Origin: an uncultured Desulfuromonas sp.
Lineage (GTDB): Bacteria > Desulfobacterota > Desulfuromonadia > Desulfuromonadales > Desulfuromonadaceae
Assembly: GCF_963678835.1 (NCBI RefSeq)
Contig: NZ_OY787470.1
Span: 372,001-436,000, forward strand
Length of the DNA stretch: 64,000 bases
Direction: 5' to 3'
In this document: piece after piece, positions 1 to 64,000 of the stretch
How positions within the stretch are numbered: position 1 is the stretch's first letter
Layout: each line of letters begins with the position of its first letter
Notes under the pieces: model-generated
The model's database searches: none
What the model was told of the DNA's origin: nothing
The model's input: only the letters and a program-made list of their open reading frames with translations
Program-made: the position numbers and the translations under genes

Positions 1-65
1 CCATGCCTATCGGTCACGGAACTCTGCGCTTTTTGACCCGCAAGAACAGAAAGAAGGAGCATTAA
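1..65 (+). CDS. C-terminal end of an upstream gene, product unknown
   Basis: An open frame runs in from the window edge and stops at TAA 63-65, one base before the ATG of the cytochrome b gene. The visible tail is basic (ends RKNRKKEH). The tight spacing suggests translational coupling and one operon. The partner of such a cytochrome b is often a multihaem cytochrome or an iron-sulfur redox subunit, but nothing visible here identifies it. Confidence 0.45.
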   Translation, partial: MPIGHGTLRFLTRKNRKKEH

Positions 66-66
66 A

Positions 67-708
67 ATGGAAATGCAAGAACGAATTTATCTGACTCCGA
101 CACCGGTACGGATCTGGCACTGGCTGAATGCTCTTGGCATCGTCACGCTGTGCGTGACCGGCGCGCAAATCCGTTTTCCTGAGTATATCAATATCTTTGG
201 CACTTATAAGGCGGCGATCCGTCTCCATCATACCGCCGGCATCGTTGTCGCCCTGTCTTTCGCACTGTGGCTGTTCTATTATGGTGTTATCGCGAAAATG
301 TTGACCAAGCTGTACGTGCCAACCACAGACGATATTAAGAGTGGCGTGATTCGTCAGGCACTGTACTATTTCTTTTATTACTTCACCGGCACCAAGTCCA
401 ATCCCCATGAGGAGAGCCCGACCAACAAGTTTAATCCCATGCAAAAAGGGGCGTATGTGGTGATTATGATGGTTCTGGTGCCGTTGGTGATCATCACCGG
501 AGCGATTCTGATGAACCTGGAACCGCTGCGTGAATTGGTTGTTTTATTTGGTGGTGTGCGTGTCGTGGCCGGAATTCACTTCCTGCTGGCGTGTGCACTG
601 GGGGCCTTCTTGCCGACACATTTTTATCTGGCAACATTAGGCCACACGCCTTTTGCCCACTTCAAACCGATGTGGACGGGCTGGGAAGAGCATCACTCCG
701 ACCATTAA
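67..708 (+). CDS. b-type cytochrome membrane subunit (cytochrome b561 / hydrogenase cyt b-like)
   Basis: A 213-residue membrane protein with four to five hydrophobic segments (about residues 20-36, 56-78, 129-150, 164-190). Histidines suited to ligate two b haems lie in or beside them: His18 in RIWHWLN, His54/55 in RLHHTAG, His171 in GIHF and His185 in PTHFY. This is the pattern of the di-haem cytochrome b561/Ni-Fe hydrogenase b-subunit superfamily, which moves electrons between the quinone pool and periplasmic redox partners. AAGGAG precedes the ATG. It lies one base after the preceding gene and 72 bases before a haem-c sensor, so an electron-transport operon is likely. The specific partner and substrate are not known. 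Confidence 0.75.
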   Translation: MEMQERIYLTPTPVRIWHWLNALGIVTLCVTGAQIRFPEYINIFGTYKAAIRLHHTAGIVVALSFALWLFYYGVIAKMLTKLYVPTTDDIKSGVIRQALYYFFYYFTGTKSNPHEESPTNKFNPMQKGAYVVIMMVLVPLVIITGAILMNLEPLRELVVLFGGVRVVAGIHFLLACALGAFLPTHFYLATLGHTPFAHFKPMWTGWEEHHSDH

Positions 709-780
709 AGTTGTACCGGCCTGCAATGGAGTGCAGCGGGGCGATTTCACCGCCTCGCTGCTTTTTTAAGGAACGATATT

Positions 781-1590
781 ATGTCCAGACGGATCACTAC
801 CCGAACAATTGTCCCGGTTGCCGTCATTATGGCAGCGTTTATCACGGTATGCTTTATCCTGCTCTATACCTACATCCATGATCTGATGATGGAAGGGGAG
901 GTCAAGCGTGTCGCCGGTATGGCCAAGACTGTTGCCCGGTCAACCGGCTACGACATGCTTAAAAATGACCATGCTGCGTTAAACTATACGGTGAAAAACA
1001 TCGGCAGCAACCCCGGCATGGTCCATCTACGTATTTTTGATAAAAAGGGTGTGATCCGTTTTTCCAGTAATGATGATGAGGTGGGCCATCTGGTTGACCG
1101 CAAGGCCGAGAGCTGTAATGTCTGCCATAGTCCTGATGGCGTAAGTGCTGTGCCGGATGGCGGTGGTCGGATCGAACGGGTGCGCTTTTTTGCCGATGAT
1201 CAGGATCAGAATATCATTGGCCTGACCTATCCGATTCCCCGTCAGGACGGGTGTGTCACCGCCACCTGCCATCCCGGCAATCAGGATAAATCTTTGCTCG
1301 GTACGGTCGATGTGGCCATGTCGCAGCGCAGTTTCGAAAAAGGGATGGACAGTGTTGTTAATGTGCTGGTGGGATTTTGGTTTATGGTGGTGCTGCTGTC
1401 CATCGGACTGATTGCCGCTATTTTGCAGAAAAATGTTCTGGTGCCCATCAATCGTCTGGTTGCCTATGTGAAACAGTTGCGTCGTGGTATTTATGTCGAT
1501 GCGGAACTTGAAGACAGTTACGAATTAGAATATATTGCAGACACGGTCAAAGAACTGGCTGAGAAGGTGAAAAAGCATGAATTGGGGTAG
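781..1590 (+). CDS. Membrane protein with periplasmic c-haem sensor domain and HAMP-like stalk
   Basis: 269 residues. A membrane segment at about 11-31 is followed by a periplasmic domain (about 35-190), a second membrane segment at 194-215, and a HAMP-like helix-turn-helix stalk to the C-terminus. The periplasmic domain contains one classical haem-c motif (CNVCH, residues 112-116) and a wider CVTATCH motif at 158-164, which would be a CX4CH site if used. The layout matches the haem-containing PAS/double-Cache sensors described in Geobacter, but the protein ends after the stalk without a kinase, methyl-accepting or GGDEF domain. It may pass the signal to a partner or act as a redox carrier. 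AAGGA lies upstream of the ATG. It follows the cytochrome b gene in the same direction. Confidence 0.7.
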   Translation: MSRRITTRTIVPVAVIMAAFITVCFILLYTYIHDLMMEGEVKRVAGMAKTVARSTGYDMLKNDHAALNYTVKNIGSNPGMVHLRIFDKKGVIRFSSNDDEVGHLVDRKAESCNVCHSPDGVSAVPDGGGRIERVRFFADDQDQNIIGLTYPIPRQDGCVTATCHPGNQDKSLLGTVDVAMSQRSFEKGMDSVVNVLVGFWFMVVLLSIGLIAAILQKNVLVPINRLVAYVKQLRRGIYVDAELEDSYELEYIADTVKELAEKVKKHELG

Positions 1591-1671
1591 CTGAGCCGAC
1601 CGGTGCAACAGGTACGGTGGTGACGCCAGCGGGGGCCGGCGTTGTGAGATGACTCGTTCTGGAGAGACTGG

Positions 1672-2238
1672 ATGGCTTTCTGGCGTAAGCCGCAATCGGA
1701 CGAAGACGCTTCAGCGCTGCGCAGCTCGCAACAGCGACTGGCACGCATTCAGGCGCATATTGACTCTTTGCACCGTTTGTCCCGACAAGGATTGTGGGGC
1801 TTGCTGGCGTTTATCCTCATTAGTCTGGTTGCTGTGTTTCTGCAGGATGTCAACATCCTCAGCCATCTGTCGCTGTCCATGCGCGAATTTCTTGGCAAGC
1901 CGCCCTCTCCTAAGATGATCAATATCGCCCTTGCGGTTTACAGTTTTTCTGCGTTGATTCTTACCCTGTCGCGTTTGTCGGATCGCACCGAAGTGTACCG
2001 GGGCTGGTCCCATGTCGGCTATTTAAGCGGCTTTTATATCTTCTATCTCTTCTCCAATGCCTTGCGTGTCAATGTCGTAGCTGTGCTGGTTGCCGGTTTG
2101 GCGATTCTCGGCCTGGAATATTACAGCATCTGGAGTTATACCGCAGATGCCATTCGCCGAGAGCGAACCATTATGGGCAAGCTGTCACGCAGCCTTGATC
2201 CTGAAGCCGATGACGGCACAGGAGATCAAGGTTCCTAA
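1672..2238 (+). CDS. Hypothetical membrane protein, four predicted TM helices
   Basis: 188 residues, not assigned to a named family. An amphipathic, charged N-terminus (residues 8-38) is followed by four hydrophobic segments at about 40-57, 83-101, 113-130 and 134-153, then an acidic tail. GGAGAG precedes the ATG. The same direction and short gap after the haem sensor suggest it belongs to the same operon and may be a small membrane subunit of the redox system. No haem motif or metal-binding cysteines are visible. Confidence 0.65.
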   Translation: MAFWRKPQSDEDASALRSSQQRLARIQAHIDSLHRLSRQGLWGLLAFILISLVAVFLQDVNILSHLSLSMREFLGKPPSPKMINIALAVYSFSALILTLSRLSDRTEVYRGWSHVGYLSGFYIFYLFSNALRVNVVAVLVAGLAILGLEYYSIWSYTADAIRRERTIMGKLSRSLDPEADDGTGDQGS

Positions 2239-2277
2239 CCGCGGCCTTTCCGTCGTCCTTCTTCGCTCCAACCTGTG

Positions 2278-2562
2278 TCAGAGCGATAACTGACAATGAC
2301 GACAGCGGCGTCCCCATGAGGTGCCGGCGCCGCGCATGTGAAACAGGTTGCCACACCGTGGGCAGCGGCTGAAACTGACACGCATCCCGCCGATCGCTGC
2401 CAGAATAATCCATATGATGCACACCACTGCCGGGGCGAAATTTCCTTCCGACGTAGATAATGTGATGCCGATCACCGGTAGATAGCTGATAAAAACCGCC
2501 CACAACTGCATGCGTTTGTGGCGAATCTGTTTGAGTTGTTCATCAAAGCGTTGTTCTTCCAT
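2278..2562 (-). CDS. Small membrane protein with C-terminal zinc ribbon
   Basis: 94 residues from the ATG at 2562, chosen because AGGAGG lies just upstream; a longer frame extends 24 codons further without support. A charged N-terminus is followed by two hydrophobic segments (about 22-38 and 44-62) and a C-terminal CPRCG...CRHC pair, which is a zinc-ribbon-like four-cysteine motif. It converges on the preceding operon. Function is unknown. Confidence 0.65.
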   Translation of the reverse strand: MEEQRFDEQLKQIRHKRMQLWAVFISYLPVIGITLSTSEGNFAPAVVCIIWIILAAIGGMRVSFSRCPRCGNLFHMRGAGTSWGRRCRHCQLSL

Positions 2563-2938
2563 AGTCCCTCCTGCGGCTCTGATTTTACCATATGTCCAGT
2601 ATACACGATGGATGGGTTTGTTTCTTCCTAACATGCTGTTTTTTAAAGATAATATCTGTGTATATTAAAGATATACATACGCGCAGTAAAAAAAATAGTC
2701 GATAAACCACAGAGTTAACAGGATGCTGTTTGCATTAATCCTCAATTGTCGTTGTTGAACTGCATAGTGTTTTTATACACTTGGCAGATTATGAGCCCTG
2801 GGCCAGATGGGATGGCAGTATGCTGTATACGTAATATCGCACTCTTGTGTCCTTTTTCTCCCTTTGGCATCTAACCTGCAGTTGATCAACGTCATGTGAT
2901 CTGATTGTTCAGGTCGTTGCATGATGCAGGAGGTGACG
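2563..2938. other. Intergenic region between divergent small genes
   Basis: 376 bases of AT-rich sequence between two divergently read small membrane-protein genes. It must hold promoters for both, but I see no convincing pair of -35/-10 boxes, no hairpin terminator and no repeat shared with the rest of the window. Confidence 0.5.
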
Positions 2939-3178
2939 ATGAGAGGTGTTTTGATGCTGGTATTGTTTGCAGTCTCTGCAACGCCGACTTATGCGGGCTC
3001 TATGGCTTCTGGGGGGGATGCTGGTCTGCTGGTCTGGTTTTTTATCGGTTTTTTGGCACTGTTTATTGTCTCCCAACTTATCCCCGGGATCGTTTTGACG
3101 ATTGGAGTCCTCCGGGGGCTGTTTTCCCGCAACGAGGCGAGGAAAGGAGCGGCACGGCCTAATGATCATGTGATGTGA
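2939..3178 (+). CDS. Small exported membrane protein, unknown function
   Basis: 79 residues from ATG 2939, which has a near-perfect AGGAGGTGACG ribosome site directly before it; an earlier in-frame ATG at 2921 would place that site inside the gene. An N-terminal signal peptide (about residues 1-20, ending TYA) is followed by a glycine-rich stretch, one strong membrane helix (about 32-56) and a basic tail. No family was recognised. The gene is isolated, with nrdD about 300 bases downstream. Confidence 0.6.
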   Translation: MRGVLMLVLFAVSATPTYAGSMASGGDAGLLVWFFIGFLALFIVSQLIPGIVLTIGVLRGLFSRNEARKGAARPNDHVM

Positions 3179-3345
3179 TGCAGGGTATAAAACCTTGAGG
3201 TCGCTCGCCCGGAATGACGCATTGGACAGGTGCCGGCATTCCGGGTTCTGCCTCGCCAAAAATCACCATTAATTTTTATCTGTTGTCGTGTGCCGGGGCT
3301 ATTTGTCCCGGTATTTTTTTGTGCAAATTTGCTGGTTTTCCCACT

Positions 3346-3354
3346 TTATCCACA
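3346..3354 (+). promoter_or_regulatory. DnaA box upstream of nrdD
   Basis: TTATCCACA matches the consensus DnaA box exactly and lies 142 bases before the chosen nrdD start. A 12-bp perfect palindrome (ACAACATGTTGT, 3376-3387) follows. DnaA binding at a ribonucleotide reductase promoter is established for E. coli nrdAB; relevance here is inferred. A single 9-mer can occur by chance. Confidence 0.4.
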
Positions 3355-3495
3355 GTGTTGCTCACAGGTTAATGAACAACATGTTGTAGGTCTATTTGGA
3401 ATTAATCTCTACATCTAGTGTTTTCTCTTGTCTCGTCAGATCGTGCTATGTTAATTTTTTCTTCGTTGAGTTTCACGTATTCAAAGGAGAGAGTG

Positions 3496-5484
3496 GTGCT
3501 GGAATACATTCGCAAGCGGGACGGGAGGCTGGTGGTTTTTGAGGAGGGAAAAATCTCTGAAGCCATCAAGAAGGCGGTTCGTGCAGTTGGTGGTCAGGAC
3601 ATGGCCAAAGCTGAAGAGATCACCCGCCAGGTGGTCGGGATTCTCGAGATTATCTACAAAGATGGCCGGGCGCCTACCGTGGAGAATGTGCAGGACTTGG
3701 TTGAAAAGCAGCTCATCGAAAGTGGCCATGCTCAGACGGCAAAAGCGTATATTCTTTATCGCCGTCAGCACGAACAGCTCAGAGCGACTAAATCGTTCAT
3801 GCAGGAATCCATTGACGCGATTGACTCCTACCTGACTCAGGAGGATTGGCGTGTCAAGGAAAATGCCAATATGGGCTACTCCCTGCAAGGGCTTAATAAC
3901 CACATTGCCTCCAATATTACCAGCAACTACTGGTTGAATAAAATTTATCCCGAGCGGATTTCCGCAGCCCACAAACAAGGCGATTTTCATATCCACGATC
4001 TCGGCATGTTGTCTGTGTACTGCTGTGGCTGGGATCTGAAAGACCTGCTGATGCAGGGCTTCACGGGTGCCTACGGTAAGGTCCAAAGTGGTCCGGCCAA
4101 GCATTTTCGCACTGCACTTGGCCAGGCGGTCAACTTTTTCTATACCTTGCAGGGTGAGGCGGCCGGTGCTCAGGCGTTTGCCAGTTTTGATACCTTGCTG
4201 GCACCGTTTATCCGCTACGACAATCTCAGTTATGAAGACGTGCGTCAATCGATCCAGGAGTTTATCTTCAACATGAACGTGCCGACGCGTGTCGGCTTCC
4301 AGACACCGTTCACCAACATCACGCTCGACTTGACGCCGCCACGTAATATGGCCCACGAAGGGGTGATCATTGGTGGCGCGTTGCAGCAGGAGACCTATGG
4401 CGAGTTTCAGCATGAGATGGATCTGTTCAACCGTGCCTTTTGCGAGGTGATGATGGAAGGGGATGCTTCAGGGCGTATTTTTACCTTCCCAATCCCCACC
4501 TATAACATTACCGCCGATCTTGATTGGGAGAGCGACCGTTTGCAGAGTGTCTGGGAGATGACCGCCAAATACGGGACCCCCTATTTCAGCAATTTCATCA
4601 ATTCCGACATGGATCCGGAGGATGCCCGTTCCATGTGCTGTCGTTTGCGCCTAGATAACCGCGAGCTGCGGCGCCGTGGCGGCGGTCTGTTTGGTTCCAA
4701 TCCGCTGACCGGTTCTACCGGTGTCGTAACACTTAATCTACCGCGTGCTGCCTATGTGGCGGATGATAAACAGAGCTTTTTCGAACGAATCTCCGATCTG
4801 ATGAAACTGGCCGCTGAGTCCTTGGATATCAAACGCAAGCAGTTGGAGCGCTTTACCGAAGAGGGGCTGTATCCCTACAGTCGCTATTACCTCAGTGCCA
4901 TCCGTGAGCGTAGCGGTCGTTATTGGGATAACCACTTTTCGACCATTGGTCTGATCGGCATGAACGAGGCGGCACAAAATCTCATCGGTTGTGGCATCGA
5001 TCAACCTGAGGGGGCGCAGTTCGCCGAAGAGACCCTCGAATTCATGCGCAAGCAGCTTGAGGCGTTCCAGCAAGAGACTGGCCAACTTTACAATCTTGAA
5101 GCCACACCGGCCGAGGGAACCAGCTTCCGGTTGGCGCAGCGTGATAAGACGCAGTTCCCAGATATTTTTACCGCAGGAACAGAGCAGCCCTATTACACCA
5201 ACTCGACTCAGCTGCCTGTTGGAACCACGGACGATATTTTCGAAGCTCTGCAACATCAGGATGGTCTGCAGACCCGTTACACCGGTGGTACGGTGTTTCA
5301 CGGTTTCCTCGGGGAACGGCTTGATGATTGGCGTAGCGCCCGGTTGTTGGTCAAGCGCATCGCCGAAAACTTTCATCTGCCGTATTTCACTCTCAGTCCG
5401 ACGTTTACAATCTGTCCGGTGCATGGCTACATCGCCGGTGAACATTTTTCATGCCCGCACGACCATAACGATCAGGCGGCGTAA
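3496..5484 (+). CDS. nrdD: Anaerobic (class III) ribonucleoside-triphosphate reductase, large part lacking the glycyl-radical tail
   Basis: 662 residues from GTG 3496, placed six bases after AGGAG; the open frame itself extends further upstream. The N-terminus is an ATP-cone allosteric domain (LEYIRKRDGR onward, about residues 1-90). The ten-stranded barrel follows, with YCCGWDL near residue 175 and MCCRL near 378, the latter the likely finger-loop thiyl-radical cysteine. The C-terminus carries the zinc-site region TFTICPVHGY...HFSCPHDH and then stops at TAA 5482-5484. Normal family members continue into the RVxGY/F glycyl-radical motif. Here that motif is in the next ORF, in the same reading frame 27 bases downstream. 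The enzyme makes deoxyribonucleotides without oxygen. nrdG follows. Confidence 0.9.
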   Translation: MLEYIRKRDGRLVVFEEGKISEAIKKAVRAVGGQDMAKAEEITRQVVGILEIIYKDGRAPTVENVQDLVEKQLIESGHAQTAKAYILYRRQHEQLRATKSFMQESIDAIDSYLTQEDWRVKENANMGYSLQGLNNHIASNITSNYWLNKIYPERISAAHKQGDFHIHDLGMLSVYCCGWDLKDLLMQGFTGAYGKVQSGPAKHFRTALGQAVNFFYTLQGEAAGAQAFASFDTLLAPFIRYDNLSYEDVRQSIQEFIFNMNVPTRVGFQTPFTNITLDLTPPRNMAHEGVIIGGALQQETYGEFQHEMDLFNRAFCEVMMEGDASGRIFTFPIPTYNITADLDWESDRLQSVWEMTAKYGTPYFSNFINSDMDPEDARSMCCRLRLDNRELRRRGGGLFGSNPLTGSTGVVTLNLPRAAYVADDKQSFFERISDLMKLAAESLDIKRKQLERFTEEGLYPYSRYYLSAIRERSGRYWDNHFSTIGLIGMNEAAQNLIGCGIDQPEGAQFAEETLEFMRKQLEAFQQETGQLYNLEATPAEGTSFRLAQRDKTQFPDIFTAGTEQPYYTNSTQLPVGTTDDIFEALQHQDGLQTRYTGGTVFHGFLGERLDDWRSARLLVKRIAENFHLPYFTLSPTFTICPVHGYIAGEHFSCPHDHNDQAA

Positions 5485-5511
5485 TCCGACTCACGTCAAC
5501 AAGGAGGTTTC

Positions 5512-5652
5512 ATGTCCAGCAAATGTCAGCAGAAAACGGAAGTGTACTCTCGTGTCTGTGGTTTCTTTCGTCCTGTCCAGCAGTGGAACAAGGGCAAGCA
5601 GGAAGAGTTTAACCAGCGTCGTGAATACGCGGTGCAAAGCAGCGAGAAGTAA
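5512..5652 (+). CDS. nrdD: Separate glycyl-radical peptide of anaerobic ribonucleotide reductase
   Basis: 46 residues, starting at ATG 5512 behind a strong AAGGAGG site. It contains TEVYSRVCGFFRP and WNKGKQEEF, which is the C-terminal glycyl-radical segment of NrdD; Gly17 in RVCGF is the expected radical site. It is in the same frame as the large ORF and separated from it by a single TAA plus nine sense codons, so it could be an old nonsense split, a stop-readthrough extension or a free peptide that docks onto the barrel. The dedicated ribosome site and intact motif favour a functional free peptide, comparable in concept to YfiD repairing pyruvate formate-lyase. Similar split forms may exist in relatives. 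Confidence 0.85.
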   Translation: MSSKCQQKTEVYSRVCGFFRPVQQWNKGKQEEFNQRREYAVQSSEK

Positions 5653-5657
5653 TTTTC

Positions 5658-6353
5658 GTGGGTATTAAAGGTTTCCAGGGCACCAGTGTTCTAGATTTTC
5701 CAGGTCGGATTGCCTCGCTGGTGTTTTACGGCGGGTGCAATTTGAGCTGCGGTTTTTGTCACAACTCCACCCTGATCGATGACTTTGATCAATATCCTGA
5801 TATGCCAGTGGAAGCGTTGCTCGACGCATTGCAGCAACGTGTTGGCTTTATCGATGGTGTGGTCATCTCTGGTGGCGAGCCGACCCTGGCTCCAACTCTG
5901 GCGTCAACCTTGATGCAGATTAAACGATTGGGTCTGGCGGTTAAACTCGATACCAACGGTCTGCGACCCGACGTGATGGCACAGCTGATGGATCAGCAGT
6001 TGCTCGATTATGTGGCCCTCGACGTTAAAACCTCGCCGGAGCGCTATGGTGAGCTGCATCACCGGCCGGTCGCGTTGGGTGAATTGAAAAAAAGTGTCGA
6101 TCTGTTGTTGGGTGGCGAAGTTGGTTATGAGTTTCGCACCACCTGTGTTCCGGGGTTGGTCGAAGAAAAAGATATTCGGAATATGGCCAAGCTGCTTGAC
6201 GGCGGACAGCGCTGGATTTTACAACAATATGTTGCCGAGCATGCCATGGATGAAACCATGCAGCAATGTGGGGCGTTTTCTCCTCAGGTGTTGCATGGCT
6301 ATGCTGACGTGGCCCGGAGGCATGTTCAACAGGTGGAGCTGCGCGGGTTGTAA
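5658..6353 (+). CDS. nrdG: Anaerobic ribonucleotide reductase activating protein, radical SAM enzyme
   Basis: 231 residues, GTG start five bases after the glycyl-radical peptide. CNLSCGFC (Cys27, Cys31, Cys34) is the CX3CX2C motif that binds the [4Fe-4S] cluster and S-adenosylmethionine; VISGGEP is the GGEP motif. The N-terminus GFQGTSVLDFPG and length fit the NrdG2-type activases. It installs the glycyl radical on NrdD by hydrogen abstraction. Its place directly after the two nrdD parts supports one operon, which ends at a strong terminator about 120 bases later. Confidence 0.9.
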   Translation: MGIKGFQGTSVLDFPGRIASLVFYGGCNLSCGFCHNSTLIDDFDQYPDMPVEALLDALQQRVGFIDGVVISGGEPTLAPTLASTLMQIKRLGLAVKLDTNGLRPDVMAQLMDQQLLDYVALDVKTSPERYGELHHRPVALGELKKSVDLLLGGEVGYEFRTTCVPGLVEEKDIRNMAKLLDGGQRWILQQYVAEHAMDETMQQCGAFSPQVLHGYADVARRHVQQVELRGL

Positions 6354-6473
6354 CTCTGTCTGTACTTTTATTCGCAATTTGGGTTCAATATCCCGCAGTT
6401 CACTGCGTGATTGAGCAAAGATTGCAGGCTGTTGATACCCCGCTGCTTGCGGCGGGGTAGTTCATTGATGAGG

Positions 6474-6511
6474 AAAAGAGGTGTTGCCGATGGGCAACAC
6501 CTCTTTTTTTT
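6474..6511 (+). terminator. Rho-independent terminator after nrdG
   Basis: A 12-bp perfect stem (AGAGGTGTTGCC / GGCAACACCTCT) with a three-to-four-base loop is followed by a run of eight T. A second, smaller GC-rich hairpin (CCCCGC/GCGGGG) lies just upstream at about 6438-6457. Confidence 0.9.
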
Positions 6512-6525
6512 GCTTGAGGCATTGA

Positions 6526-6682
6526 GCAGGATGTTGAAAAAGCCCCACCCAGGGCCTTTTCAATGACGCAAACCGAAAATGCGATTTCTGTCTCGCTTGC
6601 AAAATCAAGGACTTGGAAACCTGTCCTTGATTTTGGTCGCCCGTCCATGGGCTCCACAGGCTGTTTTTCAACCGCCTGTTAG
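6526..6682 (+). repeat. Palindromic dispersed repeat, copy A
   Basis: Fullest copy of a family found seven times in the window (6526, 16409, 18296, 36022, 37636, 38803, 57881). It begins AGCAGGATGTTGAAAAA and ends TTTTTCAACCGCCTGTTAG, so its ends are inverted. An inner stem pairs AAATCAAGGAC with GTCCTTGATTT. It has no ORF and lies between genes, as a MITE or REP-like element would. Confidence 0.75.
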
Positions 6683-7256
6683 GGGGGAAGACGTCGCTTG
6701 CTGTCCTTTTTATATGCTAAAGGCTGTCATGGAGAAATAACCTTTGTCGGGCAAGGGCTGGGACCTGTTGTATTATTTGTTATGGTTAACCTTCTAATCT
6801 GCTGAAAAATGTGCATATTAATAAGTTTTGTAAGCTTACTGTTAGAATATTTGACTTTTTAAGGTATCTGGTCAAGTTTTATGACAAGTTGTTTTTATTT
6901 TTTGACACAGTCAACTGATTGAACTGACAGGAGTCTGCCGTTTTTGTTGCGACGTCTCCCTGTTTACCTGCACTTGGCTGGATTGATATCTTATGTGAAT
7001 ATTGTAATAAATTAAATTTTTGCTTTTCGTCAGAAATATTGCCTTGTTTTAATTTTGTGTTGTCTTTTGCGGTTTCTCAGGTTGCTCGAACCACAATGGA
7101 TCGACATAACGACAAATAGAAAATGAGGAAACGATTGAACGACATCTTTTGTGATGTGGAAAATGAACAGTCGTTTTGTTGTCGGCAGTAAAGCTTTTTA
7201 GGGCAACTGTGTGGCCAGAGAAGACCATTGGCTTGGAAAAAGAAAGGAGAGCGTTA
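6683..7256. other. AT-rich intergenic region before cheW
   Basis: About 570 bases without a supported gene. It is noticeably richer in A and T than its surroundings. A TTGACA lies near 6903 but no matching -10 is at the right distance, and no sigma-54 or sigma-28 promoter pattern was found. The cheW frame extends into it but without a ribosome site. Confidence 0.5.
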
Positions 7257-7739
7257 ATGGATGCAGACGATCTTGGACAGATTAATCAGTATTTGACCTT
7301 TAAGCTCGATGACGAGGTCTTTGCTTTGGGGATCGCCAAAGTACGAGAGGTCCTCGATTTTAGCGATGTTACGAAAGTGCCGCAGACGCCTGTTTTTATG
7401 CGCGGTGTAATCAATCTTCGCGGCAATGTGGTCCCTGTGGTCGACATGCGGATTAAGTTCAGCATGAGTGAGACTGAAACCACAGTGAATACGTGCATTA
7501 TTATTACTGAGGTGGAGATGGATGGTGAGCCGAGCATACTTGGTGCCCTGGTTGATTCGGTGCAAGAAGTGCTTGAGATTGATCCTGGTCAGATTGAACC
7601 GCCACCACGTATCGGTACCAATCTTGATACTGCGTTTATACAGGGCATGGGAAAGCACAATGAGGAGTTTATTATCCTCCTTGACATTGACAAGGTGTTT
7701 TCGGCGGATGAGATCTCGTTGATTCAGGCGGTTGATTAA
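7257..7739 (+). CDS. cheW: Chemotaxis coupling protein CheW
   Basis: 160 residues from ATG 7257 behind AAAGGAGAG. CheW fold hallmarks are visible: [20 protein letters not shown] at about residues 10-29, [19 protein letters not shown]-like strand pattern at about 42-62, and LVDSVQEVL near 98. It bridges chemoreceptors and the CheA kinase. It is 50 bases before a chemoreceptor gene in the same direction, so the two are probably cotranscribed; cheA is not in the window. Confidence 0.92.
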
Positions 7740-7789
7740 ACCGAATTCGGCACAGAGTACGTCACTCTATAGAAGATGTGGAGGCAGAG

Positions 7790-9742
7790 ATGTTTAAAAA
7801 TTTAAAGCTGGGTGTGAAGATCGGGGGAGGTTTTTTTTGTGTGTCTGTTCTGTTCTTGATCTCCCTTGGCGTCTATCAGATTACCCTGAGTTATAGCCAG
7901 AAAAGTTATGATCGAATTCTGCACTATGTTGAGAAGTCGAAAACAACCACGTTAAATATTGATCGATTGATGTTGAATTCACTCCGAGCGGAAAAAGACT
8001 TTCTGTTGCGCAAAGACATCACGTACAAAGAGAAAGTCGATAAAATTCTTGCGCAGATGGTTGAGGAAACATCCAGCCTGAAAAAACTTCAGAAGGAGTT
8101 GGGGAATACCAAAACCATAGAGGACGTGGACAAAATTGATCAAGCGATTGCCAGTTACCGCAATGCCTTCTTTGAACTTGTTGATCGGTGGGTTTTGATG
8201 GGCTTGGATGAGAAAAGCGGTTTGCAGGAAAAATTTAGAGCTGCGGCACATTCTGTGGAGGAAACGACTGAAGAATTGAACAATCCCGCCCTTCAGGCTC
8301 TTTACCTGACGCTGCGTAAAAATGAAAAAGATTACCTCCTGCGCGGTGCGGATAAATATGTTGCTGCGATTGCCGCCGATATTCCGATTTTTATTGATGC
8401 AATCAACGCGACAGATGCAGATGAGACCGTCAAGACGAAGGAAATCGCCAATGTCAAACTATATCAGAACACCTTCCAGGCACTTGTGGAGGCGAAAGCC
8501 GCAGTTGCGGAAGAGGCTGAAATAATGCGCACCGCCATCCATCAGATTGAGCCACTGGTCGAGAATCTGTTAAAGAAAATGGAGGCTGAATCGGACAGGC
8601 AGGAAGAGGTTGTGGTGACAGACATTGCCGCACGTTCGAAAATGGCTCTTGGTTGCGGCAGTGGCGCGCTGATTTTGGCACTCCTCATTGCCATTCTTAT
8701 CACACGGGCAATAACGCGACCAATCCTGCAAGGGGTGGATTTTGCCAAAGCCTTATCAAAAGGCGATCTGACAAGGACGCTGGATATTGTCCAAAAAGAT
8801 GAAGTTGGACAACTTGCCAAGGCACTCAACGAGATGATCGAACAGCTTAAAGCCATTGTCGGTGATGTGCGCGCCGCCTCCAATAATGTGGCCTCCGGCA
8901 GTCAGGAGCTGTCGGCCAGTTCTGAGGAGATGAGTCAGGGGGCCACCGAGCAGGCTGCTGCGGCTGAAGAAGCCTCTTCATCCATGGAACAGATGGCCGC
9001 CAATATTAAACAGAATGCTGATAACGCTATGCAGACCGAGAAAATTGCCCTTAAATCCTCTCAGGATGCCCAAAGCGGTGGTGAGGCCGTTGTGGAAACC
9101 GTCAAGGCGATGAAAGATATCGCCGAGAAGATTTCCATCATTGAGGAAATCGCCCGACAGACCAACCTGCTGGCCCTTAACGCTGCGATTGAAGCTGCTC
9201 GCGCCGGTGAACATGGCAAAGGGTTTGCCGTGGTTGCTTCCGAAGTGCGTAAGCTGGCCGAACGCAGCCAAAGTGCTGCGGCAGAAATAAGCGACCTTTC
9301 CTCCAGCAGTGTTGAGGTGGCGGAAAATGCAGGAGACATGTTGGCTAAGATGGTCCCTGATATTCAACGCACGGCAGAACTGGTCCAGGAGATTGCTGCG
9401 GCCAGCAAAGAACAGGATGCCGGTGCCGATCAGGTCAATAAGGCGATTCAGCAGCTTGATCAGGTCATTCAGCAAAATGCGGCCGCTGCCGAAGAGATGG
9501 CTTCCACTTCTGAGGAACTCAACGCCCAGGCGGCTCAATTACAGGGGTCTATTGCATTCTTTAAGCTCGATTCCAGCGCAACAAAGCGCCTGGTCAGTCC
9601 AACGGTTTCGCCCAAGGCTCCAGCATTGAAGGAGGTAATGCCGACACGAAAAGCCGAGCCGACGCAAAAAGAGGCTGGTGGATTAATGCTTGATATGGCA
9701 ACAGGAAAAGACGCACTGGATCGTGAGTTTGAAGAATATTGA
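7790..9742 (+). CDS. Methyl-accepting chemotaxis protein with helical-bundle sensor
   Basis: 650 residues from ATG 7790, which has GGAGG upstream. Membrane segment 1 is at about 13-33 and segment 2 at about 287-306, enclosing a long all-helical periplasmic domain. This domain has two repeats of the type RAEKDFLLR and [10 protein letters not shown], typical of the HBM double helical bundle that senses small ligands such as organic acids. HAMP follows at about 307-360. The cytoplasmic hairpin tip contains [20 protein letters not shown]. The C-terminus ends EFEEY, an aromatic-x-x-aromatic tail reminiscent of a CheR tether. Ligand is unknown. A strong terminator follows. Confidence 0.92.
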
Positions 9743-9775
9743 TCTGGCCGGATGTTGCCAGGTGGAAAAATTAAG

Positions 9776-9817
9776 AAACGAGGCGACAGAGGAATTTCCT
9801 TTGTCGCCTCGTTTTTT
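9776..9817 (+). terminator. Rho-independent terminator after the chemoreceptor
   Basis: AAACGAGGCGACA pairs with TGTCGCCTCGTTT almost perfectly around a short AT-rich loop and is followed by TTTTTT. The symmetry would also let it serve the convergent lipoprotein gene. Confidence 0.88.
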
Positions 9818-9928
9818 GGTTTAGCGTGCGATCATATCACGGCCTGTCCATGCTTCACAACGGCTGTCGTGACAAGCGGCAATGGTCTGGGACGCGCTGT
9901 TGCGCAGAGTGCATGAGCAGTATTTTGC

Positions 9929-10603
9929 TTAACGCTGAAACAGAGCCGTGACACTTTTGTGGTAAGCTGTCACCCACTGATCAATGGTGCCCTCGTTGAT
10001 GTGGACTCCGGCAAAGGGACCGCCGATCACCCGCTCACCACGCAGATCTTTACGCATGTAAGGCAGTCGGGTGCCGTTTTTGTCGTACATGGAAAAGCAG
10101 TTTTTGGTCAGGGCTTTGACCGTTGGCACAAATTTCCCCGTGTCAATTGTCCATTCCGAATAAACCATCAGTACGGCATCCACCTCAAGGGATGCACACA
10201 GTTGTTTGGCCTGATCCGTGGTCAGAATCCCTTTAACGATGGCATTGCGGTTGTCGGAGCAGATCGGCATGGTGCAGTTGTCGATTATTGGTGAAGACAA
10301 GCCACGTTTGGCATTGGCTACGGTCAGGGTCTGATACTCGGGATTATCAATGAAGCTCTTGACCGGTTTGATGGACCAGCGTTTGGCGAGGATCTGCTCG
10401 GTATCATTCAACATGCTGTTGATATTGTCGTTGATGAGCTGCTGATTGATGGGTCCCTGGCCGAAAAAGCCGTAATTATTCACGGTAAAAGAGACAATTG
10501 CCACCGACTCAATGGTTGGATCCTGAGTCGCAAGGCGTCCGCCGCCACAACCCGAGATCAGAACAATAGCCAGTAACATAAAGGCAAAACGAAAACGGTG
10601 CAT
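9929..10603 (-). CDS. Lipoprotein of unknown function
   Basis: 224 residues from ATG 10603 with GGAGG upstream. A signal peptide ends in the lipobox LISGC (Cys near residue 19), so the mature protein is lipid-anchored. The rest is soluble, with four cysteines in a NCTMPIC... region and near 160-180, and a conserved-looking C-terminal half. No family was recognised. It stands alone, convergent with the chemoreceptor gene and divergent from gatC. Confidence 0.65.
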   Translation of the reverse strand: MHRFRFAFMLLAIVLISGCGGGRLATQDPTIESVAIVSFTVNNYGFFGQGPINQQLINDNINSMLNDTEQILAKRWSIKPVKSFIDNPEYQTLTVANAKRGLSSPIIDNCTMPICSDNRNAIVKGILTTDQAKQLCASLEVDAVLMVYSEWTIDTGKFVPTVKALTKNCFSMYDKNGTRLPYMRKDLRGERVIGGPFAGVHINEGTIDQWVTAYHKSVTALFQR

Positions 10604-10970
10604 AGTATAACCTCCACAAAAAGAGATGGCGACAGCAGGCACAGGGCATGGCAGGCGTGACCCGCTGCGCGTAAATCGATGAACAGCGGCTTATGAAATT
10701 GTCACCAATTGACGTATGTGTCAATCATTTTAACCAGATAGGTCGCTTTTTGCGTGTTTTTCAGCCCGTTTTGGCTAAGATGCGTTTTGCGGTACTCTGG
10801 CACGGGTTCAGTGCGTTGTGGATGAACCGGCCTCACTGGGGTCCGGATGGCTGCTTTTGGCAGCAATTGATTGAATCAACGGAGCGTTCATGTTATTTTT
10901 TCGGGTCGCTTAAAGACCATCATGGCCGCAGACAATCGGCCATTTTCAATTATTTATCGGAGGAAGACCA
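10604..10970. other. Divergent intergenic region before gatC
   Basis: 367 bases between the lipoprotein gene and gatC. A 13-bp palindrome (TTGATTGAATCAA, 10867-10879) lies about 90 bases before gatC, and a GGCCG/CGGCC hairpin lies at about 10923-10942. Either could be regulatory, but no promoter was identified with confidence. Confidence 0.4.
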
Positions 10971-11258
10971 ATGAAAATCACCCGTAGCGAAGTGGAAAAC
11001 GTGGCCCGGCTGGCACGTCTGGCCCTGGCGGATGACGAGCTGGATCGGCTGACCGGCGAAATGGATGCCATTCTCGGCTATGTGGAACAGCTTAACGAGC
11101 TGGACACCGACGACATTATTCCCATGGCCCATGCGGTTCCGCTGGAAAATGCGTTCCGTGCCGATGAGGTTACTGCGTCTCTGGGCACGGACAAAGCGCT
11201 GGCCAATGCCCCGAACCCGGATGACGGCTGCTTCGGCGTCCCCAAGGTTATTGAATAA
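10971..11258 (+). CDS. gatC: Aspartyl/glutamyl-tRNA amidotransferase subunit C
   Basis: 95 residues, the usual GatC length, with GGAGG before the ATG. It opens with ITRSEVENVARLARLAL and contains LDTDDIIPMAHAVPLENAFRAD, both typical of the family. GatC holds GatA and GatB together in the enzyme that amidates Asp-tRNA(Asn) and Glu-tRNA(Gln). First gene of gatCAB. Confidence 0.95.
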   Translation: MKITRSEVENVARLARLALADDELDRLTGEMDAILGYVEQLNELDTDDIIPMAHAVPLENAFRADEVTASLGTDKALANAPNPDDGCFGVPKVIE

Positions 11259-11309
11259 GCAGAATATGGATCAAACGATGACCGGCAACGGTCACGATGT
11301 GGAGTGACT

Positions 11310-12767
11310 ATGCAACTGACAGACCTGACCATCCATGACATGCAACAACGCATGGCGGACGGCTCCCTGACTTCTGTGGAGCTGACCGAGGCGTTTCTGC
11401 AACGGATTAAAGACACCGACGAACGGTTGAATGCGTTTATTACCGTGTGTGACGACGAAGCTCTTGAAGCGGCCCGCCAGGCCGATGCCCAACGTGCAGC
11501 CGGTAACGTGCAGCCGCTCACCGGCATTCCCGTAGCCTTGAAAGATATCTTCATCACCGAAGGCTTGCGCACCACCTGCGCGTCAAAAATTCTCGGTGAT
11601 TACTGCCCGCCCTACGATGGCACGGCGGTTCGCAAGCTCAAGGAGCAGGGTGCGGTGATCGTCGGCAAACTCAACATGGACGAATTCGCCATGGGCAGTT
11701 CCAACGAGAACAGCGGCTATGGCCCGGTACGCAATCCATGGAACCTCGATTGTGTTCCTGGTGGTTCTTCCGGTGGTTCGGCCGTTGCCGTGGCGGCACG
11801 TCAGGCCGTGGCGACCCTCGGTACCGACACCGGCGGTTCGATCCGTATGCCCGCCTCCCATTGCGGTGTGGTCGGGCTGAAGCCCAGCTACGGCCGGGTA
11901 TCGCGCTATGGAGTGATCGCCTACGCCTCGTCGCTGGATCAGGTTGGTCCGATGACTCGCGACGTGCGCGACTGCGCCATCATGCTCGGCGCTGTGGCTG
12001 GTTATGATCCGGCCGATTCCACCTCGGTTGATATGCCGGTACCTGATTACCTGGAGAATCTCGAGCAGGGCGTGGCCGGCAAAAAGATCGGCTTGCCCAA
12101 GGAATATTTCATCGACGGCCTTGATGCTGAAGTCAAGCAGGCCATTGACGCTGCGGTGGAGACCTACCGCAAGCTCGGCGCTGAAATCGTCGAAGTCAGC
12201 CTGCCCCACACCAAGTACGCGGTGGCCTGTTACTACGTGGTGGCCACGGCTGAAGCCTCAAGTAACCTGGCCCGCTACGACGGCGTGCGTTTCGGTGAGC
12301 GTGTCGACGAAGGCAACGGCCTCATCGACATGTACATGCAGACCCGCTCGCAGGGCTTTGGCGACGAGGTTAAACGGCGCATTATGCTCGGCACCTATGC
12401 GCTCTCTTCCGGCTACTACGATGCTTATTACCTCAAGGCTCAAAAAGTGCGTTCGCTGATCCGTCAGGATTTCCTCGACGCTTTTGAGCAGGTGGACTGC
12501 ATCCTGACCCCGGTGGCACCGACCGCAGCGTTTAAGCTTGGTGAAAAAATGGCTGATCCGTTAACCATGTACCTGTCCGATATTTTCACCATCTCCACCA
12601 ACCTGGCCGGGATCTGCGGATTGAGTCTGCCGTGCGGGCGCACCGCGCAAGGGCTGCCCATTGGCGTGCAACTGCTCGGCAAGCCGTTTGGTGAAGCGGA
12701 GCTGTTGCAGACCGCCTATGCCTACGAGCAGGCCACCGCCTGGCACACACAGGGTCCTGAACTTTAA
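11310..12767 (+). CDS. gatA: Aspartyl/glutamyl-tRNA amidotransferase subunit A
   Basis: 485 residues from ATG 11310 (GGAG just upstream; a GTG at 11304 is also possible). It is the glutaminase of the amidotransferase. The amidase signature is visible: PVALKDIF with the catalytic Lys near residue 76, and [14 protein letters not shown] with the Ser-cisSer-Lys triad serines near 150-175. It hydrolyses glutamine and passes ammonia to GatB. About 50 bases after gatC. Confidence 0.96.
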
Positions 12768-12826
12768 TTGATAACATCGAGCCGACCGGCTCCCTGCATC
12801 CGGCAGTGACGTGATGCAGAAAGGTT

Positions 12827-14281
12827 GTGAGCGATATGAGAGATAAATACGAAGTTGTCATCGGACTGGAAGTGCATGTCCAGTTGACTACCAAAACCAA
12901 GATTTTCTGTGGCTGTTCCACGCAGTTCGGCAACCAGCCTAACTCGCAGACCTGCCCAGTGTGCCTCGGTCTGCCCGGAGCGCTGCCGGTACTCAACCGT
13001 CAGGTGGTGGAAAACGCCATCAAGGCCGGTTTGGCCACCAACTGCCAGATTTCGCCGCGGTCGATTTTTGCCCGGAAGAACTACTTCTACCCCGATTTGC
13101 CCAAAGGCTACCAGATCTCCCAGTTTGAGCTGCCCATCTGTGAACACGGTCATCTGGATATTGAAAGCGACCATCGCGAGGCGCAGAAGATCGGCATCAC
13201 CCGCATCCACATGGAAGAAGATGCCGGTAAGCTGTTGCACAGTGACGATGTCGGGGCCGGATCACGCGTTGACCTCAACCGTGCCTGCACGCCGCTGCTC
13301 GAAGTGGTGTCCGAACCGGACATGCGCAGCTCCGATGAGGCGATTGCCTATCTGAAGAAACTGCACCAGATTGTCATGTACCTCGGTATCTGTGACGGCA
13401 ACCTTGAAGAAGGCTCGTTCCGCTGCGATGCCAACGTGTCGGTCCGTCCCTGGGGGCAAGCCGAGTTTGGTACGCGTGCCGAGCTGAAGAACATCAACTC
13501 GTTCCGCTTCATCAAAGAAGCTATCGAGTATGAAATCGACCGCCAGATCGAGCTGGTCGAAGACGGCGGCACTGTGGTTCAGGAGACCCGTCTGTTTGAC
13601 AGTAACAGCGGACTGACCCGGTCCATGCGTGGCAAGGAAGAAGCCCACGACTACCGTTACTTCCCCGATCCCGACCTGGTGCCGTTGATCATCAGCGATG
13701 AGTGGGTGAGTGATGTCCGCGAAGGTTTGCCTGAGCTGCCCGAAGCCAAGAAAGCGCGCTTTGCCGAGCAATACGGCCTGCCTGAACGCGATACGGAAAT
13801 CCTCACCGCTGAGCGCGCCCTGGCCGAGTATTTCGATGCCTGCGCCCAACTGCACAAAGACGCCAAAGCCTGCGCCAACTGGGTGATGGGCGATGTCCAG
13901 CGCCGTCGCAACGACGAAGGCCTGAGCGTGGCGGACATTCCGGTGACGCCGGAACTGCTGGTCGGCATCCTCAAGCGGATTGACGATAAAACCATCTCCG
14001 GCAAGATCGCCAAGACCGTGTTCGACGAAATGTGGACCACGGGCAAAGATGCCGATACCGTCATTGACGAAAAAGGGCTCAAGCAGGTCACCGACACCGG
14101 CGCCATCGAAAAGATGGTCGATGATGTCATTGCCGCCAACCCGGCCCAGGCCCAGGAGTTCAGCGAAGGCAAAGACAAGCTGCTCGGCTTTTTTGTCGGC
14201 CAGATCATGAAGGCCAGCAAAGGCAAGGCCAACCCCGGCATGGTCAACGAACTGCTGCGCAAGAAGCTACGCGGCGAATAG
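12827..14281 (+). CDS. gatB: Aspartyl/glutamyl-tRNA amidotransferase subunit B
   Basis: 484 residues from GTG 12827; ATG 12836 is an equally plausible start and neither has an ideal ribosome site. [13 protein letters not shown] opens the protein, the family signature, and CGCSTQFG...TCPVC at residues 28-46 provides zinc-binding cysteines. The C-terminal YqeY-like helical domain (from about 330) binds tRNA. It activates and amidates the mischarged tRNA. Last gene of gatCAB, followed by a terminator. Confidence 0.95.
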
Positions 14282-14303
14282 GCTTTTCTGCCGATAGAGT
14301 GCT

Positions 14304-14349
14304 ACACAAGGCCCCGCGGATTTTATCCGGCGGGGCCTTGTGTGTTTTT
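14304..14349 (+). terminator. Rho-independent terminator after gatB
   Basis: ACACAAGGCCCCGC pairs with GCGGGGCCTTGTGT, with the loop itself able to pair further, followed by TTTTT. Very strong stem. Confidence 0.9.
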
Positions 14350-14387
14350 GCCCATCCGCCATTTCGGCGTGACTGCGTCTGAGTTTT

Positions 14388-15620
14388 CTAGCTTCGGCGC
14401 ATGGCCGCGGCATAGGCTGCCCAGCTCCACCATTTTTTTAACGCCAGCAACGGTCCGCCGATGGAGAGGAGATATTTGTAGGCGATGGCGTCTTTGAGCA
14501 TTCCGGCCGGTGCGCCGGAAATCCGATGACCGTTCACCACGCCCAAGGCATAGCGACGACCGATGCTCAGGACAATGCCGCGGGTCACCGGCTTGTAGGG
14601 GAGACATGTTTTTCCCTGCAACACCCGGCGCAGATTGCGCGACGTCCAAACCCCTTGTTGAACGGCGAGCTGAGCCGTCGGCGGCAACGGTTGTCCGGAC
14701 TGATCTTTAATCAAGGCACAGTCGCCGAGGATAAACACTTCTGGATAGGCTTTGCAGCGTAAACCATCGTCGACTTCGGCGCGGCCTTGATGGTTGACGC
14801 TGAACCCGGATTGCTCCACAAGAGGGTTGGCCCGGACACCGCCGGTCCAGATGACCGTGCCGGCGTCAAGCGTGTCACCGTTCTCGAACACGACGGCGCG
14901 ATCTTTCACCTGTGCAATTCGCGTGGCAGAATGGATTTGTACGCCTTTTTCCGTCAGGTAGTCGGTTGTCTTTTGCGAAAGCCACGGGTCGAGGCCATGG
15001 AGCAGTTGTGGCGCGCCATCGACCAGATGAATTGAAATCTCCTCGGGCCGCAAATCAAATGCCGTGGCAAATTTTTTACGACTGTCAGCCAGTTCTCCCG
15101 CCAGTTCCACTCCGGACAACCCACCGCCACCGATGACGATAGAGCGGCGCCATCCTTGTTCGGGGTTTTCATCAAAGGCGATGAGGGCCTCTTCAATCCG
15201 GTCCTTGGTGAGTCGCGAGGTGTTGAGGTTCTCCAGCGTAAGAGCGTGTTCGCTCAAGCCGGGAATCTCGTAGAATTCCGGCTCCCAGCCCAAGGTAATA
15301 ACCAGGTAGTCATAGTCCAGTCGCCTCTCGCCCTGCCGTGTTCGCACGCTGGCAAACTTTTCTTCGGGATGGATGGCCGTGACCCGCCCCCGTACCAAGT
15401 CAACCGAAGAGGGCAGGACGTCACGCAGGGCGACCGATAGATCGGTGTAGCCGCGGCGTCCCACGGCCGGCTGATGGAGCAGGGTGGTCAGGTGGTGATA
15501 CGAATGCTTGTTGACCAGCACGACGTTGGCAGCGACACGGCCAAGACGCACAGCCGTTGAAACTCCGGCATACCCGCCGCCGAGAATCAGGATTCGCGGA
15601 TTTGTTTTGTTCTGTGTCAT
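14388..15620 (-). CDS. Type II NADH dehydrogenase / FAD-dependent pyridine nucleotide oxidoreductase
   Basis: 410 residues. An N-terminal ILILGGGYAGVSTAVRL dinucleotide-binding motif (residues 10-26) binds FAD, and a second, SIVIGGGGLSGVELAGEL near 160, binds NAD(P)H. A third conserved block, EVFILGDCALI near 295, contacts the flavin. TAQLAVQQG near 315 is typical of NDH-2, which passes electrons from NADH to quinone without pumping protons. The C-terminus is amphipathic (LLSIGGPLLALKKWW), consistent with membrane association. It is monocistronic. A sulfide:quinone oxidoreductase is less likely because the conserved cysteines are absent. Confidence 0.8.
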   Translation of the reverse strand: MTQNKTNPRILILGGGYAGVSTAVRLGRVAANVVLVNKHSYHHLTTLLHQPAVGRRGYTDLSVALRDVLPSSVDLVRGRVTAIHPEEKFASVRTRQGERRLDYDYLVITLGWEPEFYEIPGLSEHALTLENLNTSRLTKDRIEEALIAFDENPEQGWRRSIVIGGGGLSGVELAGELADSRKKFATAFDLRPEEISIHLVDGAPQLLHGLDPWLSQKTTDYLTEKGVQIHSATRIAQVKDRAVVFENGDTLDAGTVIWTGGVRANPLVEQSGFSVNHQGRAEVDDGLRCKAYPEVFILGDCALIKDQSGQPLPPTAQLAVQQGVWTSRNLRRVLQGKTCLPYKPVTRGIVLSIGRRYALGVVNGHRISGAPAGMLKDAIAYKYLLSIGGPLLALKKWWSWAAYAAAMRRS

Positions 15621-15738
15621 GAGCCGTAGACCTCCAGCATTTGTTATGGCGTGTTGGGTTGAGCTGATGAATCCCTGGCGCTGTGCATGCCAGAGTCATG
15701 CAGCTGGACTGGCACCGGGCAACAGGAAAAACGGACCA

Positions 15739-16155
15739 TCAGGCTTGACCCTCTTGCGGGCCGATCCAGAATAACGGATTATGAGCCACCTCCCACAGGT
15801 GGCCATCAAGATCCTTAAAATAACCACTATAGCCGCCCCAGAAAACCTTTTGCGGTTTTTTTACCAGCGTGGCCCCGGCGTCAACGGCTTGGGCAATAAC
15901 CGCATCAACCTCTTGTTCAGATGCGACATTATGGGCGAGCGTAAATCCTTCAAAGCCATCCCCTTTGCCGGACACCTGGGCATCTTCCGCCAGGGCATCG
16001 CGGCCATACAGCCCGAGCCAGGTGCCATTCAACGTGAAAAATGCAACGTCGGCTGACGGCCCCATAAGAGGAAAACCCAACCCTTTTTCATAGAATTCAA
16101 TTGCTGCGGCAAGATCGTGAACGCCGAGAGTAATCATGCTGATTCTTGGTTGCAT
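15739..16155 (-). CDS. VOC (glyoxalase/bleomycin-resistance fold) family protein
   Basis: 138 residues from ATG 16155 with AAGGAG upstream. Two beta-alpha-beta-beta-beta modules are visible: MITLGVHDLAAAIEFYEKGL at the start and KKPQKVFWGGYSGYFKDLDG in the second half, ending HLWEVAHNP. The glyoxalase superfamily includes lyases, dioxygenases and resistance proteins; the substrate cannot be told from sequence alone. It reads in the same direction as the upstream-neighbouring NADH dehydrogenase, about 120 bases before it. Confidence 0.8.
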   Translation of the reverse strand: MQPRISMITLGVHDLAAAIEFYEKGLGFPLMGPSADVAFFTLNGTWLGLYGRDALAEDAQVSGKGDGFEGFTLAHNVASEQEVDAVIAQAVDAGATLVKKPQKVFWGGYSGYFKDLDGHLWEVAHNPLFWIGPQEGQA

Positions 16156-16300
16156 TGGCTGCTCCTTCCCAAACACAGGATGAGGTCATTTCTTACACCG
16201 TACGCCTGTGTAGACGAATTCACAACCTCCATCCACGGGATTGGTTTCTCATTGAGAATGCCCCCCCTCGTCCTTCAGCATCGTTGACATTGTGCATTGT

Positions 16301-16367
16301 CAGAGCGGCTTCAGCCGCGAATTCCCATCATGAAAAGGATTAATACCTGAATAATTTGCTCCTACAG
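16301..16367 (-). repeat. REP-like element, short copy
   Basis: On the minus strand this reads TGTAGGAGC...TTTTCATGATGGGAATTCGCGGCTGAAGCCGCTCTG. It matches the element at 57208-57290. The CGGCT/AGCCG hairpin and GTAGGAGCG-type end resemble REP sequences common in proteobacteria. Confidence 0.6.
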
Positions 16368-16408
16368 GTGGTCACTCCGGTGACAACATTGAGTGTGTTC
16401 AAGCATTG

Positions 16409-16541
16409 GCAGGAGGTTGAAAACGTCCCATTCGGGGATTTTTCAACGACGCAAGCCGAAAATGCGATTTCCGTCTTGCTCACAAAATCAAGGGCTTGAG
16501 AATCCGTCCATGGGCTTCACAGGCTGGTTTTCAACCGACTG
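16409..16541 (+). repeat. Palindromic dispersed repeat, copy B
   Basis: Shares the core GCCGAAAATGCGATTTCCGT with copies A, C and F, and has the inverted ends GGTTGAAAAC and GTTTTCAACC. The inner CAAGG hairpin is partly deleted. It lies in the 544-base gap before the next gene. Confidence 0.7.
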
Positions 16542-16699
16542 CAAGTGTCCGCGCCTGAACGCTTCCACTCAGCCATGGGTACGGCGGCATACGTCTTTGG
16601 ATTGCTCTTAAGAGGCCATTAAAGTGTTGAAACGTTCATTATTAAGTGGTTAACTACCATGTGTCCGACTCAATTACTTTCACAGCTATGGAGGAGGTT

Positions 16700-17143
16700 A
16701 TGTTGTCTCGTTTTAGTCTTGTATTCTCGGCATTGGTTTTGGTGGCACTTCTCAGTCAGCCCGTTTGTGCTGCGGATCAATGGATGTATTTCTCCGTCAA
16801 GGACGCACTTAATTCCCAACTTGCAAAAAATAAGCTTGATCCCGGTATCTCCTTTTATATGAAAGGTCAGTCTCACGGTAATGTACAACGTGTTTCGCGT
16901 GAATACACCGCCAATAAACGGGCGCGCAAATTCGGAAAAACAGCCGAAGGTGCCTGCCAGACGGCTTTTGTCTCAGCATTGATGGCCTTTCAGCAGCGGG
17001 CGTATAAAGAGCAGTGCAATACAGCTATCGACCTGTATTCCGTTACCAAGGATAAAGTTTTTGAAAGTGCCGACCAGTATTCCTGCCTGGTGGGTGGAAT
17101 GATGGCTAATGTGGCTATTCGCGGTAAGGTGGCCAACAAATAA
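16700..17143 (+). CDS. Secreted protein of the family often labelled excinuclease ATPase subunit-like
   Basis: 147 residues from ATG 16700 (GGAGGAGG upstream; earlier in-frame starts lack a site). A signal peptide ends VCAA near residue 25. The mature part has a repeating alpha/beta pattern and ends YSCLVGGMMANVAIRGKV. That ending matches small exported proteins that databases often name after excinuclease subunit A without evidence of DNA repair. A role is unknown. It stands alone, followed by a terminator. Confidence 0.65.
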   Translation: MLSRFSLVFSALVLVALLSQPVCAADQWMYFSVKDALNSQLAKNKLDPGISFYMKGQSHGNVQRVSREYTANKRARKFGKTAEGACQTAFVSALMAFQQRAYKEQCNTAIDLYSVTKDKVFESADQYSCLVGGMMANVAIRGKVANK

Positions 17144-17171
17144 CCTCAAAAATTATTTTTGATATTTTAAA

Positions 17172-17209
17172 CAAAAGGCCCTGCCAAGCTGAACCGGCAG
17201 GGCCTTTTG
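17172..17209 (+). terminator. Rho-independent terminator
   Basis: CAAAAGGCCCTGCC pairs perfectly with GGCAGGGCCTTTTG around a ten-base loop. The symmetry with flanking A and T runs allows use by both converging genes. Confidence 0.88.
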
Positions 17210-17240
17210 TTTGGCTCCGTAGGGTGGGTGAGGTGATGTT

Positions 17241-18110
17241 TTAGAATATCATCCCGGCATTTGGATTGACGATGGCCAACACATCAAAGCATTCAACACT
17301 GGCGTCACTGATCAGCAGCTCAAGTTGTGCGCGAGGGATCTCAAGGCCATGAATTGCGATTTTGGACAGGCTGGCAAGCTGAACCGGTTGGCCGCTTTTC
17401 AGTTCCGGCTCAACGCAATTGGTGATTTGTCGTGCCACCTTCAGCAATGTGGCCTCTTCCTGAAAGTCGTCGGCGTTTTTCGGTGATGTCTGGAAACGGA
17501 TCGGTTCCCACAGCCGTTGCGGCAACTCCCAGCTTTCCAACAGCGCCGAGCCGAGCTGGGCTGAACTGAAGCCAAGAACCTTCTCCTCAATTGCGGCCAG
17601 ACTGCTTTGACTTTTTTCTGCCTCGCTGACAATCTGTTGGGCTTGCTTCGGCAGTTGCGAGTAGAGAATCAAACGACCGATATCATGCAGCAGGCCCGTT
17701 AAAAACATGGTTTCACCACTGCCGCCGAGCAGCGCCATTGAGAGCTTTTTGGCAATTAGCCCGCAATAAACGCTACGGTGCCAGAAGGCGTTCATATCCA
17801 TGCTTTCCGGGGATAGGTCTTGAAACGTCTCGGTCGCGGTCGCGGCAAAAATCAGTGAGCGCAATTCGTTCAGGCCAACCACGGTGATGGCGCGGGAAAC
17901 CGTTTCAGCTTTGGTGGGCAAATGATAAAAGGCACTGTTGACCAGCTTGAGAAGTTGAGCACTAAGAGCCGGATCATGATTGATCACCTCGCCGATCTCC
18001 TCGGCATCAGCCGTTGGCGAATCGAGCAACTGGTTGGCGCGAATGACCACTTCCGGTAGTGAGACAAGCTGGTTGATATCCTTGATGATCTCTTCAGGTG
18101 TCATGGACAT
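17241..18110 (-). CDS. HDOD domain signalling protein
   Basis: 289 residues from ATG 18110 (GGGG-type site upstream; the frame runs 67 codons further without support). An HDOD domain, related to HD phosphohydrolases, spans about residues 15-215, with INHDPALSAQLLKLVNSAFY and GLLHDIGRLILYSQLP. HDOD proteins act in signalling and stress pathways and usually lack phosphodiesterase activity. It has no attached GGDEF or response-regulator domain, so it is probably an adaptor. Single gene, minus strand. Confidence 0.85.
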   Translation of the reverse strand: MSMTPEEIIKDINQLVSLPEVVIRANQLLDSPTADAEEIGEVINHDPALSAQLLKLVNSAFYHLPTKAETVSRAITVVGLNELRSLIFAATATETFQDLSPESMDMNAFWHRSVYCGLIAKKLSMALLGGSGETMFLTGLLHDIGRLILYSQLPKQAQQIVSEAEKSQSSLAAIEEKVLGFSSAQLGSALLESWELPQRLWEPIRFQTSPKNADDFQEEATLLKVARQITNCVEPELKSGQPVQLASLSKIAIHGLEIPRAQLELLISDASVECFDVLAIVNPNAGMIF

Positions 18111-18295
18111 GCTTTTACCCCTTTTTCTAGCCTTTTGATATGAAACTAATAATCTAAACAATTTGGACCTAAGTATAACATCTGTCAATGGATGTTTGAG
18201 GATTTGGCATTTATGCCTATGCAGATGCTTGAAGTTTGCTTGGGATAAAGCGTACTGTTCAAGCATTACTCGGCAACGGATTCGTTCCCACTTTC

Positions 18296-18437
18296 GCAGG
18301 ATGTTGAACACGTCCGGTCCGGAGATTTTTCAACGACGCACGCCGAAAATGCGATTTCCGTCTTGCTCACAAAATCAAGTCCTTGAAAACCTGTCCTTGA
18401 TTTTGATCGCCCGTCCATGAGCTCCATAGTCTGTTAG
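18296..18437 (+). repeat. Palindromic dispersed repeat, copy C
   Basis: About 80% like copy A by eye, with the inner AAATCAAG...CTTGATTTT hairpin intact and the right end degraded (TAGTCTGTTAG). It fills much of the gap between the HDOD gene and the LysR-type regulator gene. Confidence 0.7.
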
Positions 18438-18466
18438 TGTTCATCGGCGGCTTGGAGCCGGAGTTG

Positions 18467-19354
18467 TCATGACGTCTGGTGGAACAGACCGTCACAAAAC
18501 GTCTGAAACAAAATCGAGCGATAACTTCCCTCTTTTGTCAGCAGGATTAGATCCCGTTTGAGGTTGAGACAGGTCGCTATTTCAACCAGCCAGCCGTGAT
18601 CGAGTTCGCGCTGAACCGCCATACGCGACAGACAGGCGCAGCCCGCACCCGCTTCAACGGCTTTTTTAATCGCCTCGGTATGGCCTAGTTCCATTGCTAC
18701 CGTGCAGCTGATCTGCTTCTCTTTCAGTGCCGCCTCAAACACATCACGCGTTCCCGACCCGTGTTCACGCACGATCCAGGCGGCTTGTTGCAGTTGCTCG
18801 GGGCCGATCTGTTTTTCCGTCACCCAAGGATGTTGTGGACCGGTGACGATCACCAACTCATCGTCGCGCCATTTACGCGCCGTCAGCGCCGGATTCATCT
18901 GAAAGCCTTCGCTTAACCCCACATCCAGCTCACCACGGGCCAGTCCTGTTTCAATTTGTGCAGCGTTGCCCACCTGCAGCAGCACCGTGGCTTCGGGGTA
19001 GCTCTGGGAGAATCGCGTGATCAGTTCCGGCATCAGGTAGTTGCCGATGGTGGTGCTGGCACCGACATGAAGGATTCCGCGCGGTTTGAGCAGCGATTCG
19101 TCGAGAAACATCTCGATCTCCTGATACTGGCGCTGCAACGTGGCCACCAGAGGCAAGAGCTGGCGACCGCGATCATTGAGATGCAGCCGTTTGCCCTGAC
19201 GGTTAAACAGGGGCGCATCTGAATAGCGTTCCAGTTCACTCAATGCCATACTCACCGCAGATTGAGTCAGGGCCATCTCTTCGGCTGCCCGCGAAACGCT
19301 CTCCCGCTCAGCGACTTTGGCAAAGATCTGTAATTGTCGAAGTGTCATCGCCAT
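18467..19354 (-). CDS. LysR-family transcriptional regulator, YeiE-like
   Basis: 295 residues. An N-terminal winged helix (TLRQLQIFAKVAERESVSRA...ALTQSAVSMALSELE, residues 4-42) is followed by the periplasmic-binding-protein-like effector domain (about 92-290). It is divergently transcribed from a YeiH-type exporter across a 105-base gap, the arrangement seen for yeiE-yeiH, so the exporter is the likely target and the regulator probably represses or activates it in response to a small anion. The gap holds an AT-rich imperfect dyad near 19383-19407 (AAAATCAT...ATGAAATTTT). Confidence 0.88.
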   Translation of the reverse strand: MAMTLRQLQIFAKVAERESVSRAAEEMALTQSAVSMALSELERYSDAPLFNRQGKRLHLNDRGRQLLPLVATLQRQYQEIEMFLDESLLKPRGILHVGASTTIGNYLMPELITRFSQSYPEATVLLQVGNAAQIETGLARGELDVGLSEGFQMNPALTARKWRDDELVIVTGPQHPWVTEKQIGPEQLQQAAWIVREHGSGTRDVFEAALKEKQISCTVAMELGHTEAIKKAVEAGAGCACLSRMAVQRELDHGWLVEIATCLNLKRDLILLTKEGSYRSILFQTFCDGLFHQTS

Positions 19355-19459
19355 TGTTTTTATATATCAATAAAATTGAAGAAAATCATTATTATTATGA
19401 AATTTTATTTGTTCTCTGGCGGGGCTATAGTGAATTAAACGATGAGACAGGAGTGAGCT

Positions 19460-20392
19460 ATGAACAATGAACTGATCCGAAAAATAATTTTTGTCCTCTG
19501 CCTGCTGCTTTGTTTTCTCCCCTGGATGGATGCGGCCTATGCACTGTTGCTGGGGATTGTGTTGAGCATGACCCTCGGAAATCCCTGGCCGAAGCAGGCG
19601 GCCCAGTCGAGCAAGAAACTGTTGCAGTTGTCGGTTATCGGCCTTGGGTTCGGATTGAGCCTGGGAGAGGTTTGGACCACCGGTCGCGAGTCAATTATCT
19701 ACACTCTGGTCGGCATCTGCTTTACCCTGCTGCTTGGCATGCTGCTTGGCCGTCTGTTCAAGGTGGATAAGACAACTGCCTCACTGGTCGCGTTTGGCAC
19801 CGCCATCTGTGGTGGTAGCGCTATTGCCGCCATGGCACCGGTACTCAAAGCCGAAGACGATGAAATTGCCGTGTCTCTGGCCACGGTGTTCACCCTTAAT
19901 GCCGTCGCCCTGTTTCTGTTTCCGGTGGTCGGTCACCTGCTGCATCTCAACCAGACCCTGTTCGGGACCTGGGCCGGTATGGCCATCCACGATACCAGCA
20001 GCGTCGTTGGTGCTGCATCGGTGTATGGCGCCAAAGCCCTGGCCGTTGGCACCACCGTCAAGTTGTCCCGCGCATTGTGGATCACACCGATTGTGCTGGT
20101 GGTCTCTTGGCGTAACCGCTCCACCGGTAAGAAGGCGTTTCCCTTGTTTATCGTCGGTTTCATTCTGGCCGCAGCCATCAGCACCCTGGTGCCGCAATTT
20201 GCGACACAGTGGCATTGGCTGGCGCGTATTGCCAAACAATTGCTGATCGTGACTTTGTTTCTGATTGGCGCCGGATTGAGCCGTGAGCTGTTTCGGCGCG
20301 TCGGGGTACGGCCGCTGTTGCAGGGGGTGACGCTGTGGTTGCTGGTGGGGAGCTTAACTCTGGTTGCCCTTGAACTGTTCGGTATCGCCTGA
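19460..20392 (+). CDS. YeiH-family putative sulfate/anion exporter
   Basis: 310 residues with about ten hydrophobic segments. FGTAICGGSAIAAMAPV near residue 112 and MAIHDTSSVVGAASVYG near 175 are hallmarks of the UPF0324/putative sulfate exporter (PSE) family. Transported substrate is not firmly known; sulfonate or sulfite-type anions have been proposed for the family. GGAGTGAGC precedes the ATG. Divergent from its likely LysR regulator. A universal stress protein gene follows in the same direction 61 bases later and may be cotranscribed. Confidence 0.88.
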   Translation: MNNELIRKIIFVLCLLLCFLPWMDAAYALLLGIVLSMTLGNPWPKQAAQSSKKLLQLSVIGLGFGLSLGEVWTTGRESIIYTLVGICFTLLLGMLLGRLFKVDKTTASLVAFGTAICGGSAIAAMAPVLKAEDDEIAVSLATVFTLNAVALFLFPVVGHLLHLNQTLFGTWAGMAIHDTSSVVGAASVYGAKALAVGTTVKLSRALWITPIVLVVSWRNRSTGKKAFPLFIVGFILAAAISTLVPQFATQWHWLARIAKQLLIVTLFLIGAGLSRELFRRVGVRPLLQGVTLWLLVGSLTLVALELFGIA

Positions 20393-20453
20393 TCCGGGTG
20401 TTGACAACACCCCTTGCAGCGCTTTGTTACCCCTTGCGAAAAGGAGAATAGTT

Positions 20454-20942
20454 ATGCTCCCGCTTTACACTAAAATTTTGGTCGCCACCGATTTTTCCGC
20501 CCATTCAAACTTGGCGTTTAAACATGCCGTCATGCTGGCGCGGCAGAATAACGCCCAGATCTATCTGCTGCATGTTATGCAACCTATTGATCCCTATATC
20601 AGTAGTTTTTTCTCCGGCCATGTAGGGGAAAAGCAGATTGAGGAACTGGAGCAGACCAAGTTCAAAGCCTTGCAGGATGAGTTGAAAAGTGATCTCGACG
20701 CGTTCGCCCAACAGGAATTGGCTAACTTCCCAGACGACCTTAAACGGTTTGCCGGCACCGAAGTGATTTACGGCGTTCCCAATGTGGAAATTCTCGCCTT
20801 TGCTGAAAAAAACGCGATTGATGTGATTGTTCTCGGCGGACACGGACGCAGTGCGATTGAACAGGCGTTTCTCGGCAGCGTTGCGGAAAAAGTACTGCGC
20901 AAGTCAACGCAGCCGGTGTTTGTGATTCCTTTGAATGCTTAG
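20454..20942 (+). CDS. Universal stress protein (UspA family)
   Basis: 162 residues from ATG 20454 behind AAAAGGAG. ILVATDFSAHSNLAFKHA opens the fold and GGHGRSAIEQAFLGSVAEKV near residue 125 gives the GX2GX9G(S) ATP-binding motif, so an ATP-binding subtype is likely. Acts in the cytoplasm in stress survival; exact role unknown. A GGGCGTTCTC/GAGAACGCCC hairpin at 20944-20967 follows directly and may end the transcript, though it lacks a T run. Confidence 0.9.
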   Translation: MLPLYTKILVATDFSAHSNLAFKHAVMLARQNNAQIYLLHVMQPIDPYISSFFSGHVGEKQIEELEQTKFKALQDELKSDLDAFAQQELANFPDDLKRFAGTEVIYGVPNVEILAFAEKNAIDVIVLGGHGRSAIEQAFLGSVAEKVLRKSTQPVFVIPLNA

Positions 20943-21031
20943 CGGGCGTTCTCGTTGAGAACGCCCTCGGGAAGATCAGACCAAATGGATGAGAAAAAGC
21001 CTCATTGCCCAGGCATTTGACAGCGTCTTTT

Positions 21032-22060
21032 TTAATAGGCCCTTAAATACGACGGCTCAATGAGGTTTTTTTCGTCAAAAGCCTGAGCCGCGTGGAAGAC
21101 AAAATTGGGGGAGCGCAACAGCTCTCTGCCATAGGCGACAAAGTCACATATGCCATTTTCTAGAATCTCTTCCCCCTGTTGCGGTGTGGTGATTAAGCCC
21201 ACCGCAATAACGGGGATGGAAACAGCCGCTTTGATCTTTTGGGCGTACTCACATTGATAAAGCGGTTCAAACGCGGGCATCCGATCAACAACTTCGTGAT
21301 TGCCGCCAGCGGAGACATGTATCGCCGCAACGCCGACCTTTTCCAACTCTTTGGACAGATAGGTGGAGTCGTCAATGTTCCAGCCGTTGTCCATCCATTC
21401 ATCCGCTGAGATCCTCACCATCAAAGGAATGGCGACCTTTTCTTTAATCGCTGTTGCTGTTTCCAAAACGATTCGGCACCTGTTTTCTAAACTGCCGCCA
21501 TAGATGTCTTCTCTTTGATTGGTCAAAGGAGAGAGAAACTCGCACAATAGATAGCCGTGTGCGGCGTGAAGTTCAATGATGTCATACCCCGCGTTCTGCG
21601 CTCTGACGGCGGCATCGGCAAACAATTCTTTTATCTTTTCAATGCCTTCCAACGTCAGTGCCGCAGGTTTTTTATACGGCGCTTCCTGAGAAAAAGCGAT
21701 GGCGCTTGGTGCAACGGGAATGGTCGCTTTCACCTCACTTTTTCTACCGGCATGGGCAATCTGCAAAGCCATTTTTGCCCCGAATTTATGGCATTCGTCC
21801 ACAAGTTCTTTGTGTGTGCGCATTTGTACGTCGGTCCAAATGCCGAGGTCATTGTCCGAAATTCTCCCTCGCCCTTCAACACCTGTGGCTTCAACGACGA
21901 TGAGGCCAACTCTGCCTAATGCCCTGGCTGTGTAGTGGTCTTTATGGAAATCCTTGACCTGTGCCGTATCGTCACTTTGATACATACACATAGGAGGCAT
22001 CACAACTCGATTTCTCAGCGCGACATTACCGATTGTGCCTTGCGATAATAGTGTGCTCAT
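21032..22060 (-). CDS. NADH:flavin oxidoreductase, old yellow enzyme, YqjM-like
   Basis: 342 residues forming a FMN-binding barrel. NRVVMPPMCMYQSDD near residue 17 contains the Cys that tunes FMN in YqjM-type enzymes, QIAHAGRKS near 100 and ELHAAHGYLLCEFLSP near 164 carry the substrate-binding His pair, and FVAYGRELLRSPNF near 308 binds the FMN phosphate. It reduces activated alkenes with NAD(P)H. Convergent with the universal stress protein gene. Confidence 0.9.
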   Translation of the reverse strand: MSTLLSQGTIGNVALRNRVVMPPMCMYQSDDTAQVKDFHKDHYTARALGRVGLIVVEATGVEGRGRISDNDLGIWTDVQMRTHKELVDECHKFGAKMALQIAHAGRKSEVKATIPVAPSAIAFSQEAPYKKPAALTLEGIEKIKELFADAAVRAQNAGYDIIELHAAHGYLLCEFLSPLTNQREDIYGGSLENRCRIVLETATAIKEKVAIPLMVRISADEWMDNGWNIDDSTYLSKELEKVGVAAIHVSAGGNHEVVDRMPAFEPLYQCEYAQKIKAAVSIPVIAVGLITTPQQGEEILENGICDFVAYGRELLRSPNFVFHAAQAFDEKNLIEPSYLRAY

Positions 22061-22171
22061 TTTTTTGTCCTTTTGTTTTACGAGGTAAGTGATTTCAACG
22101 TGTTGAATCGATTGCTTTTGCAGGGAATGCCATCAACACGTATGACGGGGGTAGGGAATAAGAAGGGGATT

Positions 22172-22336
22172 TAGTGCTCTATCACTACTAAATTTTCGGG
22201 TCTGGCTTCGCCTCACATCATTCTCTCAGCGGTGCAAAATTTTAAAGTGGAATGGCCACTTCTGCGATTTCGCGCCTTGTGTGAACGGCATGATACTGTG
22301 CCATACACACGAATTTTTAGCAGTGACAGGGCACTA
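22172..22336. repeat. MITE-like element, copy 1 (165 bp)
   Basis: Bounded by long imperfect terminal inverted repeats: left TAGTGCTCTATCACTACTAA and, on the other strand at the right end, TAGTGCCCTGTCACTGCTAA. The interior includes GTGGAATGGCCACTTC and GCGATTTCGCGCC and no ORF. A second copy lies inverted at 36106-36263 about 14 kb away, so the two copies bracket the accessory region. Confidence 0.7.
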
Positions 22337-22476
22337 GGAGGTCAGGAAAGATTTTCCCCAAACGGTCACTCCCCAAGATATTTTGCCCTCGTTGGAACAA
22401 CATGACGTCATACAGGGGCAGTGTACCATAAAGGATTACTGTCAGTATCCCGGTCATCCGGGCATAGACATATATT

Positions 22477-23799
22477 TTAGAAATCCAGCGGACTACGAGG
22501 TTCTTTTCTTGTCGAACTCTTGACCGTATGTGTGTAGATCATTGTTGTCTGTACATCACTATGCCCCAATAATTCCTGTATTGTCCTGATATCGTAATTT
22601 GCCTGAAGAAGATGGCTGGCAAAACTGTGGCGGAATGTGTGCGCCGTTACTCGCTTTGTCAGGGCAGTGGAAGCGGATGCGGCTTTGATGGCCTTGTTCA
22701 CATGCGACTCATGCAAATGGTAGCGTCTGTACTCGTTTTTACCTGAAACTTTCGTCAGCAATATGGCCGGGAAAAACCACTGCCAGATGAATTCTTTCGA
22801 AGCGTTAGGGTATTTACGTTCCAGTGCATGCGGCAGGAAGGTTCCGGCGAAATTTTGTGTAAACAAGTCCTGGTCGAGAACAGAGCGAACCCTGTCCAGT
22901 TGGGATCGAATTTCTGGAGCCAGAGTTTCTGGTAAAGGCACCGTCCGATCCTTTCCGCCTTTACCGTCATGAATCGTCAGTACGCCCATCTCAAGGTTGA
23001 ATGCGTTCACTCGAAGATCAAGGCACTCTGATACCCTGAGACCACAGCCATAAAGCAGTTTGACAACAAGGTCAAAAGGAGGCTCAAGTTTGCTGATAAC
23101 GGTGTCGATCTCCTCTCTGGATAGTACCACTGGTACGTATTTGCGCCGCTTGGCACGCACTACACCATCAATTTTGCCGAATTCCCTGCCCAGAACGTGT
23201 CAGTAAAAAAACAACAAAGCATTGAATGCCTGATTCTGTGTCGAAGCTGCGACGTCTCTTTCCATCGCCAGCCAGGTCATATACCGTTTGACATCGTCGG
23301 AATCCAGCAGGGCAGGTGATTTACTCCGGACAAAAGATTGGAATTTTCTGGCCCATCCATAGTAACTCGAAAGAGTCTTTGCAGAATAATGACGAACCCG
23401 TATCTCTTCCCTCAGCTTTGTCAGTTCATCCTTCCATGACGATGCTTCAGGCTGAGTGGCAGATGAAGGCTGAGTGGCAGATGAAGGCTGAGTGCTGGAA
23501 GTTTTAGGCTCCCCGGCAGATAATGGCAGGGCATCTTTTGCTGCCCCTGCCATTCGGTAATACAAACGAACGACTTCTGACGCCTCTTTGATCTGAAAAG
23601 TTTGTTGTCCTTTATCTTTTAGCTTTTCGGTAAATAACCCAAGGCTCAGTTCATCAAGGTATCCATGCCTGTATTTGTGACAAAAATCGAGATAATAGAG
23701 CAACCATCTGCGATACTCAGCATGACGTCTAACATCTACGGCCTCCCGCTCCAGCCAAGAGTCGAATTTGTCTAAAAGTGCCTTAGGCAGCGTGATCAT
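22477..23799 (-). pseudogene. intI: Integron integrase (IntI-type tyrosine recombinase) interrupted by one TGA
   Basis: Two same-frame parts joined by a single TGA (complement 23200-23202): ...NALLFFY*HVLGREFGKIDG... The expected residue is Arg, so one C-to-T change (CGA to TGA) explains it. The C-terminal half has LLYGCGLRVSECLDLR (catalytic Arg), AHTFRHSFASHLL (His-x-x-Arg) and TMIYTH (catalytic Tyr). It also contains an insert near ALERKYPNASKEF that resembles the extra helix specific to integron integrases and absent from XerC/D. The start is ATG 23799 with AAAGGGG upstream. At 440 codons it is longer than most IntI proteins because of an N-terminal extension with an 18-bp tandem repeat (23450-23485). 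It reads away from the cassettes, as is usual. Confidence 0.85.
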
Positions 23800-23933
23800 C
23801 AATGATATCCCCTTTCCTGATAATCCTGAATGGAATGTGATATCCATAAAGACAATTAACACGCTTTGTCTTGATATTATAGGTTTTTGTGTTGATTCTA
23901 ATGTTTTGCGTGTAATATTATCGTTTTTGGGTG

Positions 23934-23991
23934 CTCATTTTCAGTGATGCGAAAATGAGATATCAAGAAACTAACTAATAACTTGTTAGGC
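23934..23991 (+). other. Integron attachment site attI-like region
   Basis: Lies between the integrase start and the first cassette. It contains a 9-bp perfect inverted repeat (CTCATTTTC / GAAAATGAG, 23934-23959) and ends in the core heptamer GTTAGGC at 23985-23991, matching GTTRRRY. The first cassette begins at TTAGGC, and the R'' of its attC (GCCTAAC) is exactly complementary to GTTAGGC. That is expected if this is the insertion point. Confidence 0.7.
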
Positions 23992-24007
23992 ACTAGGAAC
24001 GAAATTC

Positions 24008-24706
24008 ATGCCGATAAATGAAGTTACCGTCTTATACTCGTTGATTGCCTTCTTGTTTGGTTTGTTGGTCAAGTCATTTTTTCCTAATTATATAAAGAAG
24101 AAAGCCGAGAACCTTGCTACCAAAGAAGATATCGAAGCGATTACAACGAAAATAGAGTCCGTGAAATCTGCGATAGCTTTAAATGCAGATGCACACAAAT
24201 CATACATATCAGAACGTAAAAATTACCTAATTTCATTTTATGACGATATATCGGAGTTTAATTACGAATATATGGCTGTAAATTTTGGAGATTTTCCTTT
24301 TGACAGCGGAAAATCTCTGTATGAGTATCAACAAAATGTTTATAAATCTGTCGCTGAAATCGTTAAGGCGTACCAGAGACTTGTAATCTACATGCCTCGT
24401 GATTCAAAGATACTGTCTATTTCTCACGATATTACAAACAATGTAATAGAGTCACGCTCCGTTATAAAAAGTAAGTTTGGGTCAATAAAAACTACAGTAA
24501 TCGAAGAAGAAGAAGCATATAAAGAATATAAGCTTTTGGGGAGTGTCGATAAATCTCGCTATGAAGCAGCGGTTGAGTCTGCAGACAAAGCAAACAGCGA
24601 ATATTGGGAACAAATGAAGCCTCTTGCTGATATGTTTAGAATAAAATACCAAGAGTATTTAACTGAATTAAATTATTACTTAGCAGAATCAGAAATTAAT
24701 GCCTAA
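24008..24706 (+). CDS. Integron cassette 1: membrane-anchored coiled-coil protein, unknown function
   Basis: 232 residues, ATG 17 bases after the attI core. An N-terminal membrane helix (about residues 7-24) is followed by a basic stretch and a helical, charged cytoplasmic domain. It contains NLATKEDIEAITTKIESVKS (residues 36-55), a motif I associate with small hypothetical proteins of mobile regions. It is clearly richer in A and T than the flanking core genes. The stop codon overlaps the start of its attC. No function can be assigned. Confidence 0.7.
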   Translation: MPINEVTVLYSLIAFLFGLLVKSFFPNYIKKKAENLATKEDIEAITTKIESVKSAIALNADAHKSYISERKNYLISFYDDISEFNYEYMAVNFGDFPFDSGKSLYEYQQNVYKSVAEIVKAYQRLVIYMPRDSKILSISHDITNNVIESRSVIKSKFGSIKTTVIEEEEAYKEYKLLGSVDKSRYEAAVESADKANSEYWEQMKPLADMFRIKYQEYLTELNYYLAESEINA

Positions 24707-24801
24707 CAAATTGCTCCTGCTGACTTTTTTCCGTTGCGCCTTTTGTGCTTGATAGCACAAAATTCTCCACTCCAAAAATGCAGCAGAGCAAGGCGTTATG
24801 C
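24701..24801 (+). other. attC recombination site 1
   Basis: R'' GCCTAAC (24701-24707) and R' GTTATGC (24795-24801) bound 101 bases. TTGCTCCTGC near the left pairs with GCAGCAGAGCAA near the right with unpaired bases, as in attC. The centre has a perfect TTTTGTGCT/AGCACAAAA stem. R'' pairs with the leading core of cassette 1, showing that both ends belong to one cassette. Confidence 0.85.
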
Positions 24802-24825
24802 ACTGCTATAGCGAAAGGAATAACT

Positions 24826-25491
24826 ATGACTGATAATGACATAAAACCCGCTCTAAATGGAGATAAGGCCGATACAGCTTTAGATATTGCCGCATTTGTA
24901 GGTAGTGTAGTGCCTTGGATTGGCGGGCCTGTCAGTAATGTTCTGGGCGGAATGTCTTTAGGCAGAAAGCTTAAGAGAGTGCATGAGGTATTGGGTTTAA
25001 TTTCTACCGAATTGGAGGAATTTAAATCCGACGCTTCAGAGGACTATGTGAACACAGAAGATTTTGAAGATATTTTGGAGCAAGCGCTAAAAAGGGTCGG
25101 AGAAGAGAGAAACGAAGTAAAAAGAAAAATTTATGGCGCTTTCCTTCTTGGCGCTATTCGTGAGCCCGGTGAAGGATATGATGAACAGCTCAGATTTCTG
25201 AAAGCTCTAGAAGATGTCCAAATAGACCATTTGCGAGTATTAGAGGCATTATTAGAAACGCCAGGGAATCCTAAAAACTCAATAACTGGGTCGCCTAGTC
25301 AAACACTATCTCGTCGCCTACCAGAAATGGATTCTGATCATATCGAAGAGATTGTATCTCAGCTCAATGACATGCGTTTAGCCAAGCTTACCTCCCTAAA
25401 AGTAATGATGACTCCTAGCGGAGCAGAGGATCTCAGGCATAGCGTTACGGGGCATGGTGTAAGATTTATCGAATATCTAAAAAATGCATAA
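24826..25491 (+). CDS. Integron cassette 2: hypothetical protein with hydrophobic N-terminal hairpin
   Basis: 221 residues from ATG 24826 (AAAGGA upstream; the frame extends further into the attC without a site). A short hydrophobic, glycine-rich region (FVGSVVPWIGGPVSNVLGG, residues 25-43) precedes a long helical acidic domain. The layout could suit a membrane-acting effector, but no family was recognised. AT-rich compared with the chromosome core. Its stop lies within the R'' of attC 2. Confidence 0.7.
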   Translation: MTDNDIKPALNGDKADTALDIAAFVGSVVPWIGGPVSNVLGGMSLGRKLKRVHEVLGLISTELEEFKSDASEDYVNTEDFEDILEQALKRVGEERNEVKRKIYGAFLLGAIREPGEGYDEQLRFLKALEDVQIDHLRVLEALLETPGNPKNSITGSPSQTLSRRLPEMDSDHIEEIVSQLNDMRLAKLTSLKVMMTPSGAEDLRHSVTGHGVRFIEYLKNA

Positions 25492-25551
25492 CAAAGCCAG
25501 TCAGAGGGACTTCCACACTGCGTGCTCCAGCCCCTGCTGGCGGCGTTAGAT
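25486..25551 (+). other. attC recombination site 2
   Basis: R'' GCATAAC (25486-25492) and R' GTTAGAT (25545-25551) bound 66 bases; inner arms GCCAG and CTGGC pair. R'' is exactly complementary to GTTATGC, the core that begins cassette 2, so cassette 2 is a complete unit. Confidence 0.85.
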
Positions 25552-25590
25552 TGAAGAGGAAATTTTAAGAGGGTAAAAGGGGACAAGAGG

Positions 25591-25727
25591 GTAAAAGGGG
25601 ACAGGCTACTTTTCGATAATTCAAGCATGATGGAAATTAGATGCAAGAGTGCGCGAGTTTCACTGTCGGGTATTTCTCCTTTGTGTTTACCTCTGAGAAC
25701 GCACAAAACTAGCCTGTCCCCTTTTAC
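25591..25727. repeat. Short inverted-repeat element inside the cassette array
   Basis: 137 bases with perfect 18-bp terminal inverted repeats (GTAAAAGGGGACAGGCTA and its complement). The left end is preceded by a tandem duplication of an 18-mer, AGAGGGTAAAAGGGGACA, at 25568-25603. No ORF is credible. GGGGACA-type ends recall REP/RAYT-linked elements found further on. Confidence 0.75.
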
Positions 25728-25733
25728 TTGTCC

Positions 25734-25774
25734 GAAAATGAGATATCAAGAAACGGACTAATAACTTGTTGGGC
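25734..25774 (+). repeat. Second copy of the attI end
   Basis: 41 bases matching 23951-23991 at all but three positions (GAAAATGAGATATCAAGAAA start, ACTAATAACTT, then core GTTGGGC at 25768-25774 instead of GTTAGGC). It sits directly before cassette 3. This looks like a duplicated attI or a recombination product, not an attC. Confidence 0.75.
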
Positions 25775-25783
25775 TTGAGCAAA

Positions 25784-26227
25784 ATGAACCGAATATTTCA
25801 TTCTAAGGGATTTCTTTCGCGCCCTTTATCAATAACAGATGAGGGGCTCGTAATTTATTTTGGGAATTCATTCAAAACGGGAAACTTAACTATAGAAAAA
25901 GAAAATATTCGAAAATTATGGCTTACTACTCATTGCCTCTGTCAAAGCCCGTACTCATTACATGCAAAGTTGCACATAAGGACAGTGAACCCTTCTAGAG
26001 AATTGAAAATTTACGGGATTTGGGGGTTGTCAGACAACCTATTAGACTTGTTCAGTTGTCTACACGATCAATTTGGTGAGCACGCTGAAATAACCAGAAT
26101 GACAGAGGTTAAAGAAACTATAAGAGAGTATGAAAAGCAAAAAAGAGGGACACATGTCTATTTGATTTTTCTTCTTATTTGCCTTATTTCGTTGATTATA
26201 TATGTTAAAACTTTTCTAGTTCCATGA
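25784..26227 (+). CDS. Integron cassette 3: hypothetical protein with C-terminal membrane anchor
   Basis: 147 residues from ATG 25784. A soluble beta-rich part (about 1-110) with two cysteines in HCLCQSP is followed by a basic linker and a strong C-terminal membrane helix (YLIFLLICLISLIIYV, about 125-141). The arrangement resembles small PH-like or GRAM-like membrane-tail proteins, but that is only a guess. It begins ten bases after the GTTGGGC core and is followed by an attC. Confidence 0.65.
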   Translation: MNRIFHSKGFLSRPLSITDEGLVIYFGNSFKTGNLTIEKENIRKLWLTTHCLCQSPYSLHAKLHIRTVNPSRELKIYGIWGLSDNLLDLFSCLHDQFGEHAEITRMTEVKETIREYEKQKRGTHVYLIFLLICLISLIIYVKTFLVP

Positions 26228-26229
26228 AA

Positions 26230-26334
26230 GACTAACACCAAAATCAAGCCGACGGGCGAGCGCTCTACGGATTTCGTAAAGCTCTTTACTAACTCGAAAG
26301 GCCTTTCCGCCGCGGCTTATCTCAGCCGTTAGAC
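26230..26334 (+). other. attC recombination site 3
   Basis: R'' GACTAAC (26230-26236) and R' GTTAGAC (26328-26334). Inner arms AAGCCGACGG and CCGCCGCGGCTT pair with bulges. R'' does not match the GTTGGGC core before cassette 3, which suggests that the left end of this cassette has been exchanged or has mutated. Confidence 0.75.
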
Positions 26335-26371
26335 CTCACCCATGCACGCCAAGAAAGCGGGAGAAGCTGTT

Positions 26372-26599
26372 ATGAATTCAGTACAGCCTGGTGAGTTGCC
26401 AAAAGGAGCGCTGCTTGAAAAGTACAAGCTTGATGGCTCATACACCGATTGCTACTTCGTAGATCTTCCGAAACTGGTATCGCACACAGAGTACATCGAG
26501 GCGTTTTACACGACGGCGATATTCAAAGTGGAGCGTCAGATCGACACCATGGGGACATTCTATTTTACCCCGGTCAATAAAAAAATATTTCTCAAGTAA
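26372..26599 (+). CDS. Integron cassette 4: short, probably truncated protein (DUF2867-like)
   Basis: 75 residues from ATG 26372 with GGGAG upstream (an ATG at 26342 is possible but lacks a site). GALLEKYKLDGSYTDCYFVD and EYIEAFYTTAIFKVER resemble the start of DUF2867 proteins, which as I recall them are about twice as long. After residue 65 the sequence leaves the family pattern at GACACCATGGGGAC (26543-26556), a 14-mer that also occurs at 30571-30584 at the end of another short gene. No attC follows, so the cassette has probably lost its 3' end to an insertion or deletion. Confidence 0.6.
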   Translation: MNSVQPGELPKGALLEKYKLDGSYTDCYFVDLPKLVSHTEYIEAFYTTAIFKVERQIDTMGTFYFTPVNKKIFLK

Positions 26600-28290
26600 A
26601 TCAATTAGTTAAAGCTTGAGCCTGACTTTTCACGCACCTGTCCCATTGTGTCTATACCGGCGTTGTCCCACATCTTGGCGAATCTTGAGTTTCATCGTTA
26701 CGAGTATCCGGCATCCCCTGCCCGCAGTGGGAACAGGGCCGCCTCAGCATTCCTTATCCAAGCTTCAAGATTCCAGTGAGAGGCCCTTGTTTGTCCCGCC
26801 CGAGGTCCATTGCCTCAACGTTCTTGATCGGGCTCTTCTCGCCGCCGACTGTTTAAGGAGCAATCACGTCCTTGTGAAGCAGTCGGAATCAAACGCCTGG
26901 TTCCGTTTCATCAGGGTCCAGGCAATAATCAGCATTTTGGCCGCCAACTTGACCCGCATCTTTAACTTGATGCCGCGTTCCATTTCCCGCCCTTTGAGCA
27001 GGCCGGTAAAATAGGTACGGATGGTTGCATCTTTGTAGCTGGCAATTTGTGCCGCCTGCACCAGGGCATAGCGCAATCCGGCTTTGCCTTGTTTGGAGAT
27101 GACAGGTATCGCGCTGTCGCTTTTCTTGCCGCTTCGTGAAGCGCTGAGGTCCAGTCCCGCCAGACGCAGGACCTGCTTGCGGCTGGTAAAGCGATTGGCA
27201 TCGCCAATGGCCGCCAGGGTCATGGCTGAGACGATGGGGCCAAAGCCGGGGATTGTCAGCAGACAGGCGTAGGCCGGGAACGTTTGCGCAACGTCCTTGA
27301 GTCGTTTTTCCAAGTCATGCTTGATCTGGCGCACCTGACGGAGCTGTTCGACCAGTGCGCGGCCCTCCCAGGCTGCCGAGTCGGGCAAGGCGCAGCCGAC
27401 GGAAAGCTGACTGGCCTGCCAGATGGCCTCTAACAGGCGTTCTTGAGCCATGGAGCGTTTTTGCATCTGGTAGCCCCGGCGAAAATCGTCAAAGGACATC
27501 GCGGCAATGCGTGCCGGGTCGAAATCGTTGGCAATGAGATCGAGAATGAGGCCATCTTGCCCGCCTTGGGGCATCTGCTTGTCCAATTCCGGGAAATACT
27601 GGGCCAGTAAATTGTTGCGGATGCGCATTCGCAAGCCGTGTTCCTGCTTTTTTAACTTGGCCCGATAAGCGAGCAAACTGCGTAATTCACGGATCGCATC
27701 CTCGCCGGGATCATAAAATTGGCAGCGCCCCTGACTAACCAGATCAGCAATATTCGCGGCATCCTTGGTGTCGTTTTTGTCCCAGCGGCCATCCAGCAAC
27801 GTTCTGTTTTTGGCTACGGCAACATTGGAGACATAAACAACCTGCTCGTTGTTGCGAATCAAATATTCAGCCAGTGGTTTGTGATAAGAAGCCGTTGGTT
27901 CGACACCATAGACACATTTTTTCAACGTGTGCTTCACCATCAGGCTATCCGCCATGGCCTGAAGCTTTTTAAAATCTTCGATGGTATTGTAAAAGATCAA
28001 TTTTTTCCAAAGCGTCCTGCCGTTTGCATCGCCGAAAAAAGCATGATGTTTATCCTTGGCAATATCAATCCCGACCACCAGTGTCGTTTTGCAGCCGCGA
28101 ATGGATTCGCGCAACTTCCTGAACTGTTGTAACCTGTCTTGTGCTTGCGTCATAAAATGCCTCCTTTGCGTAAACGTTGCATTCGTTGACCATTACACAA
28201 AATGGAGCAGGAAACAGGCTGTTGTTTTACTATGTTTTTTTATAATTTCCGGGGAGTTAATTCGCTTACAATGTTAGATATAACGTAGTT
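26600..28290 (-). mobile_element. IS110/IS1111-family insertion sequence (ends not resolved)
   Basis: Contains one transposase gene with about 260 non-coding bases after it and about 140 before it. IS110-family elements lack classical long terminal repeats and make no target duplication, so the ends given are only the limits of neighbouring recognisable sequence. In this family a bridge RNA is encoded in the non-coding end, downstream of the gene in the IS1111 group; 26600-26863 is the longer candidate. IS1111-attC elements are known to target integron attC sites, and this one lies where the attC of cassette 4 should be. Confidence 0.65.
26864..28153 (-). CDS. IS110-family transposase (DEDD recombinase)
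   Basis: 429 residues, apparently intact. The N-terminal RuvC-like DEDD domain shows Asp30 in VVGIDIAKDKH, Glu85 in GVEPTASYH, and Asp128/Asp131 in NDTKDAANIADL. The C-terminal domain has PGFGPIVSAMTLAAIGD and LAGLDLSASRSGKKSD, then VISKQGKAGLRYAL with the conserved serine. These are the two domains of the IS110/IS1111/ISPa family that uses a bridge RNA to recognise target and donor DNA. Confidence 0.93.
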   Translation of the reverse strand: MTQAQDRLQQFRKLRESIRGCKTTLVVGIDIAKDKHHAFFGDANGRTLWKKLIFYNTIEDFKKLQAMADSLMVKHTLKKCVYGVEPTASYHKPLAEYLIRNNEQVVYVSNVAVAKNRTLLDGRWDKNDTKDAANIADLVSQGRCQFYDPGEDAIRELRSLLAYRAKLKKQEHGLRMRIRNNLLAQYFPELDKQMPQGGQDGLILDLIANDFDPARIAAMSFDDFRRGYQMQKRSMAQERLLEAIWQASQLSVGCALPDSAAWEGRALVEQLRQVRQIKHDLEKRLKDVAQTFPAYACLLTIPGFGPIVSAMTLAAIGDANRFTSRKQVLRLAGLDLSASRSGKKSDSAIPVISKQGKAGLRYALVQAAQIASYKDATIRTYFTGLLKGREMERGIKLKMRVKLAAKMLIIAWTLMKRNQAFDSDCFTRT

Positions 28291-28322
28291 GATATTTTGA
28301 CATTCTATGCTAAACTCCCACC

Positions 28323-28434
28323 ATGCCATGCCAACCACGCATAGATATATCCGGCCTTTTGCAGCATGTGATCATAAGAGGCATTGAACGCAGGGATATC
28401 TTTATCTCCGATGCTGATCGCAGAGACTTTGAGA
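28323..28434 (+). pseudogene. Remnant of a REP-associated tyrosine transposase, type A N-terminus
   Basis: Codes for about 37 residues (PRIDISGLLQHVIIRGIERR) that match the start of a RAYT/Y1 transposase, including the conserved HVIIRG strand, and then breaks off. The 5' leader and N-terminus (28289-28402) recur almost identically at 30588-30695, where the coding remnant is even shorter. Confidence 0.7.
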
Positions 28435-28511
28435 GTATCGGGGTCAAACCTGGACATGGGACATCGAGTACAATCTCGTTATCTAAAATAGCAATGTCGT
28501 ATGGAGGGGCT

Positions 28512-28584
28512 ATGGCGCGTCAATTGCGGTTGGAATACGAAGGAGCGATTTACCATATCACTGCTCGCGGGAACGAGCGGAAGG
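28512..28584 (+). pseudogene. Remnant of a REP-associated tyrosine transposase, type B N-terminus
   Basis: MARQLRLEYEGAIYHITARG begins a second RAYT type and breaks off after about 24 residues at the left end of the intact RAYT element. Its 5' leader (from about 28436) and N-terminus are nearly identical to 34070-34240, the start of a longer pseudogene. It happens to be in frame with the type A remnant, giving a spurious 100-residue fusion ORF. Confidence 0.7.
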
Positions 28585-28592
28585 GGAGGAAA

Positions 28593-29631
28593 AAGGGGTC
28601 AAGTCTGCTGTTGACTAATGGCTAATACGAGGTAGGCTGTTTCCATGTCGAGACCTTTACGCATAGAATATCCGGGTGCCTGGTATCACGTGATGAATCG
28701 TGGGCGGCGGCGAGAAGACATTTATCAGGACGACGAGGATTTCCTCCTGTTCCTGAAAGTATTGCAAGATACTTCAAAGATGTGGAACTTGAAAGTGTCT
28801 GCCTATTGCCTGATGTCGAACCATTATCATCTATTAGTGCAGACACCGGATGGTAATCTCTCCCGTTGTATGCGCCATCTTAACGGTGTTTATACCCAGC
28901 GCTATAATCGCAGACACAGCACTGACGGCCAATTGTTCCGTGGCCGCTACAAAGCAGTGTTGGTCGAAGAGGACAGCCATTTGTTGCAACTCTTACGTTA
29001 TATCCACCGCAATCCTGTCGAAGCCGGTATTGTTTTAGAGTTGGATGCGTACACATGGTGTAGTCATTGCGGTTATCTTGCTGACGAGAAAGGCTGGCAG
29101 TGGTTGCACCGCACCCCATTATTGAAGATGTTTGCATCAACAAAGAAAAAAGCTTTTAGCGATTATCTCTCTTTTGTGAGAAAGCAAGATTCTGAAGAGG
29201 TGCAGCAATTTTTTTCACGAAAAAATCTTCCGTCGATTTTTGGCTCTGAGGGTTTTATCGAGAAGATAAGAAACAAGTACGAGTTCTTCCTTCAGGATAA
29301 AGAAATTGCAGGGCGAGATGTTTTATCTGTCGATTCTGCTGTGGTGATCAACGCCGTATGTAAGGTATGTCAGGTCACTGAACTGGCGTTAAAGACGACA
29401 AGGCGGGGCACAACCAACCTTGCAAGGGATTTGGCTGTTTATACTCTCAGGGCACATAGTCAAAAAACGCTTGCTGAAATTGGCAATGTGATCGGTTGTG
29501 AGAATTATAGCACCGTCAGTTCTGCCATTGTGCGCATGAAAAAAGCGTTGGAGAGTGACCCAAAGGCGAGAAAATTGTACAAGAAGATTTGTTTAGAACT
29601 TAAGGTTAGTCAAAGGCAGACTTGACCCCTT
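28593..29631 (+). mobile_element. RAYT element with 16-bp inverted repeats
   Basis: AAGGGGTCAAGTCTGC at the left and its exact complement GCAGACTTGACCCCTT at the right bound a complete RAYT gene. The transposase stop codon (TGA) lies inside the right repeat. It has landed in, or replaced the rest of, the type B RAYT remnant. Confidence 0.8.
28645..29625 (+). CDS. REP-associated tyrosine transposase (RAYT, Y1/HUH) with DnaA-like C-terminal domain
   Basis: 326 residues, apparently intact. PLRIEYPGAWYHVMNRG starts the Y1 fold. The HUH motif is SNHYHLLVQT (His60, His62) and the catalytic tyrosine is Tyr119 in LLRYIHRNPVEAG. The C-terminal part (about 255-310, RDLAVYTLRAHSQKTLAEIG...STVSSAIVRM) resembles the helix-turn-helix of DnaA domain IV, found in a subgroup of RAYTs. 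RAYTs process REP hairpins; perfect 16-bp inverted repeats flank the gene. Confidence 0.9.
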   Translation: MSRPLRIEYPGAWYHVMNRGRRREDIYQDDEDFLLFLKVLQDTSKMWNLKVSAYCLMSNHYHLLVQTPDGNLSRCMRHLNGVYTQRYNRRHSTDGQLFRGRYKAVLVEEDSHLLQLLRYIHRNPVEAGIVLELDAYTWCSHCGYLADEKGWQWLHRTPLLKMFASTKKKAFSDYLSFVRKQDSEEVQQFFSRKNLPSIFGSEGFIEKIRNKYEFFLQDKEIAGRDVLSVDSAVVINAVCKVCQVTELALKTTRRGTTNLARDLAVYTLRAHSQKTLAEIGNVIGCENYSTVSSAIVRMKKALESDPKARKLYKKICLELKVSQRQT

Positions 29632-29674
29632 TAGACTTTCAAGCATTCAACTTAAACAAAGAAAGGTATAAAAA

Positions 29675-30250
29675 ATGAGGAAATTCTATTTATTTACTTT
29701 GTTGTTATTTATTCTTACTGCCTGTGGAGGTGTACGCTATATATACATGGCTGAAGTTTCTCCGGCACCAAATGTCGATGTCCCAGCAATTAATAAAAGA
29801 GTATTCTTTGAAATCGATAAAAGTGTTCCTGATACTTTTTGGGACAGACATTCGGAATTAAAACCATTAAATATAAAGATGTGGAGAAAATCTTTAGAGA
29901 ATGGATTTCTAAACTCATTCAGTGAATTTAATATAGTAAACAAAAAAGAAGATGCTGATATTATTTTTAAAATTTATAAAGCCCTCCCAGAAAGAACCTT
30001 GGTTAGCGTGAGCCAATCAGGGCAGCAGTATTACCCACTAGGAGGCTCCGATACTACAAAGACGGTTGTGGTAAGTGCTCAACTTACGTACCAGGCACGC
30101 CTTCTTAACGCACAGGGAGACATTTTAAAAAGATCAACAGGAACCTCTATTTCAAAAAAAAGAGGTACGAAAAAAAACGAATCAGGGATAATTATTGCCA
30201 GTGCAGTAGAGTCCATGTATGAATCTATTGCAATGGACTTCTTTCAATAG
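29675..30250 (+). CDS. Lipoprotein of unknown function
   Basis: 191 residues. The signal peptide ends in the lipobox LTACG (Cys near residue 17). The mature part starts with a strand-rich segment and ends in a glycine/alanine helix (ESGIIIASAVESMYESIAMDF), a pattern of small outer-membrane lipoproteins. It is AT-rich. It lies just after the RAYT element and just before a possible degenerate attC, so it may be another integron cassette. Confidence 0.65.
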   Translation: MRKFYLFTLLLFILTACGGVRYIYMAEVSPAPNVDVPAINKRVFFEIDKSVPDTFWDRHSELKPLNIKMWRKSLENGFLNSFSEFNIVNKKEDADIIFKIYKALPERTLVSVSQSGQQYYPLGGSDTTKTVVVSAQLTYQARLLNAQGDILKRSTGTSISKKRGTKKNESGIIIASAVESMYESIAMDFFQ

Positions 30251-30273
30251 CAATAGCCTGCTAGTTTTATTTA

Positions 30274-30349
30274 ATAGAACATAGGGGTCGTACATATATC
30301 ATTTTATGGAAAGTGTAGACACGATCCCTATGATTTTGTGGCGTTAGGT
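30274..30349 (+). other. Possible degenerate attC site
   Basis: CATAGGGGTCGT (30280-30291) pairs with ACGATCCCTATG (30321-30332) at 11 of 12 positions, and GGCGTTAGGT follows with the core GTTAGGT at 30343-30349. A clear R'' is missing (ATAGAAC is the nearest). The next ORF starts five bases after the core, a spacing typical of cassettes. Confidence 0.35.
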
Positions 30350-30354
30350 GACCA

Positions 30355-30600
30355 ATGAATAAAATAAATATTGATCTTCTCGGGGAACATTTCCCTCTTA
30401 AAGTAATCGGGACAGAAGGGTTTTGGTTGAAGTTTTCCCCAGTATGGTTCCAACTAATGGGTTGGCTTTTAACCATAGGGGCTATCGATGCTATCCGACG
30501 TATAAACAATTCAATCTCAGTAAGAATTATTTTAGCAATATCTTATGTATCAATATTTTTTTCTTCAGGGGACACCATGGGGACGTTGTTGATATTTTGA
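30355..30600 (+). CDS. Short membrane protein, probably truncated
   Basis: 81 residues with two hydrophobic segments (about 28-43 and 55-70). It runs into RAYT leader sequence at GACACCATGGGGAC (30571-30584), so its last residues are probably not original. Unknown function. Possibly the remains of an integron cassette gene. Confidence 0.45.
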   Translation: MNKINIDLLGEHFPLKVIGTEGFWLKFSPVWFQLMGWLLTIGAIDAIRRINNSISVRIILAISYVSIFFSSGDTMGTLLIF

Positions 30601-30622
30601 CATTCTATGCTGAGCTCCCACC

Positions 30623-30727
30623 ATGCCACGCCAACCACGCATAGACATATCCGGCCTTTTGCAGCATGTGATCATAAGAGGCATTGAACGCAGGAACCGC
30701 AAATATCGGGGGCAACCCTGGACATGA
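30623..30727 (+). pseudogene. Remnant of type A RAYT, second copy
   Basis: 34 codons (PRQPRIDISGLLQHVIIRG then divergence and TGA). It repeats the type A remnant at 28323 with its leader, and is fused directly to the type B leader (CCTGGACATGAGACATCGAG) as in the first copy, so the same A-B junction exists twice. Confidence 0.65.
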
Positions 30728-30753
30728 GACATCGAGTGCAATCGGAAGTGCGC

Positions 30754-30814
30754 AGGGCCAGGTCTTAAATTACAACATTTTCTCTAATAATATTGCAATT
30801 CAAGACCTGACCCT
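30754..30814. repeat. REP-like hairpin
   Basis: AGGGCCAGGTCTT and AAGACCTGACCCT pair at 12 of 13 positions around an AT-rich loop. It lies just beyond the stop codon of the large glycine-rich gene and may double as its terminator. Confidence 0.55.
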
Positions 30815-30834
30815 GTGGGGTGTGCTGTGGGGTG

Positions 30835-33800
30835 CTACAAAGGATTAAGATCCCTATCATTCTTTCGGGTGAGCATCAGTTCTTTATACCTCCGGTTTAA
30901 TGCATTGGCCCTTGGATTAAAGTAGAAAACAGGCATCAGCCGGATTTCTGAAATCGCGTCAAAATCGATACCTGTGTTGAACTGCTGTCCTCCCTTGCAG
31001 GGGCTTAAGGATTCCGGGATATATAGCTCGTAGGCCGTGCTCAGGCTGTACCCAAGATCATAGGGATGGTTCATCAAAACGGTTTTAAGGATTGAAAAGT
31101 CTGGTTTCCCATCCAGAATACGGTATCCGCACGGAATTTTTCGGCGGGGGAGTACAAAATCCAGCCTTGTGCCGTCAATGGAGGTGTACCTGCAGTTTCC
31201 GGAATGGGTCAACTCACAATAGATATGAGAGGAGTCCGAGGTCGCCCCGGCCAGGAAAACTGAGATTTGCTTAAGCCTAATATTTCTGAAATCCGCCTGT
31301 TCATCCATCGGCAGCTCCAGATAGACCCTGTGTTCAGGCAACTTGAGCTTTTCAAATATTTCCGGATAATCCTTGCGCCGCCAGATGACGGGAGCGGCTT
31401 CAAATTCCGAGGCCTGCCGCTCAATGTCCATGAGGTATTCCTGAATCTTTTCGTAAATGGGTTGATGGACATTATCTGCGAGCTTGACCACCGTTAATCC
31501 GTCATCAAGTTTGGGCGGTGAATCCTCCTTTAGCGTCCAGATACGATAGGCGGTCCATTCGTCGATGACCCGGTAGGTGGCAGAGCGAAGGGCCGCCATG
31601 TAGCTGAGCTCCAGGGGGACTGTGATATCCTCGTCATTGGGATCGAAAAGGTACTCCTGCAGTTTTTTCCTCAAAAGTGCCATGGCAGATTGTAACTGCT
31701 CTCTTTGAAAGGTAAATTCACTTTTTTCCTGGTATACGGTTGCCGCCTGGGTTGCCAGGTCGACTTTTGTTTCTGCCGTCTGGAGAAAAGTCATGAAGAG
31801 GTGTTTCCACTTTTTTGCCTCTGAAAATTCCATATAGTCTGCCATCTGATATTCAAACTCTTCTTTGGCATTGAGGAATTCCAATTTCTGCATTTTCGGG
31901 ACTAAAAGGACATCCCTTCCCCCTGTGTCGGGATAGACAAAGTCTGGATGATTGACGGGGGAGCCGCCCTGGACGATGGTGAAAATTCTATAGCCGTTCA
32001 GGGCGATGGTTTTCATCCCCTTGTATATGGCCGATCCGCTGTCCTTCAGTTTCTTGAGGGCCACGGCGATCTCGACACCTTTTTTAAGAAGGTCCAGCAC
32101 GGATTTGAGTTCCTTGCTCACGGATACTGCACTGGTGGTAACGCCGATTCCCAGCGAGACGATGTCAATGACATCCTTCCATCCAAAGGCGTCTTCGGAC
32201 GCTTTTTTAAGAATCTGCCATTGCAGCTTCTCAGGCATGGCAATCAGCTCCAGGCGATACTCCTCAATATTCCGGTTCAGCTGTGCAACGGCATGGTTAA
32301 TGGCCTTGAGTTTTGCATCTTTGTCATTGATGTCATCGGTGAGATGTGAAATTAAAATTTCATACGTATTGATGCTCTCAAGGATCGCTTTTTTCTTTTC
32401 CGCTTTGGACTTTTTTGTATCCAGAAAATTCAAGTACCGTGTTTCGATATCCCTGGCACTGACCATCACATGGTCAACATAGTCCTGATACAGCTTGATG
32501 TTATTGCATTTAAACGTGTGGGCCGGCAGGGAATAGTAGGTGAATCCCCGGTTGATTTTTTGGATCTGGTTCAGGGCATAGCAGTGGATAGAGGCGGTCA
32601 GGGCATCCTGATCCGTCTTTACGGTGTTTCCCGTTTTTCTGGAAACGGGGCGGGTGATAAAGGCAAGCCAGGTGAACTTTTGACAGGCTGTTTCCCGTTC
32701 GTTATTGATAAAGGATACGTCAGCGGACTGCCGTATCTTTAGGATGTATTTCAGGGGGATTGCGGGCAGGGAGGCATCGCCAGATACCTTTTGTATAAGC
32801 CGCGTTCCTGGCCGGCCCTGCCGGCCTCTTTGGGCGGGGGGCGCCTCGGGCAGGCCTTCCGGTCCAAAGCCTCCTTCAAAACCGGACTCTCCCTGCTTTT
32901 TTGCGCTGCGTATCGATAGCTTTCCCTCTTGGGTCAGGTAGTCATGACCAAAACTCAGAAAAGATCTACAATGGTTCGGATTTTGCCAGACCCCCATGTG
33001 CCCGTAGGGCGAGTCTGCCGGAAGCCAGCGTTCCGGTATTGCCCAGGTCCAGGGGTCTGCGGTCACGAAATAGTGGTAGAGATTTTTGCCTCCGTCTCCC
33101 CCATCTCCTCCCGGGCCGGGTTTGCCACAGGCACCCAGCCCCCCTGGAGCACCGCCCTTGATTCTAATAGTTGGTTTTTGGGACAGGCTGTTCCGGTACA
33201 GAATTCTGATGTTTCCGCCATTTCCGCCGTTTCCGGAGATGCCTGCCAAACCGGCATTGCCGCCTTTTGCACCTGTTTTGCCTTTATCCCCGGAGATGGC
33301 AGCGATATAGTAGCATGGCGGGACAGGAGAGTCCCCGATGTCAACTGTTCCGCCAAGCCCTTCCACTTTGGGGAAATATTTATCGGTTCGGGGCCTGGCA
33401 TCGCGTCCGGGGCGGCCTTTTGCGCCTTTGGCCCCGTTTCCGCCGTTCTGACCGCAGCCCCCCTTTCCCCCAACGGAACGAAAGATCATGGGGGGGGCCG
33501 AAAGATCCATTGCCAATGTCGTCAGATGGCCGCCATTCATCCCCGGGCGGCCGGAGAGGCCGTTTTTTCCATCCGGGTTTGTGTCATCCGTGCCGCTGGC
33601 CGCCCTTTTTGAGTAGCCTTTGGCGGAGGGACCGCTCAAGTCAATCACTGAAGTGTTGTCTGTCAGGATTTTTCGGCCAACCAGGGTCAGGTCGCATCCG
33701 GCATTCTTGTACGACTTAACGTTAATGGTGTCTGCATACACAACAAGATTGTAGCCCTTATATTTTTGGGCCACATCAGAATTAACCAGAAACTTTTCGC

Positions 33801-33852
33801 TGAAGACCTCGCGGGTTTCCCTCTCTTCTTGCTGGGGACTCTTTGATTTCAT
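30835..33852 (-). CDS. Large glycine-rich (collagen-like) protein with coiled coil and possible toxin-like architecture
   Basis: 1005 residues, no signal peptide, no family firmly recognised. Residues about 97-255 and 320-350 are rich in GXX and GGN repeats (GGKGGCGQNGGNGAKGAKG, GKPGPGGDGGDGGK). Residues about 465-550 form a charged coiled coil, followed by a hydrophobic, small-residue segment at 560-578 (DVIDIVSLGIGVTTSAVSV) and more helices to about 780. The C-terminal 150 residues are beta-rich. Glycine repeats, long helices with a hydrophobic hairpin and a C-terminal beta domain are reminiscent of pore-forming or Tc-type toxin A proteins; this is inference. AAGGTGGG precedes the ATG. It stands alone between RAYT remnants, suggesting horizontal arrival. 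Confidence 0.75.
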   Translation of the reverse strand: MKSKSPQQEERETREVFSEKFLVNSDVAQKYKGYNLVVYADTINVKSYKNAGCDLTLVGRKILTDNTSVIDLSGPSAKGYSKRAASGTDDTNPDGKNGLSGRPGMNGGHLTTLAMDLSAPPMIFRSVGGKGGCGQNGGNGAKGAKGRPGRDARPRTDKYFPKVEGLGGTVDIGDSPVPPCYYIAAISGDKGKTGAKGGNAGLAGISGNGGNGGNIRILYRNSLSQKPTIRIKGGAPGGLGACGKPGPGGDGGDGGKNLYHYFVTADPWTWAIPERWLPADSPYGHMGVWQNPNHCRSFLSFGHDYLTQEGKLSIRSAKKQGESGFEGGFGPEGLPEAPPAQRGRQGRPGTRLIQKVSGDASLPAIPLKYILKIRQSADVSFINNERETACQKFTWLAFITRPVSRKTGNTVKTDQDALTASIHCYALNQIQKINRGFTYYSLPAHTFKCNNIKLYQDYVDHVMVSARDIETRYLNFLDTKKSKAEKKKAILESINTYEILISHLTDDINDKDAKLKAINHAVAQLNRNIEEYRLELIAMPEKLQWQILKKASEDAFGWKDVIDIVSLGIGVTTSAVSVSKELKSVLDLLKKGVEIAVALKKLKDSGSAIYKGMKTIALNGYRIFTIVQGGSPVNHPDFVYPDTGGRDVLLVPKMQKLEFLNAKEEFEYQMADYMEFSEAKKWKHLFMTFLQTAETKVDLATQAATVYQEKSEFTFQREQLQSAMALLRKKLQEYLFDPNDEDITVPLELSYMAALRSATYRVIDEWTAYRIWTLKEDSPPKLDDGLTVVKLADNVHQPIYEKIQEYLMDIERQASEFEAAPVIWRRKDYPEIFEKLKLPEHRVYLELPMDEQADFRNIRLKQISVFLAGATSDSSHIYCELTHSGNCRYTSIDGTRLDFVLPRRKIPCGYRILDGKPDFSILKTVLMNHPYDLGYSLSTAYELYIPESLSPCKGGQQFNTGIDFDAISEIRLMPVFYFNPRANALNRRYKELMLTRKNDRDLNPL

Positions 33853-34167
33853 ATCCCACCTTTTCTTTTAAGAATAATGTAAATATGACAGCCCTTTCCC
33901 TATCCGGCTGGCGTGTTTCGGATTAGGATATAACAAATTAACCTTGTTTCAATAAAAATTTACTGTTAAAAACAGTGAAAGTTTTATGTAAGTATTCGTT
34001 ATTATTTGTGGGTATAGGGGGAAACCGGTAATGTTAACAGGTTTATTTAGGGGCACTCGAATAGAATATCGGGGTCAAACCAATAGAATATCGAGGTCAA
34101 ACCTGGACATGGGACATCGAGTGCAATCTAGTTTTCTCAAATAGCAATGTCGTATGGAGGGGGGACT
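33853..34167. other. Intergenic region with RAYT type B leader
   Basis: The first half is AT-rich and should hold the promoter of the large gene. From about 34056 two near-copies of AATAGAATATCGRGGTCAAACC stand in tandem, leading into the type B RAYT leader that also occurs at 28436 and, shortened, at 30704. Confidence 0.5.
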
Positions 34168-35140
34168 ATGGTGCGTCAATTGCGGTTGGAATACGAAGGA
34201 GCGATTTACCATATCACTGCTCGCGGGAACGAACGGAAGAAAATCTATCATTCACAGAGAGATTACACCAAGTTCAAAGAGTATCTGAAGCTGTCTAAAA
34301 AACGCTTCAGCTGTATTAATCCATGCATACGTGTTGATGGGGAATCACTACCATCTGATTCTTGAAACACCGGAAGGGAATCTCAGCAAGGTGATGCACT
34401 TTCTCAACGGCTCTTACGCCACCTATGTGAACACGAAAAGGAAGCGCTCGGGACATCTTTGGCAGGGGCGGTTCAAGTCGATCCTCGTTGACCGGGATAG
34501 TTATCTCCTGGAGTTGAGTCGATATCTGCATCTTAACCCGGTTCGGGCCGGTATGGTGGATCATCCGGCGGAGTATTTGCACAGCAGCTACAGGTACTTT
34601 GTATCGGATACTTCCGATGATGTTTCATCGCCGCAGGTGATCTTGGAGATGTTGTCGCAAGAGCACGTTGCAGCTCGGAAGAAATATCAGGACTTTGTCG
34701 AAAAGACGATTGGGAAAGAGCTGGAAAATCCATTTGATACGGTTTATGCCGGATTGGTGCTGGGTCGTGAGAGTTTTGTTCGAAGAACTCTCGACCGGTT
34801 GAGCAACGAGCAGCTGCAGGATGAAGAGATTCCCTGTTGAAGAAAACTCCAGTGCCGTATTTCGGAGCGGCAGGTGGTGGCGAGCGCGTTACACCATTTT
34901 CAGTTAGATGAAGAGGATTTGCCCAAACCTTCGGGGCTGTCCGCCCGCAAATGGGCGATCTACCTTCTCAAGCATTATGTCGGAACCACAAGTCGAGAGG
35001 CCGGAGAGGTTCTTGGCGGGATGAGCTGCTCCGCAGTGGCAAAAAGCTACCAGCGTTTCGCCAAAAAGGTGGAGTCGGATTCTGATTTACAGAAAGAGAT
35101 TGAGAATCTTTGGTTGGGGATATCTCATGTCTGGGTGTGA
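34168..35140 (+). pseudogene. Type B REP-associated tyrosine transposase, frameshifted and interrupted
   Basis: Starts VRQLRLEYEGAIYHITARG, shifts frame near 34310-34325, and continues as HAYVLMGNHYHLILETPEG (HUH motif), then SRYLHLNPVRAG (catalytic Tyr). A single in-frame TGA (34838-34840) cuts off the last 100 codons, which contain a DnaA-IV-like helix-turn-helix (ARKWAIYLLKHYVGTTSREA). With one indel and one nonsense change it is a decayed relative of the intact RAYT at 28645. Confidence 0.85.
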
Positions 35141-35248
35141 CCCCTGTGGTGCAAGGTTAAAGGTCTACAAATATTATTTTATACGATATATCGACCAGAT
35201 AACAGTGCTGTAGCTTTTCTGGGGTGGCTACCAGAAGTTGGAAATCTT

Positions 35249-35518
35249 ATGAGCGTAGGCGTATATAGTAGTTCACTTGGCCTATGGTCGTTTAAATTGA
35301 GCGGAATTCAACTTCATAAATTAGTTGACGTTTCAAGCGGGCTCGGAGGCATTATATCTTATATGATTGCTACAGCGCATTTTATCATATTTGGCTATTG
35401 GATTGGCTGGAGGTGGCCAAGTTTTCGGCCACGCAAAAGGCTTATAAAGAGCGTTTTAGCAAGGTATGGATTAAATATTGTAATTGGTCTGCCGATTGCT
35501 ATATTTGGACTGTCATGA
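35249..35518 (+). CDS. Small membrane protein, possibly 5'-truncated
   Basis: 89 residues with two hydrophobic segments (about 32-53 and 73-88). The reading frame stays open upstream to near 35165 and encodes plausible protein (YTIYRPDNSAVAFLGWLPEV), so the true gene may have begun earlier and lost its start to the adjacent RAYT. No ribosome site is obvious. Function unknown. Confidence 0.45.
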   Translation: MSVGVYSSSLGLWSFKLSGIQLHKLVDVSSGLGGIISYMIATAHFIIFGYWIGWRWPSFRPRKRLIKSVLARYGLNIVIGLPIAIFGLS

Positions 35519-35594
35519 TTTCTACACGTAGCTAACGCCGATTTCGCTTCTTTGGCTGGCTAGCTGAGACGTTTTCAAATAGGGGTGAGCAAAG

Positions 35595-35870
35595 ATGTCT
35601 GAGGAAAATCTAAGCCAAGAAGCATCCTTAACGTTGCCTGTGGGCCACCTACTTATTATTTGGAATATTTTGTCGAGCAAACTTTCAGGTTCGCCGTTAA
35701 ACGATGAGTTTACGGGAGAAGAAAAAAGGGCAATATGGGCTCTTGAAGATCTATGTGAAAATGAGCTTCTTAATAATGGCATTACGGCTAAGACAGAGAA
35801 AGAGTGGAATCAAATAATAGATCGAGCAACTGAATTTGTTAAAACCATACCGGCGGAATTTTTAGATTAA
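35595..35870 (+). CDS. Small soluble hypothetical protein
   Basis: 91 residues, acidic, mostly helical, ATG behind AGGGGTGAGC. It resembles nothing I can name. Its size, AT-rich composition and position among mobile sequences fit an accessory gene or former cassette, but no attC core was found on either side. Confidence 0.55.
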   Translation: MSEENLSQEASLTLPVGHLLIIWNILSSKLSGSPLNDEFTGEEKRAIWALEDLCENELLNNGITAKTEKEWNQIIDRATEFVKTIPAEFLD

Positions 35871-36021
35871 TGTATCGGAGTAAATGGGGGACGTATTGGT
35901 AAATTTTTATATTATTAGTCCTTCTTTACTAATATCATGATTACATAGACTGACTGGGACCTTGCAAAACATCATTGTTATGGAAAGTGAACATCGCACT
36001 CTTTGATGGTGGTGGCAACTT

Positions 36022-36105
36022 AAGAGGGATTTTGTAAGCGAGACGGACGCATTTTCGGTTTGCGTCATTGAAGAGACCCCGGATAGGATGTTTTCAACAT
36101 CCTGC
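36022..36105 (-). repeat. Palindromic dispersed repeat, copy D (partial)
   Basis: On the minus strand: GCAGGATGTTGAAAACATCC...CAATGACGCAAACCGAAAATGCG...TTACAAAATC, matching the left two thirds of copy A. It abuts the second MITE-like element directly. Confidence 0.65.
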
Positions 36106-36263
36106 GAGTGCTCTGTCAATGCTAAAATTCGAGTGAATGGCACAGCATCGCACCATTTACACAAGGCGCGAAATCGCCGAAGTGGCCACTCCACGTCAAA
36201 ATTTTGCAACGCAGTGAGAATGGTGCGGGGCCTGACCCGAAGATTTTGTGTTGTCAGAGCGCT
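36106..36263. repeat. MITE-like element, copy 2
   Basis: Inverted relative to the copy at 22172 and about 75% identical by eye. Ends are GAGTGCTCTGTCAATGCTAA and, on the other strand, AGCGCTCTGACAACACAAAA. Shared interior blocks include GTGGCCACTTCGGCGATTTC when read on the minus strand. About 225 bases of unassigned sequence separate it from the next gene. Confidence 0.65.
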
Positions 36264-36489
36264 AATCAGCTACGTCCCCGCCGCCGCCCTGAAGCACAAA
36301 TCTCAAGAGCTATATCGCGGGGCTCGGAGTCGCCCGCAGCGCGTTGCTCAACCTGCTGCACCTGTTTTTTTCTCAAGCTGTTTTCACAAAAAGAATTGCC
36401 GGTTTCTCAGGGGGGCCGTATGACTCTGACGAACGGCCGGTTGTTGACCGGACGACAGGTGGAGGCCTGTTGGGGAGGGAGGCCAAGAG

Positions 36490-37608
36490 ATGAATTGCAG
36501 AGCGGAAAGAAAGAACCGATTTATGTTGTTAGAAAAATGGTGGCAGACAGCTGCCGGCCGATTTGCACAGCGTATGCTTATGGCTTTTTTGCTGATCGGT
36601 TATTGTCAGAGTGCCGGAGTGGCGGCAGGCACCTTGCACATGCGGACGTATGACATTATCGATCCGCAGATGGGGATATCCGCCTTTCGGGTGCTGGCCC
36701 CGCAGGGCTGGCAGCTGCGGGGCGGGTTGACCTGGAGCTCCGCCCTGGCCAATCTGGTGACAGCGGATGTCGCCATCACCGCGCCGGATAACTCGGCCGG
36801 ATTTTACATTCATCCCTCCCCCATGTATATCAGCGGACAGATCGAGTCTCAGTGGCCTGCCGGGCAGCTTTATCTCGGTATGATCGTCACGCCGATTCCG
36901 AATAGTCCGACAGAGTTTCTGCAACAGCTGGTGTTGCCGCAACAACGGCCAAATGCTCGCAATCTCCGCTTGGTTGAGCAGGAGGATCTGTCCGATTGGG
37001 CTGCCGGGGTTGCTGCAACGCAACCGGGTGGGATCCAGGGCTACGGCACCCGTTCCCGGTTTGCCTACACGGAAAATGGCCGAAATTGGGAGGAGGATTT
37101 CTATTGCGTGGTGCTCGTTTCTGCCGGGCAGAACCTGTTCTGGCTGGCGGATCGGAACCTTTCGGTTCGGGCCGAGACCGGGAAGCTGGACGCGCTGAAA
37201 CCGTTGGCCGGCGCTTTTGTCAATTCGTTCCGGGTGAAGAAAAACTGGTACGCACGTTTTACCAAAGCCCAGCAGCAGTGGATCGCCGCCCAGCAACAGG
37301 GGATTGCCGATGCTGGAGCCCTGAGCCGGGCGATCAGTCGTAGCAATGATCAGTTCAACCTGGACCTGATGCAGTCCTGGAACGCTCGGCAGCAGGCTGA
37401 AGATCGTGCCAGCCGCGAGTTTAGCGAATATATTCGCGATTCGGAGAACTATTATGATCCGGTCAACGAAATGCAGGTTGAGCTGCCCGGCGGCTATCAG
37501 AAGGCCTGGACTAATAATCAGGGCGAGTACCAGCTGTCGGATGTGCCCGGATACAACCCGAATCTCAATTCCAATCTGAACTGGGAAGAGATCCGCCCGA
37601 TCCGTTGA
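36490..37608 (+). CDS. Exported protein of unknown function
   Basis: 372 residues; GGGAGG lies about ten bases before the ATG. The N-terminus is long and basic, followed by a hydrophobic signal-type segment (about 29-46, MLMAFLLIGYCQSAGVAA). The mature protein has a lipocalin- or PsbP-like start (GISAFRVLAPQGWQLRGG) and a helical, glutamine-rich region (FTKAQQQWIAAQQQGIADAG). It ends in a segment with tyrosines and prolines, YYDPVNEMQVELPGGYQKAW. Family not named. GC-rich like the core genome, so it may mark the end of the accessory region. Confidence 0.7.
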   Translation: MNCRAERKNRFMLLEKWWQTAAGRFAQRMLMAFLLIGYCQSAGVAAGTLHMRTYDIIDPQMGISAFRVLAPQGWQLRGGLTWSSALANLVTADVAITAPDNSAGFYIHPSPMYISGQIESQWPAGQLYLGMIVTPIPNSPTEFLQQLVLPQQRPNARNLRLVEQEDLSDWAAGVAATQPGGIQGYGTRSRFAYTENGRNWEEDFYCVVLVSAGQNLFWLADRNLSVRAETGKLDALKPLAGAFVNSFRVKKNWYARFTKAQQQWIAAQQQGIADAGALSRAISRSNDQFNLDLMQSWNARQQAEDRASREFSEYIRDSENYYDPVNEMQVELPGGYQKAWTNNQGEYQLSDVPGYNPNLNSNLNWEEIRPIR

Positions 37609-37635
37609 CGAGCGCTGCCGTTCCAAATGTGGTTT

Positions 37636-37771
37636 AGCAGGCTGTTGAAAAACAGCCTGTGGAGCCCATGGGCGGGCGTTCAAAATCAAGGACAGGTTTT
37701 CAAGCCCTTGATTTTGTGAGCAAGACGGAAATCACATTTTCGGCTGGCGTGGTTGTGGATTTTTCCATGTT
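37636..37771 (-). repeat. Palindromic dispersed repeat, copy E
   Basis: Minus-strand copy with both ends and the inner AAATCAAGG hairpin; the right end on the plus strand begins AGCAGGCTGTTGAAAAACAG. It lies between two genes in the same direction and could act as a transcriptional hairpin. Confidence 0.7.
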
Positions 37772-37895
37772 CAAAACGGAAAAATTTAGGATAAGTTGTC
37801 TTTATTAGCACAGCATGGACAGAGAACTAGGCCCTAATAAGTACATTTACATTACTTTTTTTCGCGCTGCAATGAGTCTAAAATTGGAAAGAAAA

Positions 37896-38621
37896 ATGGA
37901 GAGTAATCGTTCTAAAAAAGCAGGAGTTGATCGATCTCATGACCGATCCTTCATAGAGAAGATAGCTTTTGCTTCAGGCCATTTTGTAATTGTCCTGATT
38001 TGTCTTTGGCTTGTTTTTTATTCGGGGAGTACAAAAATAAGCAGTCTGTTTGGTGCTGACTGGGCGCTTTCTGATTTAACAAGATCATATATTTTACTCG
38101 CATGTGCTTTTTTATACTGGGCGCGACACTTAATTACCTTATTTTATCTGTTGGACCGCAAAGTTGAATGGTCAGAGGTCTTGGGCTTACTTTGTTTTAT
38201 GGCTCTGTTAGAGATTGGTTTGTTGCTTGTCGGTGGTGGCGCGTTTAGAGACGAGGCCATAGGTTTGGGTTGGCGTGATACTCTCGCGGTTGTTTTATTA
38301 TTATTGGGTTCTTTTTTGAACAGTTACTCTGAATTGCAACGTAAATGGTGGAAGAAAGATCCAATAAATAAAGGCCATTGTTACACAAAGGGATTGTTTA
38401 AATATTCAATACATATGAACTATTTTGGCGACACGGTCATGTTCACGGGGTGGTGTTTATTCACGTCCTGCGTATGGACACTTGCTGTGCCACTGATAAT
38501 GGCAGGTCTGTTCATTTTTTATCATATTCCTGGACTCGATTCTTATCTTGCTGGACGCTATGGAAAGGAATTTGAGTTATATTCAGATAGGACCAAAAAA
38601 TTTATTCCATTTTTATACTGA
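37896..38621 (+). CDS. Membrane protein of the DUF1295 / isoprenylcysteine methyltransferase-like superfamily
   Basis: 241 residues from ATG 37896 (GGAAAG upstream; earlier in-frame ATGs at 37815 and 37872 are possible). Six or so hydrophobic segments. The C-terminal half has KGLFKYSIHMNYFGDTVMFT and ends FELYSDRTKKFIPFLY, which matches the GLWxYSRHPNYFGE...T..FIP pattern of DUF1295 and steroid-5-alpha-reductase-like proteins. Substrate unknown. AT-rich relative to neighbours, flanked by palindromic repeats on both sides, so it may be a recent insertion. Confidence 0.7.
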   Translation: MESNRSKKAGVDRSHDRSFIEKIAFASGHFVIVLICLWLVFYSGSTKISSLFGADWALSDLTRSYILLACAFLYWARHLITLFYLLDRKVEWSEVLGLLCFMALLEIGLLLVGGGAFRDEAIGLGWRDTLAVVLLLLGSFLNSYSELQRKWWKKDPINKGHCYTKGLFKYSIHMNYFGDTVMFTGWCLFTSCVWTLAVPLIMAGLFIFYHIPGLDSYLAGRYGKEFELYSDRTKKFIPFLY

Positions 38622-38730
38622 AATGGGGCGCGAATCAAAAATAGGCGATTTGCCTGAGAGGGCTATTGAAACCACCGCTAAAAAACACGCGGCTGATTTG
38701 CAGCGTTCTCCGCTCGCTATGCCACTGGAG

Positions 38731-38763
38731 AACGGGCCGCGGGCTGAACACCTGCGGCCCGTT
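38731..38763 (+). terminator. GC-rich hairpin after the DUF1295-like gene
   Basis: AACGGGCCGC pairs perfectly with GCGGCCCGTT around a 13-base loop. No T run follows, so termination is uncertain. Confidence 0.45.
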
Positions 38764-38802
38764 ATGTATCAAGAAATGGTGAGTAATTTACTGATCCGTT
38801 TT

Positions 38803-38957
38803 AGCAAGATGTTGAAACAGCCCTATCCGGGAGCTTTGCAGCGACGCAAGCCGAAAATGCGATTTCCTTCTTGCTTACAAAATTAAGCAGTTAGAAAAAC
38901 GTCATTGAAGTTCTGTCGCTCGTCCATGGACTCCGCAGACTGTTTTCTAACAGCCAG
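38803..38957 (+). repeat. Palindromic dispersed repeat, copy F
   Basis: Full-length but diverged: starts AGCAAGATGTTGAAACAG, keeps AAGCCGAAAATGCGATTTCC and ends TGTTTTCTAACAGCCAGATA. Inner hairpin lost. Confidence 0.65.
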
Positions 38958-38981
38958 ATAGGGTCAGCATTTGGGCCGATA

Positions 38982-39452
38982 TTACCCCAAGGCCTGAACC
39001 GGGCAGCCGTCCACACACCTGCGACAACCGGAACACGCATTGATGTTGATGACGGCATACTCACCAACACTGATGGCGTTGGTTGGACATTCATTTGTAC
39101 AGGCACCGCACGCCACACATTCGTCAGTGTACACGGTGGGCGCAATGATCTCCGTTCCCTCTTCGATGGCTTCAACAGGACATTCCGCATCGCAGACTTG
39201 GCAACCGATGCAGAGGGTGGCATTGACGACGCAGGTGTCATTGCCCTCTACGATGGCATTGGTCGGACAGGCATCGACGCAGGCTTGGCAATTTATACAC
39301 ACCTCCGAATCAATCCGGCGACGGTTATTACCGGTCTGCACCCAGGCTCGACTGGGTGTTTTCATCAGAGCCACGAGCCCGGCTGTTAAAACCGGGACAC
39401 GAATCAGGAACTGCCTGCGCTTGGAACTGATTTTTTCTTTTTCCCCCGTCAT
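38982..39452 (-). CDS. Tat-exported polyferredoxin with four [4Fe-4S] sites
   Basis: 156 residues from ATG 39452 behind AAAGGAGG. SSKRRQFL followed by a hydrophobic stretch is a twin-arginine signal, so folded export is expected and tatABC is in this window. Four CX2CX2CX3CP motifs follow (CINCQACVDACP, CIGCQVCDAECP, CVACGACTNECP, CSGCRRCVDGCP), each fit for a cubane cluster. It would carry electrons in the periplasm or at the membrane. No catalytic partner is adjacent, which is unusual for such a subunit. Confidence 0.85.
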   Translation of the reverse strand: MTGEKEKISSKRRQFLIRVPVLTAGLVALMKTPSRAWVQTGNNRRRIDSEVCINCQACVDACPTNAIVEGNDTCVVNATLCIGCQVCDAECPVEAIEEGTEIIAPTVYTDECVACGACTNECPTNAISVGEYAVININACSGCRRCVDGCPVQALG

Positions 39453-39495
39453 GGAAACCTCCTTTGTCAAATGCCCTGAGTAAAGCGCATCAGCG

Positions 39496-40821
39496 CTACA
39501 AAACTAACTCCTGTCCATTAAGCAGTAGTTGGTTGTCTTTGATCTCAGCCTGATGGACGAGCTTTCCTTCCTGTTGCTCGAACACGCCTGTTTGCATCCC
39601 TTCAAACAGGGGTACGAGCAGACTTTGTTGGTCCGGGACTAATCCCTCGGGCAAGCTCAGGTTGGAGGTAAAAGAAAACACGTCCACCAGTGTTTGCGGC
39701 TGTTGTGCGATTGTCGCGAAGTCCGCCAGGGTCATATCTTTTTTCAGTGCAATGGCAAGGTCACCATCCACGTCCCCTTCAGACAAGCCGACATGCAGAT
39801 CCGTGATCTCGATTTGCAGGTCTTTTGTTAACAGTTTTTCCACTTGCGGGAGCAGGCCCAGTCCGATCATGGGGAGCTGTTGTTGCATGATTTCTTCAAT
39901 TTTCTCAGGGTCATTCTGTGAGGCGGAAATGTTGGTCATCAAATCGCTGATCATGCTGATGTAGCTATCGTAGAGATTTTGTAGACTTTCGGAATCCAGT
40001 TGATTGATGCCAACATTGACGTTGAGGTTGTTGATCTCTTCGTCGTCGGTAACGATTTTGTCGACACTGTACGTGGTGGTCGTTGATAGTCTCTGGCTTT
40101 CTTCATTGTAATCCGTTGTCGATGTCACTTTGAGAGTCGAGACGTCCATAATGGCGTTTTGATCGCCAGCATAAACGCTGATCTGATCAACGGATATGGA
40201 TGCGTCGCCGTCCATAATCATCGTTGAGTACACGTCGATATCGGAGGTAACGGAACACCCTTTGAGGTCGAGGACGTCGGCAATGGAAAAGCCATCAAAA
40301 GAGCCATTTGCCAGAAGGTGTTTGCCGGAGCGGTCTGTTTTAATGTCAAGAGTTGCGGGGCTGACCACAAAGTGATCTTCATCCGCATCAAACTCAAAAG
40401 CGGCCAGGGTCAGAGTGGTTGAAAGACCACTGAAAATGTTGAACTGGCTGGTGATGGTGAGCGGGTCAACACCCTCCAGGGCTTCATTGATAAAGTCGTT
40501 GTACCAGCTATTTTGTGTCAAACTGGCTGTTGAGGTGACGCCCAGAATGCTGTGCTTGGCTTTTTCATTGATGATAATCGTTTGAACCTCATTGACGTCA
40601 GGCCACTGGGTAAAGGTGATTTTAAATTCGATTTCAGACGTACCGAATCCGCGCTCATACCGGGTAATTTCAAAGGTCGGGGAATAGGGTTGCGACTCGT
40701 ACAGTTCATTGGCCTTGTCGACTTGACTACGGAGGATTTTCTCCATCATCAGGCCGTTGACAAAGGGTGCGGCAATAAGGAGGGCGATCAGAACCACTGC
40801 GCCTGCAAGAGCTTTTTTCAT
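39496..40821 (-). CDS. DUF945 (YdgA-like) membrane-anchored protein
   Basis: 441 residues. A single N-terminal membrane segment (AGAVVLIALLIAAPFVNGLMM, about 6-26) anchors a long periplasmic part made of repeated beta strands. YERGFGTSEIEF near residue 55 and the overall length fit DUF945/YdgA proteins, whose role is uncertain. It reads toward the polyferredoxin gene 44 bases away, so the two may form a transcription unit. Confidence 0.8.
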   Translation of the reverse strand: MKKALAGAVVLIALLIAAPFVNGLMMEKILRSQVDKANELYESQPYSPTFEITRYERGFGTSEIEFKITFTQWPDVNEVQTIIINEKAKHSILGVTSTASLTQNSWYNDFINEALEGVDPLTITSQFNIFSGLSTTLTLAAFEFDADEDHFVVSPATLDIKTDRSGKHLLANGSFDGFSIADVLDLKGCSVTSDIDVYSTMIMDGDASISVDQISVYAGDQNAIMDVSTLKVTSTTDYNEESQRLSTTTTYSVDKIVTDDEEINNLNVNVGINQLDSESLQNLYDSYISMISDLMTNISASQNDPEKIEEIMQQQLPMIGLGLLPQVEKLLTKDLQIEITDLHVGLSEGDVDGDLAIALKKDMTLADFATIAQQPQTLVDVFSFTSNLSLPEGLVPDQQSLLVPLFEGMQTGVFEQQEGKLVHQAEIKDNQLLLNGQELVL

Positions 40822-41171
40822 TGTTTTCCCGTTCGTGTATTGTGGTTAAAAAGAGAGGATGGTGAGAGTCCAGCCAGAGATTGTTCCCCATTGTTTGGAG
40901 TGAACTCGTGACGGTTGCCACCAGTACGCGATAAATCGTATGCACAGAGAGCTTAGCATACGCTTGTCTGGTTTGTTTGGCAATCCTAATAGCCTAAAGC
41001 TAATTAATTTTACGCGTGTCTATTGTTGAGGTTTTGAGTGGATAAAAGAGCGAAACCATTCAGTTCAGCCGGGTGCTGACAGCCACATTTTTTGCCACCA
41101 CCCCGCCAATAAATGTTAATCTTCACGTCATCTTTAGAACTGAAAACAACCCTTATTTGATAGAGGATTGC
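40822..41171. other. Divergent intergenic region before mtnA
   Basis: 350 bases between the DUF945 gene and mtnA. Must contain promoters for both directions. No clear promoter, hairpin or repeat recognised; a short AT-rich stretch (CTAATAGCCTAAAGCTAATT, 40987-41006) is the only notable block. Confidence 0.45.
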
Positions 41172-42218
41172 ATGCCGATAAAACCCATTAAATTTGAAAA
41201 CGGCGTTTGCCGGATGATTGATCAACGCCTGCTTCCGGCGCAAGAGGTGTGGCTGGACTACCGTGATTACCGCAGCGTGGCGGAAGCCATTCAAACCATG
41301 GTGGTGCGCGGCGCTCCGGCTATTGGGGTGGCTGCCGCGTTTGGGGCGGCCTTTGCTGCGGCTGAGATTGAGGCGGAGGACTTCGCCGCATTTGAGCCGC
41401 AATTTGAGGCGTGTTGTGCGGTCTTGGCGGCAACTCGCCCGACAGCGGTGAATCTGTTTTGGGCGTTGGATCGGATGAAATCCGTGGCGAAGGCCAACCA
41501 GCAATTGTCCTTGCCGGACCTGCGTCAGGTGCTGCTCGACGAAGCTCTGACCATTGCTGAAGACGATGATCAGATCAACCGCGCCATGGGGGCGCATGGC
41601 CAGGTGCTGCTTCCCAACAAAGCCAACATCCTCACGCATTGCAATGCCGGGGCGTTGGCCACGGGGGGCTATGGGACGGCGCTGGGCGTGATTCGCGCTG
41701 CGGTGGAAGCGGGCAAGCAGATTGAGGTGTTTGCCGATGAAACGCGGCCGTTCTGGCAGGGGGCACGTTTGACGGCCTGGGAGCTGATGCAGGATGATAT
41801 CCCAGTGACGGTGATCTGCGATAACATGGCCGGCTATTTGATGCAGCAGGGCCGGGTGGATGCGGTGATTGTTGGCGCGGATCGCATTACCGCCAACGGC
41901 GATGTGGCCAACAAGATCGGCACCTACACCGTGGCGGTGCTGGCCAAGGAGCATGGCATTCCGTTTTACGTGGCTGCCCCCATGTCGACCATCGACCTGA
42001 GTTTGTCGGACGGCTCGCAAATTCCCATTGAGGAGCGCGATCCGCGTGAGGTAACACATTGCGGTGATACCCAACTGGCTCCAGACGGCGTCAAAGTGTA
42101 TAACCCGGCGTTTGATGTGACTCCCTCCCATCTGGTGGCGGCCATCATCACGGAACGGGGTGTCGTTCAGGGTGATTATGTCAATGGCTTGAAAGCGCTG
42201 GCACAACAAAGGGGCTGA
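41172..42218 (+). CDS. mtnA: S-methyl-5-thioribose-1-phosphate isomerase
   Basis: 348 residues from ATG 41172 with GAGG upstream; the frame extends 33 codons earlier without support. Signatures: VVRGAPAIGVAAAFG near residue 43, HCNAGALATGGYGTALGV near 156 with the catalytic Cys, VGADRITANGDVANKIGTY near 235 with the catalytic Asp. It converts methylthioribose-1-phosphate to the ribulose form in methionine salvage. An eIF2B-like paralogue is less likely given all active-site residues are present. glnE starts one base after the stop. Confidence 0.93.
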   Translation: MPIKPIKFENGVCRMIDQRLLPAQEVWLDYRDYRSVAEAIQTMVVRGAPAIGVAAAFGAAFAAAEIEAEDFAAFEPQFEACCAVLAATRPTAVNLFWALDRMKSVAKANQQLSLPDLRQVLLDEALTIAEDDDQINRAMGAHGQVLLPNKANILTHCNAGALATGGYGTALGVIRAAVEAGKQIEVFADETRPFWQGARLTAWELMQDDIPVTVICDNMAGYLMQQGRVDAVIVGADRITANGDVANKIGTYTVAVLAKEHGIPFYVAAPMSTIDLSLSDGSQIPIEERDPREVTHCGDTQLAPDGVKVYNPAFDVTPSHLVAAIITERGVVQGDYVNGLKALAQQRG

Positions 42219-42219
42219 T

Positions 42220-45200
42220 ATGAACGAGCAGATGGAACGATTGGCGACACTGTTGCAGCAGGCTGACGAGGGCAACAAGGAACAACTGTGTGCCTGTATT
42301 ACGGCGATGGGGTTTGCTGAACCGGAACGTAGCGTGACCAATCTGCAATTACTGTTTGAGGTTCTGGACGATGCTGCATTGGTGGCGCGTCAGTCCCAGA
42401 TGGCGTTGACCTGTGGTGATCCTGATTTGGCGCTGAACAATCTCGAACGGTGCAGCAACACCGTGGACCCGCAGCAGTTAGCGCATTGTCTGGCCGAAGA
42501 GACCAGTAACCGTCGGCTGATGGTGATGCTCGGTGCCTCGCCGTTTTTGACCGGAATTTTGTGCCGCGATGCCGAATATTTTACCGATCTGTTCGTTCGT
42601 GGTGAAGTCGACCGCAAAAAAGATGTCGACCTTATGGTCGCCGAGCTGGCGCAGCGCCTTGACCCTGAGACGGACTTTGACTCATTACAGCGCTGTTTGC
42701 GGCGCTACAAATATCGTGAAGTGCTGCGCATCAGTGCCCGCGACCTGAGTGAAACCGCGGATCTCGAAGAAGTGACCGCGGAGCTCTCCAGCCTGGCAGC
42801 TGCGACACTTCGTGTTGCCTGCAGTCATTGTGAACGGCTGTTACAGCAGGAACTGGGGGCACCGCTCCTTGATGAACCGGATGAACAGGGCCGCGAGTTG
42901 GCCACCTTTACCGTGCTCGGCATGGGCAAGTTCGGCGGCTGGGAGCTTAACTTTTCTTCCGATATCGACCTGATCTATTTCTACTCTTCGACTCAGGGCA
43001 CAACCAGCGGTATCACCAATGATAAGGGGGAAACGGAAAACCAGGTCACCCTGCATCAGTATTTTGTCAAGCTGGCCGATATGGTGACCAAAGCCATTGG
43101 CCAGGTGACCGAAGATGGTTATGTCTTTCGCGTTGATCTGGATTTGCGTCCCGAAGGACGCAGCGGCGAGATGGCCTGTTCTTTGCGCGCGGCGGAGACC
43201 TATTACGAAAGCTGGGGACAGAACTGGGAGCGCTCGGCTATGATGAAAGCGCGGCCGGTAGCCGGTGATCTTGATCTTGGTGAGCGTTTGTTATGGGCCC
43301 TGGAGCCGTTTATTTACCGACGTTACCTTGATTACGGCATGATCGAAGATCTCAAGGAGATGAAGCAGAAGATCGACTGCCGACAAGCTCAGCAGCGCGA
43401 TTGCCAGAACAATCTTAAATTGGGGCGTGGCGGCATTCGCGAGATCGAATTTTTCATCCAGGCTCTACAGTTGATCTTTGCCGGAAAAAATCCTCACGTG
43501 CGCCAACGCAGCACCCTTAAGGCCATGGTACTGTTGCGCGAAGCCGGACATTTGAGTGCTGAAGATGCGGCGGCTTTGCGCCAGGCGTATATCTTTTTAC
43601 GCACTGTCGAACACCGCATTCAGGTGGTTCAGGAACGCCAGACCCACAATTTACCCACGGTGGATCGAGATATGCTCTCTCTGGCACGGCGCAGCGGTTT
43701 TGACCGCCAGGATGCCTTTGAGGACCGCCTGCAACAACATCGTGACGACGTGGTGCGCATCTATCGCGAACTGTTTTACGCCGGAGAAGATCAGGCTGAA
43801 GATGTCATCAAACCGCAGGTGCGCGCGTTGCTTGATGATTCCGTCGACAGTGACTATACCAAAGACCTGCTTGAGGAAGCCGGTTTTCAGGATGTGGAAC
43901 AGGGCTTCGAAAGTCTGTGCCGGTTGCGTGAAGGCAAATACGGTTCTCCCATGACCCGGCGGGTGCGTCGTTATTTTCAGCGTATTCTGCCGGTGTTGAT
44001 TCAGGAAATTGTTGACTCTCCCGAACCGGACATGGCTCTGAACAACCTTGAAGAGTTTCTGATGCGGATTCGGGCTCACGGCACGTTTTACGCGCTGATG
44101 GCAGAGAACCACGCCATTGTCCGGTTGTTGATCTCACTGTTCAGCACCAGCAAATTTTTATCGCGGATTTTTATCCAGCGCCCGGAAATTCTCGATTCAC
44201 TGGTGTCGAGCGGTTATGCCGTGGAGTTCAAATCGCTCGAAGTGCTGCGCGATGAGCTGACCGAACAATTGGAGCAGTCGCTGGATTACGAAGACCGCCT
44301 TGACCAACTGCGTCGTTTCCGCAGTGAAGAGTTTTTGCGCATTGCCCTCAACGATCTACGTGGTGATCAATTGCAGGGGCGCACCACCATGCAGCTCAGT
44401 TGTCTGGCTGTCGTCTGTCTCGAAGCGGCGGTGGAGATGGCGCGCAATGAATTGATCCCCCGCTTTGGTCTGCCCTATTGTCCTCTCGAACATGGCTGGA
44501 AAGAAGCCGAGTTTGCCGTGCTCGGCATGGGCAAGCTGGGTGGCATGGAGATCAACTATCACTCCGATCTCGATATCATCTTTATCTACAGCGGGCAGGG
44601 CAAGAACCGCCCGGCCAAAGGCACTGACCCGGATCGATTCAAAGAAATCTCCAATCAGGAATACTTCTCCAAGCTGGCGCAACGGATTATCTCCGTATTG
44701 ACCCTGGCCACCCGCGAGGGGCGGGTTTATGAGATTGATACCCGGCTGCGTCCTTCCGGTAATCAAGGACCGCTGGTCACCAGTTTGACCGCTTACCAGA
44801 ACTACCATGAAGAATCCGCGCAATTGTGGGAGCGCCAGGCACTGACCAAGGCTCAGGTGGTGGTGGGCCCGCCGCAGATCACCGAGCAGATCGAGGCGAT
44901 TAACGACCAGGTGACTTGGGAAAAACCATTGCCCCAGGAACTTAAAGCCGAAATTTACCGACTGCGCAGTCGCATGGAGCGCGAGATCGCCAAAGAGGGC
45001 GAATCACAGTTTAATATCAAGACCGGGCGCGGTGGCATGGTTGATGTTGAGTTTCTTGTTCAGTATCTGCAGCTGATGTATGGCAAGGACGTGCCCGAGA
45101 TTCGTGTCTGTAATACCTTGGCAGCGCTGAACGCTATTGGCGATAAGGGATTGCTGCCTAAAGAGGTCGCCGAGGAACTGGAAAACGGTTATAAATTTTT

Positions 45201-45414
45201 GCGACGATTGGAAAATAAACTGCGCCTTGTTCATGACCAGTCGTTTAATCAAATCTCTAAGGATAAAAAAAACCTGCGTCGTCTGGCCCGGCGTCTCGGC
45301 TACACCAAGGAAACAGATCTGCCGGAGCAACAGTTCCTGCGGGCCTATCGTAAGATGACCGAACAGATTCGCACCCATTTTGATCATTATCTTAAACCTG
45401 AAGCGGGTCAGTAA
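42220..45414 (+). CDS. glnE: Bifunctional glutamine synthetase adenylyltransferase/deadenylase
   Basis: 1064 residues, somewhat longer than the E. coli protein. Two nucleotidyltransferase domains are visible: GMGKFGGWELNFSSDIDLIY near residue 230, which removes AMP, and GMGKLGGMEINYHSDLDIIF near 768, which adds AMP. Each is followed by a helical GlnD-UR-EII-like domain, with LGRGGIREIEFFIQ and TGRGGMVDVEFLVQ. The enzyme tunes glutamine synthetase to nitrogen supply, with PII. Pairs functionally with gltBD at the end of the window. One base after mtnA, so cotranscribed. Confidence 0.95.
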   Translation: MNEQMERLATLLQQADEGNKEQLCACITAMGFAEPERSVTNLQLLFEVLDDAALVARQSQMALTCGDPDLALNNLERCSNTVDPQQLAHCLAEETSNRRLMVMLGASPFLTGILCRDAEYFTDLFVRGEVDRKKDVDLMVAELAQRLDPETDFDSLQRCLRRYKYREVLRISARDLSETADLEEVTAELSSLAAATLRVACSHCERLLQQELGAPLLDEPDEQGRELATFTVLGMGKFGGWELNFSSDIDLIYFYSSTQGTTSGITNDKGETENQVTLHQYFVKLADMVTKAIGQVTEDGYVFRVDLDLRPEGRSGEMACSLRAAETYYESWGQNWERSAMMKARPVAGDLDLGERLLWALEPFIYRRYLDYGMIEDLKEMKQKIDCRQAQQRDCQNNLKLGRGGIREIEFFIQALQLIFAGKNPHVRQRSTLKAMVLLREAGHLSAEDAAALRQAYIFLRTVEHRIQVVQERQTHNLPTVDRDMLSLARRSGFDRQDAFEDRLQQHRDDVVRIYRELFYAGEDQAEDVIKPQVRALLDDSVDSDYTKDLLEEAGFQDVEQGFESLCRLREGKYGSPMTRRVRRYFQRILPVLIQEIVDSPEPDMALNNLEEFLMRIRAHGTFYALMAENHAIVRLLISLFSTSKFLSRIFIQRPEILDSLVSSGYAVEFKSLEVLRDELTEQLEQSLDYEDRLDQLRRFRSEEFLRIALNDLRGDQLQGRTTMQLSCLAVVCLEAAVEMARNELIPRFGLPYCPLEHGWKEAEFAVLGMGKLGGMEINYHSDLDIIFIYSGQGKNRPAKGTDPDRFKEISNQEYFSKLAQRIISVLTLATREGRVYEIDTRLRPSGNQGPLVTSLTAYQNYHEESAQLWERQALTKAQVVVGPPQITEQIEAINDQVTWEKPLPQELKAEIYRLRSRMEREIAKEGESQFNIKTGRGGMVDVEFLVQYLQLMYGKDVPEIRVCNTLAALNAIGDKGLLPKEVAEELENGYKFLRRLENKLRLVHDQSFNQISKDKKNLRRLARRLGYTKETDLPEQQFLRAYRKMTEQIRTHFDHYLKPEAGQ

Positions 45415-45467
45415 GTCCGGCTTAACTGACCGAATCAACACGTCCTCTAACCGATGGAGATAACACC

Positions 45468-45554
45468 ATGAGTCGATTGAAAATTGTCGGCCTGATGCTG
45501 TTTGTAGCCTGTGTGCTCAGCGGCTGTGGTTGCCTGGATATTCCCTGCGTATAA
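45468..45554 (+). CDS. Very small lipoprotein (28 residues)
   Basis: MSRLKIVGLMLFVACVLSGC gives a complete signal peptide with lipobox LSGC, leaving a mature peptide of only nine residues (CGCLDIPCV) with three cysteines. GGAGATAACACC precedes the ATG, and a strong terminator follows 13 bases after the stop. Comparable in scale to entericidin-like lipopeptides, with no sequence evidence for toxin or antidote function. It may be the last gene of the mtnA-glnE unit. Confidence 0.7.
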   Translation: MSRLKIVGLMLFVACVLSGCGCLDIPCV

Positions 45555-45566
45555 CGCATGCAGACA

Positions 45567-45603
45567 AAAATGGCGCTGACGAGATTCAGCGCCGTTTTTG
45601 TTT
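45567..45603 (+). terminator. Rho-independent terminator after glnE and the small lipoprotein
   Basis: GGCGCTGA pairs with TCAGCGCC across a six-base loop and is followed by GTTTTTGTTTTT. Confidence 0.88.
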
Positions 45604-45654
45604 TTATTTAGCGCTGCGGCTTTTTCGTTCAGCAGCACTGAACGTCAGCGCGTG

Positions 45655-47374
45655 AACCACTGAAGAGCAAGGTCAAGATCAAAGTCAAGGTCGCCGGGTT
45701 TCGTCCCGGCAGCCGACATCCTTTTGACTGGCCGCTCAAAAGGATGCAAAAACCAGCTGAACACCTCCTGACCCTCAGATCAACCTACACGGTGTCTGTT
45801 TCCGTGATACTTTGCAGATTCGGCTCGCCGCCCTTTTGGTCGACGAATCGTGCAACTCATCGCCTGTGGCGTAAAACGGTGATAACAATCTTAAGTCGCG
45901 CTCTGTCTCCAGTGTGGCACCGATCAAACGGGCGGGACGGTGCCCGCCCTTCAGTCGTGTGTTATTAAGCAGCCCAGCCCTCCCGTTCAGCAGCACCGAA
46001 CGCAATGAACGTCAGCGCAATGGTTGTCGGCAACCTGTTTGAGCGGTAGCGAGTTTTGCCGACATTGCGATGTAAGAGAATGGAGAGAGGGAACCCGGAG
46101 GGTGCAATGACGGGAGTCGATTTTGCGGTACTTTTGTCGATGCAAAAGTGCCCCGACGTGCGGGCGCGGAAGCCCGCGTCATGTGGGTACCACCTTCGCG
46201 AACGCGATGAAGTTCGCTGGTGCGATTCGTTTCAAGTTGCAAACCACTGAAGCTCAAGATCAAAGTCAAGGTCGCCGGGTTTCGTCCCGGCAGCCGACAT
46301 CCTTTTGATTGGCCGCTCAAAAGGATGCAAAAACCAGCTGAACACCTCCTGACCCTCAGATTAACCGACACTGAGTCTGTTTCCGATGTGCGTTACGGAT
46401 TCGGCTCGCCGCCCTTTAGGTCGACGAATCGTGCAACGCATCAGCTTTGGCGTAAAATGTTGATGACAATCTTAAGTCGCGCTCTACCTCTGGTGTGGCA
46501 CCAATCAAACGGGCGGGACGGTGCCCGCCCTTCAGTGGTGTGTTATTGAGCAGCCCAGCCCTCCCGTTCAGCAGCGCCGAACGAAGAGAACGGTCAGCGC
46601 GATGGTTGTCGGCAACCTGTTTGAGGACTGATGCCGACTGGGCGAGTTTTGCCGACATCGCAGTGTTAGTGAACGCAGAGAGGGAACCCGTAGGGGGCAT
46701 TGGGTTTGTTATGAATCAGAAGAACGAGAGGTGTTGCGTGAGATTTTTTACGTCAGCAAGGCAGAGGGAGGAGCTATAGTCGGTCTATGGCGACGACCGA
46801 TAACGCCGCTGACGTGGAAAAGATCCGCAACAACTCCGTGAAGGCTGATTGATGACAACCCCTTGGGAGTCGATTTTGCGGTACTTTTGTCGACGCAAAA
46901 GTGCCCCGACGTGCGGGCGCGGAAGCCCGCGTCACGTGGGTACCATCATTGTGAACGGATGAAGTTCGCCGGTGCGATTCGTTTCGTATTACGAACCACT
47001 GAAGATCAAGATCAAAGTCAAGGTCGCCGGGTCTCGTCCCGGCAGCCGACATCCTTTTGACTGGCCGCTCAAAAGGATGCAAAAGCCGGCTTGAACTTCT
47101 CCTGAACCTGGATCAACCGACAATGGATTTGTTTCCGTTATGCCTCACTGATTCGGTTTGCCGCCCTTTAGGTCGGCAAATCGTGCGACTCATCACTATT
47201 GGCGTAAAACGTTGATAACCGTTTGACGTCTCACTCTATTTCTTCCGTGGCCCCGCTCAAACGGGCGGGACGGTGCCCGCCCTGCAGTGTGTGTGTGAAC
47301 AGCCAAGCCCTTCCTTTCAGCAGCACCGAACACCATGAACGTCCGCGCGATTCGTTCCAAATTTCGCACCACAT
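45655..47374. repeat. Three-unit tandem array of hairpin-rich non-coding repeats
   Basis: Units begin at 45655, 46242 and 46994 (AACCACTGAAG...). Each contains, in order, GCCGGGTTTCGTCCCGGC-type and CTTTTGA/TCAAAAG hairpins and a GGGCGG...CCGCCC hairpin. The first two also contain TGTCGGCAA...TTGCCGACA, a GGTACTTTTG/CAAAAGTGCC stem and a GCGGGC/GCCCGC stem. Unit 2 carries an extra ~165-base block (about 46695-46860) with nested ACGTCAGC/GCTGACGT and TCGGTC/GACCGA stems. Unit 3 lacks the middle hairpins. Short ORFs exist in many frames but none has a ribosome site or is kept as protein between units. Origin and role unknown. Confidence 0.7.
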
Positions 47375-47390
47375 AGACGGTCAATCGCTG

Positions 47391-48146
47391 TTAAAATTCC
47401 TTCAAATTTTTATCCAGCAAATGGCGTGGCTGCACATTGCGCATGGCATTGAGCAGACTGTTTTTGATCTGCGGGATCTCCCTCTGTAGCTCTTCAATCA
47501 ATATTTTCATCCGTTGGCGCTTCTGATCGCGGCGCACCAGCATTGGGCAACTGCAGTCGACACGTGGTACTTCGCGCAACGTCGTCCATTGGTCAATGAG
47601 CTGTTCTTCAACATAAACCAGCGGCCGGATCACGGTCTGTTCACCGTTGTCTGCCAGCAGCTTGGGACTCATGGCACTGATGGTGCCGGAGTAAAACTGA
47701 TTGAGCAGCAGGGTTTCGAGATGGTCGTCGAGATGGTGGCCGAGGGCGACTTTGTTGCAGCCGAGTTTTTGAGCCGTGGTGTAGAGCGCCCCACGACGCA
47801 ATCGGGCACAGAACGCGCAGTAGGACGAGCCGGGACGCAGATGGGCGTTGATCACCTCTTCGCCATTGGTGGTTTCAATATGGGCCGTGAAACCCAGTTC
47901 GGCCAGGTAGTGGGTGATGGTGGCGGTGTCAAAGCCATCAAAGCCGGGATTGATGGTTACCGGCACCAGCTCGTAGTGGATCGGCGCACGCCGACACAGC
48001 TCTTTAAGCACGTGGAGCATGGTCCACGAGTCCTTGCCGCCGGAGATGGCAACCAGAATGCGGTCGTTTTCCTCAATCAGGTTGAAATCGCCCACGGCCT
48101 TGCCGGCCAGGCGTTTGATTTTTGCAAAAAGTTTCTGTTCGCTCAC
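47391..48146 (-). CDS. ttcA: tRNA 2-thiocytidine biosynthesis protein TtcA
   Basis: 251 residues. PP-loop ATP-binding motif SGGKDS at residues 35-40. SSYCAFCARLRRG (Cys110, Cys113) is the conserved CXXC that helps hold an oxygen-sensitive [4Fe-4S] cluster, with Cys198/Cys200 in VDCSCPM as the third ligand region. ALGHHLDDHLETLL is also typical. It thiolates C32 of certain tRNAs. Monocistronic, ending beside the repeat array. Confidence 0.92.
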   Translation of the reverse strand: MSEQKLFAKIKRLAGKAVGDFNLIEENDRILVAISGGKDSWTMLHVLKELCRRAPIHYELVPVTINPGFDGFDTATITHYLAELGFTAHIETTNGEEVINAHLRPGSSYCAFCARLRRGALYTTAQKLGCNKVALGHHLDDHLETLLLNQFYSGTISAMSPKLLADNGEQTVIRPLVYVEEQLIDQWTTLREVPRVDCSCPMLVRRDQKRQRMKILIEELQREIPQIKNSLLNAMRNVQPRHLLDKNLKEF

Positions 48147-48507
48147 TGGAGGATTCTTTTTGTGGAAAAGGGGCAGTAGCGGCTGACTATAGCGAGGTCG
48201 TGTATCAGGATCAAGAGATGTCTTCAGAAAAATGTCTTATGAGTTAGCAAGAGGCGGTGGCGCGATTAAAAACGCGTGTCGCTTTTTCGGCGTTGTTGGT
48301 GATTTCGTTTGAGGCCGGGCTGAAGCGTTGCCCCATGACGATGCTTGGACGTGGAAGCAGGAGTATGGCGTTAACAGGGTGCTCTTGTTTCTCCCGTTGG
48401 ATCAGGGCGGAAAACAGGTCGGCCTTGGAGAGAAAATAGTTCTTTGGCGACACTGAGGATTCCGGCATGTTTCTGGGCGTCGTTTTTTATAGTTGGAGGT
48501 TCCTTTC

Positions 48508-48536
48508 TTGACAATGCTGGTGTTAAGACTCATAAT
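48508..48536 (+). promoter_or_regulatory. Sigma-70 promoter for the molybdoenzyme operon
   Basis: TTGACA (48508-48513), a 17-base spacer, and CATAAT (48531-48536) give a near-consensus -35/-10 pair. The predicted start is near 48543, about 140 bases before the first gene, leaving a moderate 5' leader. Confidence 0.6.
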
Positions 48537-48555
48537 CATACTCATCAGTATGATT
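48534..48555. promoter_or_regulatory. Operator-like inverted repeat at the transcription start
   Basis: AATCATACT-CATC-AGTATGATT is a perfect 9-bp inverted repeat that overlaps the -10 box and covers the predicted start, a position that suits a repressor. TCATAC/GTATGA half-sites recall those of NikR, though in the opposite order and with a shorter gap. Regulator unknown. Confidence 0.55.
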
Positions 48556-48682
48556 GAGTATGGGGGGGAACTCTGGTGTCTTGTACAGCTCGCTGGATTG
48601 CCATAAAGAAACCGGTTTGGCGAGCCCCGATGTCCGCCATAGCGTCTTGCCCTGTCCAACAGGTTTTTACGGAGAGTTTTTT

Positions 48683-50887
48683 ATGAATTATCAGCAGGCA
48701 CAACGTTTGGCCGAATCCCTTGGTGAACAGGTGATTCCCACCGTGTGCGGTATGTGTGGGCCCGGTGGTCCGGGGGGCGGTTGTGGTATTTATGCGTTTG
48801 TCAAACAAGGATGTTTTACCCGGGTGGCGGGTATGGATGAATGTCCTGTAAATCGTGGTGCCGTGTGTGCCAAAGGGCAAGCCGCTCCCCAATGGGTGTA
48901 TTCCCCGGATCGATTAACAACGCCTTTGCGTCGTGTCGGGCGCAAAGGTGAAGGACGATTTGAGCCCATCGGTTGGGATGACGCCATTGATCAGGTCGCT
49001 GAAGTGCTGATGCGTCAAAAAGAGGAGTTCGGCCCTGAATCTCTGGCGATTCTTGCCCCGGCCAAGCGCAACTACAATGACTATCTACAGCGTTTTTTAA
49101 CGGTTCACGGCAGTCCCAACTATGGCCACAGTGGTATTTGCGCCATGCAGCGGGCTTTTGCTTTCTCCTATACGGTCGGCTGCTGGCCGCAGGCTGATTA
49201 TGACAACAGTGACCTGATCATCTATTGGGGGCGGCAGCCGTTCTATTCCGGCCCAGTGGCTCGCCCGGCGCGAGCGTTTTTAGACGCACGCCAGCGTGGT
49301 GCGACTCTGGTGGCCATCAAACCCTCTATGGAGCCGGACGGTGGATTGTGCGATCAGTGGCTGGCGATCCGCCCAGGAACCGATGCCGCGCTGGCTCTGG
49401 CCATGTTGCATGTGGTGATTGGTGACGGTTTGATCGATCATGCGTTTGTTGAGCAGTGGTGCTACGGCTTTGATGAACTCAAAGCTCATGTGGAGCAATT
49501 TTCCCCTGCTTGGGCGCAGGGGATTACCGGGATTGATTCCGAACGGATCGTGGCGCTGGCCCGGCTCTATGCGATGACTCCCAGAGCAACCATTGATCTC
49601 GGTAATGGCGTCGAACATGCGCCGTCCGCCAGTGATGCGATTCGTGCCGTGGCCATGCTGATGGCCATTACCGGCCATCTTGACCGGCCGGGTACAAATC
49701 TATTGCCAAAGGCGATGGCACCCAGTCCGGTCACGTTGCCGCAGCGCTACAGCCCGGCGCTGATCGACAAGTTGGTGTGTCCGGAATTCCCCAAAGTGTT
49801 TCAACCTTTTTACGAAGGGCCATCCGCAGCTTATTACGGGGTGATTGAGAGCATTCTGACCGAACAACCTTATCCGATTCGCTGTCTGATGGCGCCAGGA
49901 ACCCAGCCCTCAATGAGTAATCGTGGCACACGCAATGTTCTGGCGGCGCTGGAAAAGGTTGATTTTTTTGCCGTGATTGATGTGATGCGCACGGCTGAGA
50001 TGGATTACGCCGATATTGTCATCCCGACAGCAACCGTCTATGAAAGCGACCATCCGTTTCACCATGTGCCGGGGTGGATGATGGCCAATAATCCGGTGAT
50101 TCAGCCGCTGGGCGCCTATAAGTCAACCATTGAATTTTTTCTCGACCTGGCCCAGCGTATGGGCTATGGAGAGGACTTTTGGCAGGGGGATTGCGAGCAG
50201 GCGATGAGGGAGCAGTTGCAACCGTTCAATTTGACGCCCCATGAGTTGCGTGAGGCTCCGTGCGGCATCAGCAGGCAACCGCCTGGACAACGTTACGAAA
50301 AATATGCCGAGACTTTTGGCCGGGCCAGTTCTGCTCTTGGTCACCCACCGTTGCTGCCGCAAAACAAGGTCGCGCTTTATGCGACCACGTTTGCCGATGC
50401 CGGTTTTTCGCCGTTGCCGCAATGGCGTGACGTGCCGGAGGGCCTTACTGCGACTCCTGAATTGGTTGAAGAGTTTCCCCTGGTGCTTTCCGATTATCAT
50501 ACCTCTAAAAGTTTCAGTGCGTCGTGGCAGCGCAATGTTGCCCTGTTGCGCGAAGTCGAGCCGGAGCCGATGTTGCACATTCATCCCGAAACCGCAGACC
50601 GTTTCGCCATTGGCGATCAGGATTGGATCCGTCTGTCTTCACCCCATGGCTGGTTGAAGGTGAAAGCCCAGTATTATCCGGGGATCCGTCGCGATACGGT
50701 GATGGTGCTGCATGGCTGGTGGCAGGGCTGCAAGGCGCTGGGGCAACACGATATGCCGCTGACCGATGGTGGTGCAAATGTCAATCTGCTTTACACGGTC
50801 GAGCGTGATAAAGCCTGTGATCCTTTGATCTGGGCAATGTCCAGCCAGACACTGGTCAAAGTGGAGAGGTGGGAGGAGGCGTCATGA
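48683..50887 (+). CDS. Molybdopterin oxidoreductase, DMSO-reductase family, catalytic subunit
   Basis: 734 residues from ATG 48683 (GGAGAG upstream). N-terminal cysteines Cys22-x2-Cys25-x8-Cys34-x27-Cys62 form a [4Fe-4S] site with an unusual glycine-rich insert (GPGGPGGG) between the second and third ligand. Molybdopterin-binding regions follow, and Cys153 in HSGICAMQRAF is the likely Mo/W ligand, at the position used by formate dehydrogenases and acetylene hydratase. The C-terminal beta-barrel (from about 600) binds cofactor. No signal peptide, so cytoplasmic. It overlaps its iron-sulfur partner gene by four bases. Substrate cannot be inferred; candidates include a formate-, thiosulfate- or hydroxylase-type reaction. 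Confidence 0.85.
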   Translation: MNYQQAQRLAESLGEQVIPTVCGMCGPGGPGGGCGIYAFVKQGCFTRVAGMDECPVNRGAVCAKGQAAPQWVYSPDRLTTPLRRVGRKGEGRFEPIGWDDAIDQVAEVLMRQKEEFGPESLAILAPAKRNYNDYLQRFLTVHGSPNYGHSGICAMQRAFAFSYTVGCWPQADYDNSDLIIYWGRQPFYSGPVARPARAFLDARQRGATLVAIKPSMEPDGGLCDQWLAIRPGTDAALALAMLHVVIGDGLIDHAFVEQWCYGFDELKAHVEQFSPAWAQGITGIDSERIVALARLYAMTPRATIDLGNGVEHAPSASDAIRAVAMLMAITGHLDRPGTNLLPKAMAPSPVTLPQRYSPALIDKLVCPEFPKVFQPFYEGPSAAYYGVIESILTEQPYPIRCLMAPGTQPSMSNRGTRNVLAALEKVDFFAVIDVMRTAEMDYADIVIPTATVYESDHPFHHVPGWMMANNPVIQPLGAYKSTIEFFLDLAQRMGYGEDFWQGDCEQAMREQLQPFNLTPHELREAPCGISRQPPGQRYEKYAETFGRASSALGHPPLLPQNKVALYATTFADAGFSPLPQWRDVPEGLTATPELVEEFPLVLSDYHTSKSFSASWQRNVALLREVEPEPMLHIHPETADRFAIGDQDWIRLSSPHGWLKVKAQYYPGIRRDTVMVLHGWWQGCKALGQHDMPLTDGGANVNLLYTVERDKACDPLIWAMSSQTLVKVERWEEAS

Positions 50888-51432
50888 ACGATGGTCTGGA
50901 ACGGGTTATTGTTTTTGATCCGCAACGCTGCAATCAGTGTCATGGGTGTGAAATCGCCTGTAAAAACTGGCGTGGTCTGGATGCGGGCATTTTTTATCGG
51001 CGGGTGCTGTCGTGGTGGGAACCGCGTAACGGCGAAGAAAAAATGCGCACGTTGTCTCTGACGTGTCTGCATTGTGTCAACCCGGCCTGTGTGACATCCT
51101 GTCCGGTGTCTGCATTAACCAAGAATACCCAAGACGGTCGGGTGGAGGTTGATGCGACTTTGTGCATCGGTTGCGGTGCCTGCGCTAGAGCCTGTGACTA
51201 TGGTGTTCCCCAGATTACGACACAACAGGTGATGAAAAAATGTGATCTGTGCATGAGCCAGCCGTTTGCAACCAACCCGCCATGTATTGATAGTTGTCCG
51301 GGGGGAGCCCTGTCTCTGAGAGAGCTGACTTCAGCGCAAAAATCTGAGTATGAGCGCTGGTGCCAAAGCGTGATGTGCCTCTTGTCGTCGCGTTGCGGAT
51401 CAGAGCCACGCCGAGTGGTGAATAGAACCTAA
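50884..51432 (+). CDS. Iron-sulfur electron-transfer subunit of the molybdoenzyme (DmsB/NrfC-like)
   Basis: 182 residues from ATG 50884, which overlaps the previous stop (ATGA), GGAGG upstream. Four cluster motifs: CNQCHGCEIAC (residues 16-26), CLHCVNPACVTSCP, CIGCGACARACDYGVP and CDLCM...CIDSCP. This is the standard four-[4Fe-4S] partner of DMSO-reductase-family enzymes. There is no membrane-anchor gene, so the complex is probably soluble and uses a soluble electron carrier. Last 25 residues are basic and not family-typical. Confidence 0.88.
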   Translation: MNDGLERVIVFDPQRCNQCHGCEIACKNWRGLDAGIFYRRVLSWWEPRNGEEKMRTLSLTCLHCVNPACVTSCPVSALTKNTQDGRVEVDATLCIGCGACARACDYGVPQITTQQVMKKCDLCMSQPFATNPPCIDSCPGGALSLRELTSAQKSEYERWCQSVMCLLSSRCGSEPRRVVNRT

Positions 51433-51562
51433 GGTGGCTTTGTTAAAGGGATTCTTAATTTTCCAAACGCCAGAAAAAGTAATTTCTCGGGTGAAAAAAA
51501 ATCTCCAATAGGATATTGTGATGAGCATCATTCGAGTGGGTTATTTTTGCTATCGAGTCCTT

Positions 51563-52582
51563 ATGGAAAAGCTGCCTGTAGAAAAAGCGATTGGTCGTTC
51601 TTTGGCCCATGATTTAACCGAAGTTAATCCGTACTATCGGCGGAAGTGCGTGGCGTTTTGCCGTGGACATGTGATCAGCGAGCAGGATCTCGAGGTGCTC
51701 AAACAGATGGGCAAACGCCATCTTTATGTCGGACCCGTCGACACGGGACAGATTCATGAAGACCAGGTCGCCTTGACCTTGGCACCTTATCTGGCTGGGC
51801 CGGGAATCGGACATGACCGGGTCACCAAAGAGGGCAAGGTGAATTTTCGGGCACTGGATGCCGGATTGTTCCGCGTTGATATCGAGCGGTTGACAGATTT
51901 GAACCGGATGGAAGTGCCTTCCATGCCGACGATTCATGACCGTTTTCCTGTCGTGGAAGGAAAAGTCGTGGCGGCTTTTCGCATTATTCCACTGACGTGC
52001 AGTGAGAGTGTTTTTGAACGGATGAAGGGCGTTGCCGAAACGCCCCTGATCTGGCTCGACCCGTATGTCATTCAGCGCGCGGCAATTGTCGTGACCGGCT
52101 CCGAGGTTTATTCGGGAGCTGTTGAAGATCGCTTTGTTCCGCGGTTGCGCTATAAGCTGCAACAGTTGGGTGTTGAAACAACCTTTTCAACCGTTGTTCC
52201 TGATGATCGGTGCGCCATTGCAGAAGCCGTGAGGAAAGCGGAGCAGGTTGCGGAGCTGGTGCTGGTCACTGGCGGTACTTCGGTGGATCCGGATGATGTG
52301 ACATTTCAAGCCATGGCCGATGTGGGAGTCACGTTTCAACGCCGAGGCAATCCAGTGCAACCGGGTAATCATATGAGCCTTGGTCGTAAATCGGATCGTG
52401 TTTATTGTTCCGTTCCTGCGGCGGCGTTGCATTTCCAGACCACCGCACTGGATCTTTTTCTGCCGAGATTGCTGACCGGCGACATGCCAACTGATGAGGA
52501 GCTGGCCAGTGCCGGTCATGGTGGGCTGTGTCATTTCTGTGAACCCTGCGTGTACCCTGTGTGCCCCTTTGGCCGTTTTTAG
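51563..52582 (+). CDS. Molybdopterin-binding protein, MoaB/MoeA-like, with C-terminal cysteine motif
   Basis: 339 residues from ATG 51563 (a start at 51518 is also possible). VEKAIGRSLAHDLTEV opens a MoeA-like N-terminal domain. The MoaB/Mog-type molybdopterin-binding domain follows (AAIVVTGSEVYSG, LVLVTGGTSVDPDD, GNPVQPGN). The C-terminus has CHFCEPCVYPVCPFG, a four-cysteine motif I associate with deltaproteobacterial homologues. Likely acts in molybdenum insertion for the adjacent enzyme. Followed by moeA nine bases later. Confidence 0.82.
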   Translation: MEKLPVEKAIGRSLAHDLTEVNPYYRRKCVAFCRGHVISEQDLEVLKQMGKRHLYVGPVDTGQIHEDQVALTLAPYLAGPGIGHDRVTKEGKVNFRALDAGLFRVDIERLTDLNRMEVPSMPTIHDRFPVVEGKVVAAFRIIPLTCSESVFERMKGVAETPLIWLDPYVIQRAAIVVTGSEVYSGAVEDRFVPRLRYKLQQLGVETTFSTVVPDDRCAIAEAVRKAEQVAELVLVTGGTSVDPDDVTFQAMADVGVTFQRRGNPVQPGNHMSLGRKSDRVYCSVPAAALHFQTTALDLFLPRLLTGDMPTDEELASAGHGGLCHFCEPCVYPVCPFGRF

Positions 52583-52591
52583 GACCTGACC

Positions 52592-53794
52592 ATGTCACCT
52601 GTCTCCTACCCTGATGCACTGCGTTCCCTTCTGGCGGCTGTCTCGCCGGTTGGCAAAGAAACAGTTTGCATTGGTGATGCGCTGCATCGCATTACGGCTG
52701 AAACAGTGCTGGCACCGCAGCCGTTACCCAACAGTCGGCGCAGTGCTGTGGATGGTTACGCACTCGTTGACGTGACGCGTCGTCAGTGGCGGGTGACCGG
52801 CAGCCGTGCCGCGGGTGATCTGGCAACGGAACCTCTGGCCGAAGAAGATGCCCTGGCGGTGATGACCGGAGGTGGCGTCCCTGATAATGCCACGGCTGTT
52901 GTGCGGGTGGAGGAGAGTCATCAGTTTGGTGAGACCCTGCGGTTGGCGGATGGTGTGGTTGCCAATGGGAATATCAATGAGTGCGGTCATGAGCTGATGC
53001 CCGGATCCACCTTGTTGGATGCGGGGTGTCGGATGGATGCGATTCGTCATAGTACCTTGTGCTATGCCGGCGTGAGTGACCTTTGTGTCTATCGTCCACT
53101 ACGGGTGGGGGTGATGTTGTCAGGGGGCGAATTGCTGACACCTGGCGCACCACCGCGCCTTGGAAGCAGTTACGAGTGTCATCGAGCTCTGTTGCAACCG
53201 ATTTTGGAGCAGTTAGGCTGTCAGTGCACATTTGTCGGTCCGGTCGCTGATCAGCCTCAACAGATCCATAACACGGTTGAGCAATTGGCTCAGCACCACG
53301 ACCTCATTGTCACCAGTGGCGGTGTGTCGATGGGCAAGTATGATTTTGTTCGACCGTTGCTGCAACAGCAGGAGTTTGAGTTGGTGGTTGATCGGACGAA
53401 AATTAAACCGGGCAGCCCGTTGCTGGCGGCCAAGCGTGGTGAGCAATTGTTTGTGGCCATGCCGGGTTACCCGGCAGCGTTTCTGGTCAATCTGTTTTTA
53501 TATCTCGTGCCGGTGATAAAACGACTGGCTGGTTGGCAACATTATGCCACCGTCTGGCGGGACGAAGTTTTAGATGCCCCATTGCGTGGGCGGATCGGGC
53601 GCAGTGATCTGATTCGTATTGAAAAACGCGCCGAAAAAGTGGCTCCTCTGGCGGATCAACTTACCTCGCATTATTGCGGATTCGCTCGGGCCGAGGGCTT
53701 GGCCTGGCTCGATGAAACCCGGTCCCATGCCACAGCAGGTGAAACGGTGGCAGTGTGTTGGTTTCACTCGCTGGTCAATGATGGAGGGCCGTGA
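52592..53794 (+). CDS. moeA: Molybdopterin molybdenumtransferase MoeA
   Basis: 400 residues, the normal length. LPNSRRSAVDGYALVD near residue 47 and AVMTGGGVPDNATAVVRVE near 90 are hallmark regions of the N-terminal domains; VGVMLSGGELL near 170 and VTSGGVSMGKYDFV near 235 mark the molybdopterin-binding domain; MPGYPAAFLVNLF near 290 is conserved. It inserts molybdate into adenylylated molybdopterin. A second MoeA-like gene lies immediately upstream. Confidence 0.93.
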   Translation: MSPVSYPDALRSLLAAVSPVGKETVCIGDALHRITAETVLAPQPLPNSRRSAVDGYALVDVTRRQWRVTGSRAAGDLATEPLAEEDALAVMTGGGVPDNATAVVRVEESHQFGETLRLADGVVANGNINECGHELMPGSTLLDAGCRMDAIRHSTLCYAGVSDLCVYRPLRVGVMLSGGELLTPGAPPRLGSSYECHRALLQPILEQLGCQCTFVGPVADQPQQIHNTVEQLAQHHDLIVTSGGVSMGKYDFVRPLLQQQEFELVVDRTKIKPGSPLLAAKRGEQLFVAMPGYPAAFLVNLFLYLVPVIKRLAGWQHYATVWRDEVLDAPLRGRIGRSDLIRIEKRAEKVAPLADQLTSHYCGFARAEGLAWLDETRSHATAGETVAVCWFHSLVNDGGP

Positions 53795-53795
53795 T

Positions 53796-54326
53796 ATGAC
53801 GCAACCGGTTTTGTGTGCCCTGAGTGGCTGGTCCGGGAGCGGAAAAACCACGTTGGCTTGTGCCATTGTCCGTTATCTGGAGCGCCGCCATCGGATGAGG
53901 GTTGGAGTGATCAAGCACGATGGTCACAGGTTCCCTGTGGATGTCAGTGGGACTGATACCTGCCGCCTGGCTGAAGCCGGAGCGGTGCGAACTGTGCTGT
54001 GCGGCGAGGATGGTCTGGTGGTGCGCGAGACGGCTCCCCCCTCTTGCGTGACAGCATTGATTGAGCGTTTTGGCGCTGATCTGGATGTCTTGTTGCTCGA
54101 GGGCTTCAAGAATGCGGACGTCGACAAAATTGAGGTCTATCGCTCGAGTCTGGGCAAAGCGCCGTTGTTTACGCATCCGGATCGTTATCCGCGCGTTGTG
54201 GCTGTGGCCACGGATACCCCCTTGGCCGATGACGCGGCACCGCAGCAATTGGACCTCAACTGTCCCGAACAAATTGCCGAATTTATTCTTAAACGCAACG
54301 ATACAGCTCTCAAGGTGAGCGCATGA
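53796..54326 (+). CDS. mobB: Molybdopterin-guanine dinucleotide biosynthesis protein MobB
   Basis: 176 residues from ATG 53796, one base after the moeA stop, GGAGGG upstream. SGWSGSGKTTL near residue 9 is a Walker A P-loop; VGVIKHDGHRFPVDVSGTDT near 36 and LLLEGFKNADVDKIEVYR near 100 are typical MobB blocks. It is a GTP-binding helper of MobA. Overlaps moaA by four bases (ATGA). Confidence 0.92.
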   Translation: MTQPVLCALSGWSGSGKTTLACAIVRYLERRHRMRVGVIKHDGHRFPVDVSGTDTCRLAEAGAVRTVLCGEDGLVVRETAPPSCVTALIERFGADLDVLLLEGFKNADVDKIEVYRSSLGKAPLFTHPDRYPRVVAVATDTPLADDAAPQQLDLNCPEQIAEFILKRNDTALKVSA

Positions 54327-55282
54327 CTCTGGTTGATCCGTATCAACGCACCATCAATTATCTGCGTCTGTCCATTACCGACCGGTGTAATTTGCGCTGC
54401 CGGTATTGCCGACCGCATGGTCGGGCGGCAAATCGGACCCGCCGGCTGTTACGTGACCGGGAGATCCTGTTTTTGGCTCAACAGGCGATTGATCTCGGGG
54501 TGGAAAAGATCCGTATCACTGGGGGCGAGCCTTTGGTACGCCCCGGTGTGATTGGTCTGCTTGGTGAATTGCGTGCTCTGGATGGTTTGCAGCACCTGGT
54601 TCTGACCACCAATGGTCTACTGCTGTCACGTTATGCGTCTGATCTGGCCGCTGCCGGGGTTCAACGGATCAATGTCAGTATCGATTCCTTACGCCATGAT
54701 CGATTTCACGATATCACCCAAGGGGGGTCACTGGTGGAGTGGTGTCGGGGTATCGATGCTGCGGAAAATGCCGGTTTGACGGTTAAGCTCAATGTGGTGG
54801 TCATGGCCGGGGTCAATGACGAAGAAGTGGTCGATTTTGTCCGTTTTGCCAGTCAGCGGGGCTGGACCGTGCGCTTTATTGAATATATGCCGTTTGCCGG
54901 CGACCACTATAAGGCGATGGATGAACAGGTGTTGCGCGAACGTCTTGATCGGGCAGGTTTTTCGTTGACACCGTTGCCGTCCGGAAAAATCGCCGGACCG
55001 GCGCGTGAATATGCTGTGGCTGGGGGGGCAGGGAGAGTTGGTTTTATCTCTGCGCGTTCCTGTCCGTTTTGCCAACAGTGCAACCGCTTACGCATTACGG
55101 CTTACGGTGAAGGGCGCGGATGTCTGTTCAGCACTGAAGGGATCAATGTGAGACCGGCGCTGGAAACGTTTGACCGTGAATTGTTGAAAGATCAGCTGAT
55201 GCAACTGGCCTCTCAGAAACCCCAGCAATATGTGTCGCTGGATCGGGGAGAGCAGGTGGTTATGTCGGCCGTTGGCGGGTAG
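54323..55282 (+). CDS. moaA: GTP 3',8-cyclase MoaA, radical SAM enzyme
   Basis: 319 residues. CNLRCRYC near residue 22 is the radical SAM CX3CX2C motif; ITGGEPLVRPG near 66 is GGEP. The C-terminal second cluster is CPFCQQCNRLRITAYGEGRGC (CX2CX13C) near 245. It carries out the first step of molybdopterin synthesis, GTP to the cyclic precursor with MoaC. moaC, moaD and moaE are not in this window. The usual C-terminal GG needed for activity is present (SAVGG). Confidence 0.95.
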   Translation: MTLVDPYQRTINYLRLSITDRCNLRCRYCRPHGRAANRTRRLLRDREILFLAQQAIDLGVEKIRITGGEPLVRPGVIGLLGELRALDGLQHLVLTTNGLLLSRYASDLAAAGVQRINVSIDSLRHDRFHDITQGGSLVEWCRGIDAAENAGLTVKLNVVVMAGVNDEEVVDFVRFASQRGWTVRFIEYMPFAGDHYKAMDEQVLRERLDRAGFSLTPLPSGKIAGPAREYAVAGGAGRVGFISARSCPFCQQCNRLRITAYGEGRGCLFSTEGINVRPALETFDRELLKDQLMQLASQKPQQYVSLDRGEQVVMSAVGG

Positions 55283-55288
55283 GGAGCG

Positions 55289-55891
55289 ATGTCAAAATCC
55301 GATGTCACCGGCATGATCCTTGCCGGAGGAAAAAGTCGCCGCATGGGGCGGGAAAAATTGTTTCTTGATATTGGTGGCCAGCCGTTGTTCGAGCGGGTTT
55401 TTTATCCCTTACGGATGGTGTTTGATGACATACTGATTGTTGCCAATGATCAGAAACGTTTTGAGCGCTATCAGGTTCCGTTGGTCAGCGATATTTATCC
55501 GGGCAGCGCTCTGGGGGGCCTCTACAGCGGTTTGATGCACGCTGCGACTCCTTGGGGATTTGTCTGTGCTGCGGATATGCCGTTTGTCAATTTGAGTCTG
55601 ATCCGTTATCTTTTAACACAGACGACGAATTACGATATTGTGGTGCCGGTCAGTGAGCAGGGCGTGGAACCACTGTTCGCCTGTTATTCGAAACGTTGCC
55701 TCCCAGCCATGGAGCAGGCGCTGGAAAACAGGCAGTATAAAATTATCGACGTTTGGGAGACACTGCGCGTATGCGAGGTTCCCATGACGCAACTTCGCCA
55801 TCTTCCGGCAATAGAGACAGCGTTTATCAATCTCAACCGTGAAGAAGATGTCCATTACAGTCATCAACTGCTGACCCCGAAACGGGGATAA
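55289..55891 (+). CDS. mobA: Molybdenum cofactor guanylyltransferase MobA
   Basis: 200 residues. [20 protein letters not shown] at residues 8-27 is the nucleotide-binding signature; CAADMPFVN near 92 holds the metal-binding Asp; [15 protein letters not shown] near 122 is also typical. It attaches GMP to molybdopterin, which the adjacent bis-MGD enzyme requires. Six bases after moaA with GGGAG between. Confidence 0.93.
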
Positions 55892-55908
55892 GAAGAAAGG
55901 AACTTACT

Positions 55909-56085
55909 ATGTTCGGATTGGGGACGACGGAACTGCTGGTTATTCTCGGCATCGTTGTTGTTTTGTTCGGAGCGAAACGGCTACCTCAGCTGGGTTCGGG
56001 TCTGGGCAAGGGAATCAAAAATTTTAAACAGGGCATAAAAGAGAACGACACCGAAAGTCTTGAAGACAAACCGGATGACAAGTGA
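55909..56085 (+). CDS. tatA: Twin-arginine translocase subunit TatA
   Basis: 58 residues. [20 protein letters not shown] is the single membrane helix, [19 protein letters not shown] the amphipathic helix with the family LPxLGxxLGKxIKxFK pattern, then an acidic tail. It forms the pore or membrane-thinning oligomer of the Tat system, which moves folded proteins. AGAAAGG upstream. Last segment of the molybdoenzyme operon begins here. Confidence 0.92.
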
Positions 56086-56136
56086 GATTATTGCCCAAAA
56101 CTCAACTAATCTGTCATTCGTGTTAAAGGAGCTGCC

Positions 56137-56418
56137 ATGTTTGGGATAGGAATGCCGGAACTGCTGGTGATTCTGGTCATCGCCCTGATTTTTATCGGTC
56201 CGGGCAAGCTACCCGAGGTTGCCCGATCTCTGGGCCGGGGGATGCGTGAATTTCGCCGCGCCACGCATGACATCAAACAGACCTTTGATGTTGAGGCTGA
56301 AGTGATCACGGAATCCCCTACGCCGGAAAAAGTGACTGCTGTCGCCCAAAAGACCACTGACGAAGAAAGTTCGCGCAACGATAACGCCGAAAAAACAGGT
56401 GACGCTCACCATGGCTGA
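56137..56418 (+). CDS. tatB: Twin-arginine translocase subunit TatB (TatA/B family)
   Basis: 93 residues with AAAGGAG upstream. [20 protein letters not shown] membrane helix with the Gly-Pro hinge ([20 protein letters not shown]), then a longer charged tail than TatA. The Glu in PELLVI is typical of TatB. TatA/TatB assignment within the family is inferred from order and tail length. Overlaps tatC by eight bases. Confidence 0.85.
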
Positions 56419-57169
56419 TCGTGAGCAATCTCTGGTCGGCCACCTCGAAGAGTTGCGCCGTCGCCTGATTGTTGCCGTGTTGGCTTGGCTAATCGGTTTT
56501 GCCGCCTGTTATAACAAAGCTGAATGGTTGTTTGATCAGATTGCCCAACCGGTTCAGCAGGCGTTACCCGACGGCAGTTCTCTGGTATTTATCCACGCCA
56601 CCGAGCCGTTTTTTGCCTATTTGAAAGTCGCGGCCTTAGCTGGTTTTATTGTCGCCTTGCCGATCATTCTCTGGCAATTGTGGATGTTTGTCTCGCCGGG
56701 GATGTACAGCCATGAACGACGGATGGCCATCCCCTTCGTGTTGCTCAGTTGTCTGTGCTTCGGCACCGGAACTTATTTCGGTTTTATCTATGTTTTCCCC
56801 GTCGTTTTTACCTTCCTGATCAACTTCGGCCTGGCCGCCGGTGATGTTAGTGCCATGCTGTCCATGGGGGCCTACCTGAGCATGGCCATCCATCTGCTGC
56901 TGGCGTTCGGAGTGGTGTTTGAATTGCCCATTGTTCTCATGTTTCTCGCCCGCATTGGCTTGGTCGACTACCACTGGCTGGCTAAGCAGCGTCGTTACGC
57001 TCTGTTGCTGGGATTTATCGTCGGTGCCGTCCTTACACCTCCTGATCTGTTTTCACAGGTCTCCATTGCCCTGCCGTTTGTTGTGCTCTATGAACTGGGG
57101 ATATGGGGGGCGCGTCTGGTGGGAAAGACACAGGACAGTGATGATGAAGATGCTGAGGTTGGTCAATAG
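56411..57169 (+). CDS. tatC: Twin-arginine translocase subunit TatC
   Basis: 252 residues from ATG 56411, inside the end of tatB. Six hydrophobic segments. [13 protein letters not shown] at residues 7-19 is the signal-recognition N-terminus, and [12 protein letters not shown] near 65 holds the conserved PF..Y segment. [20 protein letters not shown] near 214 is the last conserved block. TatC binds twin-arginine signals such as the one on the polyferredoxin at 38982-39452. Ends the operon. Confidence 0.94.
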
Positions 57170-57207
57170 TGCTCGGACACACTCAATTTTGTCATCGGAA
57201 AGAGCCT

Positions 57208-57290
57208 CTGTAGAAGCGAATTTATTCGCGAATTGTTCTGGTCATTGCTCCTTATCATGATGGGAATTCGCGGCTGAAGCCGTTTCTACG
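57208..57290 (+). repeat. REP-like element, long copy
   Basis: CTGTAGAAGCGAATTTATTC begins the element and GCGGCTGAAGCCGTTTCTAC ends it, so the ends are inverted. Two hairpins (GCGAA/TTCGC and CGGCT/AGCCG) flank CTTATCATGATGGGAATTCG. Related copy at 16301-16367. Confidence 0.65.
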
Positions 57291-57518
57291 ATGTACAATT
57301 TCAACTATGCTGACGTACGAGGACGCTACGGTTCAGCTTTTTTGTTTTACATCGTTCAATTTAAGCGGCCAAGTCCGCCCGTTCAGGCCATGTCACGTGC
57401 GTACCAGACTGTACTCACGAGAGTCAAAGTGCTGATGTCCCCTGATGTAACGGAAGCTCTTGGTGTTGTCTCATCGATAATGTGTGGTTGAGTGCCACAC
57501 TCCTCTGATATCAAACGC

Positions 57519-57748
57519 AACAAAGCCGGTTCGGGGAGGCGTCCGAACCGGCTTTGTTTATGTGTGTACCAACTTGGAAGAAAGGAGAACCAAAACTTGC
57601 CTGCCACAACAAGCTTTGATGGTTATGACTTTACCCGTGGAGGTCAGCTTAAAACACCGCCAGACGCGTAAAAAATTGCACCCTGAGACACGGAACTGAA
57701 CTGTGTATCTGCACAGCCGATTTTTTGCTTTTCTCTCATGTCTTTGAT
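57519..57748 (+). repeat. Duplicated structured element flanking msrA, copy 1
   Basis: Begins with a 16-bp stem (AACAAAGCCGGTTCGG / CCGAACCGGCTTTGTT). It continues through GAAAGGAGAACCAAAACTTG, CCTGCCACAACAAGCTTTGA and ACACCGCCAGACGCGTAAAA, all shared with copy 2 at 58608-58834. AACCA...TGGTT and CTTG...CAAG can nest as a further hairpin. No T run follows the first stem. An ORF through it (57484-57699) is not credible. Confidence 0.7.
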
Positions 57749-57880
57749 CTTACTGTTCTTTTTGAGTGGGTTCTCCATATCTGCTTCATTCCTGATTTTG
57801 TCGCCAGCCTTGAGTAACATTTTTTCTCCATTAAGCTTTAAATGACTTCCGTGGAAAGAGCCGCGGCAGCTTTAACGTTT

Positions 57881-57965
57881 AGCAGGATGTTGAAAAAAGT
57901 CCCATCCAAGGGCTCTTCAACGGCCGTACATGGAGTTCATAGGCTGTTCTTCAACAGCTTGTTAG
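57881..57965 (+). repeat. Palindromic dispersed repeat, copy G (internally deleted)
   Basis: Keeps both ends of the family (AGCAGGATGTTGAAAAAAGT and GTTCTTCAACAGCTTGTTAG) but lacks the 70-base centre. Directly upstream of msrA. Confidence 0.65.
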
Positions 57966-57997
57966 AGCGTTGTTTTTGACAGAACTGGTGGAGACTT

Positions 57998-58588
57998 ATG
58001 AAACCGACATTTTTTATTTTTATGCTGATCCTGATGCTGGTTTCGACCGGCGCTTTCGCGGACAAAGCCATTTTCGCCGGTGGCTGTTTCTGGTGTATGG
58101 AATCCGATTTTGAAAAACTGTCCGGCGTGACAGAGGTTGTCAGTGGGTTTACCGGCGGAACCGTAAAAAATCCGACCTACAATGGCAACCATGAAGGGCA
58201 TTACGAAGCCGTGGAAGTTGATTACGACCCGAGCGTTGTGAGTTATCAGGAGTTGTTGGCGCATTACTGGGCCAACATCGATCCTTTTGACGCACGGGGG
58301 CAGTTTTGCGACAAAGGTCCCAGTTATCGCAGTGCTGTCTTTGTGGCTAATGATACGCAGAGGACCTTGGCCGAGACATCCAGGCAACGGGTTGTGCAAC
58401 AGTTCCCTGACCGGAAAATCGTGACGCCGATTCTTGATGCGACCACCTTTTATCCGATCCGTGGAGAGGAGAGCTATCACCAGGATTTTTACAAAAAAAA
58501 CCCCATTCAGTACAAATTTTACCGCTGGAACTGTGGTCGTGATCAACGCCTCAAAGAAATTTGGGGGGATAAAACCACCGTGCATTGA
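57998..58588 (+). CDS. msrA: Exported peptide-methionine (S)-S-oxide reductase
   Basis: 196 residues. A signal peptide (FFIFMLILMLVSTGAFA, about residues 5-21) is followed directly by the catalytic motif AGGCFWCMESDFEKL with nucleophile Cys near 30. GFTGGTVKNPTY, GHYEAVEVDYDP and DKGPSYRSAVF are the other MsrA blocks. A C-terminal Cys in YRWNCGRDQR may resolve the disulfide. It repairs oxidised methionine in periplasmic proteins. A single gene flanked on both sides by the same ~230-bp element. Confidence 0.93.
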   Translation: MKPTFFIFMLILMLVSTGAFADKAIFAGGCFWCMESDFEKLSGVTEVVSGFTGGTVKNPTYNGNHEGHYEAVEVDYDPSVVSYQELLAHYWANIDPFDARGQFCDKGPSYRSAVFVANDTQRTLAETSRQRVVQQFPDRKIVTPILDATTFYPIRGEESYHQDFYKKNPIQYKFYRWNCGRDQRLKEIWGDKTTVH

Positions 58589-58607
58589 GGGCTTTTTCAG
58601 ACAAGAC

Positions 58608-58834
58608 AACACAGCAAAGCCGGCTCGGGGAGGCATTCCGAACCGGCTTTGCTGTGTGTTGAACCAGGAAGAAAGGAGAACCAAAACCTGCCTGCCACAA
58701 CAAGCTTTGATGGTTGTTACTCTAGCAAGGGAGGTTAGCCGCTAACACCGCCAGACGCGTAAATGTTTGCATCTGGAGCCACAAAAATGGACTGTGCAGT
58801 TGCACATCTAATTATGTGCATTGTTCTATGTCTT
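58608..58834 (+). repeat. Duplicated structured element flanking msrA, copy 2
   Basis: Begins with an even longer stem (CAACACAGCAAAGCCGG / CCGGCTTTGCTGTGTGTTG) and keeps GAAAGGAGAACCAAAACCTG and ACACCGCCAGACGCGTAAAT. Near the end GGTTAGC/GCTAACACC can form a small hairpin that copy 1 lacks. The first stem may terminate msrA transcription. Confidence 0.7.
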
Positions 58835-59084
58835 TGGCGGCCTGGACTTTTCTCCGGATTAAGGCGGCATGAACTCTCTTCAACGGTTTGATGTTAGGCA
58901 AAAAGTAGACAGATGCCCTGGTTGAAAAGCAAACTATTCAGTCTGTTAGCCCTCTGCGCGGTTGCCGCAACCCCGGAATGGTGATAGCATTTCACAACGA
59001 TTAATATCTGGAATCTCCGATTAAAGTGCACCCTGAACCTGTAATGAGCCCGCGACGGCGTGGCGATGGATTTGGAGCCCTTCT
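58835..59084. other. Upstream region of gltB
   Basis: 250 bases before the glutamate synthase gene. No sigma-54 (GG-N10-GC) promoter, riboswitch or hairpin was recognised, although nitrogen control would be expected. Confidence 0.4.
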
Positions 59085-62000
59085 ATGAACCTTGCCGAAC
59101 AGTTCCACGAAAACTGTGGTTTTGGCTTGCTTGCCCATATTCACAATCTTCCCTCTCACACGATGCTTGAAGATGCCATCAAGGCGTTGAGCCGTATGAT
59201 GCACCGCGGCGCGATTGCTGCGGACGGCAAAACCGGTGACGGCAGTGGTCTGTTGTGCTCCATGCCGCACCGCTTTATGAACAATGTTTGTGAAGAGGCT
59301 GGTGTTTCTCTGCCGGAACAATATGCGGTGGCCACCTTGTTTCTCAGCGATGCTGAGGCGCAAAAGAATGCGTTTCGCGAGCAGTGCGAAAGCAATGATC
59401 TGCAGGTGTTGCTGATTCGCGAGGTGCCACTGAATACCGAGGCGCTCGGCGATTATGCGCTGTCGATGTTGCCGACCATTGTCCAGGCGTTTGTCGTGCC
59501 GTCAGCGTTGATTGCCACGCGTCGCTTTGATGCCTTACTCTATCTGACCCGTAAAGAGGTGGAGAAGGTGTTTCGCGATGACGAGGATTTTTACATTGCC
59601 TCGTTTTCGCGCAGCGTGGTGTCGTATAAAGGTCTGGTGATGCCGACCTATATCCGCATGCTGTTCCCCGATCTGCAGCGCGAGGATTTTGAGATCTCCT
59701 TTGCTCTGTTCCACCAGCGTTTTTCGACAAATACGTTACCGAAGTGGAAGCTGGCCCAGCCGTTGCGCACCATTGCTCACAATGGCGAAATCAACTCGAT
59801 TCAGGGTAATCGTTTCAATGCCTCGTGCAAATTTGTTGATGCCCACAGCCCGGTATTTTCCGATGCCGAGCTGCAACGGCTGATGCCGATTCTGGAAGAA
59901 AAAGTCAGCGACAGCGGCAGTCTTGACAACATGATCGAGTTTCTGATGGTCAATGGCGTCGATTATTTCAAAGCGATCCGTTCGGTGGTGCCGCCGGCAC
60001 GACACAATGTTGCTCACATGCCGGCCAAACTGCGTTCTTTCTATGAGTACACCTCAGCGGCGTTTGAGCCGTGGGACGGGCCAGCTGCGGTCAGTGTCAC
60101 CAATGGTCGCTACATCGGTTGCGTGCTCGACCGGAACGGTCTGCGCCCGGCCAAGTATCAGATCACCACGGATGACCGGCTGATTATCTCCAGTGAATAC
60201 GGGGTTTTGGACCTTGATCCGTGTGAAGTGAAAGTGCGTGGCCGTTTGCAGAGTGGCCAGATGATTGCTGCCGATTTGCATCAGGGAGAGGTGTTCTTTA
60301 CCGAGGACATTGATCGCTACCTGATGAATTCCCACCCCTATAACGAATGGCTGACCGAGCGTACCTTCTATCTGCAGGAATTTATCGAACGTCAGTTTGA
60401 GGATTTCTCCGATTGTGAGTGCCGCGAGCTGATTCGAAAGCAGCGTTATTTCAACGTGACCGGTGAGGTGGCTGATCTGGTGATCACGCCGATGCTTAAA
60501 GACGGCAAGGAACCGACCGGGTCCATGGGCGATGACACGCCGATGGCGGCGTTCTCCGAAAAACAGCGCAACTTTACCGATTTTTTCCGCCAGAAATTTG
60601 CCCAGGTGACCAATCCGCCCATTGATCCGTTGCGTGAAAAAGCGGTGATGTCCACCACCATCGGCGTCGGCGATGTCGGCAACCCGCTGATCGAAACGCC
60701 GGAGCGGGCTTTGCGCCTGAAGAGCATTTCGCCGGTGCTGTCACCGGATATCTTTCAGGCCTTGTTGTCGTTTGGAGATCCAGAGCGGCCCCGCTATGAA
60801 TCGTGTTACCGCTACCAGAGCTTCAGCACCGGGTTTAAGGACGGTTTGCAGCGCAGCCTGACCGCCTTGTGTGATGACATTGTCGCAGCGGTGCGCGGCG
60901 GGGTCCATGTGATTGTGTTGGATGACCGTTGTATCGATGAGACGACGCGCATTATCCCCATGGCCATGGCTGTCGGTGCCGTCAATCAGTGCCTGGCCCG
61001 TGAAGGGCTGCGCCATAAGACCTCCATTGTTGCCTGCAGTGGTGAGGTGTTCGACTCCCATTCCGCCTGTGTGTTGCTCGGTTACGGGGCCGTGGCTATC
61101 TATCCCTGGCTGCTTTATGCCACCGGCTATGATATTTGCCGCCACCACAGTGGCACCCCGCGTGAAATTCGCACCGGATTGCGCAATATGTACGATGCGG
61201 TGACCAAAGGGGTGCTGAAGATTATGTCGAAAATGGGTATCAGTACCGTGTCGAGTTATCGCAATGCCGCGCTGTTTGATGTGATCGGCCTGAGCCGCGA
61301 CATGGTGGCGGATTGCTTTAACGGTTCCAGTGCCCTGTTGCCGGGGTTGAGTTACGATGACATTGAACAACGTATCGCCAAGGTCCATGACAAGGTGTTC
61401 CGCCGCAGCTACATGGAATCCATCTACCCCTTGGAAATCGGCGGTTTTTACCGCAACAACCCCGGTGGTGAATACCATGATTTTAACGCTCGGGTGATTA
61501 CGACGCTGCACCAGTTTGCTGAACAGCGTACCCGGCAGGGCTATCTGGAATTCCGTGCGTTGATTGATAGCCGGGGACGCAAGTTTGTCCGTGATTTTCT
61601 CGAGTTTACCTCGCCCAATGCGGCGATCTCGCTGGATGAGGTGGAACCGGTAGAAGCTATCACCTGCCGCTTCGATTCTGCGGCCATGTCTCTGGGGGCG
61701 TTGTCTCCCGAGGCCCACGAAGCATTGGCTGAAGCGCTGAACCAGTTGGGTGGCCGCTCTAACTGCGGTGAGGGCGGGGAGGATGCCGCGCGTTTCCGTA
61801 CCAACCGCAACAGCAAGATCAAACAGATTGCGTCAGGGCGTTTCGGTGTGACTCCGGCCTACCTGCGCAGCGCCAGTGAGATTCAGATCAAGCTCGCTCA
61901 GGGTGCCAAGCCTGGGGAAGGTGGGCAGCTGCCGGGGGAAAAGGTGACCCCATTGATCGCCTCATTGCGCTTCACTGTACCTGGTGTCACGTTGATTTCG

Positions 62001-63503
62001 CCGCCACCGCACCACGATATCTATTCTATTGAGGATTTGGCGCAACTGATTTTTGACCTCAAGCAGATCAATCCGGAAGCCACCATCAGCGTCAAACTGG
62101 TCTCCACCGCCGGTGTCGGCACCATTGCCGCCGGGGTCGCCAAGGCGTACGCGGATAAGATTGTCATCTCCGGCAATGACGGCGGTACCGGCGCGGCTCA
62201 GCTCAATTCCATCAAGCATGCCGGGAATCCATGGGAATTGGGTCTTTCCGAGGCGCACAATAGCCTCAAAGGCAACGGCTTGCGCGAGTTGGTGCATTTG
62301 CAGACTGACGGTGGCTTGAAGATCGGCCGCGATATCGTCAAGGCCGCCATGCTCGGTGCGGAAAGCTACGGTTTCGGTACGCCGTTGCTGGTACTGCTTG
62401 GCTGCAAAATGTTGCGTGTCTGCCATCTCAATCGTTGCACCGTCGGTGTTGCCACCCAGGATGATTTCCTGCGCAGCCATTATCAGGGCACCGTCGACAA
62501 GGTGGTCAGTTATCTGACCAATGTGGCGCAAGATGTCCGCGAGATTCTCGCCGAACTCGGTTTCCGCAGTCTCAACGAGGTGATCGGTCGCAGTGATCTG
62601 CTCAAAGCTATTGACGATGAGACAGCCGACAAGTTTGATTTCTCTGCCGTGTTGCAGCGCTGTGATGGTGTGGATATCAAACAGAAGGCCAACGATCCTT
62701 TCGATGACAATGCCTTTGAAAAAGATGTGCTCAAAGAAGTCTATTCCAGCCTGAAGAATCCCAAGGAAGAGATTGTCGTTGAGCGCGATATCATCAATAC
62801 CTGCCGCAGCTTCGGCACCATGATCAGTGGTGAGATTGCCCGCTATTATGGCGATGAAGGGCTGTCCAAAGATACCATCACCGTTAAGCTCACCGGTGTG
62901 GCGGGCCAATCCCTCGGGGCGTTTCTTGCCAATGGTCTGACGATTCATGTCGACGGGGTGGCCAATGACTATGTCGGTAAAGGGATGCACGCCGGCTTGA
63001 TCAGCGTGGTGCCGCCCGAATACAAGCCGGGCATGTCGGCAGTTGGCAACACCTGCCTTTATGGTGCCACTGGCGGTAAGTTATTTGTCGCCGGAACTGC
63101 TGGCGAACGCTTTGGCGTGCGCAACTCCGGCGCCCTGGCCGTGGTGGAAGGCAGTGGTGACCATGCCTGTGAATACATGACCGGCGGTACCGTGGTGATT
63201 CTCGGTGAAACCGGCATCAATTTCGGTGCCGGGATGACCGGCGGCGCAGCCTTCGTCTATGATCGCAACAAGAACTTTATCGATAAGCTGAATCAGGAAC
63301 TGGTTGAGGCTCGGCGCATAGACGTTGATGATGACAATGAGGGCAAGCTGTACCTCAAGCAGATTCTTACCAGTTACCACAATCGCACCCGTAGCCCCCT
63401 AGCGCGCTACGTGCTGGATAATTTCCGTGAAGAACTGGCGTATTTCTGGATGGTGGTGCCCAAAGATATGAAAGCGCCACTCAATCCGAAAGAGGGGGAT
63501 TAG
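59085..63503 (+). CDS. gltB: Glutamate synthase, large (alpha) subunit
   Basis: 1472 residues, the normal length. After a ten-residue leader, ENCGFGLLAHI exposes Cys11 as the nucleophile of the type II glutamine amidotransferase domain (about 11-400). The central domain follows. The FMN-binding synthase domain (about 830-1200) holds SGNDGGTGAAQLNSIKHAG and the [3Fe-4S] motif CKMLRVCHLNRC near 1106. The C-terminal GXGXG beta helix (about 1230-1450) includes GMHAGLISVVPPEY. It makes two glutamates from glutamine and 2-oxoglutarate, in concert with glutamine synthetase, which GlnE controls. Confidence 0.97.
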   Translation: MNLAEQFHENCGFGLLAHIHNLPSHTMLEDAIKALSRMMHRGAIAADGKTGDGSGLLCSMPHRFMNNVCEEAGVSLPEQYAVATLFLSDAEAQKNAFREQCESNDLQVLLIREVPLNTEALGDYALSMLPTIVQAFVVPSALIATRRFDALLYLTRKEVEKVFRDDEDFYIASFSRSVVSYKGLVMPTYIRMLFPDLQREDFEISFALFHQRFSTNTLPKWKLAQPLRTIAHNGEINSIQGNRFNASCKFVDAHSPVFSDAELQRLMPILEEKVSDSGSLDNMIEFLMVNGVDYFKAIRSVVPPARHNVAHMPAKLRSFYEYTSAAFEPWDGPAAVSVTNGRYIGCVLDRNGLRPAKYQITTDDRLIISSEYGVLDLDPCEVKVRGRLQSGQMIAADLHQGEVFFTEDIDRYLMNSHPYNEWLTERTFYLQEFIERQFEDFSDCECRELIRKQRYFNVTGEVADLVITPMLKDGKEPTGSMGDDTPMAAFSEKQRNFTDFFRQKFAQVTNPPIDPLREKAVMSTTIGVGDVGNPLIETPERALRLKSISPVLSPDIFQALLSFGDPERPRYESCYRYQSFSTGFKDGLQRSLTALCDDIVAAVRGGVHVIVLDDRCIDETTRIIPMAMAVGAVNQCLAREGLRHKTSIVACSGEVFDSHSACVLLGYGAVAIYPWLLYATGYDICRHHSGTPREIRTGLRNMYDAVTKGVLKIMSKMGISTVSSYRNAALFDVIGLSRDMVADCFNGSSALLPGLSYDDIEQRIAKVHDKVFRRSYMESIYPLEIGGFYRNNPGGEYHDFNARVITTLHQFAEQRTRQGYLEFRALIDSRGRKFVRDFLEFTSPNAAISLDEVEPVEAITCRFDSAAMSLGALSPEAHEALAEALNQLGGRSNCGEGGEDAARFRTNRNSKIKQIASGRFGVTPAYLRSASEIQIKLAQGAKPGEGGQLPGEKVTPLIASLRFTVPGVTLISPPPHHDIYSIEDLAQLIFDLKQINPEATISVKLVSTAGVGTIAAGVAKAYADKIVISGNDGGTGAAQLNSIKHAGNPWELGLSEAHNSLKGNGLRELVHLQTDGGLKIGRDIVKAAMLGAESYGFGTPLLVLLGCKMLRVCHLNRCTVGVATQDDFLRSHYQGTVDKVVSYLTNVAQDVREILAELGFRSLNEVIGRSDLLKAIDDETADKFDFSAVLQRCDGVDIKQKANDPFDDNAFEKDVLKEVYSSLKNPKEEIVVERDIINTCRSFGTMISGEIARYYGDEGLSKDTITVKLTGVAGQSLGAFLANGLTIHVDGVANDYVGKGMHAGLISVVPPEYKPGMSAVGNTCLYGATGGKLFVAGTAGERFGVRNSGALAVVEGSGDHACEYMTGGTVVILGETGINFGAGMTGGAAFVYDRNKNFIDKLNQELVEARRIDVDDDNEGKLYLKQILTSYHNRTRSPLARYVLDNFREELAYFWMVVPKDMKAPLNPKEGD

Positions 63504-63512
63504 GAGCGGACT

Positions 63513-64000
63513 ATGCAGAGTTTTATTCAGACATCACGAACCGAACCGGTCAAAAGCGAAGTCAGTGAGCGGATTTGCGACTTCGGTGAAATCTATACCC
63601 TCTATACCGCGAAAAAAGTGGCGTTGCAGGCTGAACGCTGTGTGCAATGCGGTGACCCGTTTTGCACCGCCATCGGCTGCCCGTTGAATAATGCCATCCC
63701 GCAATGGTTGCAGGCCATTGCTGAGCATGATCTGGAAAAGGCGTTCCGCCTGTCTAATGAAACCTCCCCGTTTCCCGAGGTGCTTGGTCGGGTGTGTCCC
63801 CAGGCCAACCTGTGTGAAGGGGCCTGTACTCTGGATGACGGCTACGGGGCGATCACCATTGGCGCCATTGAGGCCTCGATTACTGATCTGGCCTTTAAGG
63901 AAGGATTGGAAATTCCGTTTCCCGGCGTGATTCGCGATAAAAAGGTAGCCGTGGTCGGCTCCGGTCCGGCGGGGATGTCCTGTGCCCACTTTCTACTGCG
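63513..64000 (+). CDS. gltD: Glutamate synthase, small (beta) subunit, N-terminal part
   Basis: Starts at ATG 63513 with AGGAG upstream, nine bases after gltB, and runs off the window (162 codons visible). AERCVQCGDPFCTAIGCPLNN gives the first cysteines of two [4Fe-4S] clusters, and CPQANLCEGACTL the rest. KKVAVVGSGPAGMSCAHFL at the edge is the FAD-binding motif. It feeds NADPH electrons to GltB. Confidence 0.95.
   Translation, partial: MQSFIQTSRTEPVKSEVSERICDFGEIYTLYTAKKVALQAERCVQCGDPFCTAIGCPLNNAIPQWLQAIAEHDLEKAFRLSNETSPFPEVLGRVCPQANLCEGACTLDDGYGAITIGAIEASITDLAFKEGLEIPFPGVIRDKKVAVVGSGPAGMSCAHFLL

Follow-up and report, generated by a model that had tools for sequence, protein, structure and literature searches.

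Separate genes for the catalytic body and the glycyl-radical end of a class III ribonucleotide reductase in the Desulfuromonadales

The 64,000-nucleotide stretch of DNA from an uncultured Desulfuromonas sp. analysed here (hereafter, the window) carries nrdD as two adjoining genes, a long one for the catalytic body and a very short one for the glycyl-radical end. Textbook class III reductases hold the radical glycine and the active site on one chain. From sequence comparison we consider it highly probable (about 0.87) that the window encodes a conserved two-chain class III reductase, whose catalytic and glycyl-radical chains are separate gene products that would join as proposed below. The layout of the two genes, its conservation among relatives and the motifs retained by each gene are directly established by the comparisons that follow.

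Two adjoining genes in the window

The large-chain gene (positions 3496 to 5484, forward strand) starts with GTG, encodes 662 aa and ends at the TAA at 5482-5484 without a glycyl motif, as a sequence-only reading of the window had noticed. Its product matches NF006126 with 1036.7 bits (cut-off 548) and Pfam NRDD (PF13597) over profile positions 1-528 of 562 (E 4.7e-181). Profile matches place an ATP-cone at residues 4-93 and the NRDD barrel at residues 122-657, ending directly past the third candidate zinc ligand. The glycyl motif lies on the next open reading frame, in the same frame and 27 nt further on, which encodes a 46-aa peptide (5512 to 5652, forward strand, ATG at 5512) and has its own ribosome-binding site, AAGGAGG at 5501-5507; similar Shine-Dalgarno-like (SD-like) sites precede the start in related loci. 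This peptide matches PF13597 at positions 526-562 of 562 (E 8.8e-11), so that the two products cover adjoining stretches of the profile and together amount to one complete NrdD. The nrdG gene (5658 to 6353, forward strand, GTG start) begins 5 nt past the end of the peptide frame. These features of the sequence-only reading all stand.

The NRDD catalytic domain expected of a class III NrdD is thus present, shared between the large chain and the peptide, and so is a dedicated radical-SAM activase, the nrdG product being of the NrdG2 type (TIGR02495, 186 bits; cut-off 131.15). The radical glycine, which a one-chain enzyme carries at its own C-terminus, is found here on the separate peptide only, which makes this a class III enzyme system and not a standard one-chain NrdD. 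The predicted radical glycine is Gly17 of the peptide (codon 5560-5562, in RVCGFFRP), whose loop aligns with the radical-glycine loop of Thermotoga maritima NrdD. In the large chain, an SMCCRL motif in the region of residues 379-405 aligns with the SCCR region of the T. maritima enzyme, and the stretch aligned to the T. maritima finger loop holds no Cys; the radical cysteine has been reported missing from that finger loop in T. maritima itself.

We found no inverted repeat in positions 3400-6450 of the window and no Rfam match in positions 2500-7200, nor does the stretch separating the large and the peptide frames contain a terminator- or promoter-like site. An intron or intein was rejected as the source of the interruption on the basis of that Rfam result and of the gap of just 27 nt. 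The pair lies on a replicon-sized second contig of about 820 kb (G000:C2), whereas in G002 and G007 it is found on the single contig of 3.8-3.9 Mb. A single intact gene for a class I/II-type reductase is present in the genome of the window as well, and the two-chain class III enzyme therefore need not be essential.

Conservation of the split and a zinc site shared by two chains

Searches of 147 relatives returned a match to the peptide in 118 and a match to the large chain in 118, in slightly different sets of genomes; many of the relatives lacking either match (29 for the peptide) are incomplete genomes or belong to other families. Peptide matches within frames longer than 600 aa were confined to G051:C2 (739) and G058:C36 (837), which belong to other NrdD subfamilies and are 59% and 54% identical to the window large chain, respectively, and no match of the window's own kind (type A) lay in an uninterrupted long frame in any of the 147. 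The sequence-only reading had named uninterrupted nrdD genes in close relatives as the outcome that would reduce the split to a local mutation or error; the opposite was found, with a split conserved across this order of anaerobic bacteria. Its recurrence across the order is more than chance would produce. Furthermore, a scan of contigs from 84,980 species picked up 297 sequences related to the peptide. The best 80 of these, which are peptide matches and not a count of splits, mostly carry names typical of the Desulfuromonadales, for example Desulfuromusa kysingii, Pelovirga terrestris and Geothermobacter hydrogeniphilus.

A single stop separates two in-frame pieces in the window, as a local nonsense mutation, a pseudogene or a sequencing error would have it. 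The identical split recurs order-wide in many independent assemblies, however, and both parts are under purifying selection, which leaves this explanation next to no probability, and we reject it. Differences between peptide genes fall mostly at third codon positions: the window gene differs from that of locus L033 by 0, 1 and 12 changes at codon positions 1, 2 and 3, and from that of L120 by 9, 7 and 26.

The stop might instead be read through, or bypassed by frameshifting, to give one ordinary NrdD chain, an option that the sequence-only reading had left standing. The in-frame position of the window peptide, 27 nt past the TAA, is consistent with it, and in two genomes (G000 and G043) the phylum search joined the pieces over one stop. 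We compared 93 distinct type-A pairs, defined by a large-chain identity of at least 70% and excluding duplicates and the lower-identity loci L075 and L078. The large frame ends in TGA in 53, TAG in 21 and TAA in 19; the peptide lies in relative frame 0 in 35, 1 in 17 and 2 in 41, an unequal use of the three frames (chi-square p 0.0065) that nevertheless puts 58 of the 93 out of frame; and the gap ranges from 14 to 290 nt (median 47). Since all three stops, all three frames and such varied gaps occur, and since the peptide genes have their own start codon preceded by an SD-like sequence, read-through or frameshifting is ruled out as the shared mechanism, and a single ordinary chain is a very improbable product of these loci, although some read-through product may arise in the window, where the peptide is in frame. 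The sequence EVYSRVCGFFRPVQQWN is present in 91 of the 93 peptides.

The zinc site was compared as well (background in excerpts of PMC4493059). Among the phylum-search matches listed, all 30 intact relatives have CxxC as the second zinc pair, and in all 30 the last Cys of this motif precedes the E of EVY or EIY by five residues. The large chain of the window offers three candidate ligands, namely Cys640 and His643 in CPVH (codons at 5413-5424), which belong to a conserved CPxHGY motif, and Cys653 in CPH (codon 5452-5454). The candidate fourth, Cys5 of the peptide (codon 5524-5526), would be provided in trans at the canonical spacing. A Cys at this same distance of five residues ahead of the EVY glutamate occurs in 93/93 type-A peptides and is kept in 24/24 aligned peptides, phage-borne ones included, while CPxHGY followed by CP is found in the 29 type-A large chains checked, without exception. 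None of the 93 large chains has a Cys at the canonical place of the fourth ligand; 43 of them have a His there, which could act as the fourth ligand in some pairs.

Because the peptide Cys matches the fourth zinc Cys of intact relatives, the site is probably completed across the two chains, by C, H and C from the large chain and C from the peptide. The sequence-only reading had suggested that zinc might help to join the chains, and the spacing shared by the peptides and the intact relatives favours that proposal. It had also described the second ligand pair as altered, with CPHDH in place of CPxC: the second Cys of the pair is indeed absent from the large chain and the next Cys is in the peptide, but CPHDH should not be read as an aberrant form of CPxC, as the large chain retains the first C of the pair and the absent one corresponds to peptide Cys5, which has the canonical spacing to EVY. 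Two intact proteins of another subfamily (type B, see below), those of L079 and of Acidithiobacillus ferrooxidans (L331), lack this Cys spacing.

In the proposed enzyme, the 662-aa chain would contribute the ATP-cone, the barrel and three zinc ligands, and the 46-aa peptide the fourth ligand and the radical glycine. The peptide would dock where the C-terminal domain of an ordinary NrdD sits, a domain that in P. copri NrdD consists of the zinc site and the radical loop and is mobile. Zinc would pin the peptide to the large chain, NrdG would form the radical on Gly17, and catalysis would then run as in a one-chain NrdD.

Splits in other subfamilies and on plasmids

At least 245 of 395 genomes of the phylum contain an NRDD match, and separate peptides occur in several NrdD subfamilies. 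Type B NrdD, about 51% identical to the window large chain, is split at loci L073-L077, L080, L081 and L318, where the gap up to the peptide match runs from 13 to 846 nt (seven loci), and intact at L079, where a linker of about 40 residues joins the zinc knuckle to the glycyl loop. One of the split loci (L073:1914-4946, on contig C1) is a second class III NrdD in the genome of the window. In four Desulfuromonas loci the type B peptide follows only after 0.6-0.85 kb of partly conserved non-coding DNA, as against a gap of 13 nt at L075. Groups f36 (L308-L310) and f51/f86 (L312-L317, L319, L345) are split at 3/3 and 8/8 loci, respectively. Group f63, from a remote NrdD subfamily with the motif RITGYLVGTLDRFNNAKR in its peptide, has a separate peptide at 10 of 11 loci; at the remaining one (L307) no peptide was found within the 6 kb stretch.

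The position of the junction differs among these groups. It falls between zinc ligands 3 and 4 in type A, past ligand 4 in type B and f36, past a CPYPH tail in f51/f86 and past a CPRCG tail in f63; f51/f86 and type B bodies thus end differently, and the zinc logic of type A is not common to all splits. A quick tree of 84 bodies (49 split, 35 intact) has five changes of state, four of them forced by strongly supported branches. This tree was midpoint-rooted and does not distinguish gains from losses, and its split labels came from a regular expression, except that L079 was set as intact by eye; L311 (whose body runs off its contig), L319 and L323 (which has a premature stop) were left out, L311 and L323 being unscored, and long-branch warnings attach to L163, L078 and the grouping of L073 with L320. 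A single origin of all splits was rejected, at least four state changes being needed. Together with the order-wide conservation of type A, these non-homologous splits support the two-part enzyme that the sequence-only reading had proposed from one locus; it had not foreseen the breadth of the split across bacteria, nor the lone phage-borne peptides described below.

Outside the phylum, six of eight plasmid records hold a split pair (Bradyrhizobium, Azospira, Sulfuricystis, Cupriavidus necator H16, Sulfuricurvum and Paracoccus), one has an intact nrdD (A. ferrooxidans) and one, from Allochromatium, has a peptide gene on its own, no body being encoded within 3.5 kb of it. Like the window, the Cupriavidus, Bradyrhizobium, Azospira, Sulfuricystis and Sulfuricurvum pairs combine a body without a glycyl end, a separate peptide (57-66 aa) and nrdG. 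These pairs differ from it in being type B, in that the body keeps CxxC as its second zinc pair and the split falls past all four ligands. The C. necator H16 enzyme was treated by Siedow et al. in 1999 (cited in PMC2864759), a paper that may mention the small gene. Body, short nrdD and nrdG are annotated in a row in five of the plasmid records, including pHG1 of C. necator H16, and RefSeq already names the short frame nrdD; none of the four peptides tried reached the cut-off of any NCBIfam model.

Several of these records have features of their own. The split type B pair of the Paracoccus denitrificans plasmid (L333) was read from unannotated sequence, a case of how easily short peptides of this sort are missed. 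On the Azospira sp. I09 plasmid (L329:1-4792) the split class III genes lie between genes for the alpha and beta chains of a class I reductase. The lone gene of Allochromatium vinosum plasmid pALVIN01 (L334:3492-3701) encodes a 69-aa glycyl-radical peptide.

According to an excerpt of PMC2864759, C. necator H16 cannot denitrify completely unless it has NrdDG, and the NrdDG genes of C. metallidurans are Rmet_5137 and Rmet_5139. The skipped locus number fits a small gene between the two. The denitrification statement is the best hint of a working split enzyme, and it concerns type B, unlike the type A of the window.

Lone and phage-borne peptides

Eleven extra peptides were found away from nrdD in the relatives, all in genomes that also have a type-A body, and tblastn placed a relative of GemA, Mu Gam or MuB at 8 of the 11 loci. 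One of these eight is in the genome of the window itself, which encodes a second 46-aa glycyl-radical peptide in a Mu-like prophage (L062:3992-4129, reverse strand; C1:3293159-3293284). Its neighbours include GemA, above the Pfam cut-off, a MuB-like or DNA transposition protein, and Mu Gam, which was found by PHROGs and is slightly below the Pfam cut-off.

A scan of IMG/VR yielded 54 peptide loci. At 27 of them the fetched stretch contains at least one of five marker open reading frames, comprising GemA, Gam or MuB at 21 loci and only prophage frames of unknown function at the other 6. In an NRDD search of 46 of the 54 virus records, 44 matched solely at profile positions 498-562, without an NrdD body, although the records may be fragments, two of these matches are below the cut-off and the L143 peptide is shortened by a stop. 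The remaining two records were G542, with a split body, peptide and nrdG, and G543, with an intact nrdD. The G542 body (L161) is interrupted by stops, TGA and TAA. The C-x4-E spacing is present at 41 of the 54 loci, with C-E at 3, another arrangement at 4 and none found by the pattern at 6. ANMV-1, a virus of uncultured archaea, encodes a 144-aa protein (L326:2686-3120) that has a zinc-like and a glycyl part only and is annotated as an anaerobic ribonucleoside triphosphate reductase.

Such lone copies could point to a peptide that, like YfiD, acts chiefly in repair or regulation, has no permanent tie to this body and might serve other reductases of the cell. Spare parts for pyruvate formate-lyase (PFL) exist in both T4 and E. 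coli (excerpt of PMC8683613), and the second split NrdD in the genome of the window comes with a peptide of its own. The window body, however, has no glycyl end and cannot work without a peptide, and its gene adjoins those of the peptide and nrdG, and a mainly auxiliary role is very improbable; a fixed subunit may at the same time be exchangeable. A lone phage peptide bearing the fourth zinc ligand also fits a body that lacks this ligand better than it fits a cleaved one-chain enzyme, since the latter keeps all four. Membership of the peptide in the YfiD/GrcA family was rejected: at E<=10 it matched PF13597 and, weakly, Cys_rich_VLP, and the profile search gave no match to a PFL-type glycyl family at that threshold.

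What the split may bring is more speculative. Oxygen cleaves class III enzymes at the glycyl radical (excerpt of PMC3019208). Were this to happen in a split enzyme, only the peptide would be lost, and replacement would be cheap; one might speculate that the gain lies here, damage at the glycine costing a replaceable 46-aa chain and not a 700-aa enzyme. It is equally speculative that phage-borne copies of the peptide act as spare parts for the radical site of host reductases. That the glycyl radical is, across a large range of bacteria, an exchangeable protein cofactor, held through the shared zinc and replaced after oxygen damage, with copies on transposable and other phages powering or re-powering the host reductase during infection, is a tentative reading that we rate somewhat below an even chance.

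Comparison with known systems

We found no description of a split NrdD with a separate glycyl peptide in the literature searched, in which subscription papers mostly fell outside coverage. One survey retained only sequences of 400-1100 residues (excerpt of PMC9531940), a limit under which bodies would be seen without their radical end. With the one-chain NrdD enzymes of T4, T. maritima, P. copri and S. thermophilus (PF13597) the window system has in common the ATP-cone, the NRDD barrel, an adjoining NrdG and the order of the putative zinc-knuckle and glycyl-loop sequences. Unlike in these enzymes, knuckle and loop are distributed over two proteins, with the break between candidate ligands 3 and 4. 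A natural two-chain version means that the radical part alone can be labelled, mutated or swapped, which opens direct tests of glycyl-domain docking, of NrdG access and of the mending of oxygen-killed enzyme.

Other reductases are also known in pieces. NrdJa and NrdJb of Pseudomonas aeruginosa spread a reductase over two genes, as in the window, but form a class II, vitamin B12 enzyme with no glycyl radical (excerpt of PMC9669993). Phage nrdD genes with introns, inteins or homing endonucleases are likewise interrupted (excerpt of PMC3653736); these are single insertion events, whereas the window has no intron match and its split shows order-wide vertical conservation.

Close parallels are YfiD/GrcA and T4 Y06I, which like the peptide are small, free glycyl-radical proteins that complete a body and are also phage-borne (excerpt of PMC8683613). 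They measure about 14 kDa and mend a damaged, originally whole PFL enzyme; in the window, by contrast, the body lacks the glycyl end from the outset, the proteins belong to NrdD (PF13597) and not to PFL, and the small part has 46 aa. On the exchangeable-cofactor reading, the peptide would be the ribonucleotide-reductase counterpart of Y06I. According to the same excerpt, validated spare parts are limited to the two that serve PFL, and others may exist for other glycyl-radical enzymes; the NrdD peptide, with its phage-borne copies, is a concrete candidate for a further glycyl-radical spare part.
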